Below are positions 1 through 64,000 of a stretch of DNA of 64,000 bases, one piece after another. The first letter of the stretch is position 1. Each line of letters begins with the position of its first letter. Both the position numbers and the translations under genes were made by a program. The notes beneath the pieces are model-generated. The model did not search any database. It was given only the letters and a program-made list of their open reading frames with translations, and was not told the DNA's origin. Origin of the DNA: Notoacmeibacter ruber (GTDB taxonomy: Bacteria; Pseudomonadota; Alphaproteobacteria; Rhizobiales; Rhizobiaceae); contig NZ_RCWN01000001.1 in the NCBI RefSeq assembly GCF_003668555.1, positions 2,959,541-3,023,540 of the forward strand, in the 5' to 3' direction.

Positions 1-990
<990 letters not shown>

Positions 991-1041
991 GAATCAAGCA
1001 CGTTCGGCCGGAGGTCAGGCCGCGTTCTACTGGGAGGAGAA

Positions 1042-1071
1042 GGCTCGGCGCCACTGGTGCCGGGCCTTTTC
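1042..1071 (+). terminator. Intrinsic terminator of pckA
   Basis: Arms GGCTCGGC (1042-1049) and GCCGGGCC (1059-1066) pair with one G-T wobble, and TTTT follows. It lies between pckA and arfB. Confidence 0.7.
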
Positions 1072-1100
1072 ATTGATCGACAGCGCGGCAGATAGGGAAA

Positions 1101-1556
1101 ATGAGCCGTCCACCAAACATCCGCACCATCGATGAGCCTCTGAGGGGCCAGAGGGGAAATGTCGTTTTCCCGCACGAACTCGGCGAGAAATTCGTCGCCT
1201 CGTCCGGTCCCGGCGGGCAGAACGTCAACAAGAATGCCACGGCCGTTCAGCTGCGTTTCGACGTCCCTCACGCCGTCAAGCTGGATGAGCGGACGAAGCG
1301 GCGTCTGATCGAGATGGCCGGAACGCGGGCGAGCAAAGATGGCGAGATCATCATCGAAGCGCAGGAAGGCCGCCGGCAGGAGGCCAACCGCATCGCGGCG
1401 CGCCAGCGCCTGGCAGATCTATTGTGGCAGGCCTCCGCCCCACCGCCGAAGAAACGCCGAAAGACGCGGCCGACGAAAGGCTCGATAGAGCGACGACTCA
1501 AAACCAAATCCCAGCGGGGCGAGATCAAAAGGCTTCGTCAGACGCCCGACAAATAG
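1101..1556 (+). CDS. arfB: Alternative ribosome-rescue factor ArfB (YaeJ-type)
   Basis: A 151-residue class I release-factor homologue without the codon-recognition domain. The catalytic GGQ loop is at residues 38-40 within SSGPGGQNVNK. The C-terminal tail is strongly basic (KKRRKTRPTKGS..., residues ~115-150), as expected for the tail that enters the empty mRNA channel of stalled ribosomes. It hydrolyses peptidyl-tRNA on non-stop ribosomes and backs up trans-translation. It stands alone after the pckA terminator. The GGQ loop plus basic tail and short length exclude RF1/RF2. Confidence 0.93.
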   Translation: MSRPPNIRTIDEPLRGQRGNVVFPHELGEKFVASSGPGGQNVNKNATAVQLRFDVPHAVKLDERTKRRLIEMAGTRASKDGEIIIEAQEGRRQEANRIAARQRLADLLWQASAPPPKKRRKTRPTKGSIERRLKTKSQRGEIKRLRQTPDK

Positions 1557-1695
1557 ATGGGTGCCAAATGCGCTTTGACCGCGCTATAGAAATATAGGTC
1601 TAATGCAATACATAGAAGGAGTGCAGCTTTTGTCCGGCGGCCTGCCGCAATGAGCTTATCTTCTTTCTTCCGAGTGGGTTTCTGTAGGGATGTCG

Positions 1696-2301
1696 ATGCC
1701 GACGACACGTGAGCGCATATTGAACGCTGCTCTCGCGCTCTTCAAAGCGCGCGGCTATCACGCTGCTGGCGTGGCTGACATTCTTGCGCTGGCAAAAGCG
1801 CCGAAAGGATCTCTCTATCATCACTTTCCGGGTGGGAAGCCCGATCTCGCCTCAGCGGCCGTGCGCTCGCTGACCGGGCGGATCGTGGCGCTCTTCGAGG
1901 AGGACGTGGTGGGTGATCTGTCTCCGGAAGAACATCTTTCTCTCCTCTGCGAGCGCTGTTGCCAATGGCTTGTGGAGACCGAGTTCTACGAAGGGGTTAT
2001 CCTCTCCACGCTCGCGATGGGTCTTGGCGAGCCCGAATCCGAGGTCATGGAAACCTTGCTGCATTCGAACAGGGAGATCGTGGACCGTTATGCGGCTTAT
2101 CTGGAGTCACGCGGAATCGAGTCGCCCTATCAGCTTGCATTGACGGTATTGATGACGCTGGAGGGCGCCGTCATCTATGCTCGCATCCGAAGGGATGTCG
2201 CCCCCTTTCGCGCCTGCAAGGCAACTCTTGCGCCCCTGTTCGAGATGGCACGGCGCGAAGGTGGGGAAGAGCGGCATCTCGTCTTGAATCGGATTGGCTA
2301 G
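1696..2301 (+). CDS. TetR/AcrR-family regulator (LmrA/YxaF-like)
   Basis: A 201-residue TetR repressor. The N-terminal helix-turn-helix spans about residues 5-50 (RERILNAALALFKARGYHAAG through SLYHHFPGGK). SLYHHFPGGK is typical of the LmrA/YxaF group, which has a TetR_C_33-like ligand domain. An ATG at 1690 is also possible, but AGGG at 1686-1689 sits at a proper distance only from the ATG at 1696. The gene ends 8 bases before alkB, so the two are probably co-transcribed and the repressor may control alkB as well as itself. The ligand is unknown. Confidence 0.85.
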   Translation: MPTTRERILNAALALFKARGYHAAGVADILALAKAPKGSLYHHFPGGKPDLASAAVRSLTGRIVALFEEDVVGDLSPEEHLSLLCERCCQWLVETEFYEGVILSTLAMGLGEPESEVMETLLHSNREIVDRYAAYLESRGIESPYQLALTVLMTLEGAVIYARIRRDVAPFRACKATLAPLFEMARREGGEERHLVLNRIG

Positions 2302-2309
2302 CAGAACCT

Positions 2310-2927
2310 ATGGCAATCACCCTTCCCGATGGAATTCGCTTCATCCCGGGCGTTCTCGACCGCCCCGCCCAAGAGGCATTGGTCGAAGAGGTGCGGGCCG
2401 TCGTGTCGAAAGCCCCCCTGTTCGTGCCGCGTATGCCGCGAACGGGCAAGGCGATGAGCGTTCGCATGACCAATTGCGGATCGCTCGGCTGGGTCACGGA
2501 TAAGGAGCGCGGCTATCGCTACCAGCCGACTCATCCCGAAACGGGTGAGCCATGGCCGCCTATCCCGGCCAGCCTGCTTGAACTCTGGACCCAATATGCC
2601 GACTGGCCCCATCCGCCGGAAGCGTGTCTGGTAAACTTCTACGAGGACACGGCCAAAATGGGCCTGCATCAGGATAAGGACGAGGAGGAGATGAACGCGC
2701 CGGTGCTTTCCGTCTCTCTTGGTGACACGGCCCTCTTTCGCGTCGGTCCTCCGGCTGGCGGCCGCACGACGTCCTTCCGTCTGGAGAGCGGTGATGTGGT
2801 TGTTCTGGGCGGGGAGGGGCGTATGGCCCGCCATGGCGTCGACCGTCTTCTGCCTGGCACCTCCACCCGTTTGAAGGGTGGCGGCCGTCTCAATCTCACC
2901 CTCCGGCGGGTAACGAGGTCCCGCTAG
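2310..2927 (+). CDS. alkB: Alpha-ketoglutarate-dependent DNA repair dioxygenase AlkB
   Basis: A 205-residue Fe(II)/2-oxoglutarate dioxygenase that removes methyl groups from 1-methyladenine and 3-methylcytosine. Iron ligands are His120-x-Asp122 (LHQDKDE) and His175 (RHGVDR). The 2-oxoglutarate-binding RLNLTLRR follows at 193-200, with the same spacing as the RxNxTxR motif of E. coli AlkB. The start is the ATG 8 bases after the tetR stop; a longer in-frame extension overlaps tetR and is not needed. Being paired with a TetR gene rather than ada suggests control separate from the classic adaptive response (inference). Confidence 0.93.
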   Translation: MAITLPDGIRFIPGVLDRPAQEALVEEVRAVVSKAPLFVPRMPRTGKAMSVRMTNCGSLGWVTDKERGYRYQPTHPETGEPWPPIPASLLELWTQYADWPHPPEACLVNFYEDTAKMGLHQDKDEEEMNAPVLSVSLGDTALFRVGPPAGGRTTSFRLESGDVVVLGGEGRMARHGVDRLLPGTSTRLKGGGRLNLTLRRVTRSR

Positions 2928-2942
2928 CGTCTCTCTATCAGA

Positions 2943-3566
2943 TCAGGAGACCGGCAGCGGATCGCGCCTGTCTGAAGCCGGTTCGGTCCGAGGCGCCATA
3001 GGCTGAGTGACGGCCGCGGGCTCGTCCGTGATCGGCTCCGGAGCCGTCATCTTCGGCAGTTTGACGGGGACGCCTCCCAGAGCCTTGCTGCCGATCGTTT
3101 CAGCCGCCTTCCTGGCGAGTTCGGCCTCCACACGGCTCTTGTTCTGGAGCGCGGAGACAGCCAGTCCGGCTACGCCATTCAGCACATAGCTCGACGTATC
3201 GGCCGTGGTGAAGCGCTGCTGCCACTCCGTCTCGCCGGTGGCCTCGTCGGAAATGGTCGCGGTGCTTTGCATCCGGTTCCCGTCACCGGCGATCAGCGAC
3301 ACGACCGGATTCTTGAAATGAACTTCGGTGATCTCGACGGCCAGCCGTTTCGATGCGCCCTTTTCGGGCTGGCCTGCAACGGCTTGCCGAAGCCCGTCCT
3401 CCGTCATCCGGGCGACGGCGGGCGAACCGCCCTGCGCTGGTTTCGAAACGTCGACAGAGGAGAAATAATAGTCGCCCGCTGGTTTGTAGGCGCTCTGGCT
3501 CTGGCACCCTGCCAGTCCCATGAGCGCGATCATGGCGGCTGCAAATGTTCTGAGGGGGGCCATCAT
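2943..3566 (-). CDS. Predicted outer-membrane lipoprotein, function unknown
   Basis: About 207 residues beginning with a lipoprotein signal peptide: Met-Met-Ala-Pro-Leu-Arg, a hydrophobic stretch and the lipobox LAGC, giving a lipidated cysteine near residue 20. The mature part has no domain I recognise; it is polar and its C-terminal ~40 residues are rich in Pro, Glu and Thr. The start is preceded by GGAGAG. Convergent with alkB (15-base gap) and divergent from the glutathione transferase gene. It could be a periplasmic assembly or stress lipoprotein, but nothing in the sequence decides this. Confidence 0.75.
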   Translation of the reverse strand: MMAPLRTFAAAMIALMGLAGCQSQSAYKPAGDYYFSSVDVSKPAQGGSPAVARMTEDGLRQAVAGQPEKGASKRLAVEITEVHFKNPVVSLIAGDGNRMQSTATISDEATGETEWQQRFTTADTSSYVLNGVAGLAVSALQNKSRVEAELARKAAETIGSKALGGVPVKLPKMTAPEPITDEPAAVTQPMAPRTEPASDRRDPLPVS

Positions 3567-3759
3567 GTCTCTCCGCGATGTTTCGCCGGAAACAGTCTTT
3601 GACCGAATTCCTATAATTGCGCACGCGATTCTCTCTGGAACCTCTCGCAAAAGCCGAGTGTCCGCATCGGGCGCGGTAAAACTGTCACACCGGCTCATCG
3701 TTGCAGAGGCATGGAGTAACTCTATCTGGAAGGCCGAACAAACCGAACGGGAGCCTGAC

Positions 3760-4464
3760 ATGGCCGATCTATCCGCATTCCCCATCACCCGGAAATGGCC
3801 GGCAAGCGATTCCGATATTATCCAGCTCTACTCCTATCCAACGCCGAACGGCGTGAAGGTCTCCGCGATGCTGGAAGAGACGGGAATGGCGTATGAGCCG
3901 CATCTCGTTCGTCTGAATGGCGAGCAGAAGACGGAAGAGTTTCTCTCCCTGAACCCGAACAACAAGATACCGGCGATCATCGACCCGAATGGACCGGACG
4001 GAAAGCCGCTGCCGCTTTTCGAAAGTGGTGCGATCCTGATCTATCTGGCCGACAAATCGGGCGCGTTTCTCGGCACCAGCGAGAGCGAGCGCTATCATAT
4101 CCTGCAATGGCTCATGTTCCAGATGGGCGGTCTTGGGCCGATGCTGGGCCAGTTTGGCCAGTACCGCGACGCCGAGAAGACCGATCTTGGAGAAAAGGAT
4201 CCACGCACGCGCTACCGTAACGAAAGCCGCCGTCTGATCGGCGTTTTGGACGACGCGCTTGAGGGAAAGGCTTACCTCGTCGGAGACACGTACTCGATTG
4301 CCGATATGGCGGCCTGGCCCTGGGTGCGAGGCGTGAAGGAATTCTACAAGGCCGGCGACGAACTGGGTCTGACGGAATCGGAAAACGTGACGCGCTGGCT
4401 CAACCGCTGCCTTGACCGACCGGCCAGCCAGAAGGCGCTGAAAATTCCCGATCCTGAGGCTTGA
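3760..4464 (+). CDS. Glutathione S-transferase family protein (YfcG/YghU-like)
   Basis: A 234-residue two-domain GST. The thioredoxin-like N domain carries TPNGVK (about residues 28-33), typical of the Nu-class disulfide-bond reductases YfcG/YghU, where Thr and Asn replace the catalytic Tyr/Ser. NKIPAI (cis-Pro loop) and FESGAILIYLA (glutathione gamma-Glu site, ESG) follow. The helical C domain has the N-capping motif YSIADMAAWPW. It probably acts as a glutathione-dependent reductase or peroxidase in the cytosol. Long upstream in-frame extensions overlap the divergent lipoprotein gene and are not credible. Confidence 0.9.
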   Translation: MADLSAFPITRKWPASDSDIIQLYSYPTPNGVKVSAMLEETGMAYEPHLVRLNGEQKTEEFLSLNPNNKIPAIIDPNGPDGKPLPLFESGAILIYLADKSGAFLGTSESERYHILQWLMFQMGGLGPMLGQFGQYRDAEKTDLGEKDPRTRYRNESRRLIGVLDDALEGKAYLVGDTYSIADMAAWPWVRGVKEFYKAGDELGLTESENVTRWLNRCLDRPASQKALKIPDPEA

Positions 4465-4467
4465 GAC

Positions 4468-5823
4468 TCAATCCGGCAGGGTGCCGTTCTCTTTGAGGAC
4501 GGCACCGGCCAGATAGAGCGAGCCGCAGATCAGAATGCGCGGCGCTGTGTCATGCGGTTCCTGATTGGCTGAGAGGAGCTTCAGCGCATTGGCAACCGAA
4601 TGGATCGGCTCGGCCGGCAATCCGGCCTCGATGGCCCTGGCCGCGAGCGCGTCGTTGGGCACGGAAGCGTCGCTATCGGGGACCGGCACAGTGAACACCC
4701 GTTTCACCAGCCCGGTGAACTGACGAAAGTAATTGGTCTGATCCTTGGTGTCGATCATCCCGGCAATGAGAAAGACCGGCCGGTCGTCGATCTCGTTGCG
4801 GGCCGCCAGTTCCTCGGCCACCGCCTGCCCTGCTGCAGGGTTGTGTCCGCCATCGAGCCAGATTTCGCTGTTGTCGGGCGCCAGTTCGACGAGGTCGCCT
4901 CGCGAAAGGCGCTGCATTCTCGCTGGCCACTGCACGCTCTGCATGGCCCGGTCGACGGCGCCGTGGCCGATATCGAAACCCGCGCTCCGAACCGCGGCGA
5001 TGGCCGCGGCGGCGTTGGCCAATTGATGGCGGCCGAGAAGGCGTGGCATGGAGAGGTCGAAGAGAACGTCGCCATCCTGATAGACGAAGCGCCCCTGATC
5101 GGGAAAGGCAACGAAATCCTGCCCGTAGACGCTGACAGGACACTCCAGCCGCTCCGCCGTCTCCACCAGAACGTCGCGTGCGGCGTCCTGCATTTGGAAA
5201 CCGATCACCACCGGACAGCCGGGCTTGATGATGCCGGCCTTCTCGGCGGCGACAAGTTCGACACGGTCGCCGAGCCAGGCTGTATGATCGAGAGCCACCG
5301 GCATGATCAGGCTGGTCGCCGGACGCGGTATGATATTGGTGGCGTCGAAGCGGCCACCGAGTCCCACCTCGATAATGGCGACATCCGCCGGATGTTCGGG
5401 AAAAAGGACGAACATCGTTGCCGTCAGGAGCTCGAAGACGGTGATATGCTCGCCGCCATTGGCTTCTGCCACGCGTTCGAGCGCGTCTGCCAGCGTGTCG
5501 TCGTCGACGAGCTTGCCGCCGCCGCGTGCGCCGAGACGAAAGCGCTCGTGCCAGCGTACGAGATGGGGCGAAATATGAACGTGGCAGGAAAGGCCGGCTT
5601 CTTCCAGCAATGCGCGGCAGAACGCCGCCGCGCTTCCCTTGCCATTCGTGCCGGCAATATGGATCACCGGTGGCAGTCGCAGATGCGGATTGCCGAGCCG
5701 TTCCATCAGCCTCAGGATACGATCGAGCGACAGGTCGAACCCCTTCGGATGCAGACCCATGAGGCGTTCGATGGCGTTTTCGGCTTTGTTCCCGGTCAGG
5801 TTTGGTCCTGTTTCGACGTCCAT
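4468..5823 (-). CDS. folC: Bifunctional folylpolyglutamate/dihydrofolate synthase
   Basis: Adds glutamate to dihydropteroate and to folates in the cytosol. A 451-residue Mur-ligase-fold protein with the ATP-binding loop HIAGTNGKGSAAA near residue 55, the GLGGRFDATN segment near residue 155 and DGGHNPAAGQ in the C domain near residue 320. It begins 5 bases after the accD stop and is almost certainly the distal gene of the trpB-cutA-trpA-accD-folC run. The accD-folC pair is a conserved arrangement in alphaproteobacteria. It ends 3 bases from the converging GST gene, without a visible terminator between. Confidence 0.95.
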   Translation of the reverse strand: MDVETGPNLTGNKAENAIERLMGLHPKGFDLSLDRILRLMERLGNPHLRLPPVIHIAGTNGKGSAAAFCRALLEEAGLSCHVHISPHLVRWHERFRLGARGGGKLVDDDTLADALERVAEANGGEHITVFELLTATMFVLFPEHPADVAIIEVGLGGRFDATNIIPRPATSLIMPVALDHTAWLGDRVELVAAEKAGIIKPGCPVVIGFQMQDAARDVLVETAERLECPVSVYGQDFVAFPDQGRFVYQDGDVLFDLSMPRLLGRHQLANAAAAIAAVRSAGFDIGHGAVDRAMQSVQWPARMQRLSRGDLVELAPDNSEIWLDGGHNPAAGQAVAEELAARNEIDDRPVFLIAGMIDTKDQTNYFRQFTGLVKRVFTVPVPDSDASVPNDALAARAIEAGLPAEPIHSVANALKLLSANQEPHDTAPRILICGSLYLAGAVLKENGTLPD

Positions 5824-5828
5824 GACGG

Positions 5829-6776
5829 TCAGGCCGCTGCCGGCTGATCCGCCGTGGCCGGTAGGCGCTTCGGTCCGCCATCTTCAGGCATGTCCGCGTC
5901 ATCGGGCTGGGCCGTTTCGCTGCTTGGCGGCAGTTTCAGGAGGATGCGGAGAATGCGTGCGATTGTCGGACGCAGATCGTGACGCGCGACGACCATGTCC
6001 ACCATGCCGTGATCCTGAAGATATTCGGCAGTCTGGAAGTTTTCCGGTAGCTTCTCGCGGATCGTCTGCTCGATGACACGCTTGCCGGCAAAGCCGATCA
6101 CGGCTCCGGGCTCCGCAATATGGATATCGCCCAGCATGGCATAGGAGGCCGAGACGCCGCCCGTGGTCGGGTTGGTGAGAACCACGATATAGGGAAGACC
6201 CTTCTCGCGGAGCATGTCGAGCGCAGCGGTGGTGCGCGGCAATTGCATCAGCGAGAGGATACCTTCCTGCATGCGTGCGCCGCCGGAGGCCGCGAACATG
6301 ATGAAGGGCCGTTCGAATTCGATCGCCTTCATGATGCCGGTGATGATGGCTTCACCCGCCGCCATGCCGAGCGAGCCGCCCATGAAGGTGAAATCGTGAC
6401 AGGCGACGACGACCGGCACCTGCTCCACCGAGCCGAGTGCCACGACCACGGAATCGTCAAGGCCGGTCTTGTTGCGATATTCCTTGAGCCGGTCCGTATA
6501 ACGCTTCACATCGCGGAACTTGAGCGGATCCTGCGGCACGGACGGCAGCTTCAGGCGCTCATACCAGTTCTCGTCGAAAAAACTCTTCAGTCGTGCATCG
6601 ACCGGAATCTTCATGTGATAGCCGGATGAGGGAATGACCCAGAGATTGTCTTCCAACTCCTTGTGAAAGACCATTTCGCCCGTTTCCGGGCATTTGATCC
6701 AGAGGTTTTCCGGAATGTCGCGCTTGCCGAACATCGAGTTGATGCGTGGGCGCACGTAATTGGTAATCCAGTTCAT
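5829..6776 (-). CDS. accD: Acetyl-CoA carboxylase carboxyltransferase, beta subunit
   Basis: A 315-residue carboxyltransferase beta subunit, which transfers the carboxyl group from biotin to acetyl-CoA together with Acc[14 protein letters not shown] is the usual alphaproteobacterial N-terminus and fixes the start. The crotonase-type core shows [14 protein letters not shown] and [10 protein letters not shown]. The zinc ribbon found in E. coli AccD is degenerate: only one of its four cysteines (KCPETGEM) remains, and the later pair is replaced by Ile-Pro-Ser-Ser-Gly-Tyr-His. This loss is usual in Rhizobiales. The C-terminal ~35 residues are a charged Pro/Ala-rich tail. Confidence 0.96.
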
Positions 6777-6885
6777 TGTTCTGCCTCCGGCTGTTCCGGC
6801 TCCCGGCAATTGGTCCAGCGATCTCTTACAATGTCACACGTAGGAGCCGCCAATGCCAATGACAAACATCAGTTCTATTGGATGG

Positions 6886-7716
6886 TCAGGCGTCTGCCCG
6901 GCTGCGGGCCTGTGCGCAACCGCGTGCAAGAGCCGAGACAAGCGTGGAAACCGACGTTGCAGCTTCCTGCGGCGAGCCTGCCTCGGCCATGGCCGAGACG
7001 ATTGCCGAGCCTACGACGACGCCGTCCGCCGCCGCGCCGATGGCCCTAGCCTGCTCTTCGGACTTGACGCCAAAGCCGACACAGACCGGAAGATCGGTAT
7101 GGCCCTTGATCCGCTTGACCGCATCGCCGACCCCTGAAACATCGGCAGAAAGGTTGGCGCCGGTAATTCCGGTCATCGAGACATAATAGACGAAGCCGGA
7201 CGTGTTGGTGAGCACCTTCGGCAGGCGCTTGTCATCGGTCGTCGGCGTTGCGAGCCGGATGAAGTTGATCCCGGCCGCCCGGGCGGGAATGCACAGCTCT
7301 TCATCCATTTCCGGTGGCAAGTCGACAACAATCAGCCCATCGATCCCGGCCGCCTTCGCGTCGGCCAGAAAGCGATCGACCCCGTAGACATAGATCGGAT
7401 TGTAGTAGCCCATCAGAACGACTGGTGTGTCGTCGTCGTTCTTCCGAAAGGTACGCGCGATATCCAACGTCTTCGGCAAGGTCTGCCCGCCGGCGAGAGC
7501 CCGCTTGCCGGCCATATCGATTGTCGGTCCATCCGCCATCGGGTCGGAAAAGGGCAGGCCGAGCTCGATGACATCCGCGCCGCTATCGGCGAGCGCCTGC
7601 ATGACGGCGTTCGAGGTTTCCATGTTGGGGTCGCCAGCCATGAAATAGGTCACGAGGGCGGGGCGGCCTTCATCGCGCAGCTTTGCAAAGCGGCGATCGA
7701 TACGTGTCTCGCTCAT
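6886..7716 (-). CDS. trpA: Tryptophan synthase alpha subunit
   Basis: Cleaves indole-3-glycerol phosphate to indole and glyceraldehyde 3-phosphate, passing indole to TrpB. A 276-residue TIM barrel. The catalytic Glu lies in [17 protein letters not shown] (about residues 48-64) and the catalytic Asp in [11 protein letters not shown]. The phosphate-binding loop near the end is [11 protein letters not shown] then GVVVGSAIV. Its ATG overlaps the stop of cutA (ATGA), so the two are translationally coupled. About 110 bases without a gene separate it from accD. Confidence 0.97.
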
Positions 7717-8030
7717 TCTTGCGCTTTCGTCTCTTCTTCCACCCAGCGGGCGTAGTCTTCGGTGGGGATCACATGCTCGTGCCGCGTAATGGCGGGCAGA
7801 TCATAGTCGTGATTATCGTTGAGGAAGGCGGTCAGCGCGTCGACGCGCGCCTTGCTGGTCTTGAAGATGACAAGCGCTTCCTTCTCGTGGGCAATCTGCC
7901 CCTCCCACCAGTAAAGCGCCGTAACCTGGTCGATAATATTGGCGCAGGCCGCAAGGCGCTCATTCAACGCGTCCTGGGCCAGTTTCAGCGCGGTATCGCG
8001 CGAATGGGTCGTGACATGGATTTCGATCAT
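7713..8030 (-). CDS. cutA: Divalent-cation tolerance protein CutA
   Basis: A 105-residue trimeric ferredoxin-fold protein linked in E. coli to copper tolerance; its molecular role is uncertain. Recognisable segments are [22 protein letters not shown], the [12 protein letters not shown] strand and [11 protein letters not shown] at the C-terminal half. The start is the ATG giving [10 protein letters not shown]; a 22-residue upstream extension has no family counterpart. It sits between trpB (79-base gap) and trpA (4-base overlap), inside what is usually an uninterrupted trp block. Confidence 0.9.
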
Positions 8031-8109
8031 GGGGCCCTTCCCGATCTCTGGAGGGGCGAAGCGCTCGCTCTGGTTTCGCGCTTCGCTGGCGTGCAAAAGC
8101 CGGATGAAT

Positions 8110-9333
<1,224 letters not shown>

Positions 9334-9455
9334 CGGAGCGTACTTTCACTGGGACCGAAGATCGGATGGGCATGCCGCAACTTCGCGGCGTCCTCAAGGC
9401 GCGTTCTAGCGAAACGAACCGGGGGGAGCAACGGCGCTGCGACGCCAAGACGTCA

Positions 9456-10043
9456 TCACTTCGAAGTGTCCGGCATGGCGTCGACTGCATAGCGCTGTAT
9501 CGTCGGACCAAGGGATTCAATCACCTCGTTCCGGGACATGGCCGCAATAGGGGGAAGTTGCAGGATGTAGCGACAGAGCGCCAGTCCGAACAACTGGCTG
9601 ACGATCAGGCCGGCCCGGCGTTCGGCGTCGATCGGGTTAATGCGAGTGACCATGGGCACAACCTGGCGGGCGAAAACATCGTGTATATCGGCCCGCATCT
9701 CCTCGTTCTGCGCCGCTGAGCGAAGCAGAATGGCGAGACCCTGATCGCGTTTCTCGTCCTCCCAGAGGTCAAGAAAATGCTCGGTCAGGGTCTTGCCGAT
9801 CTCCTCGCGATTAAGGCTCCCGGGATCGGGAAACTGCAGGTCGACCACCGTGGCGGCCGCGAATAGCCGCTCTTTCGAGCCGAAATAACGGATAACCATA
9901 GAGGGGTCGATGGGGACGGCCTGAGCGATTTTCCGCACCGTCGCGCCTTCATAGCCTCTTTCAAAAAAGAGACGACGGGCTGCTATGAGGATTGCGCTTC
10001 TGGTTCGCGAGGATTTGGTAGCGTTGCGGTGTTCATCGTGCAT
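9456..10043 (-). CDS. TetR-family repressor of the adjacent HXXEE gene
   Basis: A 195-residue TetR protein. The N-terminal HTH runs about residues 12-58 (RSAILIAARRLFFERGYEG ... MVIRYFGSKERLF). The C-terminal part resembles the TetR_C domain of actinobacterial AcrR-like repressors. The start is the ATG at 10043; the TTG at 10058 lies within an operator. It is divergent from the membrane-protein gene at 10142, and the shared promoter region carries two copies of CAACAGGTGTTG, so it most probably represses both genes. The inducer is unknown. Confidence 0.88.
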   Translation of the reverse strand: MHDEHRNATKSSRTRSAILIAARRLFFERGYEGATVRKIAQAVPIDPSMVIRYFGSKERLFAAATVVDLQFPDPGSLNREEIGKTLTEHFLDLWEDEKRDQGLAILLRSAAQNEEMRADIHDVFARQVVPMVTRINPIDAERRAGLIVSQLFGLALCRYILQLPPIAAMSRNEVIESLGPTIQRYAVDAMPDTSK

Positions 10044-10055
10044 AGCCCATTTTGC

Positions 10056-10112
10056 CAACAGGTGTTGACAAAAACAAGGCGGCTACTCTACCCGTTAAGT
10101 CAACAGGTGTTG
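10056..10112. promoter_or_regulatory. Twin TetR operators in a divergent promoter
   Basis: CAACAGGTGTTG (arms CAACA/TGTTG) occurs at 10056-10067 and 10101-10112, with centres 45 bases apart. The left copy overlaps TTGACA (10065-10070), a -35-like hexamer reading towards the plus-strand gene. The right copy overlaps TTGACT on the minus strand (10103-10098), reading towards tetR. Occupancy by the TetR protein would block both promoters. Operator role is inferred; the repeats are seen directly. Confidence 0.75.
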
Positions 10113-10141
10113 GCTTTTAGGTAGATAAGGCGGTGACGCAG

Positions 10142-10765
10142 ATGAACTCACATGTGAGCGGTCATGACTTCCTGATCGGCGCGCTGATCGCGCTCGTGAT
10201 GGGTGCGGCCTTCGTCGTGTTCGGAGGGATGCCGCTACTGGCGACCTTCGTGCCGGGTCTCGCCTTCGCCTTGGGACTTCTGGCATTCCTACGAAAACAG
10301 AACGTTGCAATGGCCGAGGGCGCGCGACTTTACCCGCTCTATTTTGGAACGTTGGCGTGGCAGTTCATCCATTTCGCGGAAGAATACATCACCGGGTTTC
10401 GAAGCCGTTTCCCGGAGCTCTTCGGCAGCACGCCCTATTCCGCCGAACTCTTCGTCGAGATCAACATGATCTCGTACTTTGTCTTCGTGATTGCATTCCT
10501 GCTCGTATTTGAGGGTCGGCGCCGCTTCCTGCTCATCCCGGTGCTGTTCTTCGTGATCTATGGCGCCATCGGCAACGCGATCGCACACACCTATTGGGCG
10601 CTCTGGTCTGGCGGTTACTTTCCCGGCCTCTTCACCGCGCAGCTCTACTGGGTGCTTGGGCCAATGCTGCTGGCACGACTGCTTGGCTCCTGGCGGCCGG
10701 CTATCGTGACGACCACCGGGTTCGGGATCGTGCTGATCGCTACGCTGACGCTGACCATGATTTGA
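10142..10765 (+). CDS. HXXEE domain-containing membrane protein
   Basis: About 207 residues with an estimated six hydrophobic segments. The family-defining His-x-x-Glu-Glu occurs as WQFIHFAEEYITGF near residue 80, and a second conserved-looking site HTYWALWSGGYFPGL lies near residue 155. The HXXEE family is widespread in bacteria and has no established function; the paired acidic and histidine residues in a membrane helix could bind metal (inference). A GTG at 10133 is a possible start, but AAGG at 10127-10130 is well spaced only for the ATG at 10142. It is divergent from and probably repressed by the TetR gene. Confidence 0.83.
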   Translation: MNSHVSGHDFLIGALIALVMGAAFVVFGGMPLLATFVPGLAFALGLLAFLRKQNVAMAEGARLYPLYFGTLAWQFIHFAEEYITGFRSRFPELFGSTPYSAELFVEINMISYFVFVIAFLLVFEGRRRFLLIPVLFFVIYGAIGNAIAHTYWALWSGGYFPGLFTAQLYWVLGPMLLARLLGSWRPAIVTTTGFGIVLIATLTLTMI

Positions 10766-10841
10766 GGTGAGCGCTTTCGGTTCGCCTGACGGCTTTCGTC
10801 ACGCGGCCCTTTTTAGCGCTGGATGACCGAGAACCGGCGAA

Positions 10842-11483
10842 TTAAGCCGCCTCGGCCTCCCGAATAGCCGCAAAGAAGGCGCGGATGCGCTCGGGATCCT
10901 TGGTGCCCGGCGCGCTTTCCAGTGAGGAAGAAACATCCAGTCCGCCGGGCGAGCAGACACGAAGGGCTTCCTGCACATTGTCAGGCGACAGTCCGCCTGA
11001 AAGAAACCAGTCGCCTTTGAGGTCCTTCAGGATCGACCAGTCGAAAGAGACGCCATTGCCGCCAGGCAGCACGGCTCCCTTTGGCGCCTTGGCGTCGAAG
11101 AGCAGTTTGTCCGCAATGTCCGCATATTCATCGATGCCGGAGAGATCGTCCGCCGTTTCCACGGCGATCGCCTTCATCACGGGCAAACCATAGCGATCCT
11201 TGATTTCCTCGACGCGATACGCTTCTTCCTTTCCGTGAAGCTGGAGCATGTCCGGCCCAACCGTCTCGACGATCGCATCAAGCATGCCGTCGCCGGCATC
11301 TACGGTTACCGCGACGACACTGACGCGCTGGTCCTTGGCGCGTTTCGCCAGTTCGCCAGCATGGGATGGACCGACATGGCGCGGCGATAGCGGGTAGAAT
11401 ACGAAACCGACATGGCTGGCACCCGAGGCGATGGCGACATCCACCGTCTGCTCGCTGCCGAGCCCGCAGATCTTGACGTCCAT
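10842..11483 (-). CDS. trpF: Phosphoribosylanthranilate isomerase
   Basis: Third step of the tryptophan branch: Amadori rearrangement of phosphoribosylanthranilate. A 213-residue TIM barrel starting MDVKICGL, where the Cys of KICGL is the catalytic base; the general-acid Asp lies in LLFDAKAP (about residue 130). GLDVSSSLESAPGTKDPERI is the phosphate-binding C-terminal motif. It is in the same orientation as trpB but 1.5 kb upstream of it, separated by the TetR/HXXEE cassette, so it probably has its own transcript. Confidence 0.96.
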   Translation of the reverse strand: MDVKICGLGSEQTVDVAIASGASHVGFVFYPLSPRHVGPSHAGELAKRAKDQRVSVVAVTVDAGDGMLDAIVETVGPDMLQLHGKEEAYRVEEIKDRYGLPVMKAIAVETADDLSGIDEYADIADKLLFDAKAPKGAVLPGGNGVSFDWSILKDLKGDWFLSGGLSPDNVQEALRVCSPGGLDVSSSLESAPGTKDPERIRAFFAAIREAEAA

Positions 11484-11634
11484 CGAATTGTCTCCGGTTC
11501 AAACCAACAAGAAGCGCACCCGCCTCGGTCGGGGCGAATGCGCAGTGCACAATTTAGGGCGTCGGGCAATGCAGTGCAAGCAAACGGCCGGATTGACCGG
11601 CAGAACTGCGGCATATGGTGAACGGACGCTGCTT

Positions 11635-12426
11635 TCAGCTCGAAAAATCGAAGGCCTGCAATCGACCGCCATGCTCTTTTAGCCATGCCTTGGCTTCGTC
11701 CACACGGGGGCAGAGGTCGTGGCATATCGCCCAGAAATGCCGGCCATGGTTCATTTCGGCCAGATGGGCGACCTCATGGGCGACGAGATAGTCGATCACG
11801 AAATCGGGCGCCATCATGATGCGCCATGAGAAGGAGAGGGTACCGTTCGCGGTGCAACTGCCCCACCGACTGCGCGTATCGCGAAACCGGACCGCTTCGA
11901 TCGGGCGGCCGAGCGTTGCGGCGTGGGCGTGAGCGAGCGGCACCATCATGGCTTCCGCCTCTTGGCGCAGGAATGCGGCGAGCCGTTTCGGCAAGGCTTC
12001 CTGGGGGCCATGAACGAGAATGGTCGGCCCGTCTTTTTCCTCGATGAGGGCTGGCAGGCCGCGCAGTTGTCCGGAATGGAGAATTCGGCAGGAGCGACCG
12101 CGAAAGGTGAGGTCGCCGCCCGCTACGAGTTCGGTTCCCTGATGGCGGTCCAGTCGTTCGGCCAGCCAGCCGGCATTGCGATCCAGAAAAGCATCGATCT
12201 GTTTTTTTGAAACACCGGGCGGTGCGGTTACACGCAGTGAACGTCCACCCGGCACGATGCGCAGGATCAGGCGTCTGGCGCGAGGATTGCGGTGAATGGC
12301 GAGCGGCAAGGCCCGTTCACCGACGGCGTGCAGGCGTTCTTCCTTCTTTGTCGAAGGCGAGCGGCGCTGAAAAAGGAGGGGCGAGGCGGCAACCATGACG
12401 CGCACAATAAAGCGATTCGGTTCCAT
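11635..12426 (-). CDS. SprT-like/YgjP-type M48 metallopeptidase (DUF45)
   Basis: A cytosolic zinc metalloprotease of the YgjP/WLM group. The zinc site is VAHEVAHLAEMNHGRHFW: HEVAH gives two His ligands and the catalytic Glu, and the downstream Asn-His-Gly-x-x-Phe motif gives the third ligand. RDTRSRWGSCTANGTLSFSWR is the family signature before it (RWGSC). The start is uncertain: ATG at 12426 (MEPNRFIVRV) or 12396; longer versions overlap the preceding terminator. About 263 residues. Often found beside trpF in rhizobia. Confidence 0.85.
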   Translation of the reverse strand: MEPNRFIVRVMVAASPLLFQRRSPSTKKEERLHAVGERALPLAIHRNPRARRLILRIVPGGRSLRVTAPPGVSKKQIDAFLDRNAGWLAERLDRHQGTELVAGGDLTFRGRSCRILHSGQLRGLPALIEEKDGPTILVHGPQEALPKRLAAFLRQEAEAMMVPLAHAHAATLGRPIEAVRFRDTRSRWGSCTANGTLSFSWRIMMAPDFVIDYLVAHEVAHLAEMNHGRHFWAICHDLCPRVDEAKAWLKEHGGRLQAFDFSS

Positions 12427-12561
12427 AAGGTTAACAGGAACTGACCGCTTTTCGTGTGGCCCGCGAAACCGCAAACCAACACCATCGAGAATCGTGCGAA
12501 TGAAGAAAATCGTGAAACGTCCGCTTTCGATGACGGGCACCCAAGCCTGCCATATCACAGA

Positions 12562-12598
12562 AACCAAAAGAAAGGCCGGGTTCATTTAAACCCGGCCT
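12562..12598 (-). terminator. Intrinsic terminator of the DUF2852 gene
   Basis: Ten-base arms AGGCCGGGTT (12573-12582) and AACCCGGCCT (12589-12598) with a six-base loop. Read on the minus strand, TTTCTTTT follows the hairpin, so it ends transcription coming from 13077. Confidence 0.85.
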
Positions 12599-12624
12599 GA
12601 AACAATCGTTCGTGTCGAACAGCC

Positions 12625-13077
12625 TTACCCGGCGTACGCGCCACCGGCCAGATCACCGGTCTGATCGGCTTTTTCGTGTTCGACCGTCTTGCGCTCGCGG
12701 CGGGCGGCCATGAAGGATTCGAATTCCTGCTTGTCGCGCGCCATGCGCAGTTCGCGCATATGCGTATCGAACTCTTCACGCATTTCCTCGACCTTGCGGC
12801 GCTCTTCCGCAAGACGCTTCAATTCGTCATCACGCCATGCGTCAAAAGCAACATTGCCGGTCGACGGCGCAGATGCGCTACGCGCTGCGCGGCGCCATCC
12901 CGCCACGACGCGATCGGTGGCACCGTTGACGTCTGTCCTGAAGGCTTCCAGCCGGTCACCCCACAGGATGAAGGCCAGCATGGCCAATCCAAGCGGCCAC
13001 CAGAGCATGAAGCCGATGATCATCAACGCGATGGTCGCGGGCGTCCAGGCGGGACGGATCAGGGCATTGGATTTCAT
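12625..13077 (-). CDS. DUF2852 domain-containing protein
   Basis: A 150-residue protein of the alphaproteobacterial DUF2852 family; function unknown. It has one or two N-terminal membrane segments (about residues 12-42: ALMIIGFMLWWPLGLAMLAF). A long charged helix that looks like a coiled coil (about 80-130: DELKRLAEERRKVEEMREEF) carries the family's conserved FDTHMRELRMARDKQEFE. The C-terminal tail ends GGAYAG. ATG at 13086 is also in frame, but AAGG sits at a usual distance from 13077. A strong terminator follows it. Confidence 0.85.
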   Translation of the reverse strand: MKSNALIRPAWTPATIALMIIGFMLWWPLGLAMLAFILWGDRLEAFRTDVNGATDRVVAGWRRAARSASAPSTGNVAFDAWRDDELKRLAEERRKVEEMREEFDTHMRELRMARDKQEFESFMAARRERKTVEHEKADQTGDLAGGAYAG

Positions 13078-13202
13078 CGAAAGCATCCTTTCTCACCTGC
13101 GGTCACACGAAGTGGGGGATCGAAACATAGCGACCGCTCTATGTTTATGAGATGGGAATTGCTTCGGTCCGATTCAAGATTTTGTGGGTCTAAATCGATC
13201 GA

Positions 13203-13988
13203 TCACGCGCCTTGCTGCGCGGATACTTGCTCGGCCATTGTATCGCAAACCCGCAAGAGCAGGGCGATATCCTGTTCGCGCGACAGGCGATGGTCGCCAT
13301 CCTTCACATAGGTCAGGGTCACGTCGTCTGCCGGCAAGCGCTCCATCAGCGATTGCGCCGTCTGCCACGGGACGTCGGGGTCTTCCATGCCCTGAACGAT
13401 ATGGACGGGACAGTGCGTGTCGATGAGACCGTTCAGAACACTGTTTTTCTCGCCATCGTCGAACAGCTTCTTCGTGAAGACATTCGGGTCGGGTCCATAT
13501 GGTGTCGGCACTTCATGTCGGCCGGTCTCTTCCAGGACTTTCTTTTCCTTGGCCGTCAGCTCGCCATTCAACATGCGAGACGTAAAATCGGGAGCCGGAG
13601 CGAGGAGGATCATTCCGGCGATGCGGTCCGTCTCACCAGCTTTGACCATTTCCTGCACGGCGCGAAGGGCAATCCAGCCGCCCATGGACGAGCCGACAAG
13701 GACCAGCGGGCCATCAGTCAGTCGATCGAGCACCGCGAGCGTTTCCGACAGCCACAGAGAGATGGTGCCGGCCTCGAAATCGCCGCCGGATTCGCCGTGA
13801 CCGGAATAGTCGAACCGAAGAAAGGCATGGCCGGTCTCGGCGCAATGGTTCGAGATGGCCTCGGCCTTCGTTCCGGCCATATCGGAGCGAAATCCACCCA
13901 GCCAGACGAAGGTTGGCGAGGCCCCATCGACCCGCCGCCAGGCGATGGGCGTACCGTCAATCGTTAGCCTGCCTTGTTCTTCCGGCAT
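13203..13988 (-). CDS. Alpha/beta hydrolase (ABHD10-like serine esterase/thioesterase)
   Basis: A 261-residue alpha/beta hydrolase. The nucleophile elbow is VGSSMGGW (Ser about residue 101), the oxyanion strand is FVWLGGFRSDMAGTKA, and FDYSGHGESGG precedes the elbow. The Asp is probably in QGMEDPDVPW and the His in KDGDHRLSR. FVWLGGF and SDM are typical of the ABHD10/mycophenolic-acid acyl-glucuronide esterase group, whose mammalian member also removes fatty acyl groups from proteins. The substrate here is unknown. Monocistronic on the minus strand. Confidence 0.88.
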   Translation of the reverse strand: MPEEQGRLTIDGTPIAWRRVDGASPTFVWLGGFRSDMAGTKAEAISNHCAETGHAFLRFDYSGHGESGGDFEAGTISLWLSETLAVLDRLTDGPLVLVGSSMGGWIALRAVQEMVKAGETDRIAGMILLAPAPDFTSRMLNGELTAKEKKVLEETGRHEVPTPYGPDPNVFTKKLFDDGEKNSVLNGLIDTHCPVHIVQGMEDPDVPWQTAQSLMERLPADDVTLTYVKDGDHRLSREQDIALLLRVCDTMAEQVSAQQGA

Positions 13989-14100
13989 GATCGCTCCAGT
14001 CCGCTTCGCTTTTGGGCGTGAAAAATAATCAGGGGCGTGTTATGAAGAGGCACCGTCGTCATGGCAATCAACAATCCCTATATAGGTGAGGTCGTCATGG

Positions 14101-14118
14101 GCAGCGTTGCAACGCTGC
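14101..14118. promoter_or_regulatory. Perfect 18-base palindrome in the infC leader
   Basis: GCAGCGTTGCAACGCTGC is identical to its reverse complement and ends 48 bases before the infC start codon. It could be an operator or an RNA structure in the leader. No T run follows, so it is not an intrinsic terminator. Confidence 0.5.
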
Positions 14119-14166
14119 TGACACGGCAGAAAATTTGTAAGTTTAACGGTTCAGGAGAACACGACC

Positions 14167-14703
14167 ATTCGCAGACCTTTTCGAGCGCCTCCCCCCACGA
14201 AGGAAGGGCCGCGCGCAAACCGAGAAATCCGTGTGCCCACCGTCATGCTCATCGATGCAGACGGGGAAAACCGCGGAGAAGTTCCCACTGAAGACGCAGT
14301 CCGCATGGCGGAAGAGGCCGGCCTCGATCTGATCGAGGTGCAGACCAACGCCAAGCCGCCCGTCTGCAAGATCCAGGATCTTGGCCGGCTGAAATATCAG
14401 CAGCAGAAGAAGAAGGCCGAGGCGCGGAAGAAGCAGAAGACGATCGAGATCAAGGAGGTGAAGATGCGGCCCAACATCGACACCCACGATTACGACGTGA
14501 AGATGAAGGCCGCTAAGCGCTTCTTTGAAAATGGCGACAAGGTGAAGGTCACTCTGCGTTTCCGCGGTCGCGAAATGGCGCACCAGGAACTCGGTATGGA
14601 GCTTCTCAACCGCGTCAAGGAAGACACGGTGGATATCGCCAAGGTCGAGGCCGAGCCGAAGCTCGAGGGTCGTCAGATGATGATGGTCCTGGCACCGCGC
14701 TGA
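14167..14703 (+). CDS. infC: Translation initiation factor IF-3, with AUU start codon
   Basis: IF-3 binds the 30S subunit, keeps it apart from 50S and checks start-codon pairing. The only conventional in-frame start (GTG 14233) would remove the family's N-terminus. Reading upstream gives Arg-Arg-Pro-Phe-Arg-Ala-Pro-Pro-Pro, the usual rhizobial IF-3 beginning, starting at ATT 14167-14169. AGGAGA (14153-14158) is 8 bases ahead. Non-standard starts in infC are known and let IF-3 repress its own translation. N domain ([21 protein letters not shown]), basic linker ([11 protein letters not shown]) and C domain ([25 protein letters not shown]) are complete; 178 residues. Confidence 0.95.
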
Positions 14704-14730
14704 GCGCGACCGCTAGTCCGACGAAATGAA

Positions 14731-14756
14731 GCGGCCCCCGGCGGGGGCCGCTTTTG
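14731..14756 (+). terminator. Intrinsic terminator of infC
   Basis: Arms GCGGCCCCC (14731-14739) and GGGGGCCGC (14743-14751) with a three-base loop, then TTTTG. It separates infC from the converging ene-reductase gene and from rpmI, 3.6 kb away. Confidence 0.9.
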
Positions 14757-14795
14757 TATTCATAGCTGAAAAAAGACGGATCGCGCTTAGGAGCC

Positions 14796-15905
14796 TCAGC
14801 TCGTCTTCCCGTTGTCGCGACCGAGCGTGGCAAACGGGTAATCCGTATAGCCTTCTTCCGCGCCGCCATAGAACGTATCCTGATTGGGCTCGTTGAGGGG
14901 AGTGCCGTTCAGCCAGCGCAGCGGCAGGTCCGGATTGGCCAGGAAATCGCGCCCGACGGCAACGGCATGGCACCAGCCCTCGGAAACGTATTTCTCGGCG
15001 TGTTCTGCGTCATAGGCGCCATTGGCGACGAAGAAGCCGTGCCATTCACGGCGGACCTTCTTCAATATTTCGGCTTTCTCAGCGGTGCGGTCTTCGCCGC
15101 GGAAGCTCTCGACGAAATGAAGGTAGGCCAGTTCCCGCTTGTCGAGCTCGGCGATGAGGTAGGAGTAGAGCCCGACCGGATCGTCTTCCGGCACGTCATT
15201 GGCTTCGCCGAGCGGCGATAGCCTGAGGCCGACCTTGTCCGATCCGATCTCCTGGATAAGGCGATCGGCGACCCGTAAGGTCAGTCGGCTGCGGTTCTCG
15301 ACCGAGCCGCCATATTCATCTTCCCGCTTGTTCGAGCCCGAATGAAGAAACTGGTTCAGCAGATAGCCATTGGCGGAGTGGATCTCGACCCCATCGAAGC
15401 CGGCTTCCATGGCGCAGCGTGCAGCGTGGGCGAAATCCTCCACGAGTTGATCGATTTCCTCGAGCGAAAGCGCGCGGGGCTCGGAGACATCCTCGAAACC
15501 ATCATGGGTGAAGGTTTTGGCATCGGCCCGGATTGCGCTGGGCGCGACAGGCTGTTCTCCCTTCGGCTCGATGTGGACATGGCGGATACGGCCGACATGC
15601 CATAGCTGGCAATAGATACGGCCGCCGGCGGCATGGACGGCATCGGTGACGAGGCGCCAGCCTTCGACATGCGCGTCTGTGTAGATGCCGGGGGTCTTGA
15701 TGTAGCCCTTGCCAAGAGGGGTGATCTGCGTCGCTTCAGAGATGATCAGTCCAGCCGAGGCACGCTGCGCGTAATATGTGGCGGTGACCTCCCAGGGCGT
15801 CCCGTCGTCATGCGCGCGGTTGCGGGTGAGCGGAGCCATGAAAACCCGATTGGGAACGATCAGATCGCCCATTTTGTGCGGAGAGAATATCGTCTGAGGA
15901 GCCAT
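14796..15905 (-). CDS. Alkene reductase, old yellow enzyme family (NemA-like)
   Basis: FMN- and NADPH-dependent reductase of activated C=C bonds and nitro groups. 369 residues; the start MAPQTIFSPHKMGDL is the first ATG that fits the family. MAPLTRNRA is the flavin-binding first strand. EIHSANGYLLNQFLHSGSNKR carries the His/Asn pair that binds the substrate carbonyl, and DEYGGSVENRSR and VGRDFLANPDLP (phosphate loop) follow. NemA-type genes are often controlled by an adjacent nemR or tetR, but none is adjacent here. Upstream in-frame extension runs into the kinase gene and is rejected. Confidence 0.93.
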   Translation of the reverse strand: MAPQTIFSPHKMGDLIVPNRVFMAPLTRNRAHDDGTPWEVTATYYAQRASAGLIISEATQITPLGKGYIKTPGIYTDAHVEGWRLVTDAVHAAGGRIYCQLWHVGRIRHVHIEPKGEQPVAPSAIRADAKTFTHDGFEDVSEPRALSLEEIDQLVEDFAHAARCAMEAGFDGVEIHSANGYLLNQFLHSGSNKREDEYGGSVENRSRLTLRVADRLIQEIGSDKVGLRLSPLGEANDVPEDDPVGLYSYLIAELDKRELAYLHFVESFRGEDRTAEKAEILKKVRREWHGFFVANGAYDAEHAEKYVSEGWCHAVAVGRDFLANPDLPLRWLNGTPLNEPNQDTFYGGAEEGYTDYPFATLGRDNGKTS

Positions 15906-16012
15906 GAAGCTGTCCTTTGATTTACGAAAAGAATGGAGTGGGTCGGACATCGTGCGCGAAGGCCCAATGTCGAGACCGCGGAGGGATGATGCGCGGTGAC
16001 GCACCGTTGCTT

Positions 16013-17653
16013 TTACGAAGACGCCGGCAATGGAGGCGTTTCGGCCGGATGTGGAACCGAAATACCGCTCAGCAGAGCATCCAGATGCCAGACCAGCCCT
16101 TCCGGCCGGTAATCGATCTCGACCGTCTGGTCCGTCGCGCCCGTTACCCCGTAACGAATGAGCCGCGATCCGAAGCCGGACCGTGAGGGCTCGATGACGG
16201 TCGGCCCGTTCCTTTCCGTCCATCTCATGGTCAGCCGGTCTTCATTCTCTCCGGTGACACGCCATTCCAGATCGACGCGGCCCTCTTCCACGCTGAGCGA
16301 GCCGTGCTTGGCGGCGTTGGTCGCCAGTTCATGAATTATGAGGGACAGGGAAAGAGCGGCCCCGGCAGCCAGAGCAATATCCGGGCCCTTCCAGCTAATG
16401 CGCATCGGCTCGTCCTGATGAGGTCGCAGAGCATTCGTGACCACATCGATGATGCCTGCCTGCTCCACCGACCCTTTGAGAAGGACCTCATGGGCATGCC
16501 CGAGCGCTGAAAGGCGGCGGCCTATACCGGCCTTGGCGCTCTCCAGATCTCTCGCCGACCGCAGCGACTGCGAAACGATGGACTGCGCCATCGAAAGGGA
16601 GTTTTTGAGTCGGTGAGAGAGCTCGCGATTGAGCAGTTCACGCTGTTGCTCTGCTCTCAGGCGACCAAGCGCGGCCTGCACGCGGTCCGCAACGGCATAG
16701 CTGAAGCGAAGATCGCGCTCGCTCCAGTCCACTGGACCGTCACTATGAATCAGTACGACAAGAACGAATTTGCCATGTTCCAGAATGGGGATGTTGATCA
16801 GCGCTCTGATGCCGAGGCCGAGAAGAGCATCGGCGTGCATGGCTGTGCGTGGGTCATGTTCGACATCGTCAATGGCGACCACCTGCCCTGCCTTCAGGTC
16901 GTCGATGAACGAGCCATATTCGCGAAAGTTGTGCTGACCGGAAATGGAGCTTGTACCTGACCGTCTCCACTCGGGAGGAATGAAAACGGTTTCGCTGCCC
17001 TCATCCACAATGCCGAAACCGGCGCGGCTTGGCGTCAGGACCTCTGCCATGCTTGTGGCGGCCGCGTAGGCGATGCTCTCTATGTCGGTCAGTTCGCGGA
17101 GACGATCACCAAGCTGAAGCAGGGCCTGTTTGCGCAGTTCTGTAAGCCGGCGGTCCGTTATGTCGAGCAGGACACCAGGGAACCGCCTCGGCTTGCCGTC
17201 TTCGCCGCGATAACAGTGTCCATTGACCGCGACCCAGCGCGGTCGAAAGCCATTCGGAACATCGGCAATCCGAAATTCTTCGGAAAAGGGCCCGCCGACG
17301 TCGACCGCATGGCGGATGGCTGCGTCCACGTGAGCCCGGTCGCGCTTGTCGATGCCGTCGATAAAGCGGGAAAAGCTGACGCCTTCCGCCGCCTGCTCGG
17401 AATCGATACCTAAAAGGTCCGCGCATTTCCTCCCGGCGTGGAAGCGGTCGGTGGGAATATCCCAGTCCCACCATCCGATGGCATGAGCTGCATCGAATAT
17501 CACGGCGAGCCGCTCTTGCATGATAGCATCCGGTTCGGTTGAACCGGACGTTTCAGAGCTATTTGCTTTCAGGGTCGGTGAGCCATCTGCCCCGACGCGG
17601 CCTGGGGCGTTTCCAGCGTCGGAGGGGCTGCTCGGCCCGGCGCCATCACGCAT
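16013..17653 (-). CDS. HWE-family sensor histidine kinase (PAS-GAF-HWE)
   Basis: About 546 residues without membrane segments. PAS-like sensor near residues 48-168 (IGWWDWDIPTDRF to GVLLDITDRR), GAF near 180-330, then the HWE kinase core. The phospho-acceptor is His348 in ELSHRLKNSLSMAQSIV, and the N-box HELATNAAKHG is at 442-452. Alphaproteobacterial HWE kinases commonly sense light or general stress and signal to single-domain regulators. PAS here lacks an obvious LOV cysteine motif (NCRFLQ). The ATG at 17653 shares its A with the stop of the response-regulator gene, so the pair is coupled. Confidence 0.93.
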   Translation of the reverse strand: MRDGAGPSSPSDAGNAPGRVGADGSPTLKANSSETSGSTEPDAIMQERLAVIFDAAHAIGWWDWDIPTDRFHAGRKCADLLGIDSEQAAEGVSFSRFIDGIDKRDRAHVDAAIRHAVDVGGPFSEEFRIADVPNGFRPRWVAVNGHCYRGEDGKPRRFPGVLLDITDRRLTELRKQALLQLGDRLRELTDIESIAYAAATSMAEVLTPSRAGFGIVDEGSETVFIPPEWRRSGTSSISGQHNFREYGSFIDDLKAGQVVAIDDVEHDPRTAMHADALLGLGIRALINIPILEHGKFVLVVLIHSDGPVDWSERDLRFSYAVADRVQAALGRLRAEQQRELLNRELSHRLKNSLSMAQSIVSQSLRSARDLESAKAGIGRRLSALGHAHEVLLKGSVEQAGIIDVVTNALRPHQDEPMRISWKGPDIALAAGAALSLSLIIHELATNAAKHGSLSVEEGRVDLEWRVTGENEDRLTMRWTERNGPTVIEPSRSGFGSRLIRYGVTGATDQTVEIDYRPEGLVWHLDALLSGISVPHPAETPPLPASS

Positions 17654-18048
17654 CACATGACCGGGTGGTTGAAATCCGCCAATAAGCGGTTGAAGTCGGA
17701 GGGCAGATAGGGCTTTGGCATGAAGCGGGCGCGATGGGGCAGGGACGAATCGTCAATCGTATGACGGCCGGACGCGACGATCACGTCGATGGGCGGCCAC
17801 CGGTCGGCGACTTCGCGCGCCAGGGCAAGCCCGTCGATACTTCCCGCCAGATTGATGTCGGTGAAGAGGATGCAGATATCGCCACGCTGCCGAAGCACAG
17901 CGAGTGCTTCCTTGGCGTTGGTCGTTTCGATCGGCAGATAGCCCGCATCGGCCACCATGTCGGCAGCTTCCATCAAAAGGAGCGGTTCATCCTCGACAAT
18001 AAGGACGGCCTTCTTGCAAGTGGAAGGCGGAGGGGTTGCTGTTGCCAT
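17653..18048 (-). CDS. Single-domain response regulator (CheY-like)
   Basis: A 131-residue receiver domain with no output domain. The acidic pocket is Glu19-Asp20 (LIVEDEP), the phospho-acceptor Asp64 (LFTDINLAGS) and the conserved Lys112 (FMPKPY). FTDINLAGSIDGLALA matches the FxxDxxLxxxxDGxxLA pattern of receivers paired with HWE kinases. It precedes the kinase in the same transcript with overlapping stop/start codons. It probably relays phosphate to another protein or acts as a phosphate sink. Confidence 0.93.
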   Translation of the reverse strand: MATATPPPSTCKKAVLIVEDEPLLLMEAADMVADAGYLPIETTNAKEALAVLRQRGDICILFTDINLAGSIDGLALAREVADRWPPIDVIVASGRHTIDDSSLPHRARFMPKPYLPSDFNRLLADFNHPVM

Positions 18049-18352
18049 TACTCGTATCGCATTACTATTGATTGCCGAAAACGCCGTCAGCCGTCGGCGG
18101 TTCCAATTTTTTTGCGTTGCGGGAAAAATATCTGGTCCGCTCTTGGCTGGTTTCGGTCTGAGCGCATCCGCCTTTCGGATCGGCCCTTGCGTCCATGATC
18201 GACACGCGCTAATAGCCCGCTGTTCTGAGACAGCCGGCAGGGCATGCCGTGGTGTCTCTAAATGCTAAGCCCGAATGTTCGTCGCTTTCGGGTCGGCTTT
18301 GAGGACCGGCATGGGATGAGCCATGCCGCACCCGCCAGTTAAGGAGAGCAAA
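18049..18352 (+). other. Gene-free leader and promoter region of rpmI-rplT
   Basis: A 304-base stretch between divergent genes that must hold promoters for the response regulator and for rpmI. Near the rpmI side CCCGAA (18270-18275) and TTCGGG (18287-18292) can pair, giving a short leader hairpin, and AAGGAGAG precedes the rpmI ATG. Ribosomal-protein leaders that bind L20 are known in other bacteria, but I cannot match any known fold here. I see no coding sequence. Confidence 0.4.
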
Positions 18353-18553
18353 ATGCCCAAGATGAAGACGAAGTCGTCCTGCAAGAAACGGTTCAAGATG
18401 ACCGCTCGGGGCAAGGTCAAGGCGCAGGCTGCCGGCAAGCGCCACGGCATGATCAAACGGTCCAACGACTTTATCCGCGATGCGCGCGGCACCATGGTGC
18501 TGAGCGAGCCGGATACCAAGCTCGTAAAGATCTTCATGCCTTACAACCGCTAA
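18353..18553 (+). CDS. rpmI: 50S ribosomal protein L35 (bL35)
   Basis: A 66-residue protein: [20 protein letters not shown] at the N-terminus and the family [18 protein letters not shown] later. Located 40 bases before rplT, the usual rpmI-rplT operon. The start follows AAGGAGAG; a ten-residue upstream extension is not part of the family. infC, which precedes these genes in many bacteria, is on the same strand but 3.6 kb upstream behind its own terminator. Confidence 0.97.
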
Positions 18554-18593
18554 GCGCGGTCCTTCCCCGAAACACTGACGCAGGAGAACCAGA

Positions 18594-18998
18594 ATGGCCC
18601 GCGTGAAAAGAGGCGTGACAGCTCACGCCAAGCACAAGAAGACCATCAAGGCAGCCAAGGGCTTTTATGGCCGCCGCAAGAATACGATTCGCATCGCCAA
18701 GCAGGCCGTCGAGAAGTCGATGCAGTATGCGACTCGCGACCGCCGCACGAGGAAGCGCAATTTCCGCGCCCTCTGGGTTCAGCGCCTCAACGCCGCTGCC
18801 CGCGAACATGGCCTGACCTATAGCCGCCTGATCGACGGCCTGAACAAGGCCGGTATCGAGATGGACCGCAAGGTCCTCTCCGACATGGCGATCCATGAGC
18901 CGGAGGCATTCGCTGCTGTTGTCGCTCAGGCCAAGGACGCTCTGTCCTACCTGAAGGACGGCAATACCAACGAATATGAGCGTGCCGTCGGCGCATAA
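18594..18998 (+). CDS. rplT: 50S ribosomal protein L20 (bL20)
   Basis: A 134-residue rRNA-binding protein needed early in 50S assembly. [19 protein letters not shown] and [13 protein letters not shown] are the extended basic N-terminus, and [20 protein letters not shown] lies in the globular part. A Shine-Dalgarno sequence (CAGGAG) precedes the ATG. The tail after residue 118 is acidic and slightly longer than the E. coli protein, as is common in alphaproteobacteria. Co-transcribed with rpmI and followed by a strong terminator-like hairpin 55 bases after its stop. Confidence 0.97.
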
Positions 18999-19053
18999 GA
19001 CGGATAGAGAGTCCGGCGCGCTTGAACCGCGCCGCGCTTTCTGACAGGACAAG

Positions 19054-19086
19054 CCCGCGAATGGCCCCGCCATTTGCGGGTTTTTT
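19054..19086 (+). terminator. Terminator between rplT and pheS, possible attenuator
   Basis: CCCGCGAATGG (19054-19064) and CCATTTGCGGG (19070-19080) form an 11-base stem with one internal mismatch, a five-base loop and then TTTTTT. It ends only 41 bases before the pheS ATG, leaving little space for a separate promoter, so it may act as an attenuator for read-through into pheS (inference). Confidence 0.85.
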
Positions 19087-19127
19087 CGTGCCGGCCTTCG
19101 ACCGGCGCACGAGGAATGGACGAGACT

Positions 19128-20216
19128 ATGGACGATTACGCATCCCTTCGCGATGAAATCATCACTTCGGTGGAAGCGGCGGCCGACGAGCCCGCGCTGG
19201 AAGAGGTTCGCGTCTTCGCTCTCGGCAAGAAGGGGCGCGTGTCGGAATTGCTGAAGGGGCTCGGCAAGATGTCGCCCGACGAGCGCAAGACCGCCGGTCC
19301 CGCCCTGAACGCCCTGAAAAACGAGGTCAACGAGGCGATCGGCGCCCGGCGCCTTATTCTGCGTGAGGCGGCGATCGAGGCGCGCCTTGCCTCTGAAACG
19401 GTGGATATCACGCTGCCGGTCCATCCTGCGCCCGCGGAGACGGGGCGCATTCACCCGATCAGCCAGGTTATCGACGAGATCACGGCGATCTTCGGCGATC
19501 TGGGCTTCGAGATCGCTGAAGGGCCGGATATCGAGACCGACTATTACAACTTCACCGCACTGAACTTTCCAGAGGGTCATCCCGCGCGGGAGATGCATGA
19601 CACCTTCTTCTTCCGACCGGACGAGAAGGGGGAGCGGAAAGTCCTGCGGACCCATACTTCGCCCGTTCAGATCCGTACGATGGAAGCGCAGAAGCCGCCG
19701 ATCCGCATCGTCATTCCCGGCAAGACCTATCGGCAGGACAGCGATGCGACCCATTCGCCTATGTTCCATCAGCTCGAAGGGCTGGTGATCGACAAGACGG
19801 CCAATATCGCCAATCTGAAGTGGGTGCTCTCGGAATTCTGCAAGGCGTTCTTCGAGGTCCCCTCGCTGAATATGCGCTTTCGCCCGTCCTTCTTCCCGTT
19901 CACCGAACCGAGCCTGGAACTCGATATTCAGTGCGATCGCTCCACGCCGGGCGAAGTGCGTTTCGGCGAGGGCGACGACTGGATGGAAATTCTTGGCTGC
20001 GGCATGGTGCATCCGAACGTGATGCGCATGGCCGGGCTCGATCCGGACGAGTATCAGGGCTTTGCCTGGGGTATGGGGATCGACCGCATCGCAATGCTCA
20101 AATACGGCATGCCCGACCTCCGGGCCTTTTTCGATGCCGATGTGCGATGGCTCGCCCATTATGGTTTCCGCCCGCTCGATATGCCGACGCTATTCGGCGG
20201 GCTGAGCCGCACTTGA
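19128..20216 (+). CDS. pheS: Phenylalanine--tRNA ligase alpha subunit
   Basis: Charges tRNA-Phe together with PheT. 362 residues: an N-terminal coiled-coil arm (about 1-85), then the class II catalytic core. Motif 2 region [17 protein letters not shown], the acceptor/aminoacyl site [10 protein letters not shown] and [19 protein letters not shown], and motif 3 [18 protein letters not shown] are complete. ATG at 19116 is also in frame; 19128 ([10 protein letters not shown]) matches the family start. pheT, usually close by, is not in this window: GFA-family and decarboxylase-like genes follow instead. Confidence 0.96.
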
Positions 20217-20632
20217 GCCCTGTCGAAACCGGGCGGTGTCGCTGCGGCGCCGTCCGTTTCGAACTGACCGCGGAACCGCATTTCGCCAGCTATTGCCATT
20301 GCACGGATTGCCGGCAGGCAACCGGCGCGCCCGTCGCTTCGTTCATCGGCGTCCATGATGCGGATGTCGTCTGGCAGGGTAAGCCGGAGGGCGAATATGG
20401 CGAACCGCCCGTGAAGCGGTTCTTCTGCTCCTTATGCGGCTCACCGATCGGCTATCGTGATGAGGGATTGGCGGGCCGCTTATATCTCTATCACGGGGCG
20501 CTCGACGATCCGGAGCGCTATGCGCCGACGCACCACGCCTTCACCTCGGAGCGGCTCGACTGGTTCGCCACGGCGGACGACCTGCCTCAGCATGAACACT
20601 TCTCGGTCCAGCGGTCAGACGAGGATCATTGA
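20213..20632 (+). CDS. GFA-family zinc protein (glutathione-dependent formaldehyde-activating enzyme-like)
   Basis: A 139-residue zinc-binding fold. Cysteines occur as [10 protein letters not shown] (two), [15 protein letters not shown] (three) and [10 protein letters not shown] (two), the full GFA pattern. Family founders bind glutathione and were proposed to speed its reaction with formaldehyde; most members have unknown substrates. The start is a TTG overlapping the pheS stop (TTGA), because no ATG or GTG lies before the first Cys pair. Its last codons overlap the converging gene by 7 bases. Confidence 0.87.
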
Positions 20633-20640
20633 TCCTCGTC
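20618..20640. repeat. Inverted repeat joining two converging genes
   Basis: GACGAGGATC (20618-20627), three bases, GATCCTCGTC (20631-20640): a perfect 10-base inverted repeat. It holds the stop codons of both converging genes and makes both proteins end in Asp-Glu-Asp plus one residue. No T run follows on either side, so termination is possible but not shown. Confidence 0.8.
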
Positions 20641-21195
20641 TGGGACCGGCACGTTGAAGCCGTTCAGCGTGACGGAAACCAGGCAGTAGAGGCCCACCAG
20701 AAAGATAAGTTCGTGTGCGCCCTTCTTGCCGAAGGTGTCGACCGCTTCGTCATAGGTCGGGCGCGGCAGAACGGCCCCTTCGAGCAAGGAATTGGCGACG
20801 TCGTAGGCGACCTGCTCTTCACGGTCCATATGTTCCGGCCGGACACCCGCGACCAGTGTGGAGATGCGCTTCTCATCGATTCCGTGCACCTCGGCGATCG
20901 CATCATGCGCGTAGATTTCATAGGCTGAGTTGAAATGTGCGCCGGTGCGAAGAATGGCGATTTCCCGTGCCCTTGGGGGCAGGGTCGCTTCCATACTCAT
21001 GACCTTGGTCAATTCCCAGATCGCCTTGCCGATTTTGGGTTCGTGTAACCATGGGTTCCAAGGACCCATCAGGGCGCCGTTTTCGGCGATCGCTTTGAAT
21101 GCGTTGAATTTCTGTTCGATACCTTCCTTCATATCGTCATAGATCGGCTTCTGCTCGGCGCTCAGGGTATCCGGGGCGATCAGGTCGAGGCGCAT
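20626..21195 (-). CDS. Carboxymuconolactone decarboxylase family protein
   Basis: A 189-residue all-helical protein. The region LPPRAREIAILRTGAHFNSAYEIYAH (about residues 72-97) has the carboxymuconolactone-decarboxylase/AhpD layout, but the Cys-x-x-Cys of peroxidase-type members is replaced by Asn-Ser-Ala-Tyr. It is therefore not an AhpD-like thiol reductase. ELIFLVGLYCLVSVTLNGF is the usual C-terminal helix of this subgroup. The substrate is unknown. Its stop codon lies in the inverted repeat shared with the GFA gene. Confidence 0.85.
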   Translation of the reverse strand: MRLDLIAPDTLSAEQKPIYDDMKEGIEQKFNAFKAIAENGALMGPWNPWLHEPKIGKAIWELTKVMSMEATLPPRAREIAILRTGAHFNSAYEIYAHDAIAEVHGIDEKRISTLVAGVRPEHMDREEQVAYDVANSLLEGAVLPRPTYDEAVDTFGKKGAHELIFLVGLYCLVSVTLNGFNVPVPDEDQ

Positions 21196-21337
21196 GGGGC
21201 TTCCTTCGTGTCGGCTGGTGTGGCGGGCGTGACTCCCTAGCTAGTGTCGTCTCCTGCGCATGACAGGCTCTTTACCTGCCGGCATTGCGCACGATATTGG
21301 CTGTTGATGACCGCCTAACAGACAGGAAATGACGAGC

Positions 21338-21739
21338 ATGGCCGCCAAACGTATGATTGCCACAGACATTGTTGCCGTGATCGCCGGCGGTGTGCTTGGG
21401 GCTATCGCGACCAATCTTCTCGTCTCGGTCTTTACCGATGGCGCGGCGCTGCAGGATCTGATGCTGATGTGGGGCCGCTATGTCGTCGCCATTCTCGTCA
21501 CGGCGATCTATCCTTTTCTCTACAAAACCCTTCCCACCTCAATCGCCGCCATTCTCTCACTGCTGGTCGGGGTTCTGGTGCCGTCGGTCCTGTCGCGGCT
21601 GTTTTTCGGGGGCGATGCCTCCTGGGGCGTACTCTTCGCCTTCAATGCGGTTTTCGCCGTCGTCTCTCTCATGGTGTATCGCGCGATACACGCCTGGGCC
21701 AAAGGCGCGCTGTACAAGGCAAACGGCTTCCGCGCCTAA
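21338..21739 (+). CDS. Small four-helix membrane protein, function unknown
   Basis: About 133 residues with four predicted membrane segments: IVAVIAGGVLGAIATNLLV, YVVAILVTAIYPFLY, IAAILSLLVGVLVPSVL and VLFAFNAVFAVVSLMVY. I recognise no family. AGGA at 21324-21327 suits the ATG at 21338 (10 bases) better than the in-frame ATG at 21329. It lies just before a DUF421 gene on the same strand (74-base gap), possibly in one transcript. Confidence 0.7.
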   Translation: MAAKRMIATDIVAVIAGGVLGAIATNLLVSVFTDGAALQDLMLMWGRYVVAILVTAIYPFLYKTLPTSIAAILSLLVGVLVPSVLSRLFFGGDASWGVLFAFNAVFAVVSLMVYRAIHAWAKGALYKANGFRA

Positions 21740-21813
21740 TAATTGTTTGAACGTATCCGACTGTTCTTTTTGTCGATGCGTGCGATGTGCATCGAATAAA
21801 AGGAACCAATTCC

Positions 21814-22341
21814 ATGTGGTATGACAGCGATCCCGGCCTGCTCGGCATCCTGGTTTCGGCGATCATCGGTTTTGCGTGGCTGATCTTCCTGCTTCGGCTG
21901 GCCGGCAAGCGAACTGTTGCCAAGTTCAACATGTACGACATGATCCTGACCTTTACGGTCGGGTCGGTACTCGCTTCGATGATCGTTCTCGAGGGTGTCA
22001 AAGTTGTTGAAGGCTGCCTTGCCATGGCCGCTCTCGTGGCGCTCGATTGGCTGCTCTCCTACGCCGCTCTGAAATCCCGGCTGGTTCGCGACATATTGAA
22101 AGCCCCCCCAACCGTTCTGGTGAAGGATGGAGAGTTGCAGCGCGACAACATGCGAAGAGAGCAGATGGTCGAAGAAGAGATCGACATGCTCCTGCGCCAG
22201 AACGACATCACCAACCTTTCGGAAATCGAAGCGCTGACCATCGAGTCCGCTGGCGATATCGGCCTGATCAAGCGCCGCGAAGGCGTTGACGAACCACAAA
22301 CCCTTCGAAAGCTGCGGACCAAAGACGGCGGCGTCGAGTAG
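21814..22341 (+). CDS. DUF421 (YetF-type) membrane protein
   Basis: A 175-residue protein with three N-terminal membrane segments (about residues 8-82) and a soluble domain. LLRLAGKRTVAKFNMYDMILTFTVGSVLAS is the family core (GKR...D...T.GS), and PTVLVKDGELQRDNMRREQMVEEEIDMLLR is the cytoplasmic domain typical of YetF proteins. Function is not established; Bacillus members are linked to the cell envelope and spore. AGGA precedes the ATG. It converges with pccA, with only 9 bases between. Confidence 0.88.
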   Translation: MWYDSDPGLLGILVSAIIGFAWLIFLLRLAGKRTVAKFNMYDMILTFTVGSVLASMIVLEGVKVVEGCLAMAALVALDWLLSYAALKSRLVRDILKAPPTVLVKDGELQRDNMRREQMVEEEIDMLLRQNDITNLSEIEALTIESAGDIGLIKRREGVDEPQTLRKLRTKDGGVE

Positions 22342-22350
22342 CGCCTGGGT

Positions 22351-24428
<2,078 letters not shown>

Positions 24429-24432
<4 letters not shown>

Positions 24433-24806
24433 ACTGTCAGAACATCCTCGAAGGCTTCGGGGTGGGTGGATCGCGCCAGTGGCTCGTCGAGCTTGAGCAG
24501 CGCCTGATAGGAGGCCGGATCAAACGGGTGTTCGGCCGGCACGATTTCCTGGCCGAACACCCAGCTCAGGCGACCTGCATCCAGATTGCCGCGCTCGAAC
24601 GGCTCGGCGCCGAAATGATGCCAGATGGCGTGGAGAAAGGCGGTGTCGGCCAGCTTCTCGATGTCCGGGCGGTCCGCCGTCCGGCGCTTGGAGAAAAGCT
24701 TCACGACACCCTTGGGATTGGCCCGCCGTATCGTGAACTGCAGCCCCGTGCCGGGCAGGCCGGACGGAAACCCGCGATGCTTGGTCATGTCTGGAAGTTT
24801 AGGCAT
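24429..24806 (-). CDS. Small conserved-context protein between pccB and pccA
   Basis: About 125 residues, soluble, with no domain I recognise. It has a basic N-terminal part (LQFTIRRANPKGVVKLFSKR) and an acidic, helix-rich C-terminal part; LSWVFGQEIVPAEHPF is notable. The ATG at 24806 is preceded by GGAG; it overlaps the end of the DUF559 gene, and its own stop overlaps the pccA start. This double coupling shows it belongs to the propionyl-CoA carboxylase operon. Small proteins at this position occur in other alphaproteobacterial pcc loci, and a role in carboxylase assembly would be a guess. Confidence 0.7.
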
Positions 24807-25164
24807 CAGGCTCTCCGACATATTTCGCCGCACTCAGAATGTGCTGCGCAACGCCGTCGCTGTTTCGAAGAATGTCATCGTTCCAGAAGCGCAGAACGCG
24901 GTAGCCCTGTTGCTTGAAATAGGCGTCACGTTCGGTGTCCGAGGCGGATTCGGCATGTTGGCCACCATCGGCTTCGACGATTAGCCTCTTCTCGAGGCAG
25001 ACAAAGTCAACGATGAATCGACCCAAGGGCTGCTGGCGACGAAACTTCAGCCCGCCGAGCTTACGCCCTTTCAACATCTGCCACAGTGCGTTTTCGGCAG
25101 GCGTAGGATCCCTCCGCATCTGGCGGGCGAAGGCAAGATTGCGGGTTCTAATCTCTTTGGCCAA
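24799..25164 (-). CDS. DUF559 (Vsr/endonuclease-like) protein
   Basis: A 121-residue protein of the DUF559 family, which has the fold of very-short-patch-repair endonucleases. ARQMRRDPTPAENALWQMLKGRKLGGLKFRRQQPLG leads to the nuclease-like core FIVDFVCLEKRLIVEADGGQH (Asp, then Glu-Ala-Asp), and YRVLRFWNDDILRN closes it. Start: TTG at 25164 preceded by GAGAGGGGG; ATG at 25119 would cut the first helix. Such genes scatter as passengers in many bacterial operons. Why one lies inside the pcc operon is unclear, and nuclease activity has not been shown for most members. Confidence 0.82.
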   Translation of the reverse strand: MAKEIRTRNLAFARQMRRDPTPAENALWQMLKGRKLGGLKFRRQQPLGRFIVDFVCLEKRLIVEADGGQHAESASDTERDAYFKQQGYRVLRFWNDDILRNSDGVAQHILSAAKYVGEPDA

Positions 25165-25221
25165 CGAACCCCCTCTCTTGCGATTTCTAGTACTTGGCTG
25201 CGCCAAGACACTGAAATCGCT

Positions 25222-25373
25222 TTCTCCCCCTCCAAGGGGGAGAAGAACACAGCTTCGATCTTTCGGAAAGGATTGAGGGCGAGCATGGACGGATATGGAG
25301 CGCGTCATCTCTCCCCCTGAGGGAGAGAAAGCCAATTGCTGGGCTTGGGCAAGGACCAAGTCCTTGCAATTGG
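25222..25373. repeat. Cluster of three hairpin-forming inverted repeats
   Basis: Three stems lie in the DUF559-pccB gap. TTCTCCCCCT/AGGGGGAGAA is at 25222-25244 (loop CCA), TCTCTCCC/GGGAGAGA at 25308-25328, and CCAATTGC/GCAATTGG at 25332-25373, the last with an inner AAGGAC/GTCCTT stem. They look like mobile palindromic intergenic repeats and could also stabilise or separate the pccB message. No gene is visible among them. Confidence 0.7.
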
Positions 25374-25400
25374 CCAGAGAGGGGGTCGTTAATCCACCCA

Positions 25401-26933
25401 TCACAGCGGAATATTGTCGTGCTTCTTCGTCGGGCCTTCGACCTGCTTGGTCTTCAGGATCTCGAAGGCGCGGATGACGCGGCGGCGGGTCGAGTGCGGC
25501 ATGATAACCTCATCGATGAAGCCGCGCTGCGCCGCGATGAATGGGTTGGCGAAGCGGTCCTCATATTCCTTGGTCCGCGCGGCGATCTTCTCCGGGTCGT
25601 CCAGTTCCGAGCGGTAGAGGATCTCCGTCGCGCCCTTGGCGCCCATCACCGCGATCTGCGCGGTCGGCCAGGCATAGTTGACGTCGGCGCGGATGTGCTT
25701 GCTCGCCATCACGTCATAAGCGCCGCCATAAGCCTTGCGGGTGATGACGGTCACCTTCGGAACGGTCGCCTCGGCATAGGCGAAGAGGAGCTTGGCGCCA
25801 TGCTTGATGATGCCGCCATATTCCTGCGCAGTGCCGGGCAGGAAGCCGGGCACGTCCACGAAGGTCAGGATCGGAATGTTGAACGCGTCGCAGAAGCGGA
25901 CGAAGCGGCCTGCCTTTTTGGCGCTGTCGATATCCAGCACGCCCGCCAGCACCATCGGCTGGTTGGCAACCACGCCGACCGTTGAGCCATTGAGCCGGAT
26001 GAAGCCGATCAGGATGTTGCCGGCATGGTTCTTCTGTACCTCGAAGAATTCGGCCTCATCGGCAACCTTCCGGATCACTTCGCCCATATCGTAGGGCTTG
26101 TTGGCATTGTCCGGCACAAGCGTATCGAGGCTCATTTCGAGACGCTGCGGATCGTCCTCGGTGGCATAAACCGGCGGCTTCTCGCGCTGGCTCTGCGGCA
26201 GGAAATCGAACAAGCTGCGAATTTCCATCAGCGCTTCGACGTCGTTTTCGAACGCGCCGTCGGCGACCGAACTTTTCTTGGTGTGGGTCGATGCGCCGCC
26301 CAGCTCTTCCGCCGTGACGATCTCGTTGGTGACGGTCTTCACCACATCGGGGCCGGTGACGAACATGTAAGACGAATCTTCGACCATATAGATGAAGTCG
26401 GTCATCGCCGGCGAGTAGACCGCGCCACCCGCGCAAGGACCCATGATGACGGAGATTTGCGGGATGACGCCGGAGGCCTGGACGTTCCGCCAGAAGACTT
26501 CCGCATAGCCGCCGAGCGAGGCGACGCCCTCCTGAATGCGCGCGCCGCCTGAATCATTGAGGCCGATGATCGGCACGCCGTTCTGCACGGCCAGATCCAT
26601 CACTTTGCATATCTTCTCGGCATGGGTTTCGGAGAGCGAGCCGCCAAAGACGGTAAAGTCCTGCGAGAAGACGTAGACGGGCCGGCCATTGATCGTGCCC
26701 CAGCCGGTAACGACGCCGTCGCCCGGATATTGCTGCTCTTCCATGCCGAAATCGGTGCAACGATGCGTTTTGAACGTATCGTATTCCTCGAATGAGCCTG
26801 CATCCAGCAGCACGTCGAGGCGCTCGCGCGCAGTCAGCTTGCCCTTGCCGTGCTGGGCGTCGATGCGGCGCTGGCCGCCGCCGAGCCGGGCTTCCTGTCG
26901 CTTGGATTCAAGCTGTTCGATGATTTCTAGCAT
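25401..26933 (-). CDS. pccB: Propionyl-CoA carboxylase, carboxyltransferase beta subunit
   Basis: A 510-residue carboxyltransferase with two crotonase-like halves: [19 protein letters not shown] in the first (acyl-CoA site) and [19 protein letters not shown] in the second (biotin site). It transfers carboxyl from PccA-bound biotin to propionyl-CoA. Asp in the second-half segment decides propionyl preference in some homologues, but I cannot settle acyl specificity by eye. GGAGAAGGGAGACG precedes the start. It is divergent from the short-chain acyl-CoA regulator, which very likely controls it, and leads the pccB-DUF559-ORF-pccA operon. Confidence 0.96.
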
Positions 26934-27014
26934 GAGCGTCTCCCTTCTCCTCCGCCTAAGCCCAACAGCGACTGCGATAAAGGCTTGAAACTGTGGTGCT
27001 GTAAAAATAGAAAT

Positions 27015-27044
27015 TTTGCAAACTGTGAAAAGCGAAATTGCAAA
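27015..27044. promoter_or_regulatory. Probable ScfR/PccR operator: two TTTGCAAA-type sites
   Basis: TTTGCAAA at 27015-27022 and ATTGCAAA at 27037-27044 lie between pccB and the regulator gene, the second touching the regulator's ATG. PccR of Rhodobacter sphaeroides, a member of the same family, binds TTTGCAAA-type sequences. Here the two sites are 22 bases apart start to start. Confidence 0.7.
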
Positions 27045-28459
27045 TGCGTGATCGTAAAATATTTGTCGGCCGAAAGATCAGGGCCATCAGGCAGGAGGAA
27101 GGGCTGACGCAGGCGGCCTTTGCCGCGCGGCTTGGCATCTCCACCAGCTATCTCAACCAGCTCGAAAACAATCAGCGGCACGTGACCGCGCCGGTCCTGC
27201 TGGCGCTTGCCGAGAAATTCTCCATCGAGATGCGCGATTTCGCCGGCGGTGATGAGGACCGTCTGCTTGCGGATCTTGCCGAAGTCTTTGCCGACCCGGC
27301 CTTTGGTGGCCAGCCGCCCGCGCCGCAGGACATTCAGTTGGTCGTGCAGAACGCGCCAGCCCTGGCGCTCTCGGTCCTCTCCCTCCATCGCTCATTGCGG
27401 CAGTCGGGCGAGCGCCTTGCCGAACTGGACGACACGATCGAGCGCAGCGGCGTGCTGGTCGAGCCGACCCCCTACGAAGAGGTTCGGGACTATTTCCATT
27501 ATATCGACAATTACATTGATGAGCTGGACCAGGCAGCCGAAACTCTGGCCGACCGGCTGGATGCAACGGGCAGCGACAGGCTGGCGCCGCTGGTGGATTA
27601 TGCCGAGCGGCGATGCGGTATTCGCGTGATGATCGAAACGGGTGCCGACCGCGCCGGCACGCTCCGCCATTATGATGAAGAAACCCGCATCTTGCGGCTT
27701 CATTCGCGGTCGGGCACAGCGACCAATGCGTTTCAGATCGCCCACCAGATCGGCCTGGTCGAATATGGCGAACTGATCGGGTCGGTCGCGGACCGCGCCG
27801 ATTTCCGTTCGGTGGATGCTCGTGCCGTCTGCCGGATCGGCCTCGCCAATTATTTCGCGGGCGCGGCCATTCTGCCCTATCGACGTTTTCTGTCGGCCGC
27901 GCGTGAATTGCGGCACGATCTGGAGCTTTTGGCAGAGCGCTTCGGTGCCAGTATCGAGCAGGTGGCACACCGCCTCTCCACTATGCAGCGGCCGGGGCAG
28001 CAGGGCATTCCGTTCTTCTTTGCAAGGGTGGACCGCGCCGGCAATATCACCAAACGGCACAGCGCGACGAAGCTGCAATTTGCGCGCTTCGGAAGCGCCT
28101 GCCCGCTATGGAACGTTCACCGGGCCTTCGAGGCACCGAACGGAATCTTGCGACAACAGGCTGAAACGCCGGACGGGCGACGTTATCTCTGTCTGGCGAC
28201 TGTCGTGACGAAGGCTTCGGCGGGCTTCCATGCGCCGGTGCAGACCTATGCTTTGGCACTCGGCTGCGAGATCGAGCATGCCCGCCATCTTGTCTATGCC
28301 GATAATCTGGATCTGGCGCGCGATACGGCATTCGAGCCGATCGGCATTTCCTGCCGCATCTGCGAGCGGCCGAACTGCCATCAGCGGGCCGTGCCACCTC
28401 TGAAGCAGAGGCTGACGGTCGAGCCGAACCATCGCGGTCAATTGCCCTACAGCTTCTGA
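27044..28459 (+). CDS. Short-chain fatty acyl-CoA regulator (ScfR/PccR family)
   Basis: A 471-residue XRE-type regulator. HTH at about residues 8-62 ([38 protein letters not shown]), then an IrrE-like middle region ([15 protein letters not shown] in place of the metalloprotease motif) and a C-terminal DUF2083-like part with [13 protein letters not shown]. Relatives sense propionyl- or related acyl-CoA and control propionate assimilation; PccR activates pccB in Rhodobacter. ATG at 27044 follows a TTG two codons upstream that is unlikely to be used. Divergent from pccB with TTTGCAAA sites between, so it most likely controls that operon and itself. Confidence 0.93.
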
Positions 28460-28467
28460 CCGCGCAT

Positions 28468-28501
28468 GAAAAACCGGCCGCGATGATAACATCGCGACCG
28501 G
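28468..28501. terminator. Bidirectional terminator between the regulator and rhlE
   Basis: CCGGCCGCGATG (28474-28485) and CATCGCGACCGG (28490-28501) pair with one mismatch over a four-base loop. On the minus strand TTTTT follows directly; on the plus strand TCTTTTCT follows after a few bases. Confidence 0.85.
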
Positions 28502-28518
28502 TCCGGTCTTTTCTCAGG

Positions 28519-29811
28519 TCAGGCAGCAGCGGCGGTGCGCTTGCGACGTGTCCGGCGCGGCTTTCGGTTGGGCGGCCGCTCAGCCGTGCGAGCATTCCGC
28601 TCGCCATGATTGCGCGACTTGGCGCCACCGCGGTTCTTGCCACCGCGACCATTCGGCTTTGCCGGTGCTGTCGCTTTCGGTGCCGGTCCCGAGCCTTCCG
28701 CGACGGGGATCGAGATCTTCATCACCTTCTCGATTTGCCGCAACTGGCCCATCTCATCGGACGAGCAGAACGCAATGGCTTCGCCTTCGAGGCCGGCACG
28801 GGCGGTTCGTCCGATGCGGTGAACGTAATTTTCAGGCGTATCGGGCAATTCGTAATTGATCACATAGGCGACGCCGGGGATATCGATTCCGCGCGCGGCA
28901 ACGTCGGTTGCGACGAGAACCGTGGTTTCACCGTCCCGAAACGCCTTGATGGCCCGGTCGCGCTGGCTCTGGCTTTTATTGCCGTGAATAGAGGCGGCGT
29001 TGTAGCCATCCTTCACCAACTGCTTCATCAGCTTTTCCGCGCCATGCTTGGTGCGGGCAAAGACGATGGTCGGGGCCGACAGATCCTTGGAGAGGATTTC
29101 GCGAAGCGCGGACGTCTTTTGGCCCTTGTCCAGGAAATGAACGCTCTGCGTCACCTTGTCGGCAGCCTTGCCGGATTGCGCCACCTGAACGCGCTTCGGG
29201 TCTGTCAGATAGGCGCGGCTGATCTCTTCCATCTGCTTGGGCATCGTGGCCGAGAAGAGCATGGTCTGGCGCGGCTGGCCGAGCTTCGGCGCGATCTTGC
29301 GCAGCGCGTGGATGAAGCCGAGATCGAGCATCTGATCGGCTTCGTCGAGGACGAGAAACCGTACGGTCTCCAGCTTGACGGCGTTGCGTTCCATGAGGTC
29401 GATCAGGCGGCCAGGCGTTGCCACCAGAATGTCGGTGCCGCGATTGAGCATCGCGATCTGCCGGCCGATGGACTGGCCGCCAACAACCGTGTTGACCTTG
29501 ATCGGCGTCTGTTTGGTGAAGGTGCGCAGGCTGTCGGCAATCTGATTGACTAGCTCGCGGGTCGGGGCGAGCACGAGAGCGCGAACCGTCTTGCTCTCCG
29601 GCTTGCCGTGAATGCGCAGAAGCTTGTCCATCAGTGGCAGGCCGAAGGCGAGCGTCTTGCCGGTGCCGGTCTGGGCGAGGCCCATAATGTCATGACCTTC
29701 CAGCGCCAGCGGAATCGCCTGGTCCTGGATAGGAGTGGGCGCGGTGAAGCCGTTTTGCTGCAGGGTCTTGGTCAGCGCTGATGCCAGGCCGAGCGAATTG
29801 AAATCAGTCAA
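28519..29811 (-). CDS. rhlE: DEAD-box RNA helicase (RhlE-like)
   Basis: A 430-residue ATP-dependent RNA helicase for ribosome assembly or RNA turnover. Q motif GFTAPTPIQDQAIP, Walker A AQTGTGKT, PTRELV, motif II VLDEADQML, SAT (LFSATMP) and motif VI HRIGRTARAG. The tail after residue ~375 is Lys/Arg/Gly-rich and ends KPRRTRRKRTAAAA, as in RhlE proteins. The start is a TTG (LTDFNSLGLA, matching the usual MTDFNSLGL) preceded by AGGA; longer readings lack family support. Convergent with the acyl-CoA regulator through a shared terminator. Confidence 0.92.
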   Translation of the reverse strand: MTDFNSLGLASALTKTLQQNGFTAPTPIQDQAIPLALEGHDIMGLAQTGTGKTLAFGLPLMDKLLRIHGKPESKTVRALVLAPTRELVNQIADSLRTFTKQTPIKVNTVVGGQSIGRQIAMLNRGTDILVATPGRLIDLMERNAVKLETVRFLVLDEADQMLDLGFIHALRKIAPKLGQPRQTMLFSATMPKQMEEISRAYLTDPKRVQVAQSGKAADKVTQSVHFLDKGQKTSALREILSKDLSAPTIVFARTKHGAEKLMKQLVKDGYNAASIHGNKSQSQRDRAIKAFRDGETTVLVATDVAARGIDIPGVAYVINYELPDTPENYVHRIGRTARAGLEGEAIAFCSSDEMGQLRQIEKVMKISIPVAEGSGPAPKATAPAKPNGRGGKNRGGAKSRNHGERNARTAERPPNRKPRRTRRKRTAAAA

Positions 29812-30123
29812 ATCATGTCCTTTGCGGATCGGACGCCAAGCATGGCGCACGACGATCCGTTGTGATGTGCCGCGTTTCAATTGCGGCACGCGAGGGTGCG
29901 GCGGAGCCTCGGCAGACGCAGGCGAATACCATGCGTTGCGGCCCGACCGTAAGAACCCTGCGTGATGGGGATCTGGGAAATGTACCGATGCGCCCGATAT
30001 CGAAGATAGACATCAAAAAAAGCGCGGCTTGCTCACGCGGCAGCGCGGTACGCCGCTCAGATGCGCTTTCGCGGGCCGGAAGTCAAGCGCACCCGTGAGA
30101 AGGGGTCCGACGCCGCCGCCCGG
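29812..30123. other. 312 bases without a recognisable gene
   Basis: This stretch lies upstream of rhlE and downstream of the pseudoazurin gene, both minus strand. It must contain the rhlE promoter and probably a long 5' leader, a common feature of cold-regulated helicase genes. I find no terminator with a T run, no tRNA and no convincing ORF. Confidence 0.4.
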
Positions 30124-30624
30124 TCAAGGCGTCAGACCGGCGTTCGAAATGATGGATTTCAGCTTCTGCTTTGCGTCGTCGGACAGTTTGGCGGCGTCGA
30201 TACGCTCGCCGAGATCGTCGATTTTCTTCGGGTCTCCGACGATCACCAACATCGCCATTCCATAGACGCCATGGCGTTGGCATTTGAAACCGTAGACGCC
30301 CGGTTCCGGAAACCGCACGGTCGCGTTGGGCTTGTAGGAAATCGCTATGGGTGGCGCGTTCTCGGGCCATAATGCGGGTATCGTATGAACGGTATGGCCC
30401 CTAATCGAATTACGGAATTCGATTTCGTCACCGACTTCGAGCCGCAGGAGTTCCGGCGCAAAGCGGAACATCTTCTGGGCGCCGCTCGCCTTTACATCGG
30501 TGATCTGCTCCACAACGAACGTCTCTGCCCGAGCGCTCTGAATTCCGAGAATGCAAGAGAGGGTCAGCGCCATCAGGACGATGCCGGCGCTGGGCAGGCG
30601 CGATGTTTTCGGCTTCATCACCAT
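30124..30624 (-). CDS. Pseudoazurin-type periplasmic blue copper protein
   Basis: About 166 residues with a signal peptide (to about residue 33, SARA/ET). Type 1 copper ligands: His80 in GHTVH, Cys115 and His118 and Met123 in CQRHGVYGM, the C-x2-H-x4-M spacing of pseudoazurin. Pseudoazurin carries electrons to nitrite or nitrous-oxide reductases in denitrifiers, but no denitrification gene is near, so another partner is possible. GGAGG lies 9 bases before the ATG at 30624. The C-terminal extension [19 protein letters not shown] is the usual helical tail. Confidence 0.93.
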
Positions 30625-30751
30625 TCGAACAATCCTCCAGAGGATGGCAGGCGCGTCCCGGCAGAACAAGAAGAGCCACGGGGCGTGCGCCTTATCGACC
30701 TCTGAGCGCGCCACGGCAACCAGAAACTAGGCTCTATCGGTCCGAGAGAAC

Positions 30752-30841
30752 TGGCGGTGAGAGAGGGATTCGAACCCTCGATACGGTTTCCCGTATACAC
30801 GCGTTCCAGGCGTGCGCCTTCAACCACTCGGCCACCTCACC
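30752..30841 (-). tRNA. tRNA-Ser (GGA)
   Basis: A 90-base tRNA with encoded CCA at its 3' end (30752-30754). Acceptor arms GGTGAGG and TCTCACC, anticodon stem CACGC/GCGTG with loop CTGGAAC (anticodon GGA, for UCC/UCU), a long variable arm ATACGGGAAACCGTAT and T-arm GAGGGTTCGAATCCCTC. The long variable arm confirms serine identity. No integrase is next to it. Confidence 0.96.
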
Positions 30842-31111
30842 GGAGAATCGACCGGCCCTGAATCCAAGATTCGCCGGGCGGGTCGCATGCCTTCTCAGGC
30901 GGCGCGGACTATAGCCAGAAAGGCTGCGAGAGCAAGGGGCAATTTCAGATCGATGATTCGGCCTTGCCGTGACGGGGAAGCGCGGTCGAAATAACGCCGA
31001 AAGAGGTGATTGCGGCAGCTTCATACATGAGGACGCTTTGCCGTGGACGCGGCTGGCTCACCGGCCTATGGATGGAGCCGTAACGTCAGACGAGCCGATG
31101 CCGACTTTATC

Positions 31112-31429
31112 ATGATCCGTTTTCTATTTCGTGCCCTTGCCCTGTTTCTCCTGGCGATCGCCGTCGTTCTGGCCGTCATCGACATCAGCAGGTCGGTCGC
31201 TGCTTCCGAGATTCTGCTGACGCCCTTCATCGAATCGCTTCAGGCGGCGTTGCCTCATGCAACGACGGGGTTGCAGAGCAGCCTGGAGGAAATCGATTCT
31301 TCCGTCTGGTGGCTCGCATCAGTGGTGCTCTCCATTCCGGGTTGTCTTCTCTTCGCAATTCTGGCGCTGCTTTCCTATATGATCGGACACAAACGCCGGC
31401 GCGAGCGCGGTTTCGCAGCGCCCGTCTAA
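31112..31429 (+). CDS. Small two-helix membrane protein, PetM-like, function unknown
   Basis: A 105-residue protein with an N-terminal membrane segment (ALALFLLAIAVVLAVIDI) followed by ISRSVAASEILLTPF, and a C-terminal segment (LASVVLSIPGCLLFAILALLSYM) ending in a basic tail. Between them is a soluble stretch of about 40 residues. Proteins with this layout are common next to msrA in Rhizobiales, but I know no function. The start is the ATG at 31112; a longer frame reaches back to 31043 without a Shine-Dalgarno sequence. Confidence 0.7.
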   Translation: MIRFLFRALALFLLAIAVVLAVIDISRSVAASEILLTPFIESLQAALPHATTGLQSSLEEIDSSVWWLASVVLSIPGCLLFAILALLSYMIGHKRRRERGFAAPV

Positions 31430-31465
31430 GACGAGACGCCGGCTGAGCCTCCGGGAGCCACGCCA

Positions 31466-32140
31466 ATGTTTTTTCTGTCCGACATGCTGAAGAAGAAGAC
31501 CGACATGCCTGAGCCGGACAAGGCCCTTCGCGGCCGGTCCGAACCCATTCCGACTGCGGAAAAACATGCGGTTTTCGGGACGGCGCTGAAGGGGCCTTAT
31601 CCTGACGAGGCACAGATAGCCTATTTCGGGATGGGGTGTTTCTGGGGGGCTGAGAGGCTGTTCTGGCAGGTGCCGGGCGTTGTTTCAACGGCTGTGGGCT
31701 ATGCCGGAGGTTACACTCCCAATCCAACCTATCACGAAACGACCACGGGCCAGACCGGCCACGCCGAGATCGTCAAGGTCGTCTTCGATCCTTCCGAAAT
31801 ATCCTATGAGGATCTGCTGAAGCTGTTTTGGGAGGAGCATGATCCGACCCAGGGGATGCGTCAGGGCAATGATATCGGCACGACGTACCGCTCGGCCATA
31901 TACACGACGACGCAGGAGCAGTTCGAGAAGGCGACCGAGAGCCGCGACCGCTACCAGCAGGCGTTGCAGACGGCGGGCCGCAAGGGAAAGATCACCACCG
32001 AGATTCGCGAAGCGCCGGAATTCTTTTATGCCGAAGCGGATCACCAGCAATATCTGCAGAAAGTCCCGAACGGATATTGCGGCCTGGCCGGCACGGGCGT
32101 CTCATGCCCGACGCCGACCGGCGTAAGTGCCGCTGAATGA
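31466..32140 (+). CDS. msrA: Peptide-methionine (S)-S-oxide reductase
   Basis: Repairs S-sulfoxides of methionine using thioredoxin. 224 residues. Catalytic Cys58 is in [10 protein letters not shown], and resolving cysteines are in the C-terminal [32 protein letters not shown] and [12 protein letters not shown] are the substrate-pocket segments. The ~45-residue N-terminal extension ([19 protein letters not shown]) is typical of the longer MsrA form and has no export signal, so the protein is cytosolic. MsrB is not next to it. Confidence 0.96.
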
Positions 32141-32161
32141 TCGGGCGCTGCCGAGGGCAGC

Positions 32162-32368
32162 TTACCAGTGCGGCGGCTTGTCGATAGGCACGTCGCCGCC
32201 GCTTTGTGATTCGACGACGAGAAACCGCTGGATCAGAACCATCAGCTTGTTTTCCAGGCTCGCGATCGAGTGGGCCTGTTCGGTCGCAAGTGTGCTGAGC
32301 GTCTCCAGTTCCCGCTCCAGCTCGGCAACCCGGCTTTGCAGTTCGACGACGGAATCGGCCTCGCTCAT
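32162..32368 (-). CDS. slyX: SlyX family protein
   Basis: A 68-residue coiled-coil protein: heptads from ELQSRVAELERELETLS to SLENKLMVLIQRF, then the conserved tail PIDKPPHW (usually DxPPPHY/W). Function unknown in any bacterium. Its ATG shares its A with the stop codon of the thioesterase gene before it, so the two are coupled. Confidence 0.9.
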   Translation of the reverse strand: MSEADSVVELQSRVAELERELETLSTLATEQAHSIASLENKLMVLIQRFLVVESQSGGDVPIDKPPHW

Positions 32369-32841
32369 CAGTCTTTCTCCATGAAAGCGGTCTCGAGCAG
32401 CGCGCGCAGATCGTCTCCGAGCGGGGCGGGGCGTCGCGTCTCCCGGTCGACATATACATGAATGAAGTGGCCCTCGGCCGCAGCTTCATCCGCTTCCCCC
32501 CGGAAAAGGCCCACCTCGTAGCGAACGGAAGTGGTACCGATCCGCGTCACGCGAATGCCGGCGGTAACCGTATCGGGAAAGGCCAATTCCGCGAAGTACC
32601 GGCAGCCGGTCTCGACCACCAGCCCCACCTGCTCGCCGGCGAGCGGGTCCAGTACGCCGTTTTCGATCAGCCAGCCGTTCACCGCAGTGTCGAACAGCGA
32701 GTAATGGACAACATTGTTCATGTGGCCATAGACGTCATTATCCGACCAGCGGGTGGTGAGATGACGGGAGATCCGATAAGCGTCGCGGCCGCTTCGTGCG
32801 GCGCGGTCCTGTCCGGCGGCCATATCCTTTTGTTTCGTCAT
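32368..32841 (-). CDS. Acyl-CoA thioesterase, 4HBT hot-dog family
   Basis: A 157-residue hot-dog fold. The motif TTRWSDNDVYGHMNNVVHYSLFDTAV (about residues 29-54) holds the catalytic Asp of the 4-hydroxybenzoyl-CoA/YbgC group: Asp-x-x-Gly-His-x-Asn-x-x-x-Tyr is clear. It hydrolyses an acyl-CoA; chain length cannot be read from the sequence. Translationally coupled to slyX. About 140 bases separate it from the divergent purine nucleoside phosphorylase gene. Confidence 0.9.
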   Translation of the reverse strand: MTKQKDMAAGQDRAARSGRDAYRISRHLTTRWSDNDVYGHMNNVVHYSLFDTAVNGWLIENGVLDPLAGEQVGLVVETGCRYFAELAFPDTVTAGIRVTRIGTTSVRYEVGLFRGEADEAAAEGHFIHVYVDRETRRPAPLGDDLRALLETAFMEKD

Positions 32842-32983
32842 GGCCTGGGTCCCCTCATGCGAAGTTGGAAGTTCGACCGGACCTCGGCAGCCGGCCGGTA
32901 CGCTGTGATGGGCCGTCTCATAAACCCCTTGCAGCGAGAGCGAAATGCCGCAAACTGATTCAAACCGAAGAGGGGATCATTTT

Positions 32984-33781
32984 ATGGTGAAGCGGACGGT
33001 GGATATTCTGATCGAAAGGCTGGAAGGGCGGACGCCCTCCCTCGCGGTCGTTCTTGGCTCCGGTCTTGGCCCTCTGGCCTCCGAGGTCGAGGATGCGGTC
33101 CGGATTCCTTACGCCGACCTTCCCGATTTCCCGGTCTCGACCGTGCCAGGCCATGCTGGCGAAGTGGTCGCGGGCGAATTGTCCGGACGCTCCGTCCTGA
33201 TGCTGGCTGGCCGCTCCCACTATTACGAGAGGGGCAATCCGGCAGCGATGGCGGGCGCACTGGAATCCCTCTCCGGCCTCGGGATCAAGACGCTTCTGCT
33301 GACGAACGCCGCCGGCTCCGTCCATGAATCGATGGGCCCGGCAAGCGTCATGCTGATCGAGGATCATATCGCACTCGGACCCAACCCTCTGATCGGCCGC
33401 GGTGGCGGCGAAGGCTTCATTGATATGTCCCAAGCCTATGATCCGGAGATACGCCAGACCATTGGGGCTTCGGCGGCAAAGCTGGGTGAGACGATCCACA
33501 AGGGCGTTTATTGCTGGTTCAGCGGTCCGTCCTTCGAGACGCCGGCAGAGATTCGCATGGCGCGTCACCTCGGCGCCGACGCTGTCGGCATGTCGACCGT
33601 GCCGGAAGTCATTCTCGCCCGCTTTCACGGTTTACGCGTCGGTGCGCTGTCGATGATCACCAATCTCGGCGCGGGCATGCAGGCCGAACCCTTGTCGCAT
33701 GAGCAGACGCAGCGCGTGGCGAAGCAAGGTAGCGCGCGACTTTCTGCCATCATCCGACAGACCGTTGCCGATCTCGGCTGA
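32984..33781 (+). CDS. Purine nucleoside phosphorylase (trimeric, PNP/XapA type)
   Basis: Phosphorolysis of purine nucleosides to base and ribose-1-phosphate in salvage. 265 residues: LGSGLGPLASEV (phosphate site), GHAGEVVAGEL, AGRSHYYERG (family signature), TNAAGSVHESMG, WFSGPSFETPAEIRMA and GMSTVPEVILARFHGL (ribose/base site), then SMITNLGAGM with the base-binding Asn. The Glu/Asn pattern indicates the trimeric PNP family, preferring hypoxanthine/guanine or xanthosine. Start ATG preceded by GAGGGG; a 13-residue upstream extension is rejected. Confidence 0.93.
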   Translation: MVKRTVDILIERLEGRTPSLAVVLGSGLGPLASEVEDAVRIPYADLPDFPVSTVPGHAGEVVAGELSGRSVLMLAGRSHYYERGNPAAMAGALESLSGLGIKTLLLTNAAGSVHESMGPASVMLIEDHIALGPNPLIGRGGGEGFIDMSQAYDPEIRQTIGASAAKLGETIHKGVYCWFSGPSFETPAEIRMARHLGADAVGMSTVPEVILARFHGLRVGALSMITNLGAGMQAEPLSHEQTQRVAKQGSARLSAIIRQTVADLG

Positions 33782-33798
33782 GACCCCGTCGGCAGCGA

Positions 33799-34350
33799 TC
33801 AACCCTGAAGTTCGAGGGTACCTGCCGACATCTGGAATTTCAGCTGGCCGAGAAAGCTCATGCCGATAAGCGGCGTTGTCAGCGCTCTGTCAGGCATGAC
33901 GACCACGGGCACATTCTCTCTTCGGATCGGTCCGATCTCGACGCTGTGGAGCGTACTCAGCGCAACCAGGGCAACGCCGTTCGCCGTTTGCACTTCCTGC
34001 GAAAAATCCGCCGGAATGAGCTGCAGTCCGAGTTGCCGGGCCATGCTCTGATTAATCGCCACATGCGTTGCGCCGGTATCGATCATGGCCTGAAGAGGCT
34101 TGCCGTTCAGCCGGAAGGTGTCGCGATAATGTCCGCTCGTATCGGCGTTCATGACATGCCGCCGATCCCATCCGTTCAGGATCGGCTTTGACGTTGTGCT
34201 CTGCGCCGACGAAACGGAAATCGGCCGAGCCGTCTCGTCTTCACCTTCAGTCGCACCCATTCGGTCGATCTGGCGCTGCACGAGTTCCGGAGCGGCATAG
34301 GCGATTGCCAGGGCAATGGCGGCGACGCAAAAAGCCATTCGGAAAAGCAT
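33799..34350 (-). CDS. Membrane-anchored retropepsin-like aspartic protease (TIGR02281 family)
   Basis: About 183 residues with an N-terminal membrane helix (FCVAAIALAIAYAA) and a single-lobed clan AA protease domain. The catalytic Asp-Thr-Gly is in QAMIDTGATHVAIN, and the second hydrophobic-hydrophobic-Gly is LIGMSFLGQL. It would act as a dimer on the periplasmic side. A TTG start at 34407 is possible; ATG at 34350 is chosen because AAAGG lies 11 bases upstream and the membrane segment follows at once. Substrates are unknown; the family is widespread in alphaproteobacteria. Confidence 0.85.
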   Translation of the reverse strand: MLFRMAFCVAAIALAIAYAAPELVQRQIDRMGATEGEDETARPISVSSAQSTTSKPILNGWDRRHVMNADTSGHYRDTFRLNGKPLQAMIDTGATHVAINQSMARQLGLQLIPADFSQEVQTANGVALVALSTLHSVEIGPIRRENVPVVVMPDRALTTPLIGMSFLGQLKFQMSAGTLELQG

Positions 34351-34533
34351 GAAAAAACCGGCCTTTACGGGTTTGACGGACCGCTCTTTTAGCGCAACCG
34401 TCTTCAAGCGCGGTTAAAGCCTTGCTTAGAGTTGCTTATATCGCGGTGAGCGTATCGCCGGTCTCGCCTTGCTGCGGCTGATCTGTTAATGCGCCAGCCA
34501 GTTGATCGAAGCGGAACAACCATCGGAATCGAC

Positions 34534-35310
34534 ATGTCGACAGATCGCACGACCGCCGCGGGCGGCATGGAAACCTCTTATGGGTTTCGAAAGGTGGGCG
34601 AAGACCAGAAGCAGGCGATGGTCGATACGGTGTTTCATACCGTTGCCCGCCGCTACGATCTGATGAACGACATGATGAGCATGGGCATGCACAGAGCGTG
34701 GAAAGACGCCATGGTATCCTGGCTCAATCCCAGCCGGCGGCCGGGTTGGTCGTCGCTGGACGTGGCCGGCGGAACGGGCGATATCGCCTTTCGCATTGTC
34801 GAAGCCTCGCGGCGCAATGCCCATGTAACCGTCCTCGACATCAATGGTTCGATGCTTGAGGTCGGGGCGGAACGCGCCGCCAAGGCAGGGCTCCTCGACA
34901 GGTTGAACTTTGTCGAGACCAATGCGGAGCAATTGCCGTTCGAAGACGAGACATTCGATGCCTACACGATCGCGTTTGGTATCCGGAACGTGCCGCATAT
35001 CGATCGCGCCCTTGCCGAAGCCTGGCGTGTGTTGAAGCCCGGCGGCCGCTTTCTATGCCTTGAATTTTCGGAAGTCGATATGCCGGTCCTTGAGAAGATT
35101 TACGAGCAATGGTCGTTTCGGGTCATTCCGCAAATGGGCCGCATGATTACCGGAGACGCTGAGCCCTATCAGTATCTGGTGGAAAGCATTCGGAAATTTC
35201 CCCGGCAGAGCGAGTTTGCGGCCATGATCGAAAAGGCCGGTTTCGAGCGGGCCACATGGCGTGATTATTCGGGCGGCATCGCGGCCTGTCATTCCGGCTG
35301 GAAGCTCTGA
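34534..35310 (+). CDS. ubiE: Demethylmenaquinone/ubiquinone C-methyltransferase UbiE
   Basis: SAM-dependent methyltransferase of ubiquinone synthesis. 258 residues: [32 protein letters not shown] at the N-terminus, the SAM loop [45 protein letters not shown] and the C-terminal [12 protein letters not shown], all UbiE hallmarks. The start [11 protein letters not shown] is preferred over a GTG/ATG 45 bases upstream. It lies 31 bases before ubiB, the usual pair. Confidence 0.95.
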
Positions 35311-35341
35311 GGAACATTGCGATGACGGAAGGACGGGCCTC

Positions 35342-36919
35342 GTGACGGCGATTGGCGCGCAGTTGAGGCTGATGCGGGCGGGCTGGATCTTCGCCCGTGA
35401 AGGTGTGGTGGCTGCGCTGCCGGGCGATCAGCTCGACGGGATGCCCCGTTTTTTCTGGCGCATCGGCAAAAGTCTGGCCCGGCCCCGCTCCCATAGCAGG
35501 GACAGGGCGACACGCATTTCGCGCGCGATAGAACGGCTCGGTCCGTCTTATGTGAAGCTCGGCCAGTTTCTCGCAACCCGGCCCGATATTGTCGGAACCG
35601 AACTCGCCCGTGACCTCTCTTTGCTGCATGACAGGATGGAGACCTTTCCGGTTGATCAGTCGCGGCGGACGATCGAAGAATCCATCGGCCGTCCGTGCGA
35701 TGAGCTTTTCGTAGAGCTGCGCGATCCGGTTGCCGCGGCCTCCATCGCTCAGGTTCATCCGGCCATTCTCTACGGCCCCGATGGCCGCAATCACAAGGTA
35801 GCCGTCAAAGTCATCCGGCCGGGCGTCCGCCGCCGCTTTTACAATGATCTGGAGAGCTTCTTTCTGGCTGCGCGCATGCTGGAGCGCTTCGTTCCCGCAA
35901 CTCGCCGCCTGCATCCTGTCGAGATTGCCAACACCTTGGCTCAGACCACCCGCATGGAGATGGATCTGAGGCTCGAAGCTGCCGCGCTCTCCGAACTGGC
36001 GGAGAACACGCAGGACGATCCGGGCTTCCGCACGCCGGCGGTGGACTGGGAGCGAACCGGCCGCGATATCGTCACTATGGAATGGATCGACGGCATCAAG
36101 TTGTCGGATACGGAGAGACTGCGCGCTTCCGGCCTCGATCTGTCGGCACTGGCCGTCTGTCTGATCCAGTCCTTCCTGCGTCACGCCATGCGCGACGGAT
36201 TCTTCCATGCGGACATGCATCCCGGCAATCTTTTCGTCGAGGCGGACGGCACCCTCGTCGCTGTCGATCTGGGAATATCGGGACGGCTCGGCAACAGGGA
36301 GAGGCGGTTCCTCGCCGACATTCTCTACGGATTCATCATCCGCGATTATCGCCGGGTCGCCGACGTCCATTTCGAGGCGGGCTATGTGCCCAAAAGGCAT
36401 GATCCGGCGAGCTTCGCACAGGCGATCCGGGCGATCGGCGAGCCGATCCACGGCCAGAGCGCCGAGACCATTTCCATGGCCAAGCTTCTGACGCTTCTGT
36501 TCGAAGTGACGGAACTGTTCGACATGGAGACGCGCACCGAACTGATCATGCTGCAAAAGACGATGGTGACGGTCGAGGGCGTCGCGCGGACGCTCGATCC
36601 GCATTTCAACATGTGGAAGGCGGCCGAGCCGGTGGTGCGTGAATGCCTCACCATGGAGCTTGGACCGCAGGCGATTCTCGCGGACATGAAGGATAGCGGG
36701 ACGGCGCTCCTGGCCCTGCTGCGGCAGGCGCCTGAAAATCTGCGCCGCGCCGAACGCATGATCGACGAACTCGAGGAGTTGATCGATGGCGGTCTGACCG
36801 TCGCCGATGAATCGGTCGAGCGCCTGAGCCGCGCGGGATCGCGGTTCGCACGGGCCGGGCGAATTTCCCTTTGGATCATCGCCGCCTGCGCGGTCTGGAT
36901 CGCCTGGCAGGTCACCTGA
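35342..36919 (+). CDS. ubiB: Ubiquinone biosynthesis regulatory protein kinase UbiB
   Basis: A 525-residue ADCK/UbiB-family atypical kinase-like ATPase that helps the ubiquinone biosynthesis complex. KxGQ motif in LGPSYVKLGQFLATRPDI, the A-rich loop in AAASIAQVHPA, the ion-pair Lys in VAVKVIRPG, ExD (ELAENTQDDPGF region), HADMHPGNLFV (catalytic loop) and VDLGISGRLG (DFG-like; Leu replaces Phe). The C-terminal membrane helix is ISLWIIAACAVWIAWQV. The start is GTG 35342 after GAAGGA; an ATG upstream is out of frame. Confidence 0.95.
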   Translation: MTAIGAQLRLMRAGWIFAREGVVAALPGDQLDGMPRFFWRIGKSLARPRSHSRDRATRISRAIERLGPSYVKLGQFLATRPDIVGTELARDLSLLHDRMETFPVDQSRRTIEESIGRPCDELFVELRDPVAAASIAQVHPAILYGPDGRNHKVAVKVIRPGVRRRFYNDLESFFLAARMLERFVPATRRLHPVEIANTLAQTTRMEMDLRLEAAALSELAENTQDDPGFRTPAVDWERTGRDIVTMEWIDGIKLSDTERLRASGLDLSALAVCLIQSFLRHAMRDGFFHADMHPGNLFVEADGTLVAVDLGISGRLGNRERRFLADILYGFIIRDYRRVADVHFEAGYVPKRHDPASFAQAIRAIGEPIHGQSAETISMAKLLTLLFEVTELFDMETRTELIMLQKTMVTVEGVARTLDPHFNMWKAAEPVVRECLTMELGPQAILADMKDSGTALLALLRQAPENLRRAERMIDELEELIDGGLTVADESVERLSRAGSRFARAGRISLWIIAACAVWIAWQVT

Positions 36920-36931
36920 CCGCGAGCTTAA

Positions 36932-37330
36932 TCAGGGCCCTTCGCACACTAGGGCATGAGCCGCTTTTCCAGGCAGGCGTAGCAGGCCGACGGACGCGAA
37001 GTGCCGGCCGTCATCCATGTTGACGATGCGCAGTTCGGCCAAAATCTCGTTGACGATGTCATCCGTGAAACGGGCAATCAGGCCGTCATTCAGAAAAGCG
37101 CCGTCGCCAAAGCGGATGAGGTCGGCATTGCCGCCCTCGCTCAACTGATAAGTCGCTTCCTGCGTCTCAATGCGGGCGGAAATGACGCTCAGGACAGGCA
37201 GGGTACCGAAGCCGAGCGTGACCCGGATGGCGTCGCTCTCAACTCCACGGCAAACGATTTCGCCGGTGGCTGCGGCCGGTGTCGCCATTGCTACGAGCAT
37301 GACGGTCGCTATAGCTGCATACTGGTTCAT
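36932..37330 (-). CDS. Exported hypothetical protein
   Basis: A 132-residue protein with a Sec signal peptide (MNQYAAIATVMLVAMATPAAA, cleaved before TGEIV). Two cysteines (IVCRGVE and the C-terminal ALVCEGP) could form a disulfide in the periplasm. The rest is beta-rich with no domain I know. It sits between ubiB (12 bases, convergent) and coaBC (divergent), a position often held by a small gene in Rhizobiales. Confidence 0.72.
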   Translation of the reverse strand: MNQYAAIATVMLVAMATPAAATGEIVCRGVESDAIRVTLGFGTLPVLSVISARIETQEATYQLSEGGNADLIRFGDGAFLNDGLIARFTDDIVNEILAELRIVNMDDGRHFASVGLLRLPGKAAHALVCEGP

Positions 37331-37405
37331 TTTAACCTTCCTCCAAACCCTTGATTGCAATGATTGCAGTCGCAGAATATCGCTGTTCTGAGTGCAGGAG
37401 CGATC

Positions 37406-38845
37406 ATGGCAAGCATAACGATCCGCAATATCGAGGACGACGTCAAACAGGCGATCCGTGTCCGCGCCGCCGAAAACGGCCGCTCCGTCGAAGAAGAACT
37501 ACGAACGGTGCTGCGCGATCTGGCGGTCGCTGGGTCTTCTGAGCAGGTTTCAGCGTTTCAGCCGCAAACGATAGGGCACGATGCCGCCACTCGAAAGACC
37601 TTGCTGCAATCGAGCGGGCTCGCCGGCAAATCCATGCTGCTGATTATCGGGGGCGGCGTGGCGGCCTACAAGTCGCTTGATCTGATCCGCCGGCTCAAGG
37701 AGCGGGGCGGGGACGTCACCGTGATCATGACGGAAGCCGCGCAACACTTCGTCACGGCGATGTCAGCATCGGCTTTGGCGGATGGTCAGTGTCATACCGA
37801 TCTGTGGGATCGGCAAAGCGAGTTCGATGTCGGTCATATCCGTCTGGCACGCACCGCCGATCTCGTCATTGTCGCCCCAGCGACAGCCGATCGTCTGGCC
37901 AAGATGGTGACGGGCATTGCGGACGATCTGGCTGGCGCCGTCCTTCTGGCGAGTCGCGCCCCGCTGCTGCTCGCTCCCGCCATGAATCCGGCAATGTGGG
38001 AGCACTCCGCGACTCGTCGGAATGTCGCCCAGCTTCAAAAGGATGGTGCCCAATTCATCGGTCCAGAAATCGGTGAGATGGCAGAAAAAGGCGAAGCCGG
38101 TCGCGGCCGAATGGCCGAACCGACCACCATCGCCGAAGAGGCGGCGCATATGTTTTCGCCGCTCGTCTCGGAAAGGCCCCTTGCGGGACGGCACGTCATC
38201 GTGACGTCCGGTCCAACGCACGAGCCGATTGATCCGGTTCGCTACATCGCCAATCGGTCGTCGGGCCGGCAGGGCCATGCCATTGCCGCCGCTTGCGCTC
38301 GTGCCGGCGCACGCGTGACGCTTGTCTCCGGGCCCGTCGATCTTTCCGATCCGCCGGGGTGCGAGGTCGTTTCCGTTCAGACAGCGGAGGAAATGAGGGC
38401 GGAAGTGGAAAAGGCCCTTCCGGCCGACATTGCGATCTTCGTGGCGGCCGTCGCCGACTATCGTGCGGCCCGCATTGCGGAACAGAAGACAAAGAAGAGC
38501 GAAGGCGGACTCACCAAGCTCAAACTGACGGAAAATCCGGACATATTGGCGTCGATTGCCCGACACGAAAATCAGCGCCCGGCTCTCGTTGTCGGTTTCG
38601 CGGCGGAAACGCGCGACGTGGAAGTTTATGCCGAGGAAAAGCGCGTCCGGAAAGGCGCCGACCTCATCGTGGCCAATGATGTGAGCCACGATAGCGGCAT
38701 CGGCGGCAAGGGGGGCGTCATGGGCGGCACCCGCAATCGTGTCGCGATTGCCAGCGCGGACGGCGTGGAGAAGTGGCCGGAGATGACCAAGGACGAGGTC
38801 GCCGAGCGGCTGGTTCTTGCCATCGCCGCCCGGCTTGGAGTTTGA
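37406..38845 (+). CDS. coaBC: CoaBC (phosphopantothenoylcysteine synthetase/decarboxylase) with N-terminal ribbon-helix-helix domain
   Basis: Makes 4'-phosphopantetheine from phosphopantothenate and cysteine. 479 residues. Residues 1-42 (MASITIRNIEDDVKQAIRVR, then NGRSVEEELRTVLRDLA) form a FitA/Arc-like ribbon-helix-helix unit, the type found in DNA-binding antitoxins. After a ~30-residue linker comes CoaC (GKSMLLIIGGGVAAYKSLDL; catalytic His in GHIRLARTADL; PAMNPAMWEH) and then CoaB (VTSGPTHEPIDPVRYIANRS, FVAAVADYR). AGGAG precedes the ATG at 37406, and no credible start lies between the two parts, so the fusion looks real. No fitB-type toxin gene is adjacent. Confidence 0.9.
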   Translation: MASITIRNIEDDVKQAIRVRAAENGRSVEEELRTVLRDLAVAGSSEQVSAFQPQTIGHDAATRKTLLQSSGLAGKSMLLIIGGGVAAYKSLDLIRRLKERGGDVTVIMTEAAQHFVTAMSASALADGQCHTDLWDRQSEFDVGHIRLARTADLVIVAPATADRLAKMVTGIADDLAGAVLLASRAPLLLAPAMNPAMWEHSATRRNVAQLQKDGAQFIGPEIGEMAEKGEAGRGRMAEPTTIAEEAAHMFSPLVSERPLAGRHVIVTSGPTHEPIDPVRYIANRSSGRQGHAIAAACARAGARVTLVSGPVDLSDPPGCEVVSVQTAEEMRAEVEKALPADIAIFVAAVADYRAARIAEQKTKKSEGGLTKLKLTENPDILASIARHENQRPALVVGFAAETRDVEVYAEEKRVRKGADLIVANDVSHDSGIGGKGGVMGGTRNRVAIASADGVEKWPEMTKDEVAERLVLAIAARLGV

Positions 38846-38888
38846 ACTGAGCGTAAACGCCCCTTGCAGGCCGCGATACTTCGTCGGC

Positions 38889-39173
38889 TTACATATCGTC
38901 TGGACGGCGGCTGCCTTCCTTGGTTCCATCGACCGGGTCGGACTGGCTTTGCACACGTGCCATGGCGGCATCGATATCCTGCATCTGCCTTGAAACCAGT
39001 GCCGGATCCAGCGTGCCATCGGCGCCACGTTGTCCGACGGCCTGTTTCATCGCGACGAGCTTATCGAGTTTTTTCTCGATCGAAAGGCTCTCGTCGGCGG
39101 CAACAGCCTGCGGACTGATGATCATGTCTTCCTGAGCTTCGTTGTCGGCGGCGTAAGGATCTTCGACAGCCAT
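38889..39173 (-). CDS. Small acidic hypothetical protein
   Basis: A 94-residue soluble protein preceded by a good Shine-Dalgarno sequence (AGGAGA). It begins MAVEDPYAADNEAQ, is rich in Asp, Glu, Ala and Gln, and has one predicted helix (SIEKKLDKLVAMKQAVGQ). No domain recognised. It is divergent from the membrane-protein gene and convergent with coaBC. Confidence 0.65.
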   Translation of the reverse strand: MAVEDPYAADNEAQEDMIISPQAVAADESLSIEKKLDKLVAMKQAVGQRGADGTLDPALVSRQMQDIDAAMARVQSQSDPVDGTKEGSRRPDDM

Positions 39174-39309
39174 AAAATTTTCTCCTGAAAGTTCTGATGA
39201 AAACTCCTACCCCGAACGCACGGCGTACCGCCTGCGTTCCGAGACGGCACTCGCCGCTGGTGTGCGGTGATATCGATCGCCCATATGGACGCTTTCCGAT
39301 CTGCGGCGT

Positions 39310-40701
39310 ATGGGCATGGTCATGCTGGCCGGTCTCCTTCTCCTCATCACAACGCTGTTCGCCGCGCTCTTCGAGTGGACGGGCTGGGTCCCGGCGGCGC
39401 CTGTCGCCGGTATGGCCCTTACTCTTTATCTGATCCTGTCGCTTCCGAAGCTGGCTCCGACGCGGATCGTCTTCGTCATCGTCGCGATCGGGCTCAGCAT
39501 TATCGCAATCACTACGCGTGACGATTGGAGTGCGATTCTCTGGCGTGGCATGGTACAGGCCAATTTCATCTGTGGTTTCTTCGTCGCGCTGGCGACGTTG
39601 CGCGTACCGGCCATGCGCTCCGAAGCGATCAACCGGGCGGGACGCTATATCGCGACGCAGCCGCCGGGTCGCCGCTATCTCGCGCTGTCGAGCGGAGGGC
39701 ATTTGTTTGCGCTCGTTCTGAATTACGGCTCGATCCAGCTCCTTGGCTCCATGGTCGAGCGGCTGATGGGCGAAGAAAGCGATCCCACCATCGCGAAGAT
39801 CAGAAACCGGCGCATGTTGCTTGCTATCCAGCGCGGCTTTCTGGCCTCGATCTTCTGGTCTCCCCTTGCATTCGGACCTGTCATCACCATCGACCTGATT
39901 GCAGGCGGCAGCTGGGCACAACTGCTGCCATTCGGCCTTTTGCACGCGGCTATCTTCACGGCTGGAGGATGGGCGCTCGATACTGCCCTGAAGCCGAAAG
40001 TGCCGGGAGGGCGACCGGTCCGGAGACAGGTCGAGGGGAGCGCACGCGACCTTTTGCCCCTGCTTCTTCTGCTCCTCATAACCCTTGGTGGCGTCGGTCT
40101 GCTGGAGTTGGCGACCCACCTTCGTGTTGCCGCGATCGTGATGGTCTTCGTGCCGCTTGTTGCATTGGCCTGGCTGTTGCTTGAGAGCCGGCAGGACAGT
40201 GACGACGCCGTCTCCGTCCCGGAGACGATTCACCGTTTCACGGCTCTGGAATTGCCGAATTATCGCGCCGAAATCGTCCTGCTCGTGATGGCCGGTTTCA
40301 TCGGCGCCACGGGTGGCGCGATGGCGCCGCCCTGGATCGCAGCCCTCGGGATCGATCTGTCGGCTCTGCCGGTTCTGGCGCTTCTTTTCGGGATCGTCAT
40401 CTTCATCCCGATTGCCGGTCAGCTTGGCATGAACCCCATTCTCGGTGTGGTGCTTTTCGCGCCCCTTCTGCCCTCGGCAAGCGAGCTTGGTATTCCCCCC
40501 GCTCTACTGATTCTGTCCATCCTGACAGGGTGGGTGCTGAGCGGCCTGACATCGCCATTTACCGCCACGACCATGTTGATCGGACGTTTCGGTGGCGTTT
40601 CGGCATGGCGGGCGGGCGTCGTCTGGAACGCGGCATTCATCGCGCTGTCCACCGGGCTCTTTCTTCTGTCTTTGACGGCCCTCTTGTTCGCCACTGGTTG
40701 A
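39310..40701 (+). CDS. Polytopic inner-membrane protein, possible ion-transporter-like permease
   Basis: About 463 residues with roughly ten to twelve hydrophobic segments. The halves look similar: each holds Gly/Ala-rich re-entrant-type stretches (FALVLNYGSIQLLGSMVERL; GFIGATGGAMAPPWIAALG) and a loop with LTSPFTATTMLIGRFGGVS near the C-terminus. The layout recalls ion-transporter-superfamily permeases such as DctM, but I cannot assign a family or substrate. The start may be 39310 or 39319. It stands alone before the pirin gene. Confidence 0.7.
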   Translation: MGMVMLAGLLLLITTLFAALFEWTGWVPAAPVAGMALTLYLILSLPKLAPTRIVFVIVAIGLSIIAITTRDDWSAILWRGMVQANFICGFFVALATLRVPAMRSEAINRAGRYIATQPPGRRYLALSSGGHLFALVLNYGSIQLLGSMVERLMGEESDPTIAKIRNRRMLLAIQRGFLASIFWSPLAFGPVITIDLIAGGSWAQLLPFGLLHAAIFTAGGWALDTALKPKVPGGRPVRRQVEGSARDLLPLLLLLLITLGGVGLLELATHLRVAAIVMVFVPLVALAWLLLESRQDSDDAVSVPETIHRFTALELPNYRAEIVLLVMAGFIGATGGAMAPPWIAALGIDLSALPVLALLFGIVIFIPIAGQLGMNPILGVVLFAPLLPSASELGIPPALLILSILTGWVLSGLTSPFTATTMLIGRFGGVSAWRAGVVWNAAFIALSTGLFLLSLTALLFATG

Positions 40702-40804
40702 CGATTGAGAACGAACCGTCAACCGGAACGTTCTTGTGACCGCACCCCTCAGAGCACAGATGTGGCTCACATCGCGCTTCAAACATGCGCAAGGAGCACT
40801 CATC

Positions 40805-41725
40805 ATGTCCATTCGGCCCGTCAAATCACTGTCCGGCACCCAGACCCATATGGAAGGCGCCGGCGTTCAGCTCGAGCGGGTCTTCGGCTTCGGAGACCCG
40901 TCCTTGACCGATCCGTTCCTGATGATGGACGATTTTAGAAATGATGATCCCAGGCTTTATTCGGCAGGGTTTCCATGGCATCCGCACCGCGGCATCGAGA
41001 CCATCACCTATGTTCTGGCCGGCACGGTCGACCACGCCGACAGCCTCGGGAACAATGGCAGTCTCGGCGCTGGCGACGTGCAGTGGATGACGGCCGGATC
41101 GGGCATCATGCACCAGGAAATGCCGAAGGGTGACACGTCGGGCAAGATGCACGGTTTCCAGCTCTGGGCAAACTTGCCGCGTGATCAGAAGATGACGACG
41201 CCGCGCTATCAGGACATAACAAGCGCCGATATCCCCGTTGAGATAGACGATGACGGAACGACCGTTCGTGTCGTCTGCGGCTCCTTCTGGGGCAAGAAAG
41301 GCCCGGTCGACGGCATCGCCGCCGATCCCCAATATCTCGACATTTCGGTGCCGCCCGGTGTGCGCAAAGTGCTGCCGATCGACACCTATCGCTCCGCTTT
41401 CGCCTATATTTTCGCCGGCTCGGCCACGTTCCGCGATGCGAGCAAACCTTTTGGCGTGCTGGTCGAGAAGGAAGTCGACGGCAAGGAGATCCACCTGCGG
41501 GACATGAGCGGCGATCGCACGCTTGTCGTGTTCGATACGGGAGATGAAATCGTCGTACAGGCGGGTGACGAGGGTGTCCGCTTCCTGCTTGTGACCGGCA
41601 AGCCGATCCAGGAACCGGTCGCCTGGCATGGACCGATCGTCATGAATACCCGCGAGGAAATCATGGAAGCAGTCCGCGATCTGCGAAGCGGTAACTTCAT
41701 CCGCGAGGGCGCGACAGGACTTTGA
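40805..41725 (+). CDS. Pirin family protein
   Basis: A 306-residue bicupin. The N-terminal cupin has the metal site GFPWHPHRGIETITYVLAG (two His), TAGSGIMHQEMP (His and Glu), the pirin iron ligands. Bacterial pirins include quercetin 2,3-dioxygenases and proteins with unknown roles. The C-terminal cupin (AYIFAGSATF, then the tail GPIVMNTREEIMEAVRDLRSGNF) is complete. The start MSIRPVKSLSG is the family's; an upstream extension is unlikely. Confidence 0.92.
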   Translation: MSIRPVKSLSGTQTHMEGAGVQLERVFGFGDPSLTDPFLMMDDFRNDDPRLYSAGFPWHPHRGIETITYVLAGTVDHADSLGNNGSLGAGDVQWMTAGSGIMHQEMPKGDTSGKMHGFQLWANLPRDQKMTTPRYQDITSADIPVEIDDDGTTVRVVCGSFWGKKGPVDGIAADPQYLDISVPPGVRKVLPIDTYRSAFAYIFAGSATFRDASKPFGVLVEKEVDGKEIHLRDMSGDRTLVVFDTGDEIVVQAGDEGVRFLLVTGKPIQEPVAWHGPIVMNTREEIMEAVRDLRSGNFIREGATGL

Positions 41726-41806
41726 CCGCACGCGGCGAAACGCGAATTCTCCGCCGGTAAGTGCTATGCTCTGAAACCGATTCGAGATGAGCATGGACCC
41801 GCCGAC

Positions 41807-42763
41807 ATGATCCGACCGATCTTATGCGCCCTGTTTCTGGCGGCGACGCTGTCGTCGCCGGTCTCGGCCGAGCCACTGGCCAAGACGCTGTTTGGTTCAA
41901 AGGACCTGCCGGCATCGATGAAACCGGAAACGTTCGGCTTCTACTCCAAGGGCTGTTTTGCCGGCGGCGTCGGGCTGGATATGGACGGGCCGAACTGGCA
42001 GGTCATGCGGCCGAGCCGCAACCGGCGCTGGGGCCATCCGGCGATGGTCGGCCTTCTCCAGAAACTCTCTCGCGACGCGGCCAAGGATGGGTGGCCGGGC
42101 CTGTTGGTGGGCGACATCTCCCAGCCGCGCGGCGGTCCCATGCTGACCGGCCATGCCTCTCATCAGGTGGGTCTCGATGCCGATATCTGGCTGACGCCGA
42201 TGCCGAACCGGCGGTTGACTTATCAGGAGCGCGAAAACCTCTCCGCGACCGATATGCTGGTGGTGGGGGCCGACGAACCGAGGCCAATCAATGATGACGT
42301 CTGGACGGGCGGGCAGGCCGCGGTGATCAAGCGCGCGGCCTCCTATCCGGAAGTGCAGCGCATTCTCGTGCATCCCTCGATCAAGAAGAAGCTGTGCGAG
42401 ACGGCCGGATCCGATCGCGGCTGGCTGAACAAGGTGCGACCCTTTTGGGGCCACAATTACCATTTTCACGTCCGCTTGCGGTGTCAGCCCGGCTCTCCGC
42501 AATGCAAGCCGCAGAAGGGAACAGGCAGCGGCGATGGCTGCGGCGAGGCGATGGGATGGTGGTTTACGAAGCAGCCCTGGCTGCCGCCGAAGCCCGGCGT
42601 GAAGCCAAAGCCGAAGGCAAGGGACGTGATGACGATGGCCGCTCTGCCGCGGGCGTGCCGGGCCGTTCTCGCCGCGCCGGCAAAGACGCCGGGCTCGGCG
42701 ATCTATTCCGCGTCGGCTTTCATGCCTGTGCCGCCACTGCCCATGCGACGCCCGGAGCGGTAG
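41807..42763 (+). CDS. mepA: Penicillin-insensitive murein endopeptidase
   Basis: Periplasmic LAS-type zinc peptidase that cuts D-Ala-meso-DAP and DAP-DAP cross-links. 318 residues with a signal peptide (MIRPILCALFLAATLSSPVSA). Zinc ligands: His and Asp in GHASHQVGLDADIWL and the final His in NYHFHVRLRC. Cysteines in GCFAGG, KKLCETAG and RCQPGSPQCKP probably form the family disulfides. The ~60-residue Pro-rich C-terminal tail is longer than in E. coli. The ABC exporter follows after 107 bases. Confidence 0.94.
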   Translation: MIRPILCALFLAATLSSPVSAEPLAKTLFGSKDLPASMKPETFGFYSKGCFAGGVGLDMDGPNWQVMRPSRNRRWGHPAMVGLLQKLSRDAAKDGWPGLLVGDISQPRGGPMLTGHASHQVGLDADIWLTPMPNRRLTYQERENLSATDMLVVGADEPRPINDDVWTGGQAAVIKRAASYPEVQRILVHPSIKKKLCETAGSDRGWLNKVRPFWGHNYHFHVRLRCQPGSPQCKPQKGTGSGDGCGEAMGWWFTKQPWLPPKPGVKPKPKARDVMTMAALPRACRAVLAAPAKTPGSAIYSASAFMPVPPLPMRRPER

Positions 42764-42870
42764 GCATGGCGCCCGCTGCCCATTTTCGGCAGCCTATGGC
42801 CAAACAGGACAGCAGGCGTTAGAAGCGCCGTCACAAACAAGGCCGTCAGAGAAAGCCCAGCGCGGATAAC

Positions 42871-44673
42871 ATGCAGGCGAACCAAGCCCGGAGCGGTCTG
42901 GCCGAAGCAGCAAGTCTGGCCGTCCTCAAACGGATTTTTTCCGAGAATATCCGTTATCACTACCGCACCTACATTCTGGCGGGGCTATGTCTCGCCCTGG
43001 CTTCGGGCGCGACCGCCTTTCTTGCCTTTATCGTCAAGGACGTGGTCGATGAGATTTTCGTGCGGGAAAATACCGCGCTCATCCCGATCATCGCGGCCGC
43101 GATTTTCCTGGCTTTCGCGGTCCGGTCCATCGCCGGCTATTTTCAGGCGATCCTGCTGGCCAAGGTGGGGAACAATGTCGTGGCGCGTTACCAGCGGCGT
43201 ATTTTTGCGCATCTGCTGGCGCTGGACATGCGTTTCCACATGTCTGATCGATCGGCCCGTCTGACCGCACGGATCAACGGCAATATCAACGGTATCCGTT
43301 CGGTGCTCAACACCGCTCTGGTGACGGTATCGCGCGACCTTGTCACGCTCATCGGCCTGGTCGGCGTCATGATCTATCAGGAGCCAATCCTGACGATCGT
43401 CGTTCTTCTGGTCGGGCCGCTCTTGTTCTACCTGCTCAACCGGCTGATGCGCCGGCTTCGCAAGGAGGTCCGCCGCAATGTCGGAACGGTCTCCAACCTG
43501 TTTGGCACGATTCAGGAAACGGTTCAGGGTATCGCCGTGGTCAAGGCGTTCACCATGGAGCCGACCCTGAAGGAGCAGTTCGGCCATCTCAATCGGAAGG
43601 TCGAACGGCAGTCCAACAAGGTGACGCGACTCAGCGAGCGTGCCTCGCCGATCACGGATATGATTATCGGTGGCGCCATCGCGCTTGCCGTCTGGTTCAC
43701 GGCCAGCCGGTCTTTGGCGTCTGGCGTTCCGCCGGGATCGATGGCCTCCTTCATCGCCGCCATGCTGCTCGCCTACGAACCGGCCAAGAAGCTGGCCAAG
43801 AGCCAGATCCAGTTGGAAAAGGCCATCGTCAATGCGCGCATGGTGTATGAACTTCTCGATGTGGAGCCGGCCCAGCAGGACGCGCCGGGCAATGTCGATC
43901 TGGTTGTCGATAAGGGCGCGATCCGTTTCGAGGATGTCTGGTTTGGTTATGTGGAAGAGCGGCACGTCCTGAAGGGCCTCACTCTCGATATTCCTGCCGG
44001 ACGGACGGTAGCGATCATCGGCCGGTCAGGCGCCGGAAAATCGACGCTCATCACGCTTCTGCTGCGTTTCTTCGACCCATCTCGCGGCCGTATCCTGATC
44101 GATGGTCAGGACATTGCGGAGGTGACGAAGACATCGCTGCGAGGGTCGGTCGCCTATGTCAGTCAGCATCCCTATCTCTTCGAAGGTTCGGTGGCCGACA
44201 ATATCCGCAATGGCCGGCCCGACGCGACCGACGAAGAGGTGCATGAGGCGGCGATGCTGGCCAATGCCGACGAGTTCATCAAGACGCTCGAAAAGGGCTA
44301 CGACACGCCGCTTGGCGAAAATGGCACCTCGCTCTCGGGCGGACAGCGGCAAAGACTGTCGATTGCCAGGGCGATTCTTCGCGATGCGCCGATCCTGCTT
44401 CTGGACGAGGCGACCAGCGCGCTCGACAATGAATCGGAGAAAAAGGTTCAGGACGCGCTGGAGCAGGTGATGAAGGGACGCACGACGATTGTTGTCGCAC
44501 ACCGGCTCTCGACGGTCCAGAATGCCCATTCCATCATTGTTCTGGAGAATGGCGAAGTGATGGAGCAGGGCACTCACGCCGAGCTTATGGCCTTGCCCAA
44601 AGGACTCTATCGCCGCTATCGCGAAATGCGCGAGGGACCGTCCCTCGATCTGGCGAGCGACGCTGCCGAATAG
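42871..44673 (+). CDS. ABC exporter, MsbA/lipid A-type full half-transporter
   Basis: A 600-residue fusion of a six-helix membrane domain (about residues 25-330) with one nucleotide-binding domain; it would act as a homodimer. Walker A IIGRSGAGKST (about 381-391), Q-loop YVSQHPYLFEG, signature LSGGQRQRLSIARA (about 488), Walker B ILLLDEATSALD (about 508) and H-loop VAHRLST. Closest by pattern to MsbA-like lipid flippases, but drug exporters of this class look the same, so the substrate is open. It ends 9 bases before dapB. Confidence 0.92.
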   Translation: MQANQARSGLAEAASLAVLKRIFSENIRYHYRTYILAGLCLALASGATAFLAFIVKDVVDEIFVRENTALIPIIAAAIFLAFAVRSIAGYFQAILLAKVGNNVVARYQRRIFAHLLALDMRFHMSDRSARLTARINGNINGIRSVLNTALVTVSRDLVTLIGLVGVMIYQEPILTIVVLLVGPLLFYLLNRLMRRLRKEVRRNVGTVSNLFGTIQETVQGIAVVKAFTMEPTLKEQFGHLNRKVERQSNKVTRLSERASPITDMIIGGAIALAVWFTASRSLASGVPPGSMASFIAAMLLAYEPAKKLAKSQIQLEKAIVNARMVYELLDVEPAQQDAPGNVDLVVDKGAIRFEDVWFGYVEERHVLKGLTLDIPAGRTVAIIGRSGAGKSTLITLLLRFFDPSRGRILIDGQDIAEVTKTSLRGSVAYVSQHPYLFEGSVADNIRNGRPDATDEEVHEAAMLANADEFIKTLEKGYDTPLGENGTSLSGGQRQRLSIARAILRDAPILLLDEATSALDNESEKKVQDALEQVMKGRTTIVVAHRLSTVQNAHSIIVLENGEVMEQGTHAELMALPKGLYRRYREMREGPSLDLASDAAE

Positions 44674-44682
44674 GAGACTGGT

Positions 44683-45495
44683 GTGGAACCGATGAAGCTT
44701 GTCGTGGCCGGCGCGGGTGGCCGCATGGGAGGCGCTCTGATCCGGGCGATCGCCGAGCGCGACGATATTGTTCTTCACGCCGCGATCGAGCGCTCGGGTT
44801 CGCCGGCTATTGGCGAGGATTCCGGCGAGCGAGCTGGCATCGGTCGCAACGAGATCGCCATTACCGACGATGTTGAGGGCGCCCTTTCGAGCGCCGATGG
44901 GCTTTTGGATTTCACGACGCCGGAAGCGTCGCTCGCATTTGCCCGGACGCTGGCCGAGCTGGGGCGCGTGCATGTCATCGGCACCACCGGTTTCGATGAG
45001 ACACACGAGAAAGCGCTGGCGGTGGCCGCCGAACGGGCCGTGATCGTCAAGAGTGGCAATATGAGCCTTGGCGTGAACCTGCTTGCCGCGATGGTTCGCC
45101 GCGCGGCCAGCGCGCTGCCGGAGAGTTTCGATATCGAGGTGCTGGAGATGCACCATAAACACAAGGTCGACGCGCCCTCCGGCACCGCTCTGCTGTTGGG
45201 CGAAGCCGCAGCGGAGGGCCGCAAGATCGTCCTGTCCGAAAACGCGGTACGCAGCCGAGACGGCCATACGGGGCCAAGACCGGAAGGCGCGATAGGGTTC
45301 GCAACCCTTCGCGGTGGCTCTGTCGTTGGCGACCATTCCGTCATTCTCGCGGGAGCGGGTGAGCGGATTACCCTTTCGCATCATGCGGAGGACCGGGCCA
45401 TCTTCGCGCGCGGCGCGGTTGCCGCAGCCCTTTGGGGGCACGGCCGCCAGCCTGGTCTCTACTCCATGGCCGATGTGCTGGGACTGAACGATTGA
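44683..45495 (+). CDS. dapB: 4-Hydroxy-tetrahydrodipicolinate reductase
   Basis: Lysine and meso-diaminopimelate pathway. 270 residues: Rossmann loop [50 protein letters not shown], the catalytic His-Lys region [16 protein letters not shown] and [16 protein letters not shown]. The GTG at 44683 has GGAGA just before it; an in-frame ATG lies three codons later. Next to gpmA (144-base gap), as in many Rhizobiales. Confidence 0.96.
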
Positions 45496-45639
45496 TGATC
45501 CCGGGCCGCTCCATGGTCGGGATAAGGCCAATGCTCCTTGGGCGGCAAGTCTCGACATCGTTCCGCTTGCGTGACAGGTCTTGATCGCCAGCCCGATCAA
45601 AGCGAACATCTCTTTCATCCGAACCGAAGGAAAATCACG

Positions 45640-46263
45640 ATGCCCGGCACTCTTGTCCTTGTCCGCCACGGCCAGAGCGAATGGAACCTGAAAAACCTTT
45701 TCACCGGATGGAAGGATCCTGACCTCACCGAGAAGGGTGTCGCCGAAGCCAAGGCGGCGGGCAGGGCCCTGAAGGAGAAGGGCGTTTCTTTCGATCTCGC
45801 ATTCACCTCCGAATTGTCGCGAGCGCAAAGAACGCTGTCGCTCATTCTGGAAGAGCTTGGCCAGACGGGTCTGGAGACGCGCAAGGATCTGGCGCTCAAC
45901 GAGCGTGACTATGGCGATCTGGCGGGTCTCAACAAGGATGACGCGCGCGACAAATGGGGCGAGGAGCAGGTGCATATCTGGCGCCGCAGCTACGATACGC
46001 CGCCGCCGGGCGGCGAAAGCCTGAAGGACACGCTGGCGCGCACGCTCCCCTATTTCGTGACCGATATCCTGCCTGAAGTGATGGCCGGAAAGAACGTGAT
46101 CGTCGCCGCGCACGGCAATTCGCTGCGGTCGATCTGCATGGTGCTTAACCGGCTGAGCGAGGATGAGATCGTCGGCTTTGAAATCGCCACGGGCGTTCCG
46201 CTCGTCTATGAACTGGGCGACGATACGCTGGTGACCCGCCGCGAAACGCTGTCAGGCGAATGA
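45640..46263 (+). CDS. gpmA: 2,3-Bisphosphoglycerate-dependent phosphoglycerate mutase
   Basis: Interconverts 3- and 2-phosphoglycerate in glycolysis and gluconeogenesis. 207 residues, the short alphaproteobacterial form. Phospho-His is in [10 protein letters not shown], and other active-site segments are SELSRAQRT (Arg), [17 protein letters not shown] and [10 protein letters not shown] (second His). The start [11 protein letters not shown] follows GAAGGAAA. It is the last core gene before tRNA-Leu and the integrated island. Confidence 0.96.
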
Positions 46264-46364
46264 CACGCTGAAAGACAGAAGGTAGGCGGTCGCGTAAAGA
46301 CGCGTTTTGAGCGTTGACAGCGCACCGCCCGCCGTCTAGATCGGCGCACGACCAAAACGGCATT

Positions 46365-46449
46365 GCCCAGGTGGCGGAATTGGTAGACGCGCACGGTTCA
46401 GGTCCGTGTGCCGCGAGGCGTGGAGGTTCGAGTCCTCTCCTGGGCACCA
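46365..46449 (+). tRNA. tRNA-Leu (CAG), probable integration site
   Basis: An 85-base tRNA with encoded CCA (46447-46449). Acceptor arms GCCCAGG/CCTGGGC, D-arm GCGGAATTGGTAGACGC, anticodon stem CACGG/CCGTG with loop TTCAGGT (anticodon CAG), a long variable arm and T-arm GGAGGTTCGAGTCCTCT. A tyrosine integrase gene starts 187 bases downstream, so the 3' end of this tRNA is the likely attachment site. The tRNA is intact, as expected when the element restores the 3' end. Confidence 0.97.
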
Positions 46450-46469
46450 TTTTCCAGTTTTCTACAGGA

Positions 46470-46520
46470 CATTGAAGCGCACAGAAGTCTTGGAATTCAA
46501 GGCTTCTGTGCGCTTCAATG
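46470..46520. repeat. 18-base perfect inverted repeat downstream of tRNA-Leu
   Basis: CATTGAAGCGCACAGAAG (46470-46487) is perfectly inverted at 46503-46520 around a 15-base centre that itself contains CTTG/CAAG. No T run follows on either strand. It starts 21 bases after the tRNA and may be a recombination or transcription-stop element. Confidence 0.85.
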
Positions 46521-46560
46521 TATCAGTATCGTCCGATGCAGTCCGCTGACATCCTGAGTT

Positions 46561-46626
46561 TTTGTTGGTACATTTGTTGGTGCTTGTGGCTTGAATGGTC
46601 GTTTATGACGCCGTGACACCAACAAA
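46561..46626. repeat. TTTGTTGGT repeats before the integrase, possible arm-type sites
   Basis: TTTGTTGGTA (46561-46570) and TTTGTTGGTG (46573-46582) are direct copies; CACCAACAAA (46617-46626) is the inverted copy and overlaps the integrase Shine-Dalgarno sequence. Short repeats of this kind next to int genes commonly bind the integrase N-terminal domain or excisionase and can autoregulate int (inference). Confidence 0.65.
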
Positions 46627-46635
46627 GGAGTGGCC

Positions 46636-47832
46636 GTGCCTCTGACCGATACGAAGATTCGTAATCTCAAAGCTGCGGAGAAGCCGATAAAGCATTCGGA
46701 CGGCGGAGGGCTTCATCTGCTCGTCACGGCAAACGGATCAAAGCTGTGGCGGCTGAACTATCGGTTCTACGGAAAGCAGAAGACGCTTTACATCGGCGCT
46801 TGGCCGGCAGTCAGTCTCGCTGACGCTCGTTTGAGACGCGAATCCGCCAAGAAGTTACTCGCCCAGTCCATCGATCCTGCCGCCCAGGCTAAACATGAAC
46901 GAATTGAACGCCAGGCAAATTTCGCGAACACGTTCGGCGCAATAGCCGACGAGGTTCTGGAACGAAACGAAAAGGAAGGGTTGGCGGCCGTCACGATCAA
47001 CAAGAAGCGCTGGTTGATCGATCTGGTCAGGCCTGCGCTAGGGAAGCGGCCCGTCAGGGATATCACCGCTCCCGAACTCTTGAACGAACTGCGCAAAGTG
47101 GAAGCGAAAGGCAATTATGAGACGGCCCGCCGGCTTCGTGCGGTTTGCGGGCAAGTCTTTCGCTACGCCGTGATCACGTCACGCGCAGATTTCGACCCAT
47201 CCGCTGCACTTCGTGGCGCGTTAATCAGCCCCACCGTGACGTCCCAAGCCGCGATTACCGAGTGGGGTAAGTTTGGGGGATTGCTGCGAGCCATTTGGGG
47301 GTATGACGGCCATGCTTCGACCCGATATGGTCTGCAACTGCTAGCCCTACTCTATCCGCGTCCTGGCGAGCTTCGTCAGGCGGAATGGTCCGAAATTGAT
47401 CTCGAAGCCGGTGTCTGGACGATCCCGGCCCAGAGAGCAAAAATGCGGCGCGAGCATCGGAAGCCGCTTTCGAAGGAGGCTGCCGATATCTTCGCGGAAG
47501 TACACAAGCTGAATGGCTTCAGCAAATACGTCTTCCCAGCAATTCATACAACGCAGCGACCCCTGAGCGAAAATACATTCAATGCGGCTCTCAGAAGAAT
47601 GGGCTTCGATAAGCACGAGATGACCAGTCACGGTTTCCGGGCTTCCGCATCAACTTTGCTGAACGAGAGCGGGCGGTGGAATCCGGATGCCATCGAGGCC
47701 GAACTCGGTCATGTCGGTGCAGATGAGGTGCGCCGAGCTTACCATCGAGCGCTGTATTGGGACGAGCGCGTCAGAATGACCGGTGCATGGGCCGCGCAAA
47801 TAAGCGAAGCTGTCGGCATCAGCGCTAGATAG
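46636..47832 (+). CDS. int: Tyrosine-type integrase, P4 family
   Basis: A 398-residue site-specific recombinase. N-terminal DUF4102 arm-binding domain (PLTDTKIRNLKAAEKPIK, then the GGGLHLLVTANGSKLWRLNY region), central SAM-like domain, and the catalytic domain with Arg242 (YPRPGELRQAEW), His332-x-x-Arg335 (SHGFRAS), His359 (ELGHVG) and nucleophile Tyr374 (HRALYWDER). All catalytic residues are present, so it looks functional. GTG at 46636 lies 7 bases after AAGGAG; GTG at 46630 abuts the Shine-Dalgarno sequence. Its closeness to tRNA-Leu fits a tRNA-targeting element. Confidence 0.93.
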   Translation: MPLTDTKIRNLKAAEKPIKHSDGGGLHLLVTANGSKLWRLNYRFYGKQKTLYIGAWPAVSLADARLRRESAKKLLAQSIDPAAQAKHERIERQANFANTFGAIADEVLERNEKEGLAAVTINKKRWLIDLVRPALGKRPVRDITAPELLNELRKVEAKGNYETARRLRAVCGQVFRYAVITSRADFDPSAALRGALISPTVTSQAAITEWGKFGGLLRAIWGYDGHASTRYGLQLLALLYPRPGELRQAEWSEIDLEAGVWTIPAQRAKMRREHRKPLSKEAADIFAEVHKLNGFSKYVFPAIHTTQRPLSENTFNAALRRMGFDKHEMTSHGFRASASTLLNESGRWNPDAIEAELGHVGADEVRRAYHRALYWDERVRMTGAWAAQISEAVGISAR

Positions 47833-47889
47833 CCTAAATTTGATGTAGTTCAGCCGATCCACAGCTACATTCTCATAGGTCGCCTATCT

Positions 47890-48153
47890 ACTGGCCGCAA
47901 TCCGGAAAAGCCGCTTTCGAATATGGTGTTTTTGAAGATCATGAAGCGTATGCAGGTCGAGGCACGACCTCACGGCTTGCGGTCATCATTTCGCGACTAG
48001 GCATCGGAAGCGACCTCGTATCCTCACGAGATTGCTGAAATGGCACTCGCGCACGCGATTGAGAACAAGGTCGAGGCCGCTTACCGTCGCGGCGATCTCT
48101 TGGACAAGCGACGGCTTATGATGGAAGACTGGGCCGGTTACGTCACCATCTAG
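47890..48153 (+). pseudogene. C-terminal relic of a second tyrosine integrase
   Basis: In one frame this reads EKPLSNMVFLKIMKRM, PHGLRSSFRD, stop, ASEATSYPHEIAEMALAHAI, VEAAYRRGDLLDKRRLMMEDWA, the standard C-terminal half of a P4/phage integrase. The internal TAG (47998-48000) replaces the Trp of the usual RDWAAE, and everything before residue ~EKPLS is gone. His-x-x-Arg, the second His (LAH) and the nucleophile Tyr (AAYRRGDLL region) are still readable. It shows an older element occupied the same place. The surrounding 340-base gap holds nothing else. Confidence 0.88.
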
Positions 48154-48172
48154 GAATCAGGAGAGCCGACCC

Positions 48173-49156
48173 TTGCCGAAAAAATTGATAGGGCCAAACT
48201 CGCACGTTCTTGAAAAGAACGCGACGTCATATGCCAAATTCTTGAGCCTCCATGACGAAGGATGCACCGTCAAGGAAGCGGCACGAAGGTTGGGAGTAAG
48301 TGCTTCGACAATCTATCGATGGCAGAGGGGTCTAGAGTGGGATTGGTTTGAGGGAGATGGGTTTGGGATCGAAAACGCGATTGAGGCGCTCTGCTATCCC
48401 GAGAGATTTGAAAAGGACGTATTTCTAATTGCCGTGCTGGAGTTCATGGTTTGGATACAGTCCCCGCATCTTGCCGTGTTCGCCAACCAAAATATCGCGG
48501 CATGCCTTATAGCGTATCATCTAGAGGAGGGGGACTGCTTAACGTTAGCTGACGTTCCCAACGAGAGCCGGAAAGTTATCGAAGAAGGTATAAATCTATA
48601 TACAGTCCTCCGGATAGTCGATGCATCGGTTGATATCCAACATCCTTTATATAGTGAAATTGATTTTAATCTCGATGAACGAAGCGCTCTATTTCTTGCT
48701 GAAATTTGCGAGTTTTTCATCTCGTCCGCCGCCCATTCAAAATACGGTGGAAAGGCGAGTAAAATTGCGACGCATGATCTCATAAGCAAGGGAGTGTTTG
48801 GAGCTTCAAATGTTATCTCGAAGCGGACCTATGATAAACTATTAGTTCGAAGAGGAGCTAGTCTCCCATTTCTTTACGCAAGTTTTTACCATTCCGACAT
48901 CGATTGGATATTGAACCCCGCCGAGGAAAATTTCGTAAAGCGCGTAAATGCCATTGTGACCGACCCAGCGAGAGTCAAACACTATTTTTCTGTTTGCAAA
49001 TGGGTCAGCGGTCGTCTCCGGGACGTGCTTCATAAGGGAACAAAGCTCTTAGAGCACCTGCCGCAGTTTCCTGAAGATCTCAGCGCGACAAGGGTGGAAG
49101 TCACAGAGCTTTCAGATCTGCAAATATCAGCGCTAAATGACTGGTATCTAAGATAG
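48173..49156 (+). CDS. Unknown 327-residue protein with N-terminal helix-turn-helix
   Basis: Not recognised. Residues 30-53 (GCTVKEAARRLGVSASTIYRWQRG) are a clear terminase/transposase-like helix-turn-helix (HTH_23 type), which should bind nucleic acid. The remaining ~270 residues are largely helical, rich in Phe, Ile and acidic residues, without catalytic motifs I can name. TTG start preceded by AGGAGA 8 bases away. Base composition is clearly more AT-rich than the core genes, with many Ile ATA codons, indicating foreign origin. It stands between the integrase relic and the AlpA gene. Confidence 0.7.
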   Translation: MPKKLIGPNSHVLEKNATSYAKFLSLHDEGCTVKEAARRLGVSASTIYRWQRGLEWDWFEGDGFGIENAIEALCYPERFEKDVFLIAVLEFMVWIQSPHLAVFANQNIAACLIAYHLEEGDCLTLADVPNESRKVIEEGINLYTVLRIVDASVDIQHPLYSEIDFNLDERSALFLAEICEFFISSAAHSKYGGKASKIATHDLISKGVFGASNVISKRTYDKLLVRRGASLPFLYASFYHSDIDWILNPAEENFVKRVNAIVTDPARVKHYFSVCKWVSGRLRDVLHKGTKLLEHLPQFPEDLSATRVEVTELSDLQISALNDWYLR

Positions 49157-49220
49157 AAATGTTATGTAGGAACTGGCTCGTCTTCGAGAGATAGCTTTTC
49201 TGGTCTACCCATTTGTTGCG

Positions 49221-49233
49221 GTGAAAATTTCAC
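49221..49233. promoter_or_regulatory. Palindrome GTGAAAATTTCAC before alpA
   Basis: GTGAAA and TTTCAC around a single A, 26 bases before the alpA start codon. It is a candidate operator for the AlpA-type protein or the nearby XRE regulator; the binding protein is not known. Confidence 0.45.
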
Positions 49234-49258
49234 ATCGCTTCAAGAATGGAGAAGACCG

Positions 49259-49525
49259 ATGATAAGCGAACATGTATTCAACGATGGCTTCGTAAGACTG
49301 AGTTCAATCCTTGGCCCTGACGGGCCGATCCCGATTAGCCGATCCTCTTGGTGGCAAGGTGTACGAGACGGCCGTTTTCCGGCACCGCTGAAAATTGGTC
49401 CTCGCACGACCGTTTGGCGGGTGAGTGAAGTCAGTGCTCTCATCGACCAATTGCAAGATGAGATCGTCCCTCACAATGACCAGAATAGCCCGCCCGCAAA
49501 TTCTTCTGAGCTGAAGGAGGGCTGA
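49259..49525 (+). CDS. AlpA-family regulator/excisionase-like protein
   Basis: An 88-residue protein. SILGPDGPIPISRSSWWQGVRDGRFPAPLKIGPRTTVWRVSEVSALI (about residues 16-62) is the MerR-like winged-helix of AlpA, with the usual Arg-Ser-x-W-W...G-x-F-P and W-R-x-x-E-V. AlpA-type proteins activate element excision or early genes in P4-type islands. GGAGAAG precedes the ATG. It ends 3 bases before the Rep/DUF927 gene and is surely co-transcribed with it. Confidence 0.85.
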   Translation: MISEHVFNDGFVRLSSILGPDGPIPISRSSWWQGVRDGRFPAPLKIGPRTTVWRVSEVSALIDQLQDEIVPHNDQNSPPANSSELKEG

Positions 49526-49528
49526 ACG

Positions 49529-52108
49529 ATGACGATCCATCAGAAAACCCGTTCTACGTTCAAATTGTCATTACCGAAGGGCGATTGGAAGCACCTTCTG
49601 CCAGAATTCGAGTCAGCCGCAATGGCCGCAAAAATGCGGAGAGCGGTTGTCAACGCGCTAAAAAAGCTTGAACTTTCACATGCGAAGATGGACCACTGTC
49701 GACCGAATAACAGATGCGAGAGTGGCCTGTGTCCTTCGTGTGTTCGTCGCCGCCGTCTTGCGCTGGGTGAGTTCTTCGACAGTCGCCAACTCATTTTTAT
49801 CGACTGGAAGTTCGCGACCATCCGTGTTGCGAACTGGATGAAGGAACCCGGTGATCACACTCGATTCGGGCCTCTGGCTCAACATCCAGACATCACGAAG
49901 TTTGTCGCCGAACTCCGCAAACTACGCAGAAGGGGCCTCCTCGTTATAGGATCCATTGAAGCGGTCTATGTTACTGTCGGCAATAAGCCAGAAGGAAAGA
50001 ACTTTCATATCCATGTGCTCATCAGCGGTCTGTCTTTAGAGCAGATTCGAGAAGCGGCCGGCGCTGCATTTACGCTCGACAACAGGGTTAAAAATCCAGT
50101 TTTGGTTCAGCCTGTTGATCGTCAGCCGCGCGATCTGATCAAGGCACTGACCTATGTCTACAAGCAGCCATTCTGGAAAAAATCAAAGACCGATCATGGA
50201 GATGTTGGGCGGAAACAATTTCCAAAGCCCAAGGAGCTGCGTGAACTGATCCGGAATTATGGCGAACATCGTCTTGATGAGCGACTCATTCTCGAGGGTG
50301 TCCGCTGGGAAGGTACCAAATTCTCAATCGTCGAACAGCTGTTGCCGGATCAGCTTAAGATCCCTTACCTGCCTTTGAATGTTAAAACTGTTGGTGAAGG
50401 AGGTACGGTAAGTGGCAACACTGGTATCGCTGAACCGCAGCTAAAGTCAGACGACGGTGACCTGTTATCGAATGATACCGTATCGGCTGAAGGCGCGCAC
50501 CCCGTACACCCTTCTAAAGGCACGTCGATCAAATTGCTCCGGCAGATTGAATCGCTCGATGACGGAACCGTCAGCCTCTTCATTCAATATCCGAAGAATG
50601 ATGGGTCCGTCGGACAACTTTCACTCCCGCGCGAGACCTTGGTCAAGTCGGCTGATTTCAAGAGCCTTCTAATAGGAAAGGGTGCTGACGCCTCGCTAAA
50701 TTATAAGTCTGCAGCGGACACGCTTCTGTCGCAGCGAGCAGCCGTCACCATTCATTCGACGGCAACACCGGGTTGGCATGACAACTACTTTATCTGCCAT
50801 GCCGGCGGATGGGGAAATAGGCCCGAAAGCGTTGCAGAGGTTATCTTCGCTCCATCGAGCGATTCTTACCCCCTCAAAGGTTCTACAGGCGACATCTCAA
50901 CGTTCCTGGCGGGTATCCACGCGCTGTTTGAACAATCGGATATCCTGCTTCTGGCATATCTGTGTGCTCTGTTGCCGCCGCTAGCTATGAGATTGGGGGT
51001 GAAAAGCGGGTTCTCCGTCAATCTCGTCGGCGAATCTACCACCGGTAAGACGTTGACGCTACGTTTGGCTCAAGCGATCAGTAGCCGCGCAGAGGAAAAA
51101 GACCTTCAAACGTTCAATCTCACCCCCGGCGCGTTGGAGCCGGCTCTTCGTGAGCGAAGCGGGTCTGCTGTCGTCTTCGGCGACATCAAGGCAGCCAAAG
51201 AGAAAGGCCTTGGACATGTTGAAAAGATTCAGCAACTGATTTTCGCAGTTCACGGAAGAGATGGAAGAGGCACACTTCATCAAAGGGAAGTTCCCATTCC
51301 GTTTTGTCTGGTCATGTTGTCCGACGAAATTTCACTTGAGGAACGTTATCGGCAAGCGAAGCAAAAACTCGAAACAGGAGACCGGGTCCGCTGTATTGAA
51401 TTGAGAATTCCGTCCCGAGACAAGGGAGGGGTATTCAATCGCCTAGAAAATCCGAACGATGCGATGGCAGCGGCTCAAGACTTAGAAAATCTGATCGATA
51501 GCGCCTACGGAACCGTTTTCCCCGACTGGATTGCAGCTTTAGCTGGAAAAACAGTTGAATCGCTGAAATCAGATTTCAATGCGGAAGCGAAGCGTTTCAC
51601 CGAACGTCTCGACATTTTGGATGGACTGGGAAGACGCTTCTCAGTTTCCTTCGGCTATCTCGCTGCGACAGCAAAAATTGCGGAGGCAGCTAATTTGCTA
51701 TCCCCAAAAGCGAAAGCAGGAGAGGCTTTGTCTCGACTTTTCGAAGACGCAGCGGCCGGCCTTCGCCCAGAAGAGATCGACTTAACGATTGAATTTGAAC
51801 GATTGGCAAATTTTGTCGACCAGAAAGATAAAGTTCCCACCGCAAGTAGAGGAAAGGCTCTTCAAGAGGACACGGGGGCGTTCTTCCGCAACGAGGGTGC
51901 CGTCATTCACCTCTACGTGAGATCGGAAGAATTGGGTCGAGTGGTGGGATCGAAGGTTGAAGTCTTCATAGCAAAGCTTCTGGATGGAGGAGCGGTGATC
52001 CGCGGCAAAAGCGGAAGAACGAAGAATGTGAAGCAGAAAGGTATTGGGCGTTCTCGATATTTGGATATCGACTACGGCAAATTTTTAGCGATAAGAGCGA
52101 AATTGTAA
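49529..52108 (+). CDS. Probable replication protein: HUH-type Rep domain fused to DUF927 ATPase
   Basis: 859 residues. N-terminal part: a cysteine cluster (Cys57, 63, 68, 71) like that of rolling-circle plasmid initiators; a hydrophobic strand with Glu144; HIHVLI (His160-x-His162, fitting the HUHUUU metal motif); and TYVYK (Tyr209-x-x-Lys212, fitting YxxK). Together these suggest a nicking-joining domain. The C-terminal part is DUF927: PGWHDNYFICHAGGWGNRP, then Walker A GESTTGKT (501-508) and a Walker-B-like VVFGD (548-552), as in helicase-type proteins of mobile elements. The likely role is autonomous replication of the excised element. DUF927 is a firm call, HUH an inference from motif order. 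Confidence 0.75.
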   Translation: MTIHQKTRSTFKLSLPKGDWKHLLPEFESAAMAAKMRRAVVNALKKLELSHAKMDHCRPNNRCESGLCPSCVRRRRLALGEFFDSRQLIFIDWKFATIRVANWMKEPGDHTRFGPLAQHPDITKFVAELRKLRRRGLLVIGSIEAVYVTVGNKPEGKNFHIHVLISGLSLEQIREAAGAAFTLDNRVKNPVLVQPVDRQPRDLIKALTYVYKQPFWKKSKTDHGDVGRKQFPKPKELRELIRNYGEHRLDERLILEGVRWEGTKFSIVEQLLPDQLKIPYLPLNVKTVGEGGTVSGNTGIAEPQLKSDDGDLLSNDTVSAEGAHPVHPSKGTSIKLLRQIESLDDGTVSLFIQYPKNDGSVGQLSLPRETLVKSADFKSLLIGKGADASLNYKSAADTLLSQRAAVTIHSTATPGWHDNYFICHAGGWGNRPESVAEVIFAPSSDSYPLKGSTGDISTFLAGIHALFEQSDILLLAYLCALLPPLAMRLGVKSGFSVNLVGESTTGKTLTLRLAQAISSRAEEKDLQTFNLTPGALEPALRERSGSAVVFGDIKAAKEKGLGHVEKIQQLIFAVHGRDGRGTLHQREVPIPFCLVMLSDEISLEERYRQAKQKLETGDRVRCIELRIPSRDKGGVFNRLENPNDAMAAAQDLENLIDSAYGTVFPDWIAALAGKTVESLKSDFNAEAKRFTERLDILDGLGRRFSVSFGYLAATAKIAEAANLLSPKAKAGEALSRLFEDAAAGLRPEEIDLTIEFERLANFVDQKDKVPTASRGKALQEDTGAFFRNEGAVIHLYVRSEELGRVVGSKVEVFIAKLLDGGAVIRGKSGRTKNVKQKGIGRSRYLDIDYGKFLAIRAKL

Positions 52109-52115
52109 AATTCGC

Positions 52116-52152
52116 AGTGGGCGTCACGTTCCGGGTGACGCCCACTTTCTCT
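52116..52152 (+). terminator. Intrinsic terminator of the alpA-rep operon
   Basis: Perfect 12-base arms AGTGGGCGTCAC (52116-52127) and GTGACGCCCACT (52135-52146) with a seven-base loop, followed by TTTCTCT. Confidence 0.92.
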
Positions 52153-52209
52153 ATGCGAACCGGTTTGTCTTGACCGGGATTATTGCCGCTCGGCTATCGT
52201 TCGGTTTCC

Positions 52210-53223
52210 ATGCAGACCGAACACGCAGAGACGCTGAACAACTCCGCGATCACACTGGTCGAAAGCATTGTCGGTCTACAATCTTTCGAGTGGCTGACAG
52301 CTCTTCGACGGCGCATGCGGCCGGTTCTCAGAGCGCATGCCGATGGCGACAATGATCCGCTCTTTCGCTACCTGCTGACGGCGTTTCAGTATCAGGGCAT
52401 GACGGATGCAAACGTCTCGGCCTTGCTGGAGCAAGCGCCGGTGCCGGGTACCGCGGAGATTGCATGGGCTCTTCGATCCGGCTCCGGTTGCGGCCTTCTG
52501 ACCAGCCATTGGCATTTTGAGGGATGCGGATACCGGAAAACTGAGGCGATCTGTCACTACCCTCATCTTCTAGACGGATGCGCGGTTCCGAATATGGATC
52601 TTCGCAATGGCCGTCTTTGTCAGGGAGCGATCAGTTTCTTCCTCTTCGTTCGTGATGTCTGCGACGATGATCTTCTCGGCTGGATCGACAAGCGTCTCAG
52701 CGTGTCCTGCCCGGACCTCTCGGACCGACAGCAGGCAAAAGAAGCGATGATTCGCCCGCTCAGCCATGTGTTCGGCGTCTCCGATAAGGTTCTGTCGCTC
52801 GCACTGTCCGATGTCCTTCTGGCCGATCAGAGACATGTGATGCGGGTCAGAGCCGGCGCGTCGCTCATCGTCGTGGACACGCTGGTTCATAATTTTCTGG
52901 TCCGCACTGGCATCCTCCGACAGCTCGGCTTCGAACATTCCTATGGTGCCGGTTGCTATGGTGAGCGGGGATGCGCGACCGCCATCGATGTTCTGACGGA
53001 TCGTCTAAGCGAACGAGACCCGAACGCATATGACGGCCAAAAGACGCTGTTCCCGCGCCATGTGCAGAAGGCGATCTGGTCGTTCTGCGCTCAGTCCGGT
53101 TTCGACATCTGCAACGGCAACAGGATCGAGAATACGCGAAGATGCGACAACGAAATCTGCCCAGTTTTCGATCTCTGCGAACGGCGGCCTCTGCGTCCGT
53201 TCAATGCGAGGAAAAACAATTAA
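52210..53223 (+). CDS. Divergent endonuclease III-like (HhH-GPD, Fe-S) protein
   Basis: About 337 residues from the ATG at 52210 (TTG at 52183 is the alternative; positions below use that longer form). HVFGVSDKVLSLALSDVLL (196-213) resembles the helix-hairpin-helix of base-excision glycosylases, with Lys202 where endonuclease III has its catalytic Lys. VVDTLVHNFLVRTGI matches the VDTHxxR segment and gives catalytic Asp232. Cys310, 321, 326 and 332 in the C-terminus fit a 4Fe-4S loop, the last two at the canonical C-x5-C spacing. A ~190-residue N-terminal part is unlike endonuclease III. Role unknown: DNA repair or attack on modified DNA are both possible. Confidence 0.65.
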   Translation: MQTEHAETLNNSAITLVESIVGLQSFEWLTALRRRMRPVLRAHADGDNDPLFRYLLTAFQYQGMTDANVSALLEQAPVPGTAEIAWALRSGSGCGLLTSHWHFEGCGYRKTEAICHYPHLLDGCAVPNMDLRNGRLCQGAISFFLFVRDVCDDDLLGWIDKRLSVSCPDLSDRQQAKEAMIRPLSHVFGVSDKVLSLALSDVLLADQRHVMRVRAGASLIVVDTLVHNFLVRTGILRQLGFEHSYGAGCYGERGCATAIDVLTDRLSERDPNAYDGQKTLFPRHVQKAIWSFCAQSGFDICNGNRIENTRRCDNEICPVFDLCERRPLRPFNARKNN

Positions 53224-53236
53224 AATCAGATGCTTA

Positions 53237-53265
53237 TTGTGTTTTCGCGTGTGTTTTGCTATGAT
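53237..53265 (+). promoter_or_regulatory. Strong sigma-70-type promoter
   Basis: TTGTGT (53237-53242), 17-base spacer, TATGAT (53260-53265) with an extended -10 TG (TGC just before). Transcription would start near 53272. Confidence 0.7.
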
Positions 53266-53271
53266 CGGGGT

Positions 53272-53407
53272 GCACGACAGGCAAACCCTTGCAGGCAAAG
53301 GCATGATCGAACCATCACAACATCGACGCCAGCTAGACCGCCACCGCCACGTGCGACCTCATCTTCAAACCGATCCGAACAGGGCCCCATCCGGGCCCTT
53401 TTTCTTT
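53272..53407 (+). ncRNA. Candidate ~135-base small RNA or attenuated leader
   Basis: The interval runs from the expected start of the promoter at 53237-53265 to a perfect intrinsic terminator: AGGGCCC (53381-53387), loop of five, GGGCCCT (53393-53399), then TTTTCTTT. The terminator ends 12 bases before the ATG of the next gene. So the unit is either a free-standing small RNA or the leader of 53419-54009 subject to attenuation. No ORF in it has a good ribosome-binding site. It does not match any RNA family I know. Confidence 0.55.
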
Positions 53408-53418
53408 GGGAGACCGAC

Positions 53419-54009
53419 ATGACGAGTAAATCCGCCAAACCAGCCGCAACGACCACCGATCAACTGAGCGGACTCGCCAGCGTCATCGTGCTCGGCCGAG
53501 ACGACAAGGCCAAGCCGCATGCCTCATGGTTCGGGGCCAGCGAGGAAGAGCTAGCCAGGAAGGCCGCCGGTCTGATGGGCATGGCGACCCTTACGGTATC
53601 CGGTGAAGAACTCGAAGGGCTGAGCCGGCGGCTGCCGCAGGGCAAAGTCTTTGCCAGCGGCAAGGCGTTCGTGCCTTTCGTCAAGGCCGAGCTGTTCGAG
53701 CAATTGGCCGGCCATCTGCCGGAGGCCGAGCGCGAGCTGCTGAAGCCCCAGGAACCGCCCGAACCGTTCGATGGAGATACGTTCTTGATCGAGTCCTGGG
53801 ACAAGCTTTCCATCGGCGGAGTGGTCCTCGCATGGGAGGGCAAGGATGCCGGATGGTGGGAAGCGGTCATCACCGCCATTCACCCAAACGATCTCGTGAC
53901 CCTGCAATGGTGCGACTATCCCGACGAACCCAGGGCGGTTCGCAAGCGAAGCCATATCGCACTGCTCCACCCGAAGCACGATCAGCCGATCACCGGCAAG
54001 GCAGCCTGA
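53419..54009 (+). CDS. Hypothetical accessory protein with SH3/Tudor-like C-terminal region
   Basis: 196 residues, start ATG preceded by GGGAG. The middle part (LPEAERELLKPQEPPEPFDGD) is acidic and Pro-rich. The C-terminal ~60 residues (GWWEAVITAIHPNDLVTLQWCDYPDEP) resemble the small beta-barrels (SH3/Tudor-like) that bind charged ligands; this is a weak structural impression only. No family name recognised. It is followed after 4 bases by the DUF3768 gene, so they form an operon behind the terminator-like leader. Confidence 0.65.
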   Translation: MTSKSAKPAATTTDQLSGLASVIVLGRDDKAKPHASWFGASEEELARKAAGLMGMATLTVSGEELEGLSRRLPQGKVFASGKAFVPFVKAELFEQLAGHLPEAERELLKPQEPPEPFDGDTFLIESWDKLSIGGVVLAWEGKDAGWWEAVITAIHPNDLVTLQWCDYPDEPRAVRKRSHIALLHPKHDQPITGKAA

Positions 54010-54013
54010 GGCC

Positions 54014-54388
54014 ATGGAAGAGATGGTGATGGCCAAAGACACTGAGACGGGTCGTGCGGTGATGAAACAGGCCGATGCGATCCGGCGCTTCAACGATCAG
54101 TTCAGACAAACGTTTGTCGGCGGCACGGTTCTGACCACGGTCGGCGTGCGGGAACTAAAAGGTGCCGATCAAGTAGCGATCATTCGTGCCGTGCAGCGCT
54201 TTGACGATTTCCACCCGGAGAATGATCCGTTCGAAGAGCACGACTTCGGCGCGTTCGACCATGACGGTACCCGCTACTTCTGGAAGATCGACTATTACGA
54301 TCTCGACCTTCATCATCGCTCGAAGGATCCGGCCGATCCCGCGTTTACGATGCGCGTGCTGACAATCATGCGGGCCGATGAATACTGA
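54014..54388 (+). CDS. DUF3768 domain-containing protein
   Basis: 124 residues almost entirely occupied by DUF3768: IRRFNDQFRQTFVGGTVLTTVGV, FDDFHPENDPFEEHDFGAFD, YFWKIDYYD and the end MRVLTIMRADEY are family hallmarks. DUF3768 proteins are frequent on alphaproteobacterial plasmids and islands; no function is established, and no catalytic motif can be named. Co-directional with and 4 bases after the preceding gene. Confidence 0.88.
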   Translation: MEEMVMAKDTETGRAVMKQADAIRRFNDQFRQTFVGGTVLTTVGVRELKGADQVAIIRAVQRFDDFHPENDPFEEHDFGAFDHDGTRYFWKIDYYDLDLHHRSKDPADPAFTMRVLTIMRADEY

Positions 54389-54483
54389 TCGGCCCATCGT
54401 GATGATGCTGGCTCGTAAAGCGCTATCAGGGGTTAACCTGCCCCTTAACCGACTGAATGCCGCAAAAACGCCCAGCGAGCCCG

Positions 54484-54750
54484 CTACGCGCCCTTCGGTT
54501 TGCGGCCCGATGGTAGCCTCGGCCTGTCATTGCCCGGGTCGGTCACAGTGGCGAACAGTTCGGCGACCTCAACCTCCAATAGTTTGGCGACTGCCTCAAG
54601 CGTCGACACGGTGACGTTCTCCGAACCGCGCTCGATCCGGCCGACATATGATCGGTCGATGCCGGTCTCCAAGGCCAGCCGTTCTTGGCTAAGTCCTTTT
54701 GCCACCCGTAGCCGCCGCATGTTCCAGCCGATTGTCGCGCGTACATCCAT
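54484..54750 (-). CDS. XRE-family transcriptional regulator
   Basis: An 88-residue lambda-repressor-like HTH protein: IGWNMRRLRVAKGLSQERLA then GIDRSYVGRIERGSENVTV (about residues 7-48). The C-terminal tail is short and lacks a sensor or peptidase domain, so it is probably a simple repressor of the element or of the divergent gene. The start is the ATG at 54750, divergent from the secreted protein at 54848 with 97 bases between for shared control. Confidence 0.88.
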   Translation of the reverse strand: MDVRATIGWNMRRLRVAKGLSQERLALETGIDRSYVGRIERGSENVTVSTLEAVAKLLEVEVAELFATVTDPGNDRPRLPSGRKPKGA

Positions 54751-54847
54751 GCACGCAGATCATCATTCTGCGGCTTCAGTATCGACGGACTGTGAATCCC
54801 GTATTAATATAAACATCGACATACCGATTGAAGTGAGGGGAGAACCA

Positions 54848-55261
54848 TTGAAACGACGACTTATGATCGCCGCTTTGCTAGTCGGGATGAGTGCAAGCGG
54901 AGCATGGGCCGCGCAGTGCAACGACATCGAAGTCGAGCAGCTGGTCCTGAACATCTTGGAAGAGAATTGGCTCAACACACAAAATCAGCGCGTGCAGCGC
55001 TTCGCGGCCTTCCCCGCCATCTACGGCGGAGACCTCGTCTTCGATTTCTCGCTCAGCGCCATTCGTGACCGCGGATTTGACGATCAGTCGATCCTGCAAT
55101 GCGCGGCAACCTACAGCGGAAGCATGGAGCTGGTAGGGCCAGACAACCCTGAGGGCAGCCAAATCCTCGGACTGGTTGGCTTCTCGAACCTCTCCGGCGA
55201 AATCGTCTACAGCGTCGAGACCACGCTCGACGACCAGCTCTACGTCAACGCCCGATGGTAG
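54848..55261 (+). CDS. Secreted hypothetical protein
   Basis: A 137-residue protein with a signal peptide (LKRRLMIAALLVGMSASGAWA, cleaved before AQCND). TTG start with GGGGAGA just upstream; the long frame further upstream overlaps the XRE gene and is rejected. The mature part has two cysteines (QCNDIE and LQCAATY) that may pair, and a beta-rich C-terminal half. No family recognised. On an island this could be a surface or periplasmic accessory factor. Confidence 0.68.
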   Translation: MKRRLMIAALLVGMSASGAWAAQCNDIEVEQLVLNILEENWLNTQNQRVQRFAAFPAIYGGDLVFDFSLSAIRDRGFDDQSILQCAATYSGSMELVGPDNPEGSQILGLVGFSNLSGEIVYSVETTLDDQLYVNARW

Positions 55262-55327
55262 GCACGACCAAGCCTATCAAGCCTTCTCAGCGTCCCATTC
55301 CTTATCTCGATTAGTCGGAGAGCCCCG

Positions 55328-55852
55328 ATGAGTTCTTACCTCAATTCCATGCGCAAATATGCCACCTTTTCCGGACGCGCGTCGCGGAAGGAGTATTGGC
55401 TCTTTGCGCTGTTTTATTTCATCTTCGGAGCGGTCGCCGTCTTTCTGGATGCTTTGCTGTTCGATGCTGTTGGCGAAGATCCCGGCCCCCTGACCATTAT
55501 CTTCGTTCTCGTCCATATCCTTCCCGGCTTCGCCGTATTGAGCCGGCGGCTTCACGATACCGATCATTCGGCGTGGTGGATGCTGCTCTATATTACCGGC
55601 ATAGGCATCTTCATCCTACTAATCTTCGCTTTGATCCGCGGCACGGAAGGACCGAACCGGTACGGCCTGGACCCTTATAGCGAAGGAGGCGTCGGGCCGG
55701 CCGCAGCGCACGGTCACCCGCAGGGTGGCGGCGGCACGGATATCGTCGCAGAACTCGAGCGGCTTTCCAGCCTCAAGGAGCGCGGCGCGATCAGCGAAGA
55801 TGAATATGCGGCGATGAAGGCAAGAGCGCTCGACACGGAGAAGCTGGCTTGA
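55328..55852 (+). CDS. DUF805 membrane protein with C-terminal SHOCT domain
   Basis: 174 residues: DUF805 core with three or four membrane segments (FSGRASRKEYWLFALFYF, LPGFAVLSRRLHDTDHSAWW, GTEGPNRYGLDPY as signature pieces) and, after a Gly/His linker, a SHOCT domain (IVAELERLSSLKERGAISEDEYAAMKARAL). Function unknown; DUF805 proteins are sometimes prophage- or envelope-associated. GGAGAG precedes the ATG. The next gene starts inside its stop codon (TTGA) and also ends in SHOCT, so the two probably work together. Confidence 0.9.
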   Translation: MSSYLNSMRKYATFSGRASRKEYWLFALFYFIFGAVAVFLDALLFDAVGEDPGPLTIIFVLVHILPGFAVLSRRLHDTDHSAWWMLLYITGIGIFILLIFALIRGTEGPNRYGLDPYSEGGVGPAAAHGHPQGGGGTDIVAELERLSSLKERGAISEDEYAAMKARALDTEKLA

Positions 55853-56334
55853 ACGACGGTGCAGCCTTCATGCTGGACATGATGATCGGCGGGGTGATCC
55901 TGCTGATGATCGTGGTGACGCCCATCGTCATCGCCTTCATCCGCAGGCACCCCAATCGCTGGGCGATCTTCATCATAACGGTCGTGTTCGGCTTTACGAT
56001 TCTTGGCTGGCTGATCGCTCTTATCTGGTCACTGCATGGCTTCCACCGAAGCGCCGGACCCCTTCGCGATGGCGGGGAATCTGGCCTGAACCTGTTCGGC
56101 AATGATCGCCTCTCCTACTGCAACTATCCCGCAAATGGCGCATCGGTCTACAACAGCGCCGCAAGCCCTCGGGCGAGCAACCCAGTGCCCGCCTACGCGC
56201 TACCGCCCCAGCGCCCTGGCTCGAACCCCATCGTGCTCGCCGATCAGATCGAACGCCTCGTCAGCCTCAAGACCACCGGCGCAATCAGCGAGCAGGAATA
56301 TGACCGGCTGAAGGCGGACGTATTGGGGATATAA
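55849..56334 (+). CDS. Superinfection-immunity-like membrane protein with SHOCT domain
   Basis: 161 residues. Two membrane segments (MMIGGVILLMIVVTPIVIAF and WAIFIITVVFGFTILGWLIALIW) make an Imm_superinfect-type domain, named after the T4 Imm protein that blocks DNA entry of related phages. The C-terminal SHOCT domain is QIERLVSLKTTGAISEQEYDRLKADVLG. TTG start overlapping the DUF805 stop. Bacterial members are common and mostly untested, so phage exclusion is a possibility, not a finding. Convergent with hsdM, with 52 bases between. Confidence 0.82.
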   Translation: MNDGAAFMLDMMIGGVILLMIVVTPIVIAFIRRHPNRWAIFIITVVFGFTILGWLIALIWSLHGFHRSAGPLRDGGESGLNLFGNDRLSYCNYPANGASVYNSAASPRASNPVPAYALPPQRPGSNPIVLADQIERLVSLKTTGAISEQEYDRLKADVLGI

Positions 56335-56386
56335 GCGGTTACAGATGCGTTGGGACCGAGCTACAGGGGCATCAGACTGTACGTCC

Positions 56387-58030
56387 TTACACCCGACTCC
56401 TATCATTTGGTAACAAGGGCAGGCCTAGCTCTCTCAGAAATTTATTGTGCCGCGCGGTCGCCAGCTGGACGTCCTTCTCAATCTTAACTAGCTTCTTATG
56501 TGTCGCTGAAAGGTCGATCTCGATCTCGTCTTCAGCGGTACTCACATAACGCGTGATGTTGAGATTGAAGTCGTTGGCTTCGATTTCATCCATGCTCACG
56601 CGGCGAGCATATCGATCAATCTTCTCTTCTGGACGTTGCTGATACGTCTCGATGATTTCGGCGATATGCTCGTCCGTCATGTAGTTCTGGCGCTTGCCCT
56701 TTTTGAAGCTCTCAGAAGCGTTGATGAAGAGAACATCGTCGGGCTGCTTGCACTTCTTGAGAACAAGAATGCAGACGGGGATGCCGGTTGAGTAGAACAG
56801 ATTCGCAGGCAGGCCGATGACCGTGTCGATATGCCCGTCCTTCAGCAGTTTCTCGCGAATCTTGGCCTCCGCACCACCACGGAACAACACACCGTGCGGC
56901 AGGATGATTGCCATCACGCCGTCATCCTTCAGGTAGTGGAAACCGTGCAACAGGAAAGCGAAGTCGGCAGCTGATTTTGGTGCCAGTCCATGGTTCTTGA
57001 AGCGCATGTCTTCACCAAGCGCTTCAGTCGGCTCCCAGCGGTAGCTGAAGGGCGGGTTGGCAACCACGGCATCGAATGAAGGCTTCTTGGCCGGATTTGT
57101 CTCTCGCAGCATCTCCCATTCATTGGTCAGCGTGTCGCCGTGATAGATTTCAAACTCGGTGTCCTTTACCCCGTGCAGCAGCATGTTCATGCGCGCCAGG
57201 TTGTAGGTGGTGATGTTCTTTTCCTGGCCGAAGATTTTGCCGATGCTACCGCCAGCTTTTTTCATTTGCTGCCGGACGTTGAGCAGAAGCGAGCCGGAAC
57301 CACAGGCGAAATCCATAACGCTTGCCAAATGTTTGCGCTTCCCGGTTTTCGGATCCTGGCTGTCCAGCGCCACAATGCCCGACAGGATGTCGGAGATACG
57401 CTGCGGCGTGTAGAACTCCCCTGCCTTTTTGCCGGAACCTGCAGCAAACTCTCCGATCAGGTATTCATAGGCATCGCCAAGCGTGTCGCTATCGGTTGAA
57501 AACCCTTTCAGCTCTTCAGCGATTTTGGAAATGATCGAGCAGAGTTTAGCGTTGCGCCCCTCGTAGGTTCTACCGAGTTTCTCGGAGCCGAGATTGATCT
57601 CCGAAAAGAGGCCCGAAAACGTGCTCTGGAACGACTTGTTTTCGATGTATTTAAAACCCTCCTGCAGGGTGTGGAGCAGTTCGCCGCTCTGCGTTTTGGC
57701 CATATGGGCGATGCTGGTCCAAAGGTGCTGGGGCCGGATGACATAATGTGTCTTCAGCCGCATCTGTTTTTCGAAGGCGGCAACGTCATCCGGGTTGTTC
57801 TCATACCAGACTGAGAGAGACGGGCGCCCACCGTTGCCGATAGCGTTAGGGTCCGGGTAATCGCTGCCAAGTTCCTTCCGTGCTGCCTGTTCGTAATTGT
57901 CGGAGAGATAGCGGAGGAAGAGCAAAGCCAGCATGTAATCGCGGAAGTCGTCCGCGTTCATCGCGCCACGCAGTTGGTCGGCGATGCCCCAGAGTGTTTT
58001 CCCGAGTTGTTTTTGTTCTGGTTCGGTCAT
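56387..58030 (-). CDS. hsdM: Type I restriction-modification, DNA methyltransferase subunit
   Basis: 547 residues. N-terminal HsdM helical domain (TLWGIADQLRGAMNADDFRDY), then an N6-adenine methyltransferase: SAM motif I VMDFACGSGSLLL (about 238-250) and catalytic motif IV ANPPF (about 324-328). With HsdS it methylates host DNA at the recognition sequence. It is the last gene of the operon; its ATG overlaps the stop of the ATPase gene (ATGA). Both motifs are intact, so the host should be protected. The C-terminal region (LNITRYVSTAEDEIEIDL) is typical for contact with HsdS. Confidence 0.96.
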   Translation of the reverse strand: MTEPEQKQLGKTLWGIADQLRGAMNADDFRDYMLALLFLRYLSDNYEQAARKELGSDYPDPNAIGNGGRPSLSVWYENNPDDVAAFEKQMRLKTHYVIRPQHLWTSIAHMAKTQSGELLHTLQEGFKYIENKSFQSTFSGLFSEINLGSEKLGRTYEGRNAKLCSIISKIAEELKGFSTDSDTLGDAYEYLIGEFAAGSGKKAGEFYTPQRISDILSGIVALDSQDPKTGKRKHLASVMDFACGSGSLLLNVRQQMKKAGGSIGKIFGQEKNITTYNLARMNMLLHGVKDTEFEIYHGDTLTNEWEMLRETNPAKKPSFDAVVANPPFSYRWEPTEALGEDMRFKNHGLAPKSAADFAFLLHGFHYLKDDGVMAIILPHGVLFRGGAEAKIREKLLKDGHIDTVIGLPANLFYSTGIPVCILVLKKCKQPDDVLFINASESFKKGKRQNYMTDEHIAEIIETYQQRPEEKIDRYARRVSMDEIEANDFNLNITRYVSTAEDEIEIDLSATHKKLVKIEKDVQLATARHNKFLRELGLPLLPNDRSRV

Positions 58031-59238
58031 GGCGTGGCTTCCTCGGCGGCTTCCGCCACTGGCTCGGGAACAAGTTTTCGATTGAAGGGGTGGCGTTCGA
58101 CGAAGCCTCTGAGGATCGTCATGAAATAGTCTCTGGTGTCGTCGCCCATCTCAGCGGGCTCATACATGGAGTATTTGCCGTGGCTCAACAGATCGACGAA
58201 CCGTTGATGAAGAATGCCATCAGCGTCGTCGGCCGCTTCCTTAATGCAGGCGGAGAAATGCTCATGTCCAAGGAAAAGTGATGTCTTCTCGAGAAGCGTC
58301 CGCAGGATGTTAAAGTGGAATGTTTTCGCTTGTCCGCTCTGCGCAACGAGCCATAGATCGGCCAAGGCATTTACATGATAGAACTGCGGAGTGTCGCCAG
58401 TCTGTTCAGCGAGGATGTAGCCTTCCGTCAGGCGGTTTCGCTTGAGAACATATTGAGTTGGCCTGCCGACACGGTTCTTCAGTTCGTAGTGAAGCACGTT
58501 GAAGAACAGCGCATGGTGGGTCGAAACCACCGTCTTGATGGGCCGCTGTGCCTCCCGATAGAGCTGGACAAGATGATTGCCAACGACAATTGCATTGTGC
58601 TCATCCAGCGATGAAATCGGGTCGTCGATGTAGACATGCTCCACCCATTTGTAGGCTTCTGCGTCATCAAGGGCGAGTTGCAAGATGGCCAAGAAAAAGC
58701 ACCAGATGAAAATGCTCTCTTCGCCTCTGGAAATCTTGATGCCTTCCCGATCCTCAGTGCGTGCGTTGTCACCTTCGCCCACCAGTACCTTTCGTGAGAA
58801 AGCGACTTCTGCGCTTGCGATCTTCCCGGTGCTCTTGTCAAAGTCAAAGGTGAGTTTGAAATCGAAGTCTGCATAACGGTCCAGAAGCGGTCGAATTCGC
58901 GTTTCGATCTCCAGTTCGTTGAGGCCGATGAAGAATTGCGAATTAGGATTGAGCTTCAGTTTCCGGTTGGTGTCGTTTTCGAGATCATTGTCCCAGTTGA
59001 AAAGGTCTTCGGTGAAGGCGTTGTAGTAGAGCGTATCACGGCTCAGAGCTGCGCCTTCTTTACCGATCTTCTTTCCAATGTCCTTGAACGCCCCGGAAAG
59101 GCGCGTTTTGCCTGTTCCGTTGAATGCGTAAAGCAGGATGAACGGGCTCTTGTCAGGTTTCCTTGCTGCACGGTCGGCAAGCTGTTTGCGAAGGTCAGTA
59201 GCAAGAGCGGGGAGGTCGGGGAAGGGAATGTCGGTCAT
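58027..59238 (-). CDS. PrrC-like ABC-type ATPase, probable anticodon nuclease, inside the hsd operon
   Basis: 403 residues. ABC ATPase part: Walker A AFNGTGKTRLS (38-48), signature ISRGEE (169-174), Walker B and D-loop VYIDDPISSLDEHN (202-215) and H-loop STHH (239-242). This order and spacing match the AAA_13/PrrC family. The C-terminal part holds Arg313-x3-Glu317 (RTLLE) and His353 (LLSHGKY), close to the Arg320, Glu324, His356 triad of E. coli PrrC, which cuts tRNA-Lys. Length is near PrrC's (396), and there is no long coiled coil or zinc hook, so it is not RloC. Start and stop each overlap neighbouring hsd genes by 4 bases. Confidence 0.78.
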   Translation of the reverse strand: MTDIPFPDLPALATDLRKQLADRAARKPDKSPFILLYAFNGTGKTRLSGAFKDIGKKIGKEGAALSRDTLYYNAFTEDLFNWDNDLENDTNRKLKLNPNSQFFIGLNELEIETRIRPLLDRYADFDFKLTFDFDKSTGKIASAEVAFSRKVLVGEGDNARTEDREGIKISRGEESIFIWCFFLAILQLALDDAEAYKWVEHVYIDDPISSLDEHNAIVVGNHLVQLYREAQRPIKTVVSTHHALFFNVLHYELKNRVGRPTQYVLKRNRLTEGYILAEQTGDTPQFYHVNALADLWLVAQSGQAKTFHFNILRTLLEKTSLFLGHEHFSACIKEAADDADGILHQRFVDLLSHGKYSMYEPAEMGDDTRDYFMTILRGFVERHPFNRKLVPEPVAEAAEEATP

Positions 59239-60452
59239 CGCTCGTTGCCTTCCACAGAGGGAAAGAGCTGCTGGAGCAGACCGCGCTTGTGCAGTTTTAG
59301 GCCTTCAAACTTCTGCGACTGTTTGATTGATCGAACGTCTACTGACGTGAGGCAAGACGCAACAATTCGCTGCTCGTTTGGATCATTCGGAACTCGAAGT
59401 AGTATATCGTTTAAGGCACAAACTGATAGCCCAGGTTGCGCTTGCCCTGTAGCAAACCGATTCAATTGAAGCGCATCGAATGCATGGTAGACAAAATCAA
59501 CTTCAAATTTTCCAAACACGCTTGCTACCAGCGCATGTTCTGTGGCTTGGAACTTGCCTTCGCACAAGTTTACGTTGCCGCATAACGCGCCCTGCCTTCC
59601 AATCAGAACGTATCGACCATCATGGTTGAAGCTCTCAACGTACCCTCTCAATCCATTGCCCCCGTAACAAGGGTATTTGCCCTTCGACTTTCTTTCCTCG
59701 ATCTCGGTCGCCGGGATAAAGTCTCCGGCTTTCAATGAGCATAGCTCCGATATTTTCTTCTCCTCCCACTCCCCTGCGTTCTGAAACTCCGGGAAGCGGA
59801 GGCGGGGGACGGTTTCGCCGGGTTGGGGGAAGAGCTGTTGCATCAGCCCTTTCTTGTGGGCGCGCAGGGCTTCCAGCTTCCGGCTCTCCGCATCGATCAG
59901 ATCGTCCAGCGAGCCAAGGCAATCGGCGATCTTTTGCTGCTCAGCTTCGGTTGGTGGAACCGCGATAGGCAACGCCAGCAGGTCGTTATTGCTGATTGCC
60001 ATCCGATCATGCCGTGCGCCGCTGTTTGACACTTTGCGAAGAAATCCATGCCAATGTGAGGAGGCAAAGTAGTGCGAAAAATAGTCGTGCTTATCGTTCG
60101 AGAACCGAAACACAGTGTATAGAGGCGACATAACGCCTGTACCGATGCGGTTCTTGGAAATGGGTCCAACTGGTGCGATGTTCGACACGCGAGGATTATA
60201 GACATAATCCCCCGTTTCAACGACGAAGTAGTTTTCAGTGTTTGTGGCGATGTCTTTCTCAAAATATTCGCGTTGATCGACAACACCGTATTCAGCCGAA
60301 TTCGTCAATGTTCGAAGCTTTGAACCATCGCCGTTTCGCTTTGTGCGACGCGTCGCGAGATGACCGAGTGGCTTAACATCCCACGTCGGTTCATCCGCAA
60401 ACTCCACAAACCGCAGCTTCGGCACCAGTTGTTTTTGCTTCTCCATCGCCAT
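59235..60452 (-). CDS. hsdS: Type I restriction-modification, specificity subunit
   Basis: 405 residues with two target-recognition domains, each followed by a conserved helix: central QQKIADCLGSLDDLIDAE...LMQQLFP (about residues 168-210) and C-terminal EQRIVASCLTSVDV...GLLQQLFP (about 360-398). It decides which two half-sites the complex reads; the sequence cannot tell which. ATG at 60452 shares its A with the hsdR stop; a GTG at 60455 is possible. Both domains look full length, with no frameshift. Confidence 0.95.
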   Translation of the reverse strand: MAMEKQKQLVPKLRFVEFADEPTWDVKPLGHLATRRTKRNGDGSKLRTLTNSAEYGVVDQREYFEKDIATNTENYFVVETGDYVYNPRVSNIAPVGPISKNRIGTGVMSPLYTVFRFSNDKHDYFSHYFASSHWHGFLRKVSNSGARHDRMAISNNDLLALPIAVPPTEAEQQKIADCLGSLDDLIDAESRKLEALRAHKKGLMQQLFPQPGETVPRLRFPEFQNAGEWEEKKISELCSLKAGDFIPATEIEERKSKGKYPCYGGNGLRGYVESFNHDGRYVLIGRQGALCGNVNLCEGKFQATEHALVASVFGKFEVDFVYHAFDALQLNRFATGQAQPGLSVCALNDILLRVPNDPNEQRIVASCLTSVDVRSIKQSQKFEGLKLHKRGLLQQLFPSVEGNER

Positions 60453-63400
60453 CACGCGCTCTCCTGCTCATAGGCAACGAGGCCTGAAATGTCGCGGCCC
60501 TGAGCGCGTTTGTTGAGAAGGGGCACAAGGTCGGCCATGAGCGCCAGCTCACGCTCGCGCCGCTGTTTCCAGCCGAGGCCAAGCGGCGCCATGAGGTCCG
60601 TCAGTTGCTCGCCGTCGAAGATCATGCGTTGCAAGATGGTATCGACAAAGCCCGAAAGCGCCTCCGGCTCCAGGCCGTGCTTACCCGCAAGCGTCGCGAT
60701 CTCCTTAGCCTGCTTTTCAGCTTTGAAGCGCGAATAGCCAGCACGCACCGCCGCTTCATCAAGCGCTTCGCCTTCTTTTAGCGAGCGCACGTACTCCGTA
60801 ATCTCCTCACGCTCATCCATGAATTTTGCATCGGACTGGATGAGGCCAATCAGCTGTTCGCGGCTGATCTTCAGTTTCTTCGGGTCCTGCCCGGAGAACT
60901 TGGCAATCAGCTTCATGATGTAGTCATAGTCGATAACGGCCGAGGCGAAGAGCACGAACTCGAAATCGAGCTGGTCGACATCCGTGTTGACGGGATCGCC
61001 CTCCGGCGTGCGCTTGCCCTGCTGCTCCTTCAGCCGTTGCGCCGTCTCTAAATAGGCACCCTTGAAGGCCCGCAATTCGTCCTTCGGCAGCGTCTTCCCA
61101 ATCTCGTCGCGCTGCTCCTCCGTCAGATCGGTATATTGGTCGAGCTGCGTTTGCAGGCGCTGCACTTCCTTGAAGCGTTTGACGAACTGAATGCGGGCAT
61201 CGTCGCCCTTCATGTTGCTGACCTGCTCGGGCGCAGCATCGACGCCCTGCGACTTCATGAAATCGCCAAGATCGGTCACCGCCTGCTTGAGCTGGCCGAT
61301 AACGACCGGAGCCTTGTCCACCAGCCAGATTTCACGAGCGCGCTCTGTCTGCGCACCGGAGAAGAGCGCAATTGCCGCGTCCACATTGTCCTGCTGGTTG
61401 CGGAAATCGAGAACATGGCCATAGGGTTTGGTGGCGTTCAGAACGCGGTTGGTGCGCGAGAACGCCTGAATCAGCCCATGGTTCTTCAGGTTCTTGTCGA
61501 CATAAAGCGTGTTCAGATATTTCGAATCAAAGCCGGTGAGCAGCATATCCACCACGATTGTGATGTCGATCTTTTCCGCGCCCTTTTTCGGCAGATCGCG
61601 GTTCGGGAATTCCTGATCCTTGATGCGCTTTTGGACGTCCTGATAGTACAGGTCGAATTCCGTGATCTTGTGGTTTGTGGCATAGGCCGCGTTGTAGTCG
61701 GCAATGATCGCTTGCAGCGCCTTCTTCTTGGCGTCCGGGTCTTTCTTGTAATCTTCTTTTTCCTGCTCCAAATCCTCCTGGATTTGCTTGATATTAGGAT
61801 CGCCTTCGGCGGGCGGCGAGAACACCGCTGCGATCTTCAGCGGCACATAGTCAGGGTGATCTGCCTTGATCTTCTTTTGCAGTTTTTTGAACTCGTCCAC
61901 ATACTCAATCGCGTCATTGATAGATGCTGTCGCAAACAGGGCATTGAAGCGACGGTTGGCCGTCGCCGCGTCATGCTTGTCAATGATCGCTTGTGCAATC
62001 GCCTGCTTCGTCAATGCCTGGCCCGGCTTGCCCGCCGCGCCCTTCGGCTCGAAATAATCGACATGGAAGCGCAGGACATTCCTGTCCTCGATGGCATTCG
62101 TGATCGTGTAGGCGTGCAACTCCTGCTGGAACAGGTCCTCCGTCGTGCGCATCGAACCCATATCACCTTCGAATTGCTTGACGCTCGCGTTCTGTTCGAA
62201 AATCGGTGTTCCGGTGAACCCGAACAGCTGGGCGTTCGGGAAGAATTCCTTGATGGACTTGTGGGTCTCACCAAACTGCGAGCGGTGGCATTCGTCGAAG
62301 ATGACAACCATGCGCTTATCGCGAATGGGCTCCAGCCGCTGCTTGTAGGTCTCTTGGCCACGCGCAATCTTGCGCTTGTTGTGCTTGCTGCTCTCATCGA
62401 GGGCAAGGCCGAGTTTCTGGATGGTCGTGACGATGACCTTATCGGCGTAATCATCCGACTGGAGCCGCCGGACGAGTGAGGCCGTATTGGTGTTCTCCTC
62501 GACGCAGTTTTCCTGAAAGCGATTGAACTCTTCACGCGTCTGCCGGTCGAGGTCTTTGCGGTCCACAACGAACAAGCACTTGTGGATGCTCTCGTTCGAT
62601 TTGAGAAGCGTTGACGCCTTGAACGACGTAAGTGTCTTGCCCGAACCGGTTGTGTGCCAGATATAGCCGTTGCCGCTGTTCTGATTGATGCAATCGACAA
62701 TCGCCTTGACCGCATAGATTTGATACGGGCGCATCATCATCAGCTTCTGCTCGCTGGCGATGAGCACCATATAGCGGCTGATCATCTGGGCGAGTGTGCA
62801 TTTCGCCAGGAACTTGTCGGCGAAGTCCTCCAAGTGATTGATCTTGGTGTTGTCTTTCTCTGCGAACTGGTAGATCGGCAGGAACCGCTCATCCGCATCA
62901 AATGCGAAATGACGGGCATTGTTGTTGGCGAAGTACCAGGTCTCCGTTCGGTTGCTGACGATGAACAGTTGCACAAAGCTGAGGAGTGTCCGCGAGTATC
63001 CGTTGCCCGGATCATTCTTGTAATCGACAATCTGCTCCATCGCCCGGCGCGGACTGATGCCGAGATTTTTCAATTCAATCTGAACGACAGGCACACCGTT
63101 GATCAGGATCATCACGTCGTAGCGGTGATTGCTGTTGTCGGTGTTGATCCGCAGCTGGCTCACCACTTCAAATTGGTTCTTGCACCAGTCCTTGATGTTG
63201 ACGAGCGTGTAATTCAGCGGCGTGCCATCATCACGTATGAAGGCCTCGCGGTTTCGCAAAGTGCGCGCGGCTTCATACACGTTAGGCTTGATGATGTCTT
63301 CGATGAGCCGCTTGAACTCGCCATCGCTTAGCTTGACGCGGTTAAGTTCTTGGAACTTTTCTCTGAAATTGGCATCGAGCGTGGCCTTGTCGCGGATATC

Positions 63401-63475
63401 GTCGCGGTAGGTGTATTTGAGGTCTTTCAGTTTAGATATAAGGTCATCTTCTAGCCTGCGCTCAGAAATGCTCAT
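60452..63475 (-). CDS. hsdR: Type I restriction-modification, translocase/nuclease subunit
   Basis: About 1007 residues from the ATG at 63475 (MSISERRLED, the family start; the 39-residue extension lacks support). The PD-(D/E)xK nuclease site is Asp120 (RYDVMILING) and QIELKN (134-136 Glu-Leu-Lys). SF2 translocase: Walker A TTGSGKT (about 275-281), DECH box (394-397), GFTGTP (419-424) and motif VI AFSRTNRVLN. A C-terminal helical region for binding HsdM ends the protein. It is the first gene of the operon and looks fully active. The ~240 bases ahead should hold the operon promoter. Confidence 0.96.
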   Translation of the reverse strand: MSISERRLEDDLISKLKDLKYTYRDDIRDKATLDANFREKFQELNRVKLSDGEFKRLIEDIIKPNVYEAARTLRNREAFIRDDGTPLNYTLVNIKDWCKNQFEVVSQLRINTDNSNHRYDVMILINGVPVVQIELKNLGISPRRAMEQIVDYKNDPGNGYSRTLLSFVQLFIVSNRTETWYFANNNARHFAFDADERFLPIYQFAEKDNTKINHLEDFADKFLAKCTLAQMISRYMVLIASEQKLMMMRPYQIYAVKAIVDCINQNSGNGYIWHTTGSGKTLTSFKASTLLKSNESIHKCLFVVDRKDLDRQTREEFNRFQENCVEENTNTASLVRRLQSDDYADKVIVTTIQKLGLALDESSKHNKRKIARGQETYKQRLEPIRDKRMVVIFDECHRSQFGETHKSIKEFFPNAQLFGFTGTPIFEQNASVKQFEGDMGSMRTTEDLFQQELHAYTITNAIEDRNVLRFHVDYFEPKGAAGKPGQALTKQAIAQAIIDKHDAATANRRFNALFATASINDAIEYVDEFKKLQKKIKADHPDYVPLKIAAVFSPPAEGDPNIKQIQEDLEQEKEDYKKDPDAKKKALQAIIADYNAAYATNHKITEFDLYYQDVQKRIKDQEFPNRDLPKKGAEKIDITIVVDMLLTGFDSKYLNTLYVDKNLKNHGLIQAFSRTNRVLNATKPYGHVLDFRNQQDNVDAAIALFSGAQTERAREIWLVDKAPVVIGQLKQAVTDLGDFMKSQGVDAAPEQVSNMKGDDARIQFVKRFKEVQRLQTQLDQYTDLTEEQRDEIGKTLPKDELRAFKGAYLETAQRLKEQQGKRTPEGDPVNTDVDQLDFEFVLFASAVIDYDYIMKLIAKFSGQDPKKLKISREQLIGLIQSDAKFMDEREEITEYVRSLKEGEALDEAAVRAGYSRFKAEKQAKEIATLAGKHGLEPEALSGFVDTILQRMIFDGEQLTDLMAPLGLGWKQRRERELALMADLVPLLNKRAQGRDISGLVAYEQESA

Positions 63476-63712
63476 CGTAGAGAAGCCACTTTTCTCGTAT
63501 AAGAATTGAGTCTCGACAGTCGCGTTGGGGCTTGTGTAGCGGATGATTGGCGATAAGTGGAGCCTGCCGTCTGGAAACGAATAACAGCGCATGGGTACGG
63601 GCTTAATTCGAAGCGCTGTCTTTTCTGTCGATCCTCGCGATCTGAACGGTTGCGACAGCTACTATTGCTGCCGAGGTGTAGTCTCTTCGCCTATCGGCGA
63701 GAGCACAAGCAG

Positions 63713-64000
63713 TTAACATCGGATCGCATCAATGATCCGGTAAACTTGCATCCGCGAGCATCCCACCTTTCGGGCGATGGCCGAGACGGTCTTACCGGCT
63801 TTCCGAAGCTTCAGTACCTCATCGCGATCAATTCGGCGTTTGCCGCCCTTGTAGATGCCTTTCGACTTGGCGCGCTCAATACCTTCGCGCTGTCGCTCCT
63901 TAATGAAACGACGCTCCATTTGTGCAACCATGCCGAGCACGGTCAGGATCACATGGCCCATTTCGCCCCGGGTGGAAACGTGGGGATCCAGAACGGTAAC
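63713..64000 (-). CDS. Serine recombinase (resolvase/invertase), 5' end cut by window
   Basis: The frame stays open to the right edge, so the N-terminal catalytic part with the nucleophile Ser is missing from the window. Visible: VSTRGEMGHVILTVLGMVAQMERRFIKERQREGI, the C-terminal end of the resolvase catalytic domain and E-helix, then a Hin-type DNA-binding HTH (DEVLKLRKAGKTVSAIARKV...QVYRIIDAI). By size this is a small Tn3-resolvase/Hin-type enzyme. It lies 237 bases upstream of hsdR on the same strand. It may belong to a transposon or a second element; orientation makes co-transcription with hsdR possible. Confidence 0.88.
   Translation of the reverse strand, partial: VTVLDPHVSTRGEMGHVILTVLGMVAQMERRFIKERQREGIERAKSKGIYKGGKRRIDRDEVLKLRKAGKTVSAIARKVGCSRMQVYRIIDAIRC

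Follow-up and report, generated by a model that had tools for sequence, protein, structure and literature searches.

A restriction operon that carries prrC

The 64-kb window, by which we mean the whole stretch of Notoacmeibacter ruber DNA that was analyzed, contains four genes on the minus strand in the order hsdR-hsdS-prrC-hsdM. The hsdR gene (60452..63592, minus strand, counted from the first ATG of the open reading frame; the true start is perhaps internal) encodes HSDR_N, SWI2/SNF2, and EcoR124_C domains in Pfam (121.0 bits for HSDR_N and 229.9 bits for EcoR124_C) and matches TIGR00348 at 395.0 bits. It is followed by hsdS (59235..60455, minus strand), which starts with GTG and encodes two target-recognition domains (Pfam Methylase_S in two stretches; PADLOC Specificity_I, 358.3 bits). 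Immediately downstream of hsdS and upstream of hsdM lies prrC (58027..59238, minus strand; PADLOC PrrC, 414.6 bits), an open reading frame that begins with ATG, has no internal stop, and encodes a predicted ABC-ATPase and nuclease protein of 403 amino acids. The last gene, hsdM (56387..58030, minus strand), matches Pfam N6_Mtase (353.8 bits) and HsdM_N (85.1 bits) as well as TIGR00497 (375.5 bits). Stop and start codons overlap by 4 nucleotides at each of the three junctions (hsdR/hsdS, hsdS/prrC, and prrC/hsdM), and the reading frames of all four genes run open over their full length, with no sign of breakage. We class the operon as type IC-like restriction-modification, an assignment made only from homology and from EcoR124_C, which is a C-terminal domain of type IC enzymes. 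The order found in the Escherichia coli prototype, hsdM-hsdS-prrC-hsdR, is absent here; the order is R-S-prrC-M. We did not treat this order as family defining, because PrrC170 of Klebsiella quasipneumoniae has been reported with the same one (PMC11555353).

The operon is part of an integrative element that begins at the 3′ terminus of a tRNA-Leu(CAG) gene (46365..46449, plus strand; ARAGORN), its attachment gene. Homology to two congeners stops at 46449-46450, and next comes a gene for a tyrosine integrase that adjoins the tRNA gene (46630..47832, plus strand; Pfam Phage_integrase, 68.9 bits; Phage_int_M, 96.5 bits; Arm-DNA-bind_3, 88.1 bits). The end of the window is the end of the contig (3,023,540), so the element runs off the contig, and a search of the host assembly for the congener's flank, which would mark the right end, gave nothing. 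An element of this kind, based at a tRNA gene and running off its contig, could harbor a prrC copy that is degenerate or unexpressed; four full-length open genes joined by 4-nucleotide overlaps, together with the catalytic residues kept in PrrC, make this very unlikely. In the host genome the PrrC model has a single match, as does AAA_13 at an E value of 1e-3, and both are this gene.

Family membership and domains of the PrrC protein

The match of the N. ruber protein to the PADLOC PrrC model (PDLC02360) had an E value of 8.5e-125, and the next-best PADLOC model, that of a candidate system, scored 49.6 bits. Pfam assigned AAA_13 (55.7 bits), and NCBIfam returned only DndD, below threshold. As a yardstick we used an EcoPrrC-type protein (P0121) that is annotated "anticodon nuclease" and encoded by an E. 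coli IncY plasmid within an operon of the order hsdM-hsdS-prrC-hsdR. This protein scores 489.5 bits against the same PADLOC model and carries R320, E324, H356, and D287 at the positions published for EcoPrrC (PMC2610378, PMC3014915). Over 354 aligned columns, the N. ruber protein and this yardstick share 34% identity.

Residues 1 to 283 (58390..59238, minus strand) make up a predicted Rad50/SMC-type ABC ATPase head. Its motifs are the Walker A sequence AFNGTGKTRLS (residues 38 to 48; 59095..59127, minus strand), the ABC signature ISRGEE (residues 169 to 174), the Walker B/D-loop IDDPISSLDE (residues 204 to 213), and the H-loop His241. An ABC ATPase gene with these four motifs between hsdS and hsdM was what the original prediction had described, and both its position and its motifs were exactly right. 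In an alignment of 104 PrrCs, G43 and T45 of Walker A, S170, G172, and E173 of the signature, D205-D206 of Walker B, and H241 are invariant, and K44 is kept in 103. Residues 70 to 86 form a further strongly conserved block; a 15-residue PrrC box is named in PMC3014915 and PMC2610378.

Searched with its sequence alone, the protein had no relative of solved structure in the PDB. A profile search returned five chains at E values of 0.005 to 0.22, namely, two from CCR4-NOT, two from Rad50 (5da9 and 5dac), and one fluorescent protein, among which only Rad50 makes sense. The best structural matches to a structure model of the head were likewise Rad50 and SMC heads. Such heads would suit an ABC ATPase that acts on DNA, helping restriction as a Rad50/SMC-like accessory factor and lacking RNase activity, a reading that we regard as highly improbable: the match is limited to residues 5 to 290, and beyond it lie four catalytic-type residues, invariant in all 104 PrrCs, for which a protein that is not a nuclease would have no need.

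These residues belong to a predicted C-terminal helical nuclease domain (residues 284 to 403; 58030..58389, minus strand). The original prediction had noted an Arg313-x3-Glu317...His353 set near the catalytic triad of E. coli PrrC; when aligned with the EcoPrrC-type protein, R313 (58300..58302), E317 (58288..58290), and H353 (58180..58182), all on the minus strand, coincide with the catalytic Eco R320, E324, and H356, and each is invariant in 104/104 PrrCs. H288 and H308 are also invariant. A second arginine, R346 (58201..58203, minus strand), was absent from that earlier residue set; it corresponds to Eco R349 and is kept in every aligned PrrC. It stands before H353 as the Arg of a HEPN-type R-x6-H, and the R-x4-6-H motif by which PMC3710099 defines the HEPN superfamily is thus present in all 104 sequences. 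AlphaFold2 modeled residues 283 to 403 alone with a mean pLDDT of 84.9, and the structural matches were weak and tied, with HEPN toxins among them. The matches listed for the head and the C-terminal domain include no structure of PrrC or RloC, which says nothing on whether such structures exist.

ABC motifs and an R-x3-E...(S)H anticodon nuclease (ACNase) motif are also common to RloC (PMC2610378), and an RloC-like ACNase, that is, an ATPase-nuclease responding to DNA breaks and excising the wobble base, is therefore an alternative, if a barely credible one. RloC is about twice as long as PrrC, has a zinc-hook coiled coil, and is rarely linked to type I restriction-modification (PMC2610378). 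Against the 658 to 897 amino acids and CXXC zinc-hook insert expected of an RloC, the N. ruber protein has 403 amino acids and no CXXC zinc hook, since its only two cysteines are residues 180 and 331; it is also encoded in a type I operon and falls with PrrC by both the PADLOC model and the tree described below.

We observed, then, an intact gene in its operon, with the motifs of the family and membership in it. A PrrC-type anticodon nuclease is favored by the family profile, the residue match to the EcoPrrC type, the operon context, and the clade placement. On these four grounds the PrrC-like identity first proposed for a "candidate" can be upgraded, by sequence, to membership in the PrrC family.

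Two gene orders in the PrrC family

To place the N. ruber protein among its relatives, we surveyed several collections. In a homology search that scored the candidates sharing the most words with the query, 7,989 of 7,999 passed an E value of 1e-5, and the best 120, the query excepted, were 73 to 81% identical to it. Among 72,556 plasmid records, 113 had PrrC matches, 96 of them covering at least 80% of the query, and the best among the 60 of these 113 records listed were ∼55% identical. Phage records (50,697) gave no PrrC match at 1e-5. A profile match at 1e-3 was present in 44 of 299 sampled Pseudomonadota genomes; only 14 genomes, N. ruber included, reached at least 415 bits over nearly the whole PrrC model (in one of them, L007, the frame is shortened). 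The remaining matches scored below 52 bits and lay mostly in frames of ∼600 to 940 amino acids, which are RloC-like lengths, with the exception of one split match whose best piece scored 173 bits. In the 14 full-model genomes, the next downstream hsd gene was hsdM in nine and hsdR in five (preceded, in L013, by a short hsdS-like hit).

Gene order around prrC was determined by mapping hsd genes with tblastn at 95 loci, or 93 once the N. ruber copy and one duplicate contig were set aside. These 93 comprise 79 best profile matches in species genomes, 12 loci from the Pseudomonadota sample, and 2 plasmid loci; the proteins are identical within three pairs, and close relatives are overrepresented because the profile was led by N. 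ruber PrrC. The nearest hit upstream of prrC was hsdS at 90 loci, within 100 bases at 68 of them; it was a second prrC at one locus, and two had none. Downstream, the nearest hit was hsdM at 84 loci, hsdR at 5, an hsdS-like hit at 1, and absent at 3. Other genes intervene between the hsd genes and prrC at some loci.

A tree of 104 PrrCs (101 of them different) divided into two clades with 100/100 support. The first (10 rows) has the order M-S-prrC-R and includes the EcoPrrC type, and the second (94 rows) includes N. ruber PrrC. Rows were labeled as the first group where M-S-prrC-R was seen and as the second group otherwise; of the 94 rows in the latter, 6 have no known context, 12 mapped by tblastn show no hsdR in the stretch covered (1 of these also no hsdS), 2 show no hsdM, and 1 plasmid row (L144) shows no hsdR. 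The order M-S-prrC-R was seen in none of the 94, and the gene-order label changes once on the tree. Among the PrrCs sampled, the clades track gene order, M-S-prrC-R versus R-S-prrC-M. A limited search of passages from PMC2610378, PMC3014915, PMC3874165, PMC12707154, and PMC3710099, and of the titles and first abstract lines of other papers, found no description of this split. One further sequence (P0117, 599 amino acids) appeared to fuse PrrC with HsdM and contains both domains; beyond a 113-residue match to HsdM_N, the sequence is by eye no longer HsdM-like, so we took the contig to be frameshifted or misassembled and dropped it.

The E. coli PrrC/EcoprrI system (type IC) resembles that of N. 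ruber in its ABC motifs, R320/E324/H356, R349, and D287, in its type IC-like Hsd partner, and in having prrC directly after hsdS. It differs in its M-S-prrC-R order and in its separate, fully supported clade, and the EcoPrrC-type plasmid locus (L001) has HsdM and HsdR proteins only 37% and 33% identical to those of N. ruber. Within the second clade, N. ruber PrrC belongs to a group of nine rows, the other eight being 73 to 80% identical to it and including Phycisphaerales, Spirochaetales, Pyxidicoccus, Archangium, Bradyrhizobium, and Gemmatimonadetes records. Such identity across several phyla implies horizontal spread, and the N. ruber locus contributes to this subclade a well-formed PrrC that is borne on a mobile element.

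We also asked how closely PrrC follows its Hsd partners. At 48 loci with all four genes, Mantel correlations were 0.57 for PrrC-HsdM, 0.54 for PrrC-HsdR, and 0.90 for HsdM-HsdR; for PrrC-HsdS the value was 0.09, and 69 of 1,000 shuffles were as high. Partial correlations were 0.23 for PrrC-HsdM and 0.09 for PrrC-HsdR. PrrC thus follows HsdM and HsdR moderately and HsdS not clearly, and codivergence is weak as proof of a physical Hsd partner. A close HsdM (E value of at most 1e-140) occurred in 13 of 398 Pseudomonadota genomes, N. ruber included. Nine of these have PrrC, one (G209) is cut by a contig end, and three (G061, G165, and G180) have no PrrC by profile search and none beside hsdM. In place of prrC, between hsdS and hsdM, G061 and G165 carry a RhuM gene (recognized by Pfam and by eye, respectively) and G180 carries a Bro-N gene. 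With 3 of the 12 assessable genomes lacking it, PrrC is dispensable, and an obligate role in this Hsd type is ruled out.

Target tRNA and proposed mode of action

PrrC in type I operons is already known, and the R-S-prrC-M order has an experimental precedent in PrrC170 (PMC11555353). That system was cloned as HsdR, HsdS, PrrC, and HsdM together with the 300 nt preceding HsdR; T1 and T7 are restricted by the system, induction of PrrC170 leads to growth arrest, and tRNA sequencing identified tRNA-Lys as the target (PMC11555353). It resembles the N. ruber locus in its listed gene order and its ABC-ATPase protein, and its identity to EcoPrrC is reported as 35% (PMC11555353), compared with 34% between N. 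ruber PrrC and the EcoPrrC-type protein. PrrC170 activity was demonstrated by experiment (PMC11555353), whereas that of N. ruber PrrC is predicted, and the PrrC170 sequence is not among the 104 in our tree. Two PrrCs from K. quasipneumoniae plasmids (H4 and H5) share 53.5% identity with the N. ruber protein, and a plasmid relative from this species has the arrangement hsdR...hsdS-prrC-hsdM, in which two additional genes separate hsdR from hsdS.

In E. coli PrrC, D287 reads the modified wobble base of tRNA-Lys (PMC3014915). The corresponding residue in N. ruber PrrC is D282 (58393..58395, minus strand), a predicted wobble-base contact in a column that holds Asp in 68 of 104 sequences (9/10 in the M-S-prrC-R group and 59/94 in the other) and otherwise Ser, Glu, Lys, Ala, Asn, Val, or Gln; the alignment of this loop is gapped, and individual rows could be shifted by one position. 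In the host genome, the tRNA-Lys anticodon arm has a single exact match, which is a tRNA-Lys(UUU) gene with the loop CUUUUAA. The original prediction had called both target tRNA and trigger unknown. The target is less open than that, because D282 is kept and PrrC170, of the same gene order, targets tRNA-Lys (PMC11555353). We therefore suggest that tRNA-Lys is probably the target of N. ruber PrrC, a prediction that can be tested.

A PrrC-type anticodon nuclease whose recognition surface has drifted could instead cut another tRNA. The Eco D287 position does vary across the family, the residues near D282 differ from those of E. coli (F292 and S293 are replaced by Q285 and F286), and substrates of PrrC may vary, its recognition sequence being variable (PMC3014915). 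Given that N. ruber PrrC keeps the Asp and that PrrC170 targets tRNA-Lys in a system of the same reported order (PMC11555353), a different target is unlikely here, if by no means negligible.

Taken as a whole, the gene product is very probably a functional PrrC that guards a type I (IC-like) restriction enzyme as a latent anticodon nuclease. Its nuclease activity, its tRNA-Lys target, its silencing by the Hsd complex, and its triggering by phage are attributed to it by homology only. As we picture it, the overlapping genes would allow PrrC to be made in step with HsdS and HsdM, and the Rad50-like ATPase head of PrrC would dock the protein on the assembled Hsd complex, where it would be kept silent. 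Were a virus to disable the restriction enzyme, PrrC would probably cut host tRNA-Lys, and the virus would be stopped. With its family membership well supported, we consider N. ruber PrrC a good but ordinary example, a standard guard of a type I restriction enzyme.

A frozen nuclease core combined with a variable D287 position leads us to predict that PrrCs with other tRNA targets exist, and PrrC's choice of tRNA should be answerable with a small panel of family members. More tentatively, R-S-prrC-M may be a deep second PrrC branch with its own Hsd partners, a frozen core, and a diversifying tRNA-reading position, made up of guards with different targets and anti-restriction triggers; the trigger of N. 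ruber PrrC would then be non-Stp-like inhibitors. We regard this wider proposal as possible but doubtful. If it is true, the search for a new target would best begin with a subclade of eight members in which Gln replaces Lys318 beside the catalytic Glu (EKT to EQT), all eight of which have Ser at the wobble contact, position 282.

Genes accompanying prrC and hsd operons

RhuM genes of about 1 kb repeatedly adjoin prrC, and they do so in both PrrC clades, that with the order M-S-prrC-R and that with the order R-S-prrC-M. They lie 3' of prrC at eight loci (L051, L070, L084, L091, L103, L104, L004, and L010) and 5' of it at two (L040 and L062); a further RhuM gene occupies positions 3208-4224 of locus L116. 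In relatives that have a close HsdM and no PrrC, RhuM genes are located between hsdS and hsdM. One RhuM gene was checked against Pfam and matched Virulence_RhuM with 351.8 bits, and all the others were named by eye. One earlier paper mentions RhuM-like neighbours of PrrC/RloC (PMC3710099).

Other genes lie within these operons as well. On a Klebsiella quasipneumoniae plasmid, hsdR and hsdS are separated by two genes, one of 880 amino acids with the annotation TrlF and one that matches Schlafen AlbA_2 at 80.4 bits (L163:1449-5236). By eye, similar open reading frames (ORFs) occupy the same interval at loci L048 and L058; both ORFs appear to be present in Azospira, while in Pseudogulbenkiania the second seems shortened. 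A large ORF of 1054 amino acids, in which we noted by eye the helicase-like motif SLPTSSGKTLIAQF, separates hsdS from prrC in Halomonas and Dechloromonas (L064 and L046).

Directly 3' of hsdM in a PrrC-less sister operon (genome G180, L152:730-1501), we observed a HepT-like HEPN ribonuclease gene together with a nucleotidyltransferase gene, for which the Pfam scores were 132.6 bits for NTase_sub_bind, 28.3 for HepT-like, and 47.7 for Polbeta. The two constitute another HEPN-type toxin pair adjoining the same Hsd type, and perhaps a functional stand-in for PrrC.

A PrrC subclade and loci with two prrC matches

Eight PrrCs (L059, L062, L065, L069, L080, L090, L104, and L108), which form one clade on the PrrC tree, have serine in the alignment at the position of E. 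coli Asp287, the residue that contacts the wobble base of tRNA-Lys. The same eight carry glutamine in place of the lysine beside the catalytic glutamate (Lys318 in the window PrrC), giving EQT for EKT. This paired change may be a marker of another tRNA target.

Two hsdS-prrC-hsdM units, with an hsdR match between them, were found on a single Rhodocyclaceae MAG contig (L042:355-9876), and a Halomonas MAG has two prrC matches between hsdS and hsdM (L091).

The integrative element

Homology to two congeners ends at the 3' end of tRNA-Leu(CAG), and we therefore place the start of the integrative element there; it extends past the contig end. The tRNA gene and the tyrosine integrase that follows it span 46365-47832. 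Nineteen bases 3' of the tRNA end lies a 53-base inverted repeat (46469-46521; arms ACATTGAAGCGCACAGAAG and CTTCTGTGCGCTTCAATGT), possibly the hairpin of an attachment site or of a terminator. An 859-amino-acid protein (49529-52108) carries DUF927 at residues 331-562 and, N-terminal to it, an HxH stretch (FHIHVLI) that by eye resembles HUH replication initiators; this protein is perhaps the element's replication protein. At 63713-64000, the C-terminal part of a resolvase (Resolvase, HTH_7) is interrupted by the contig end.
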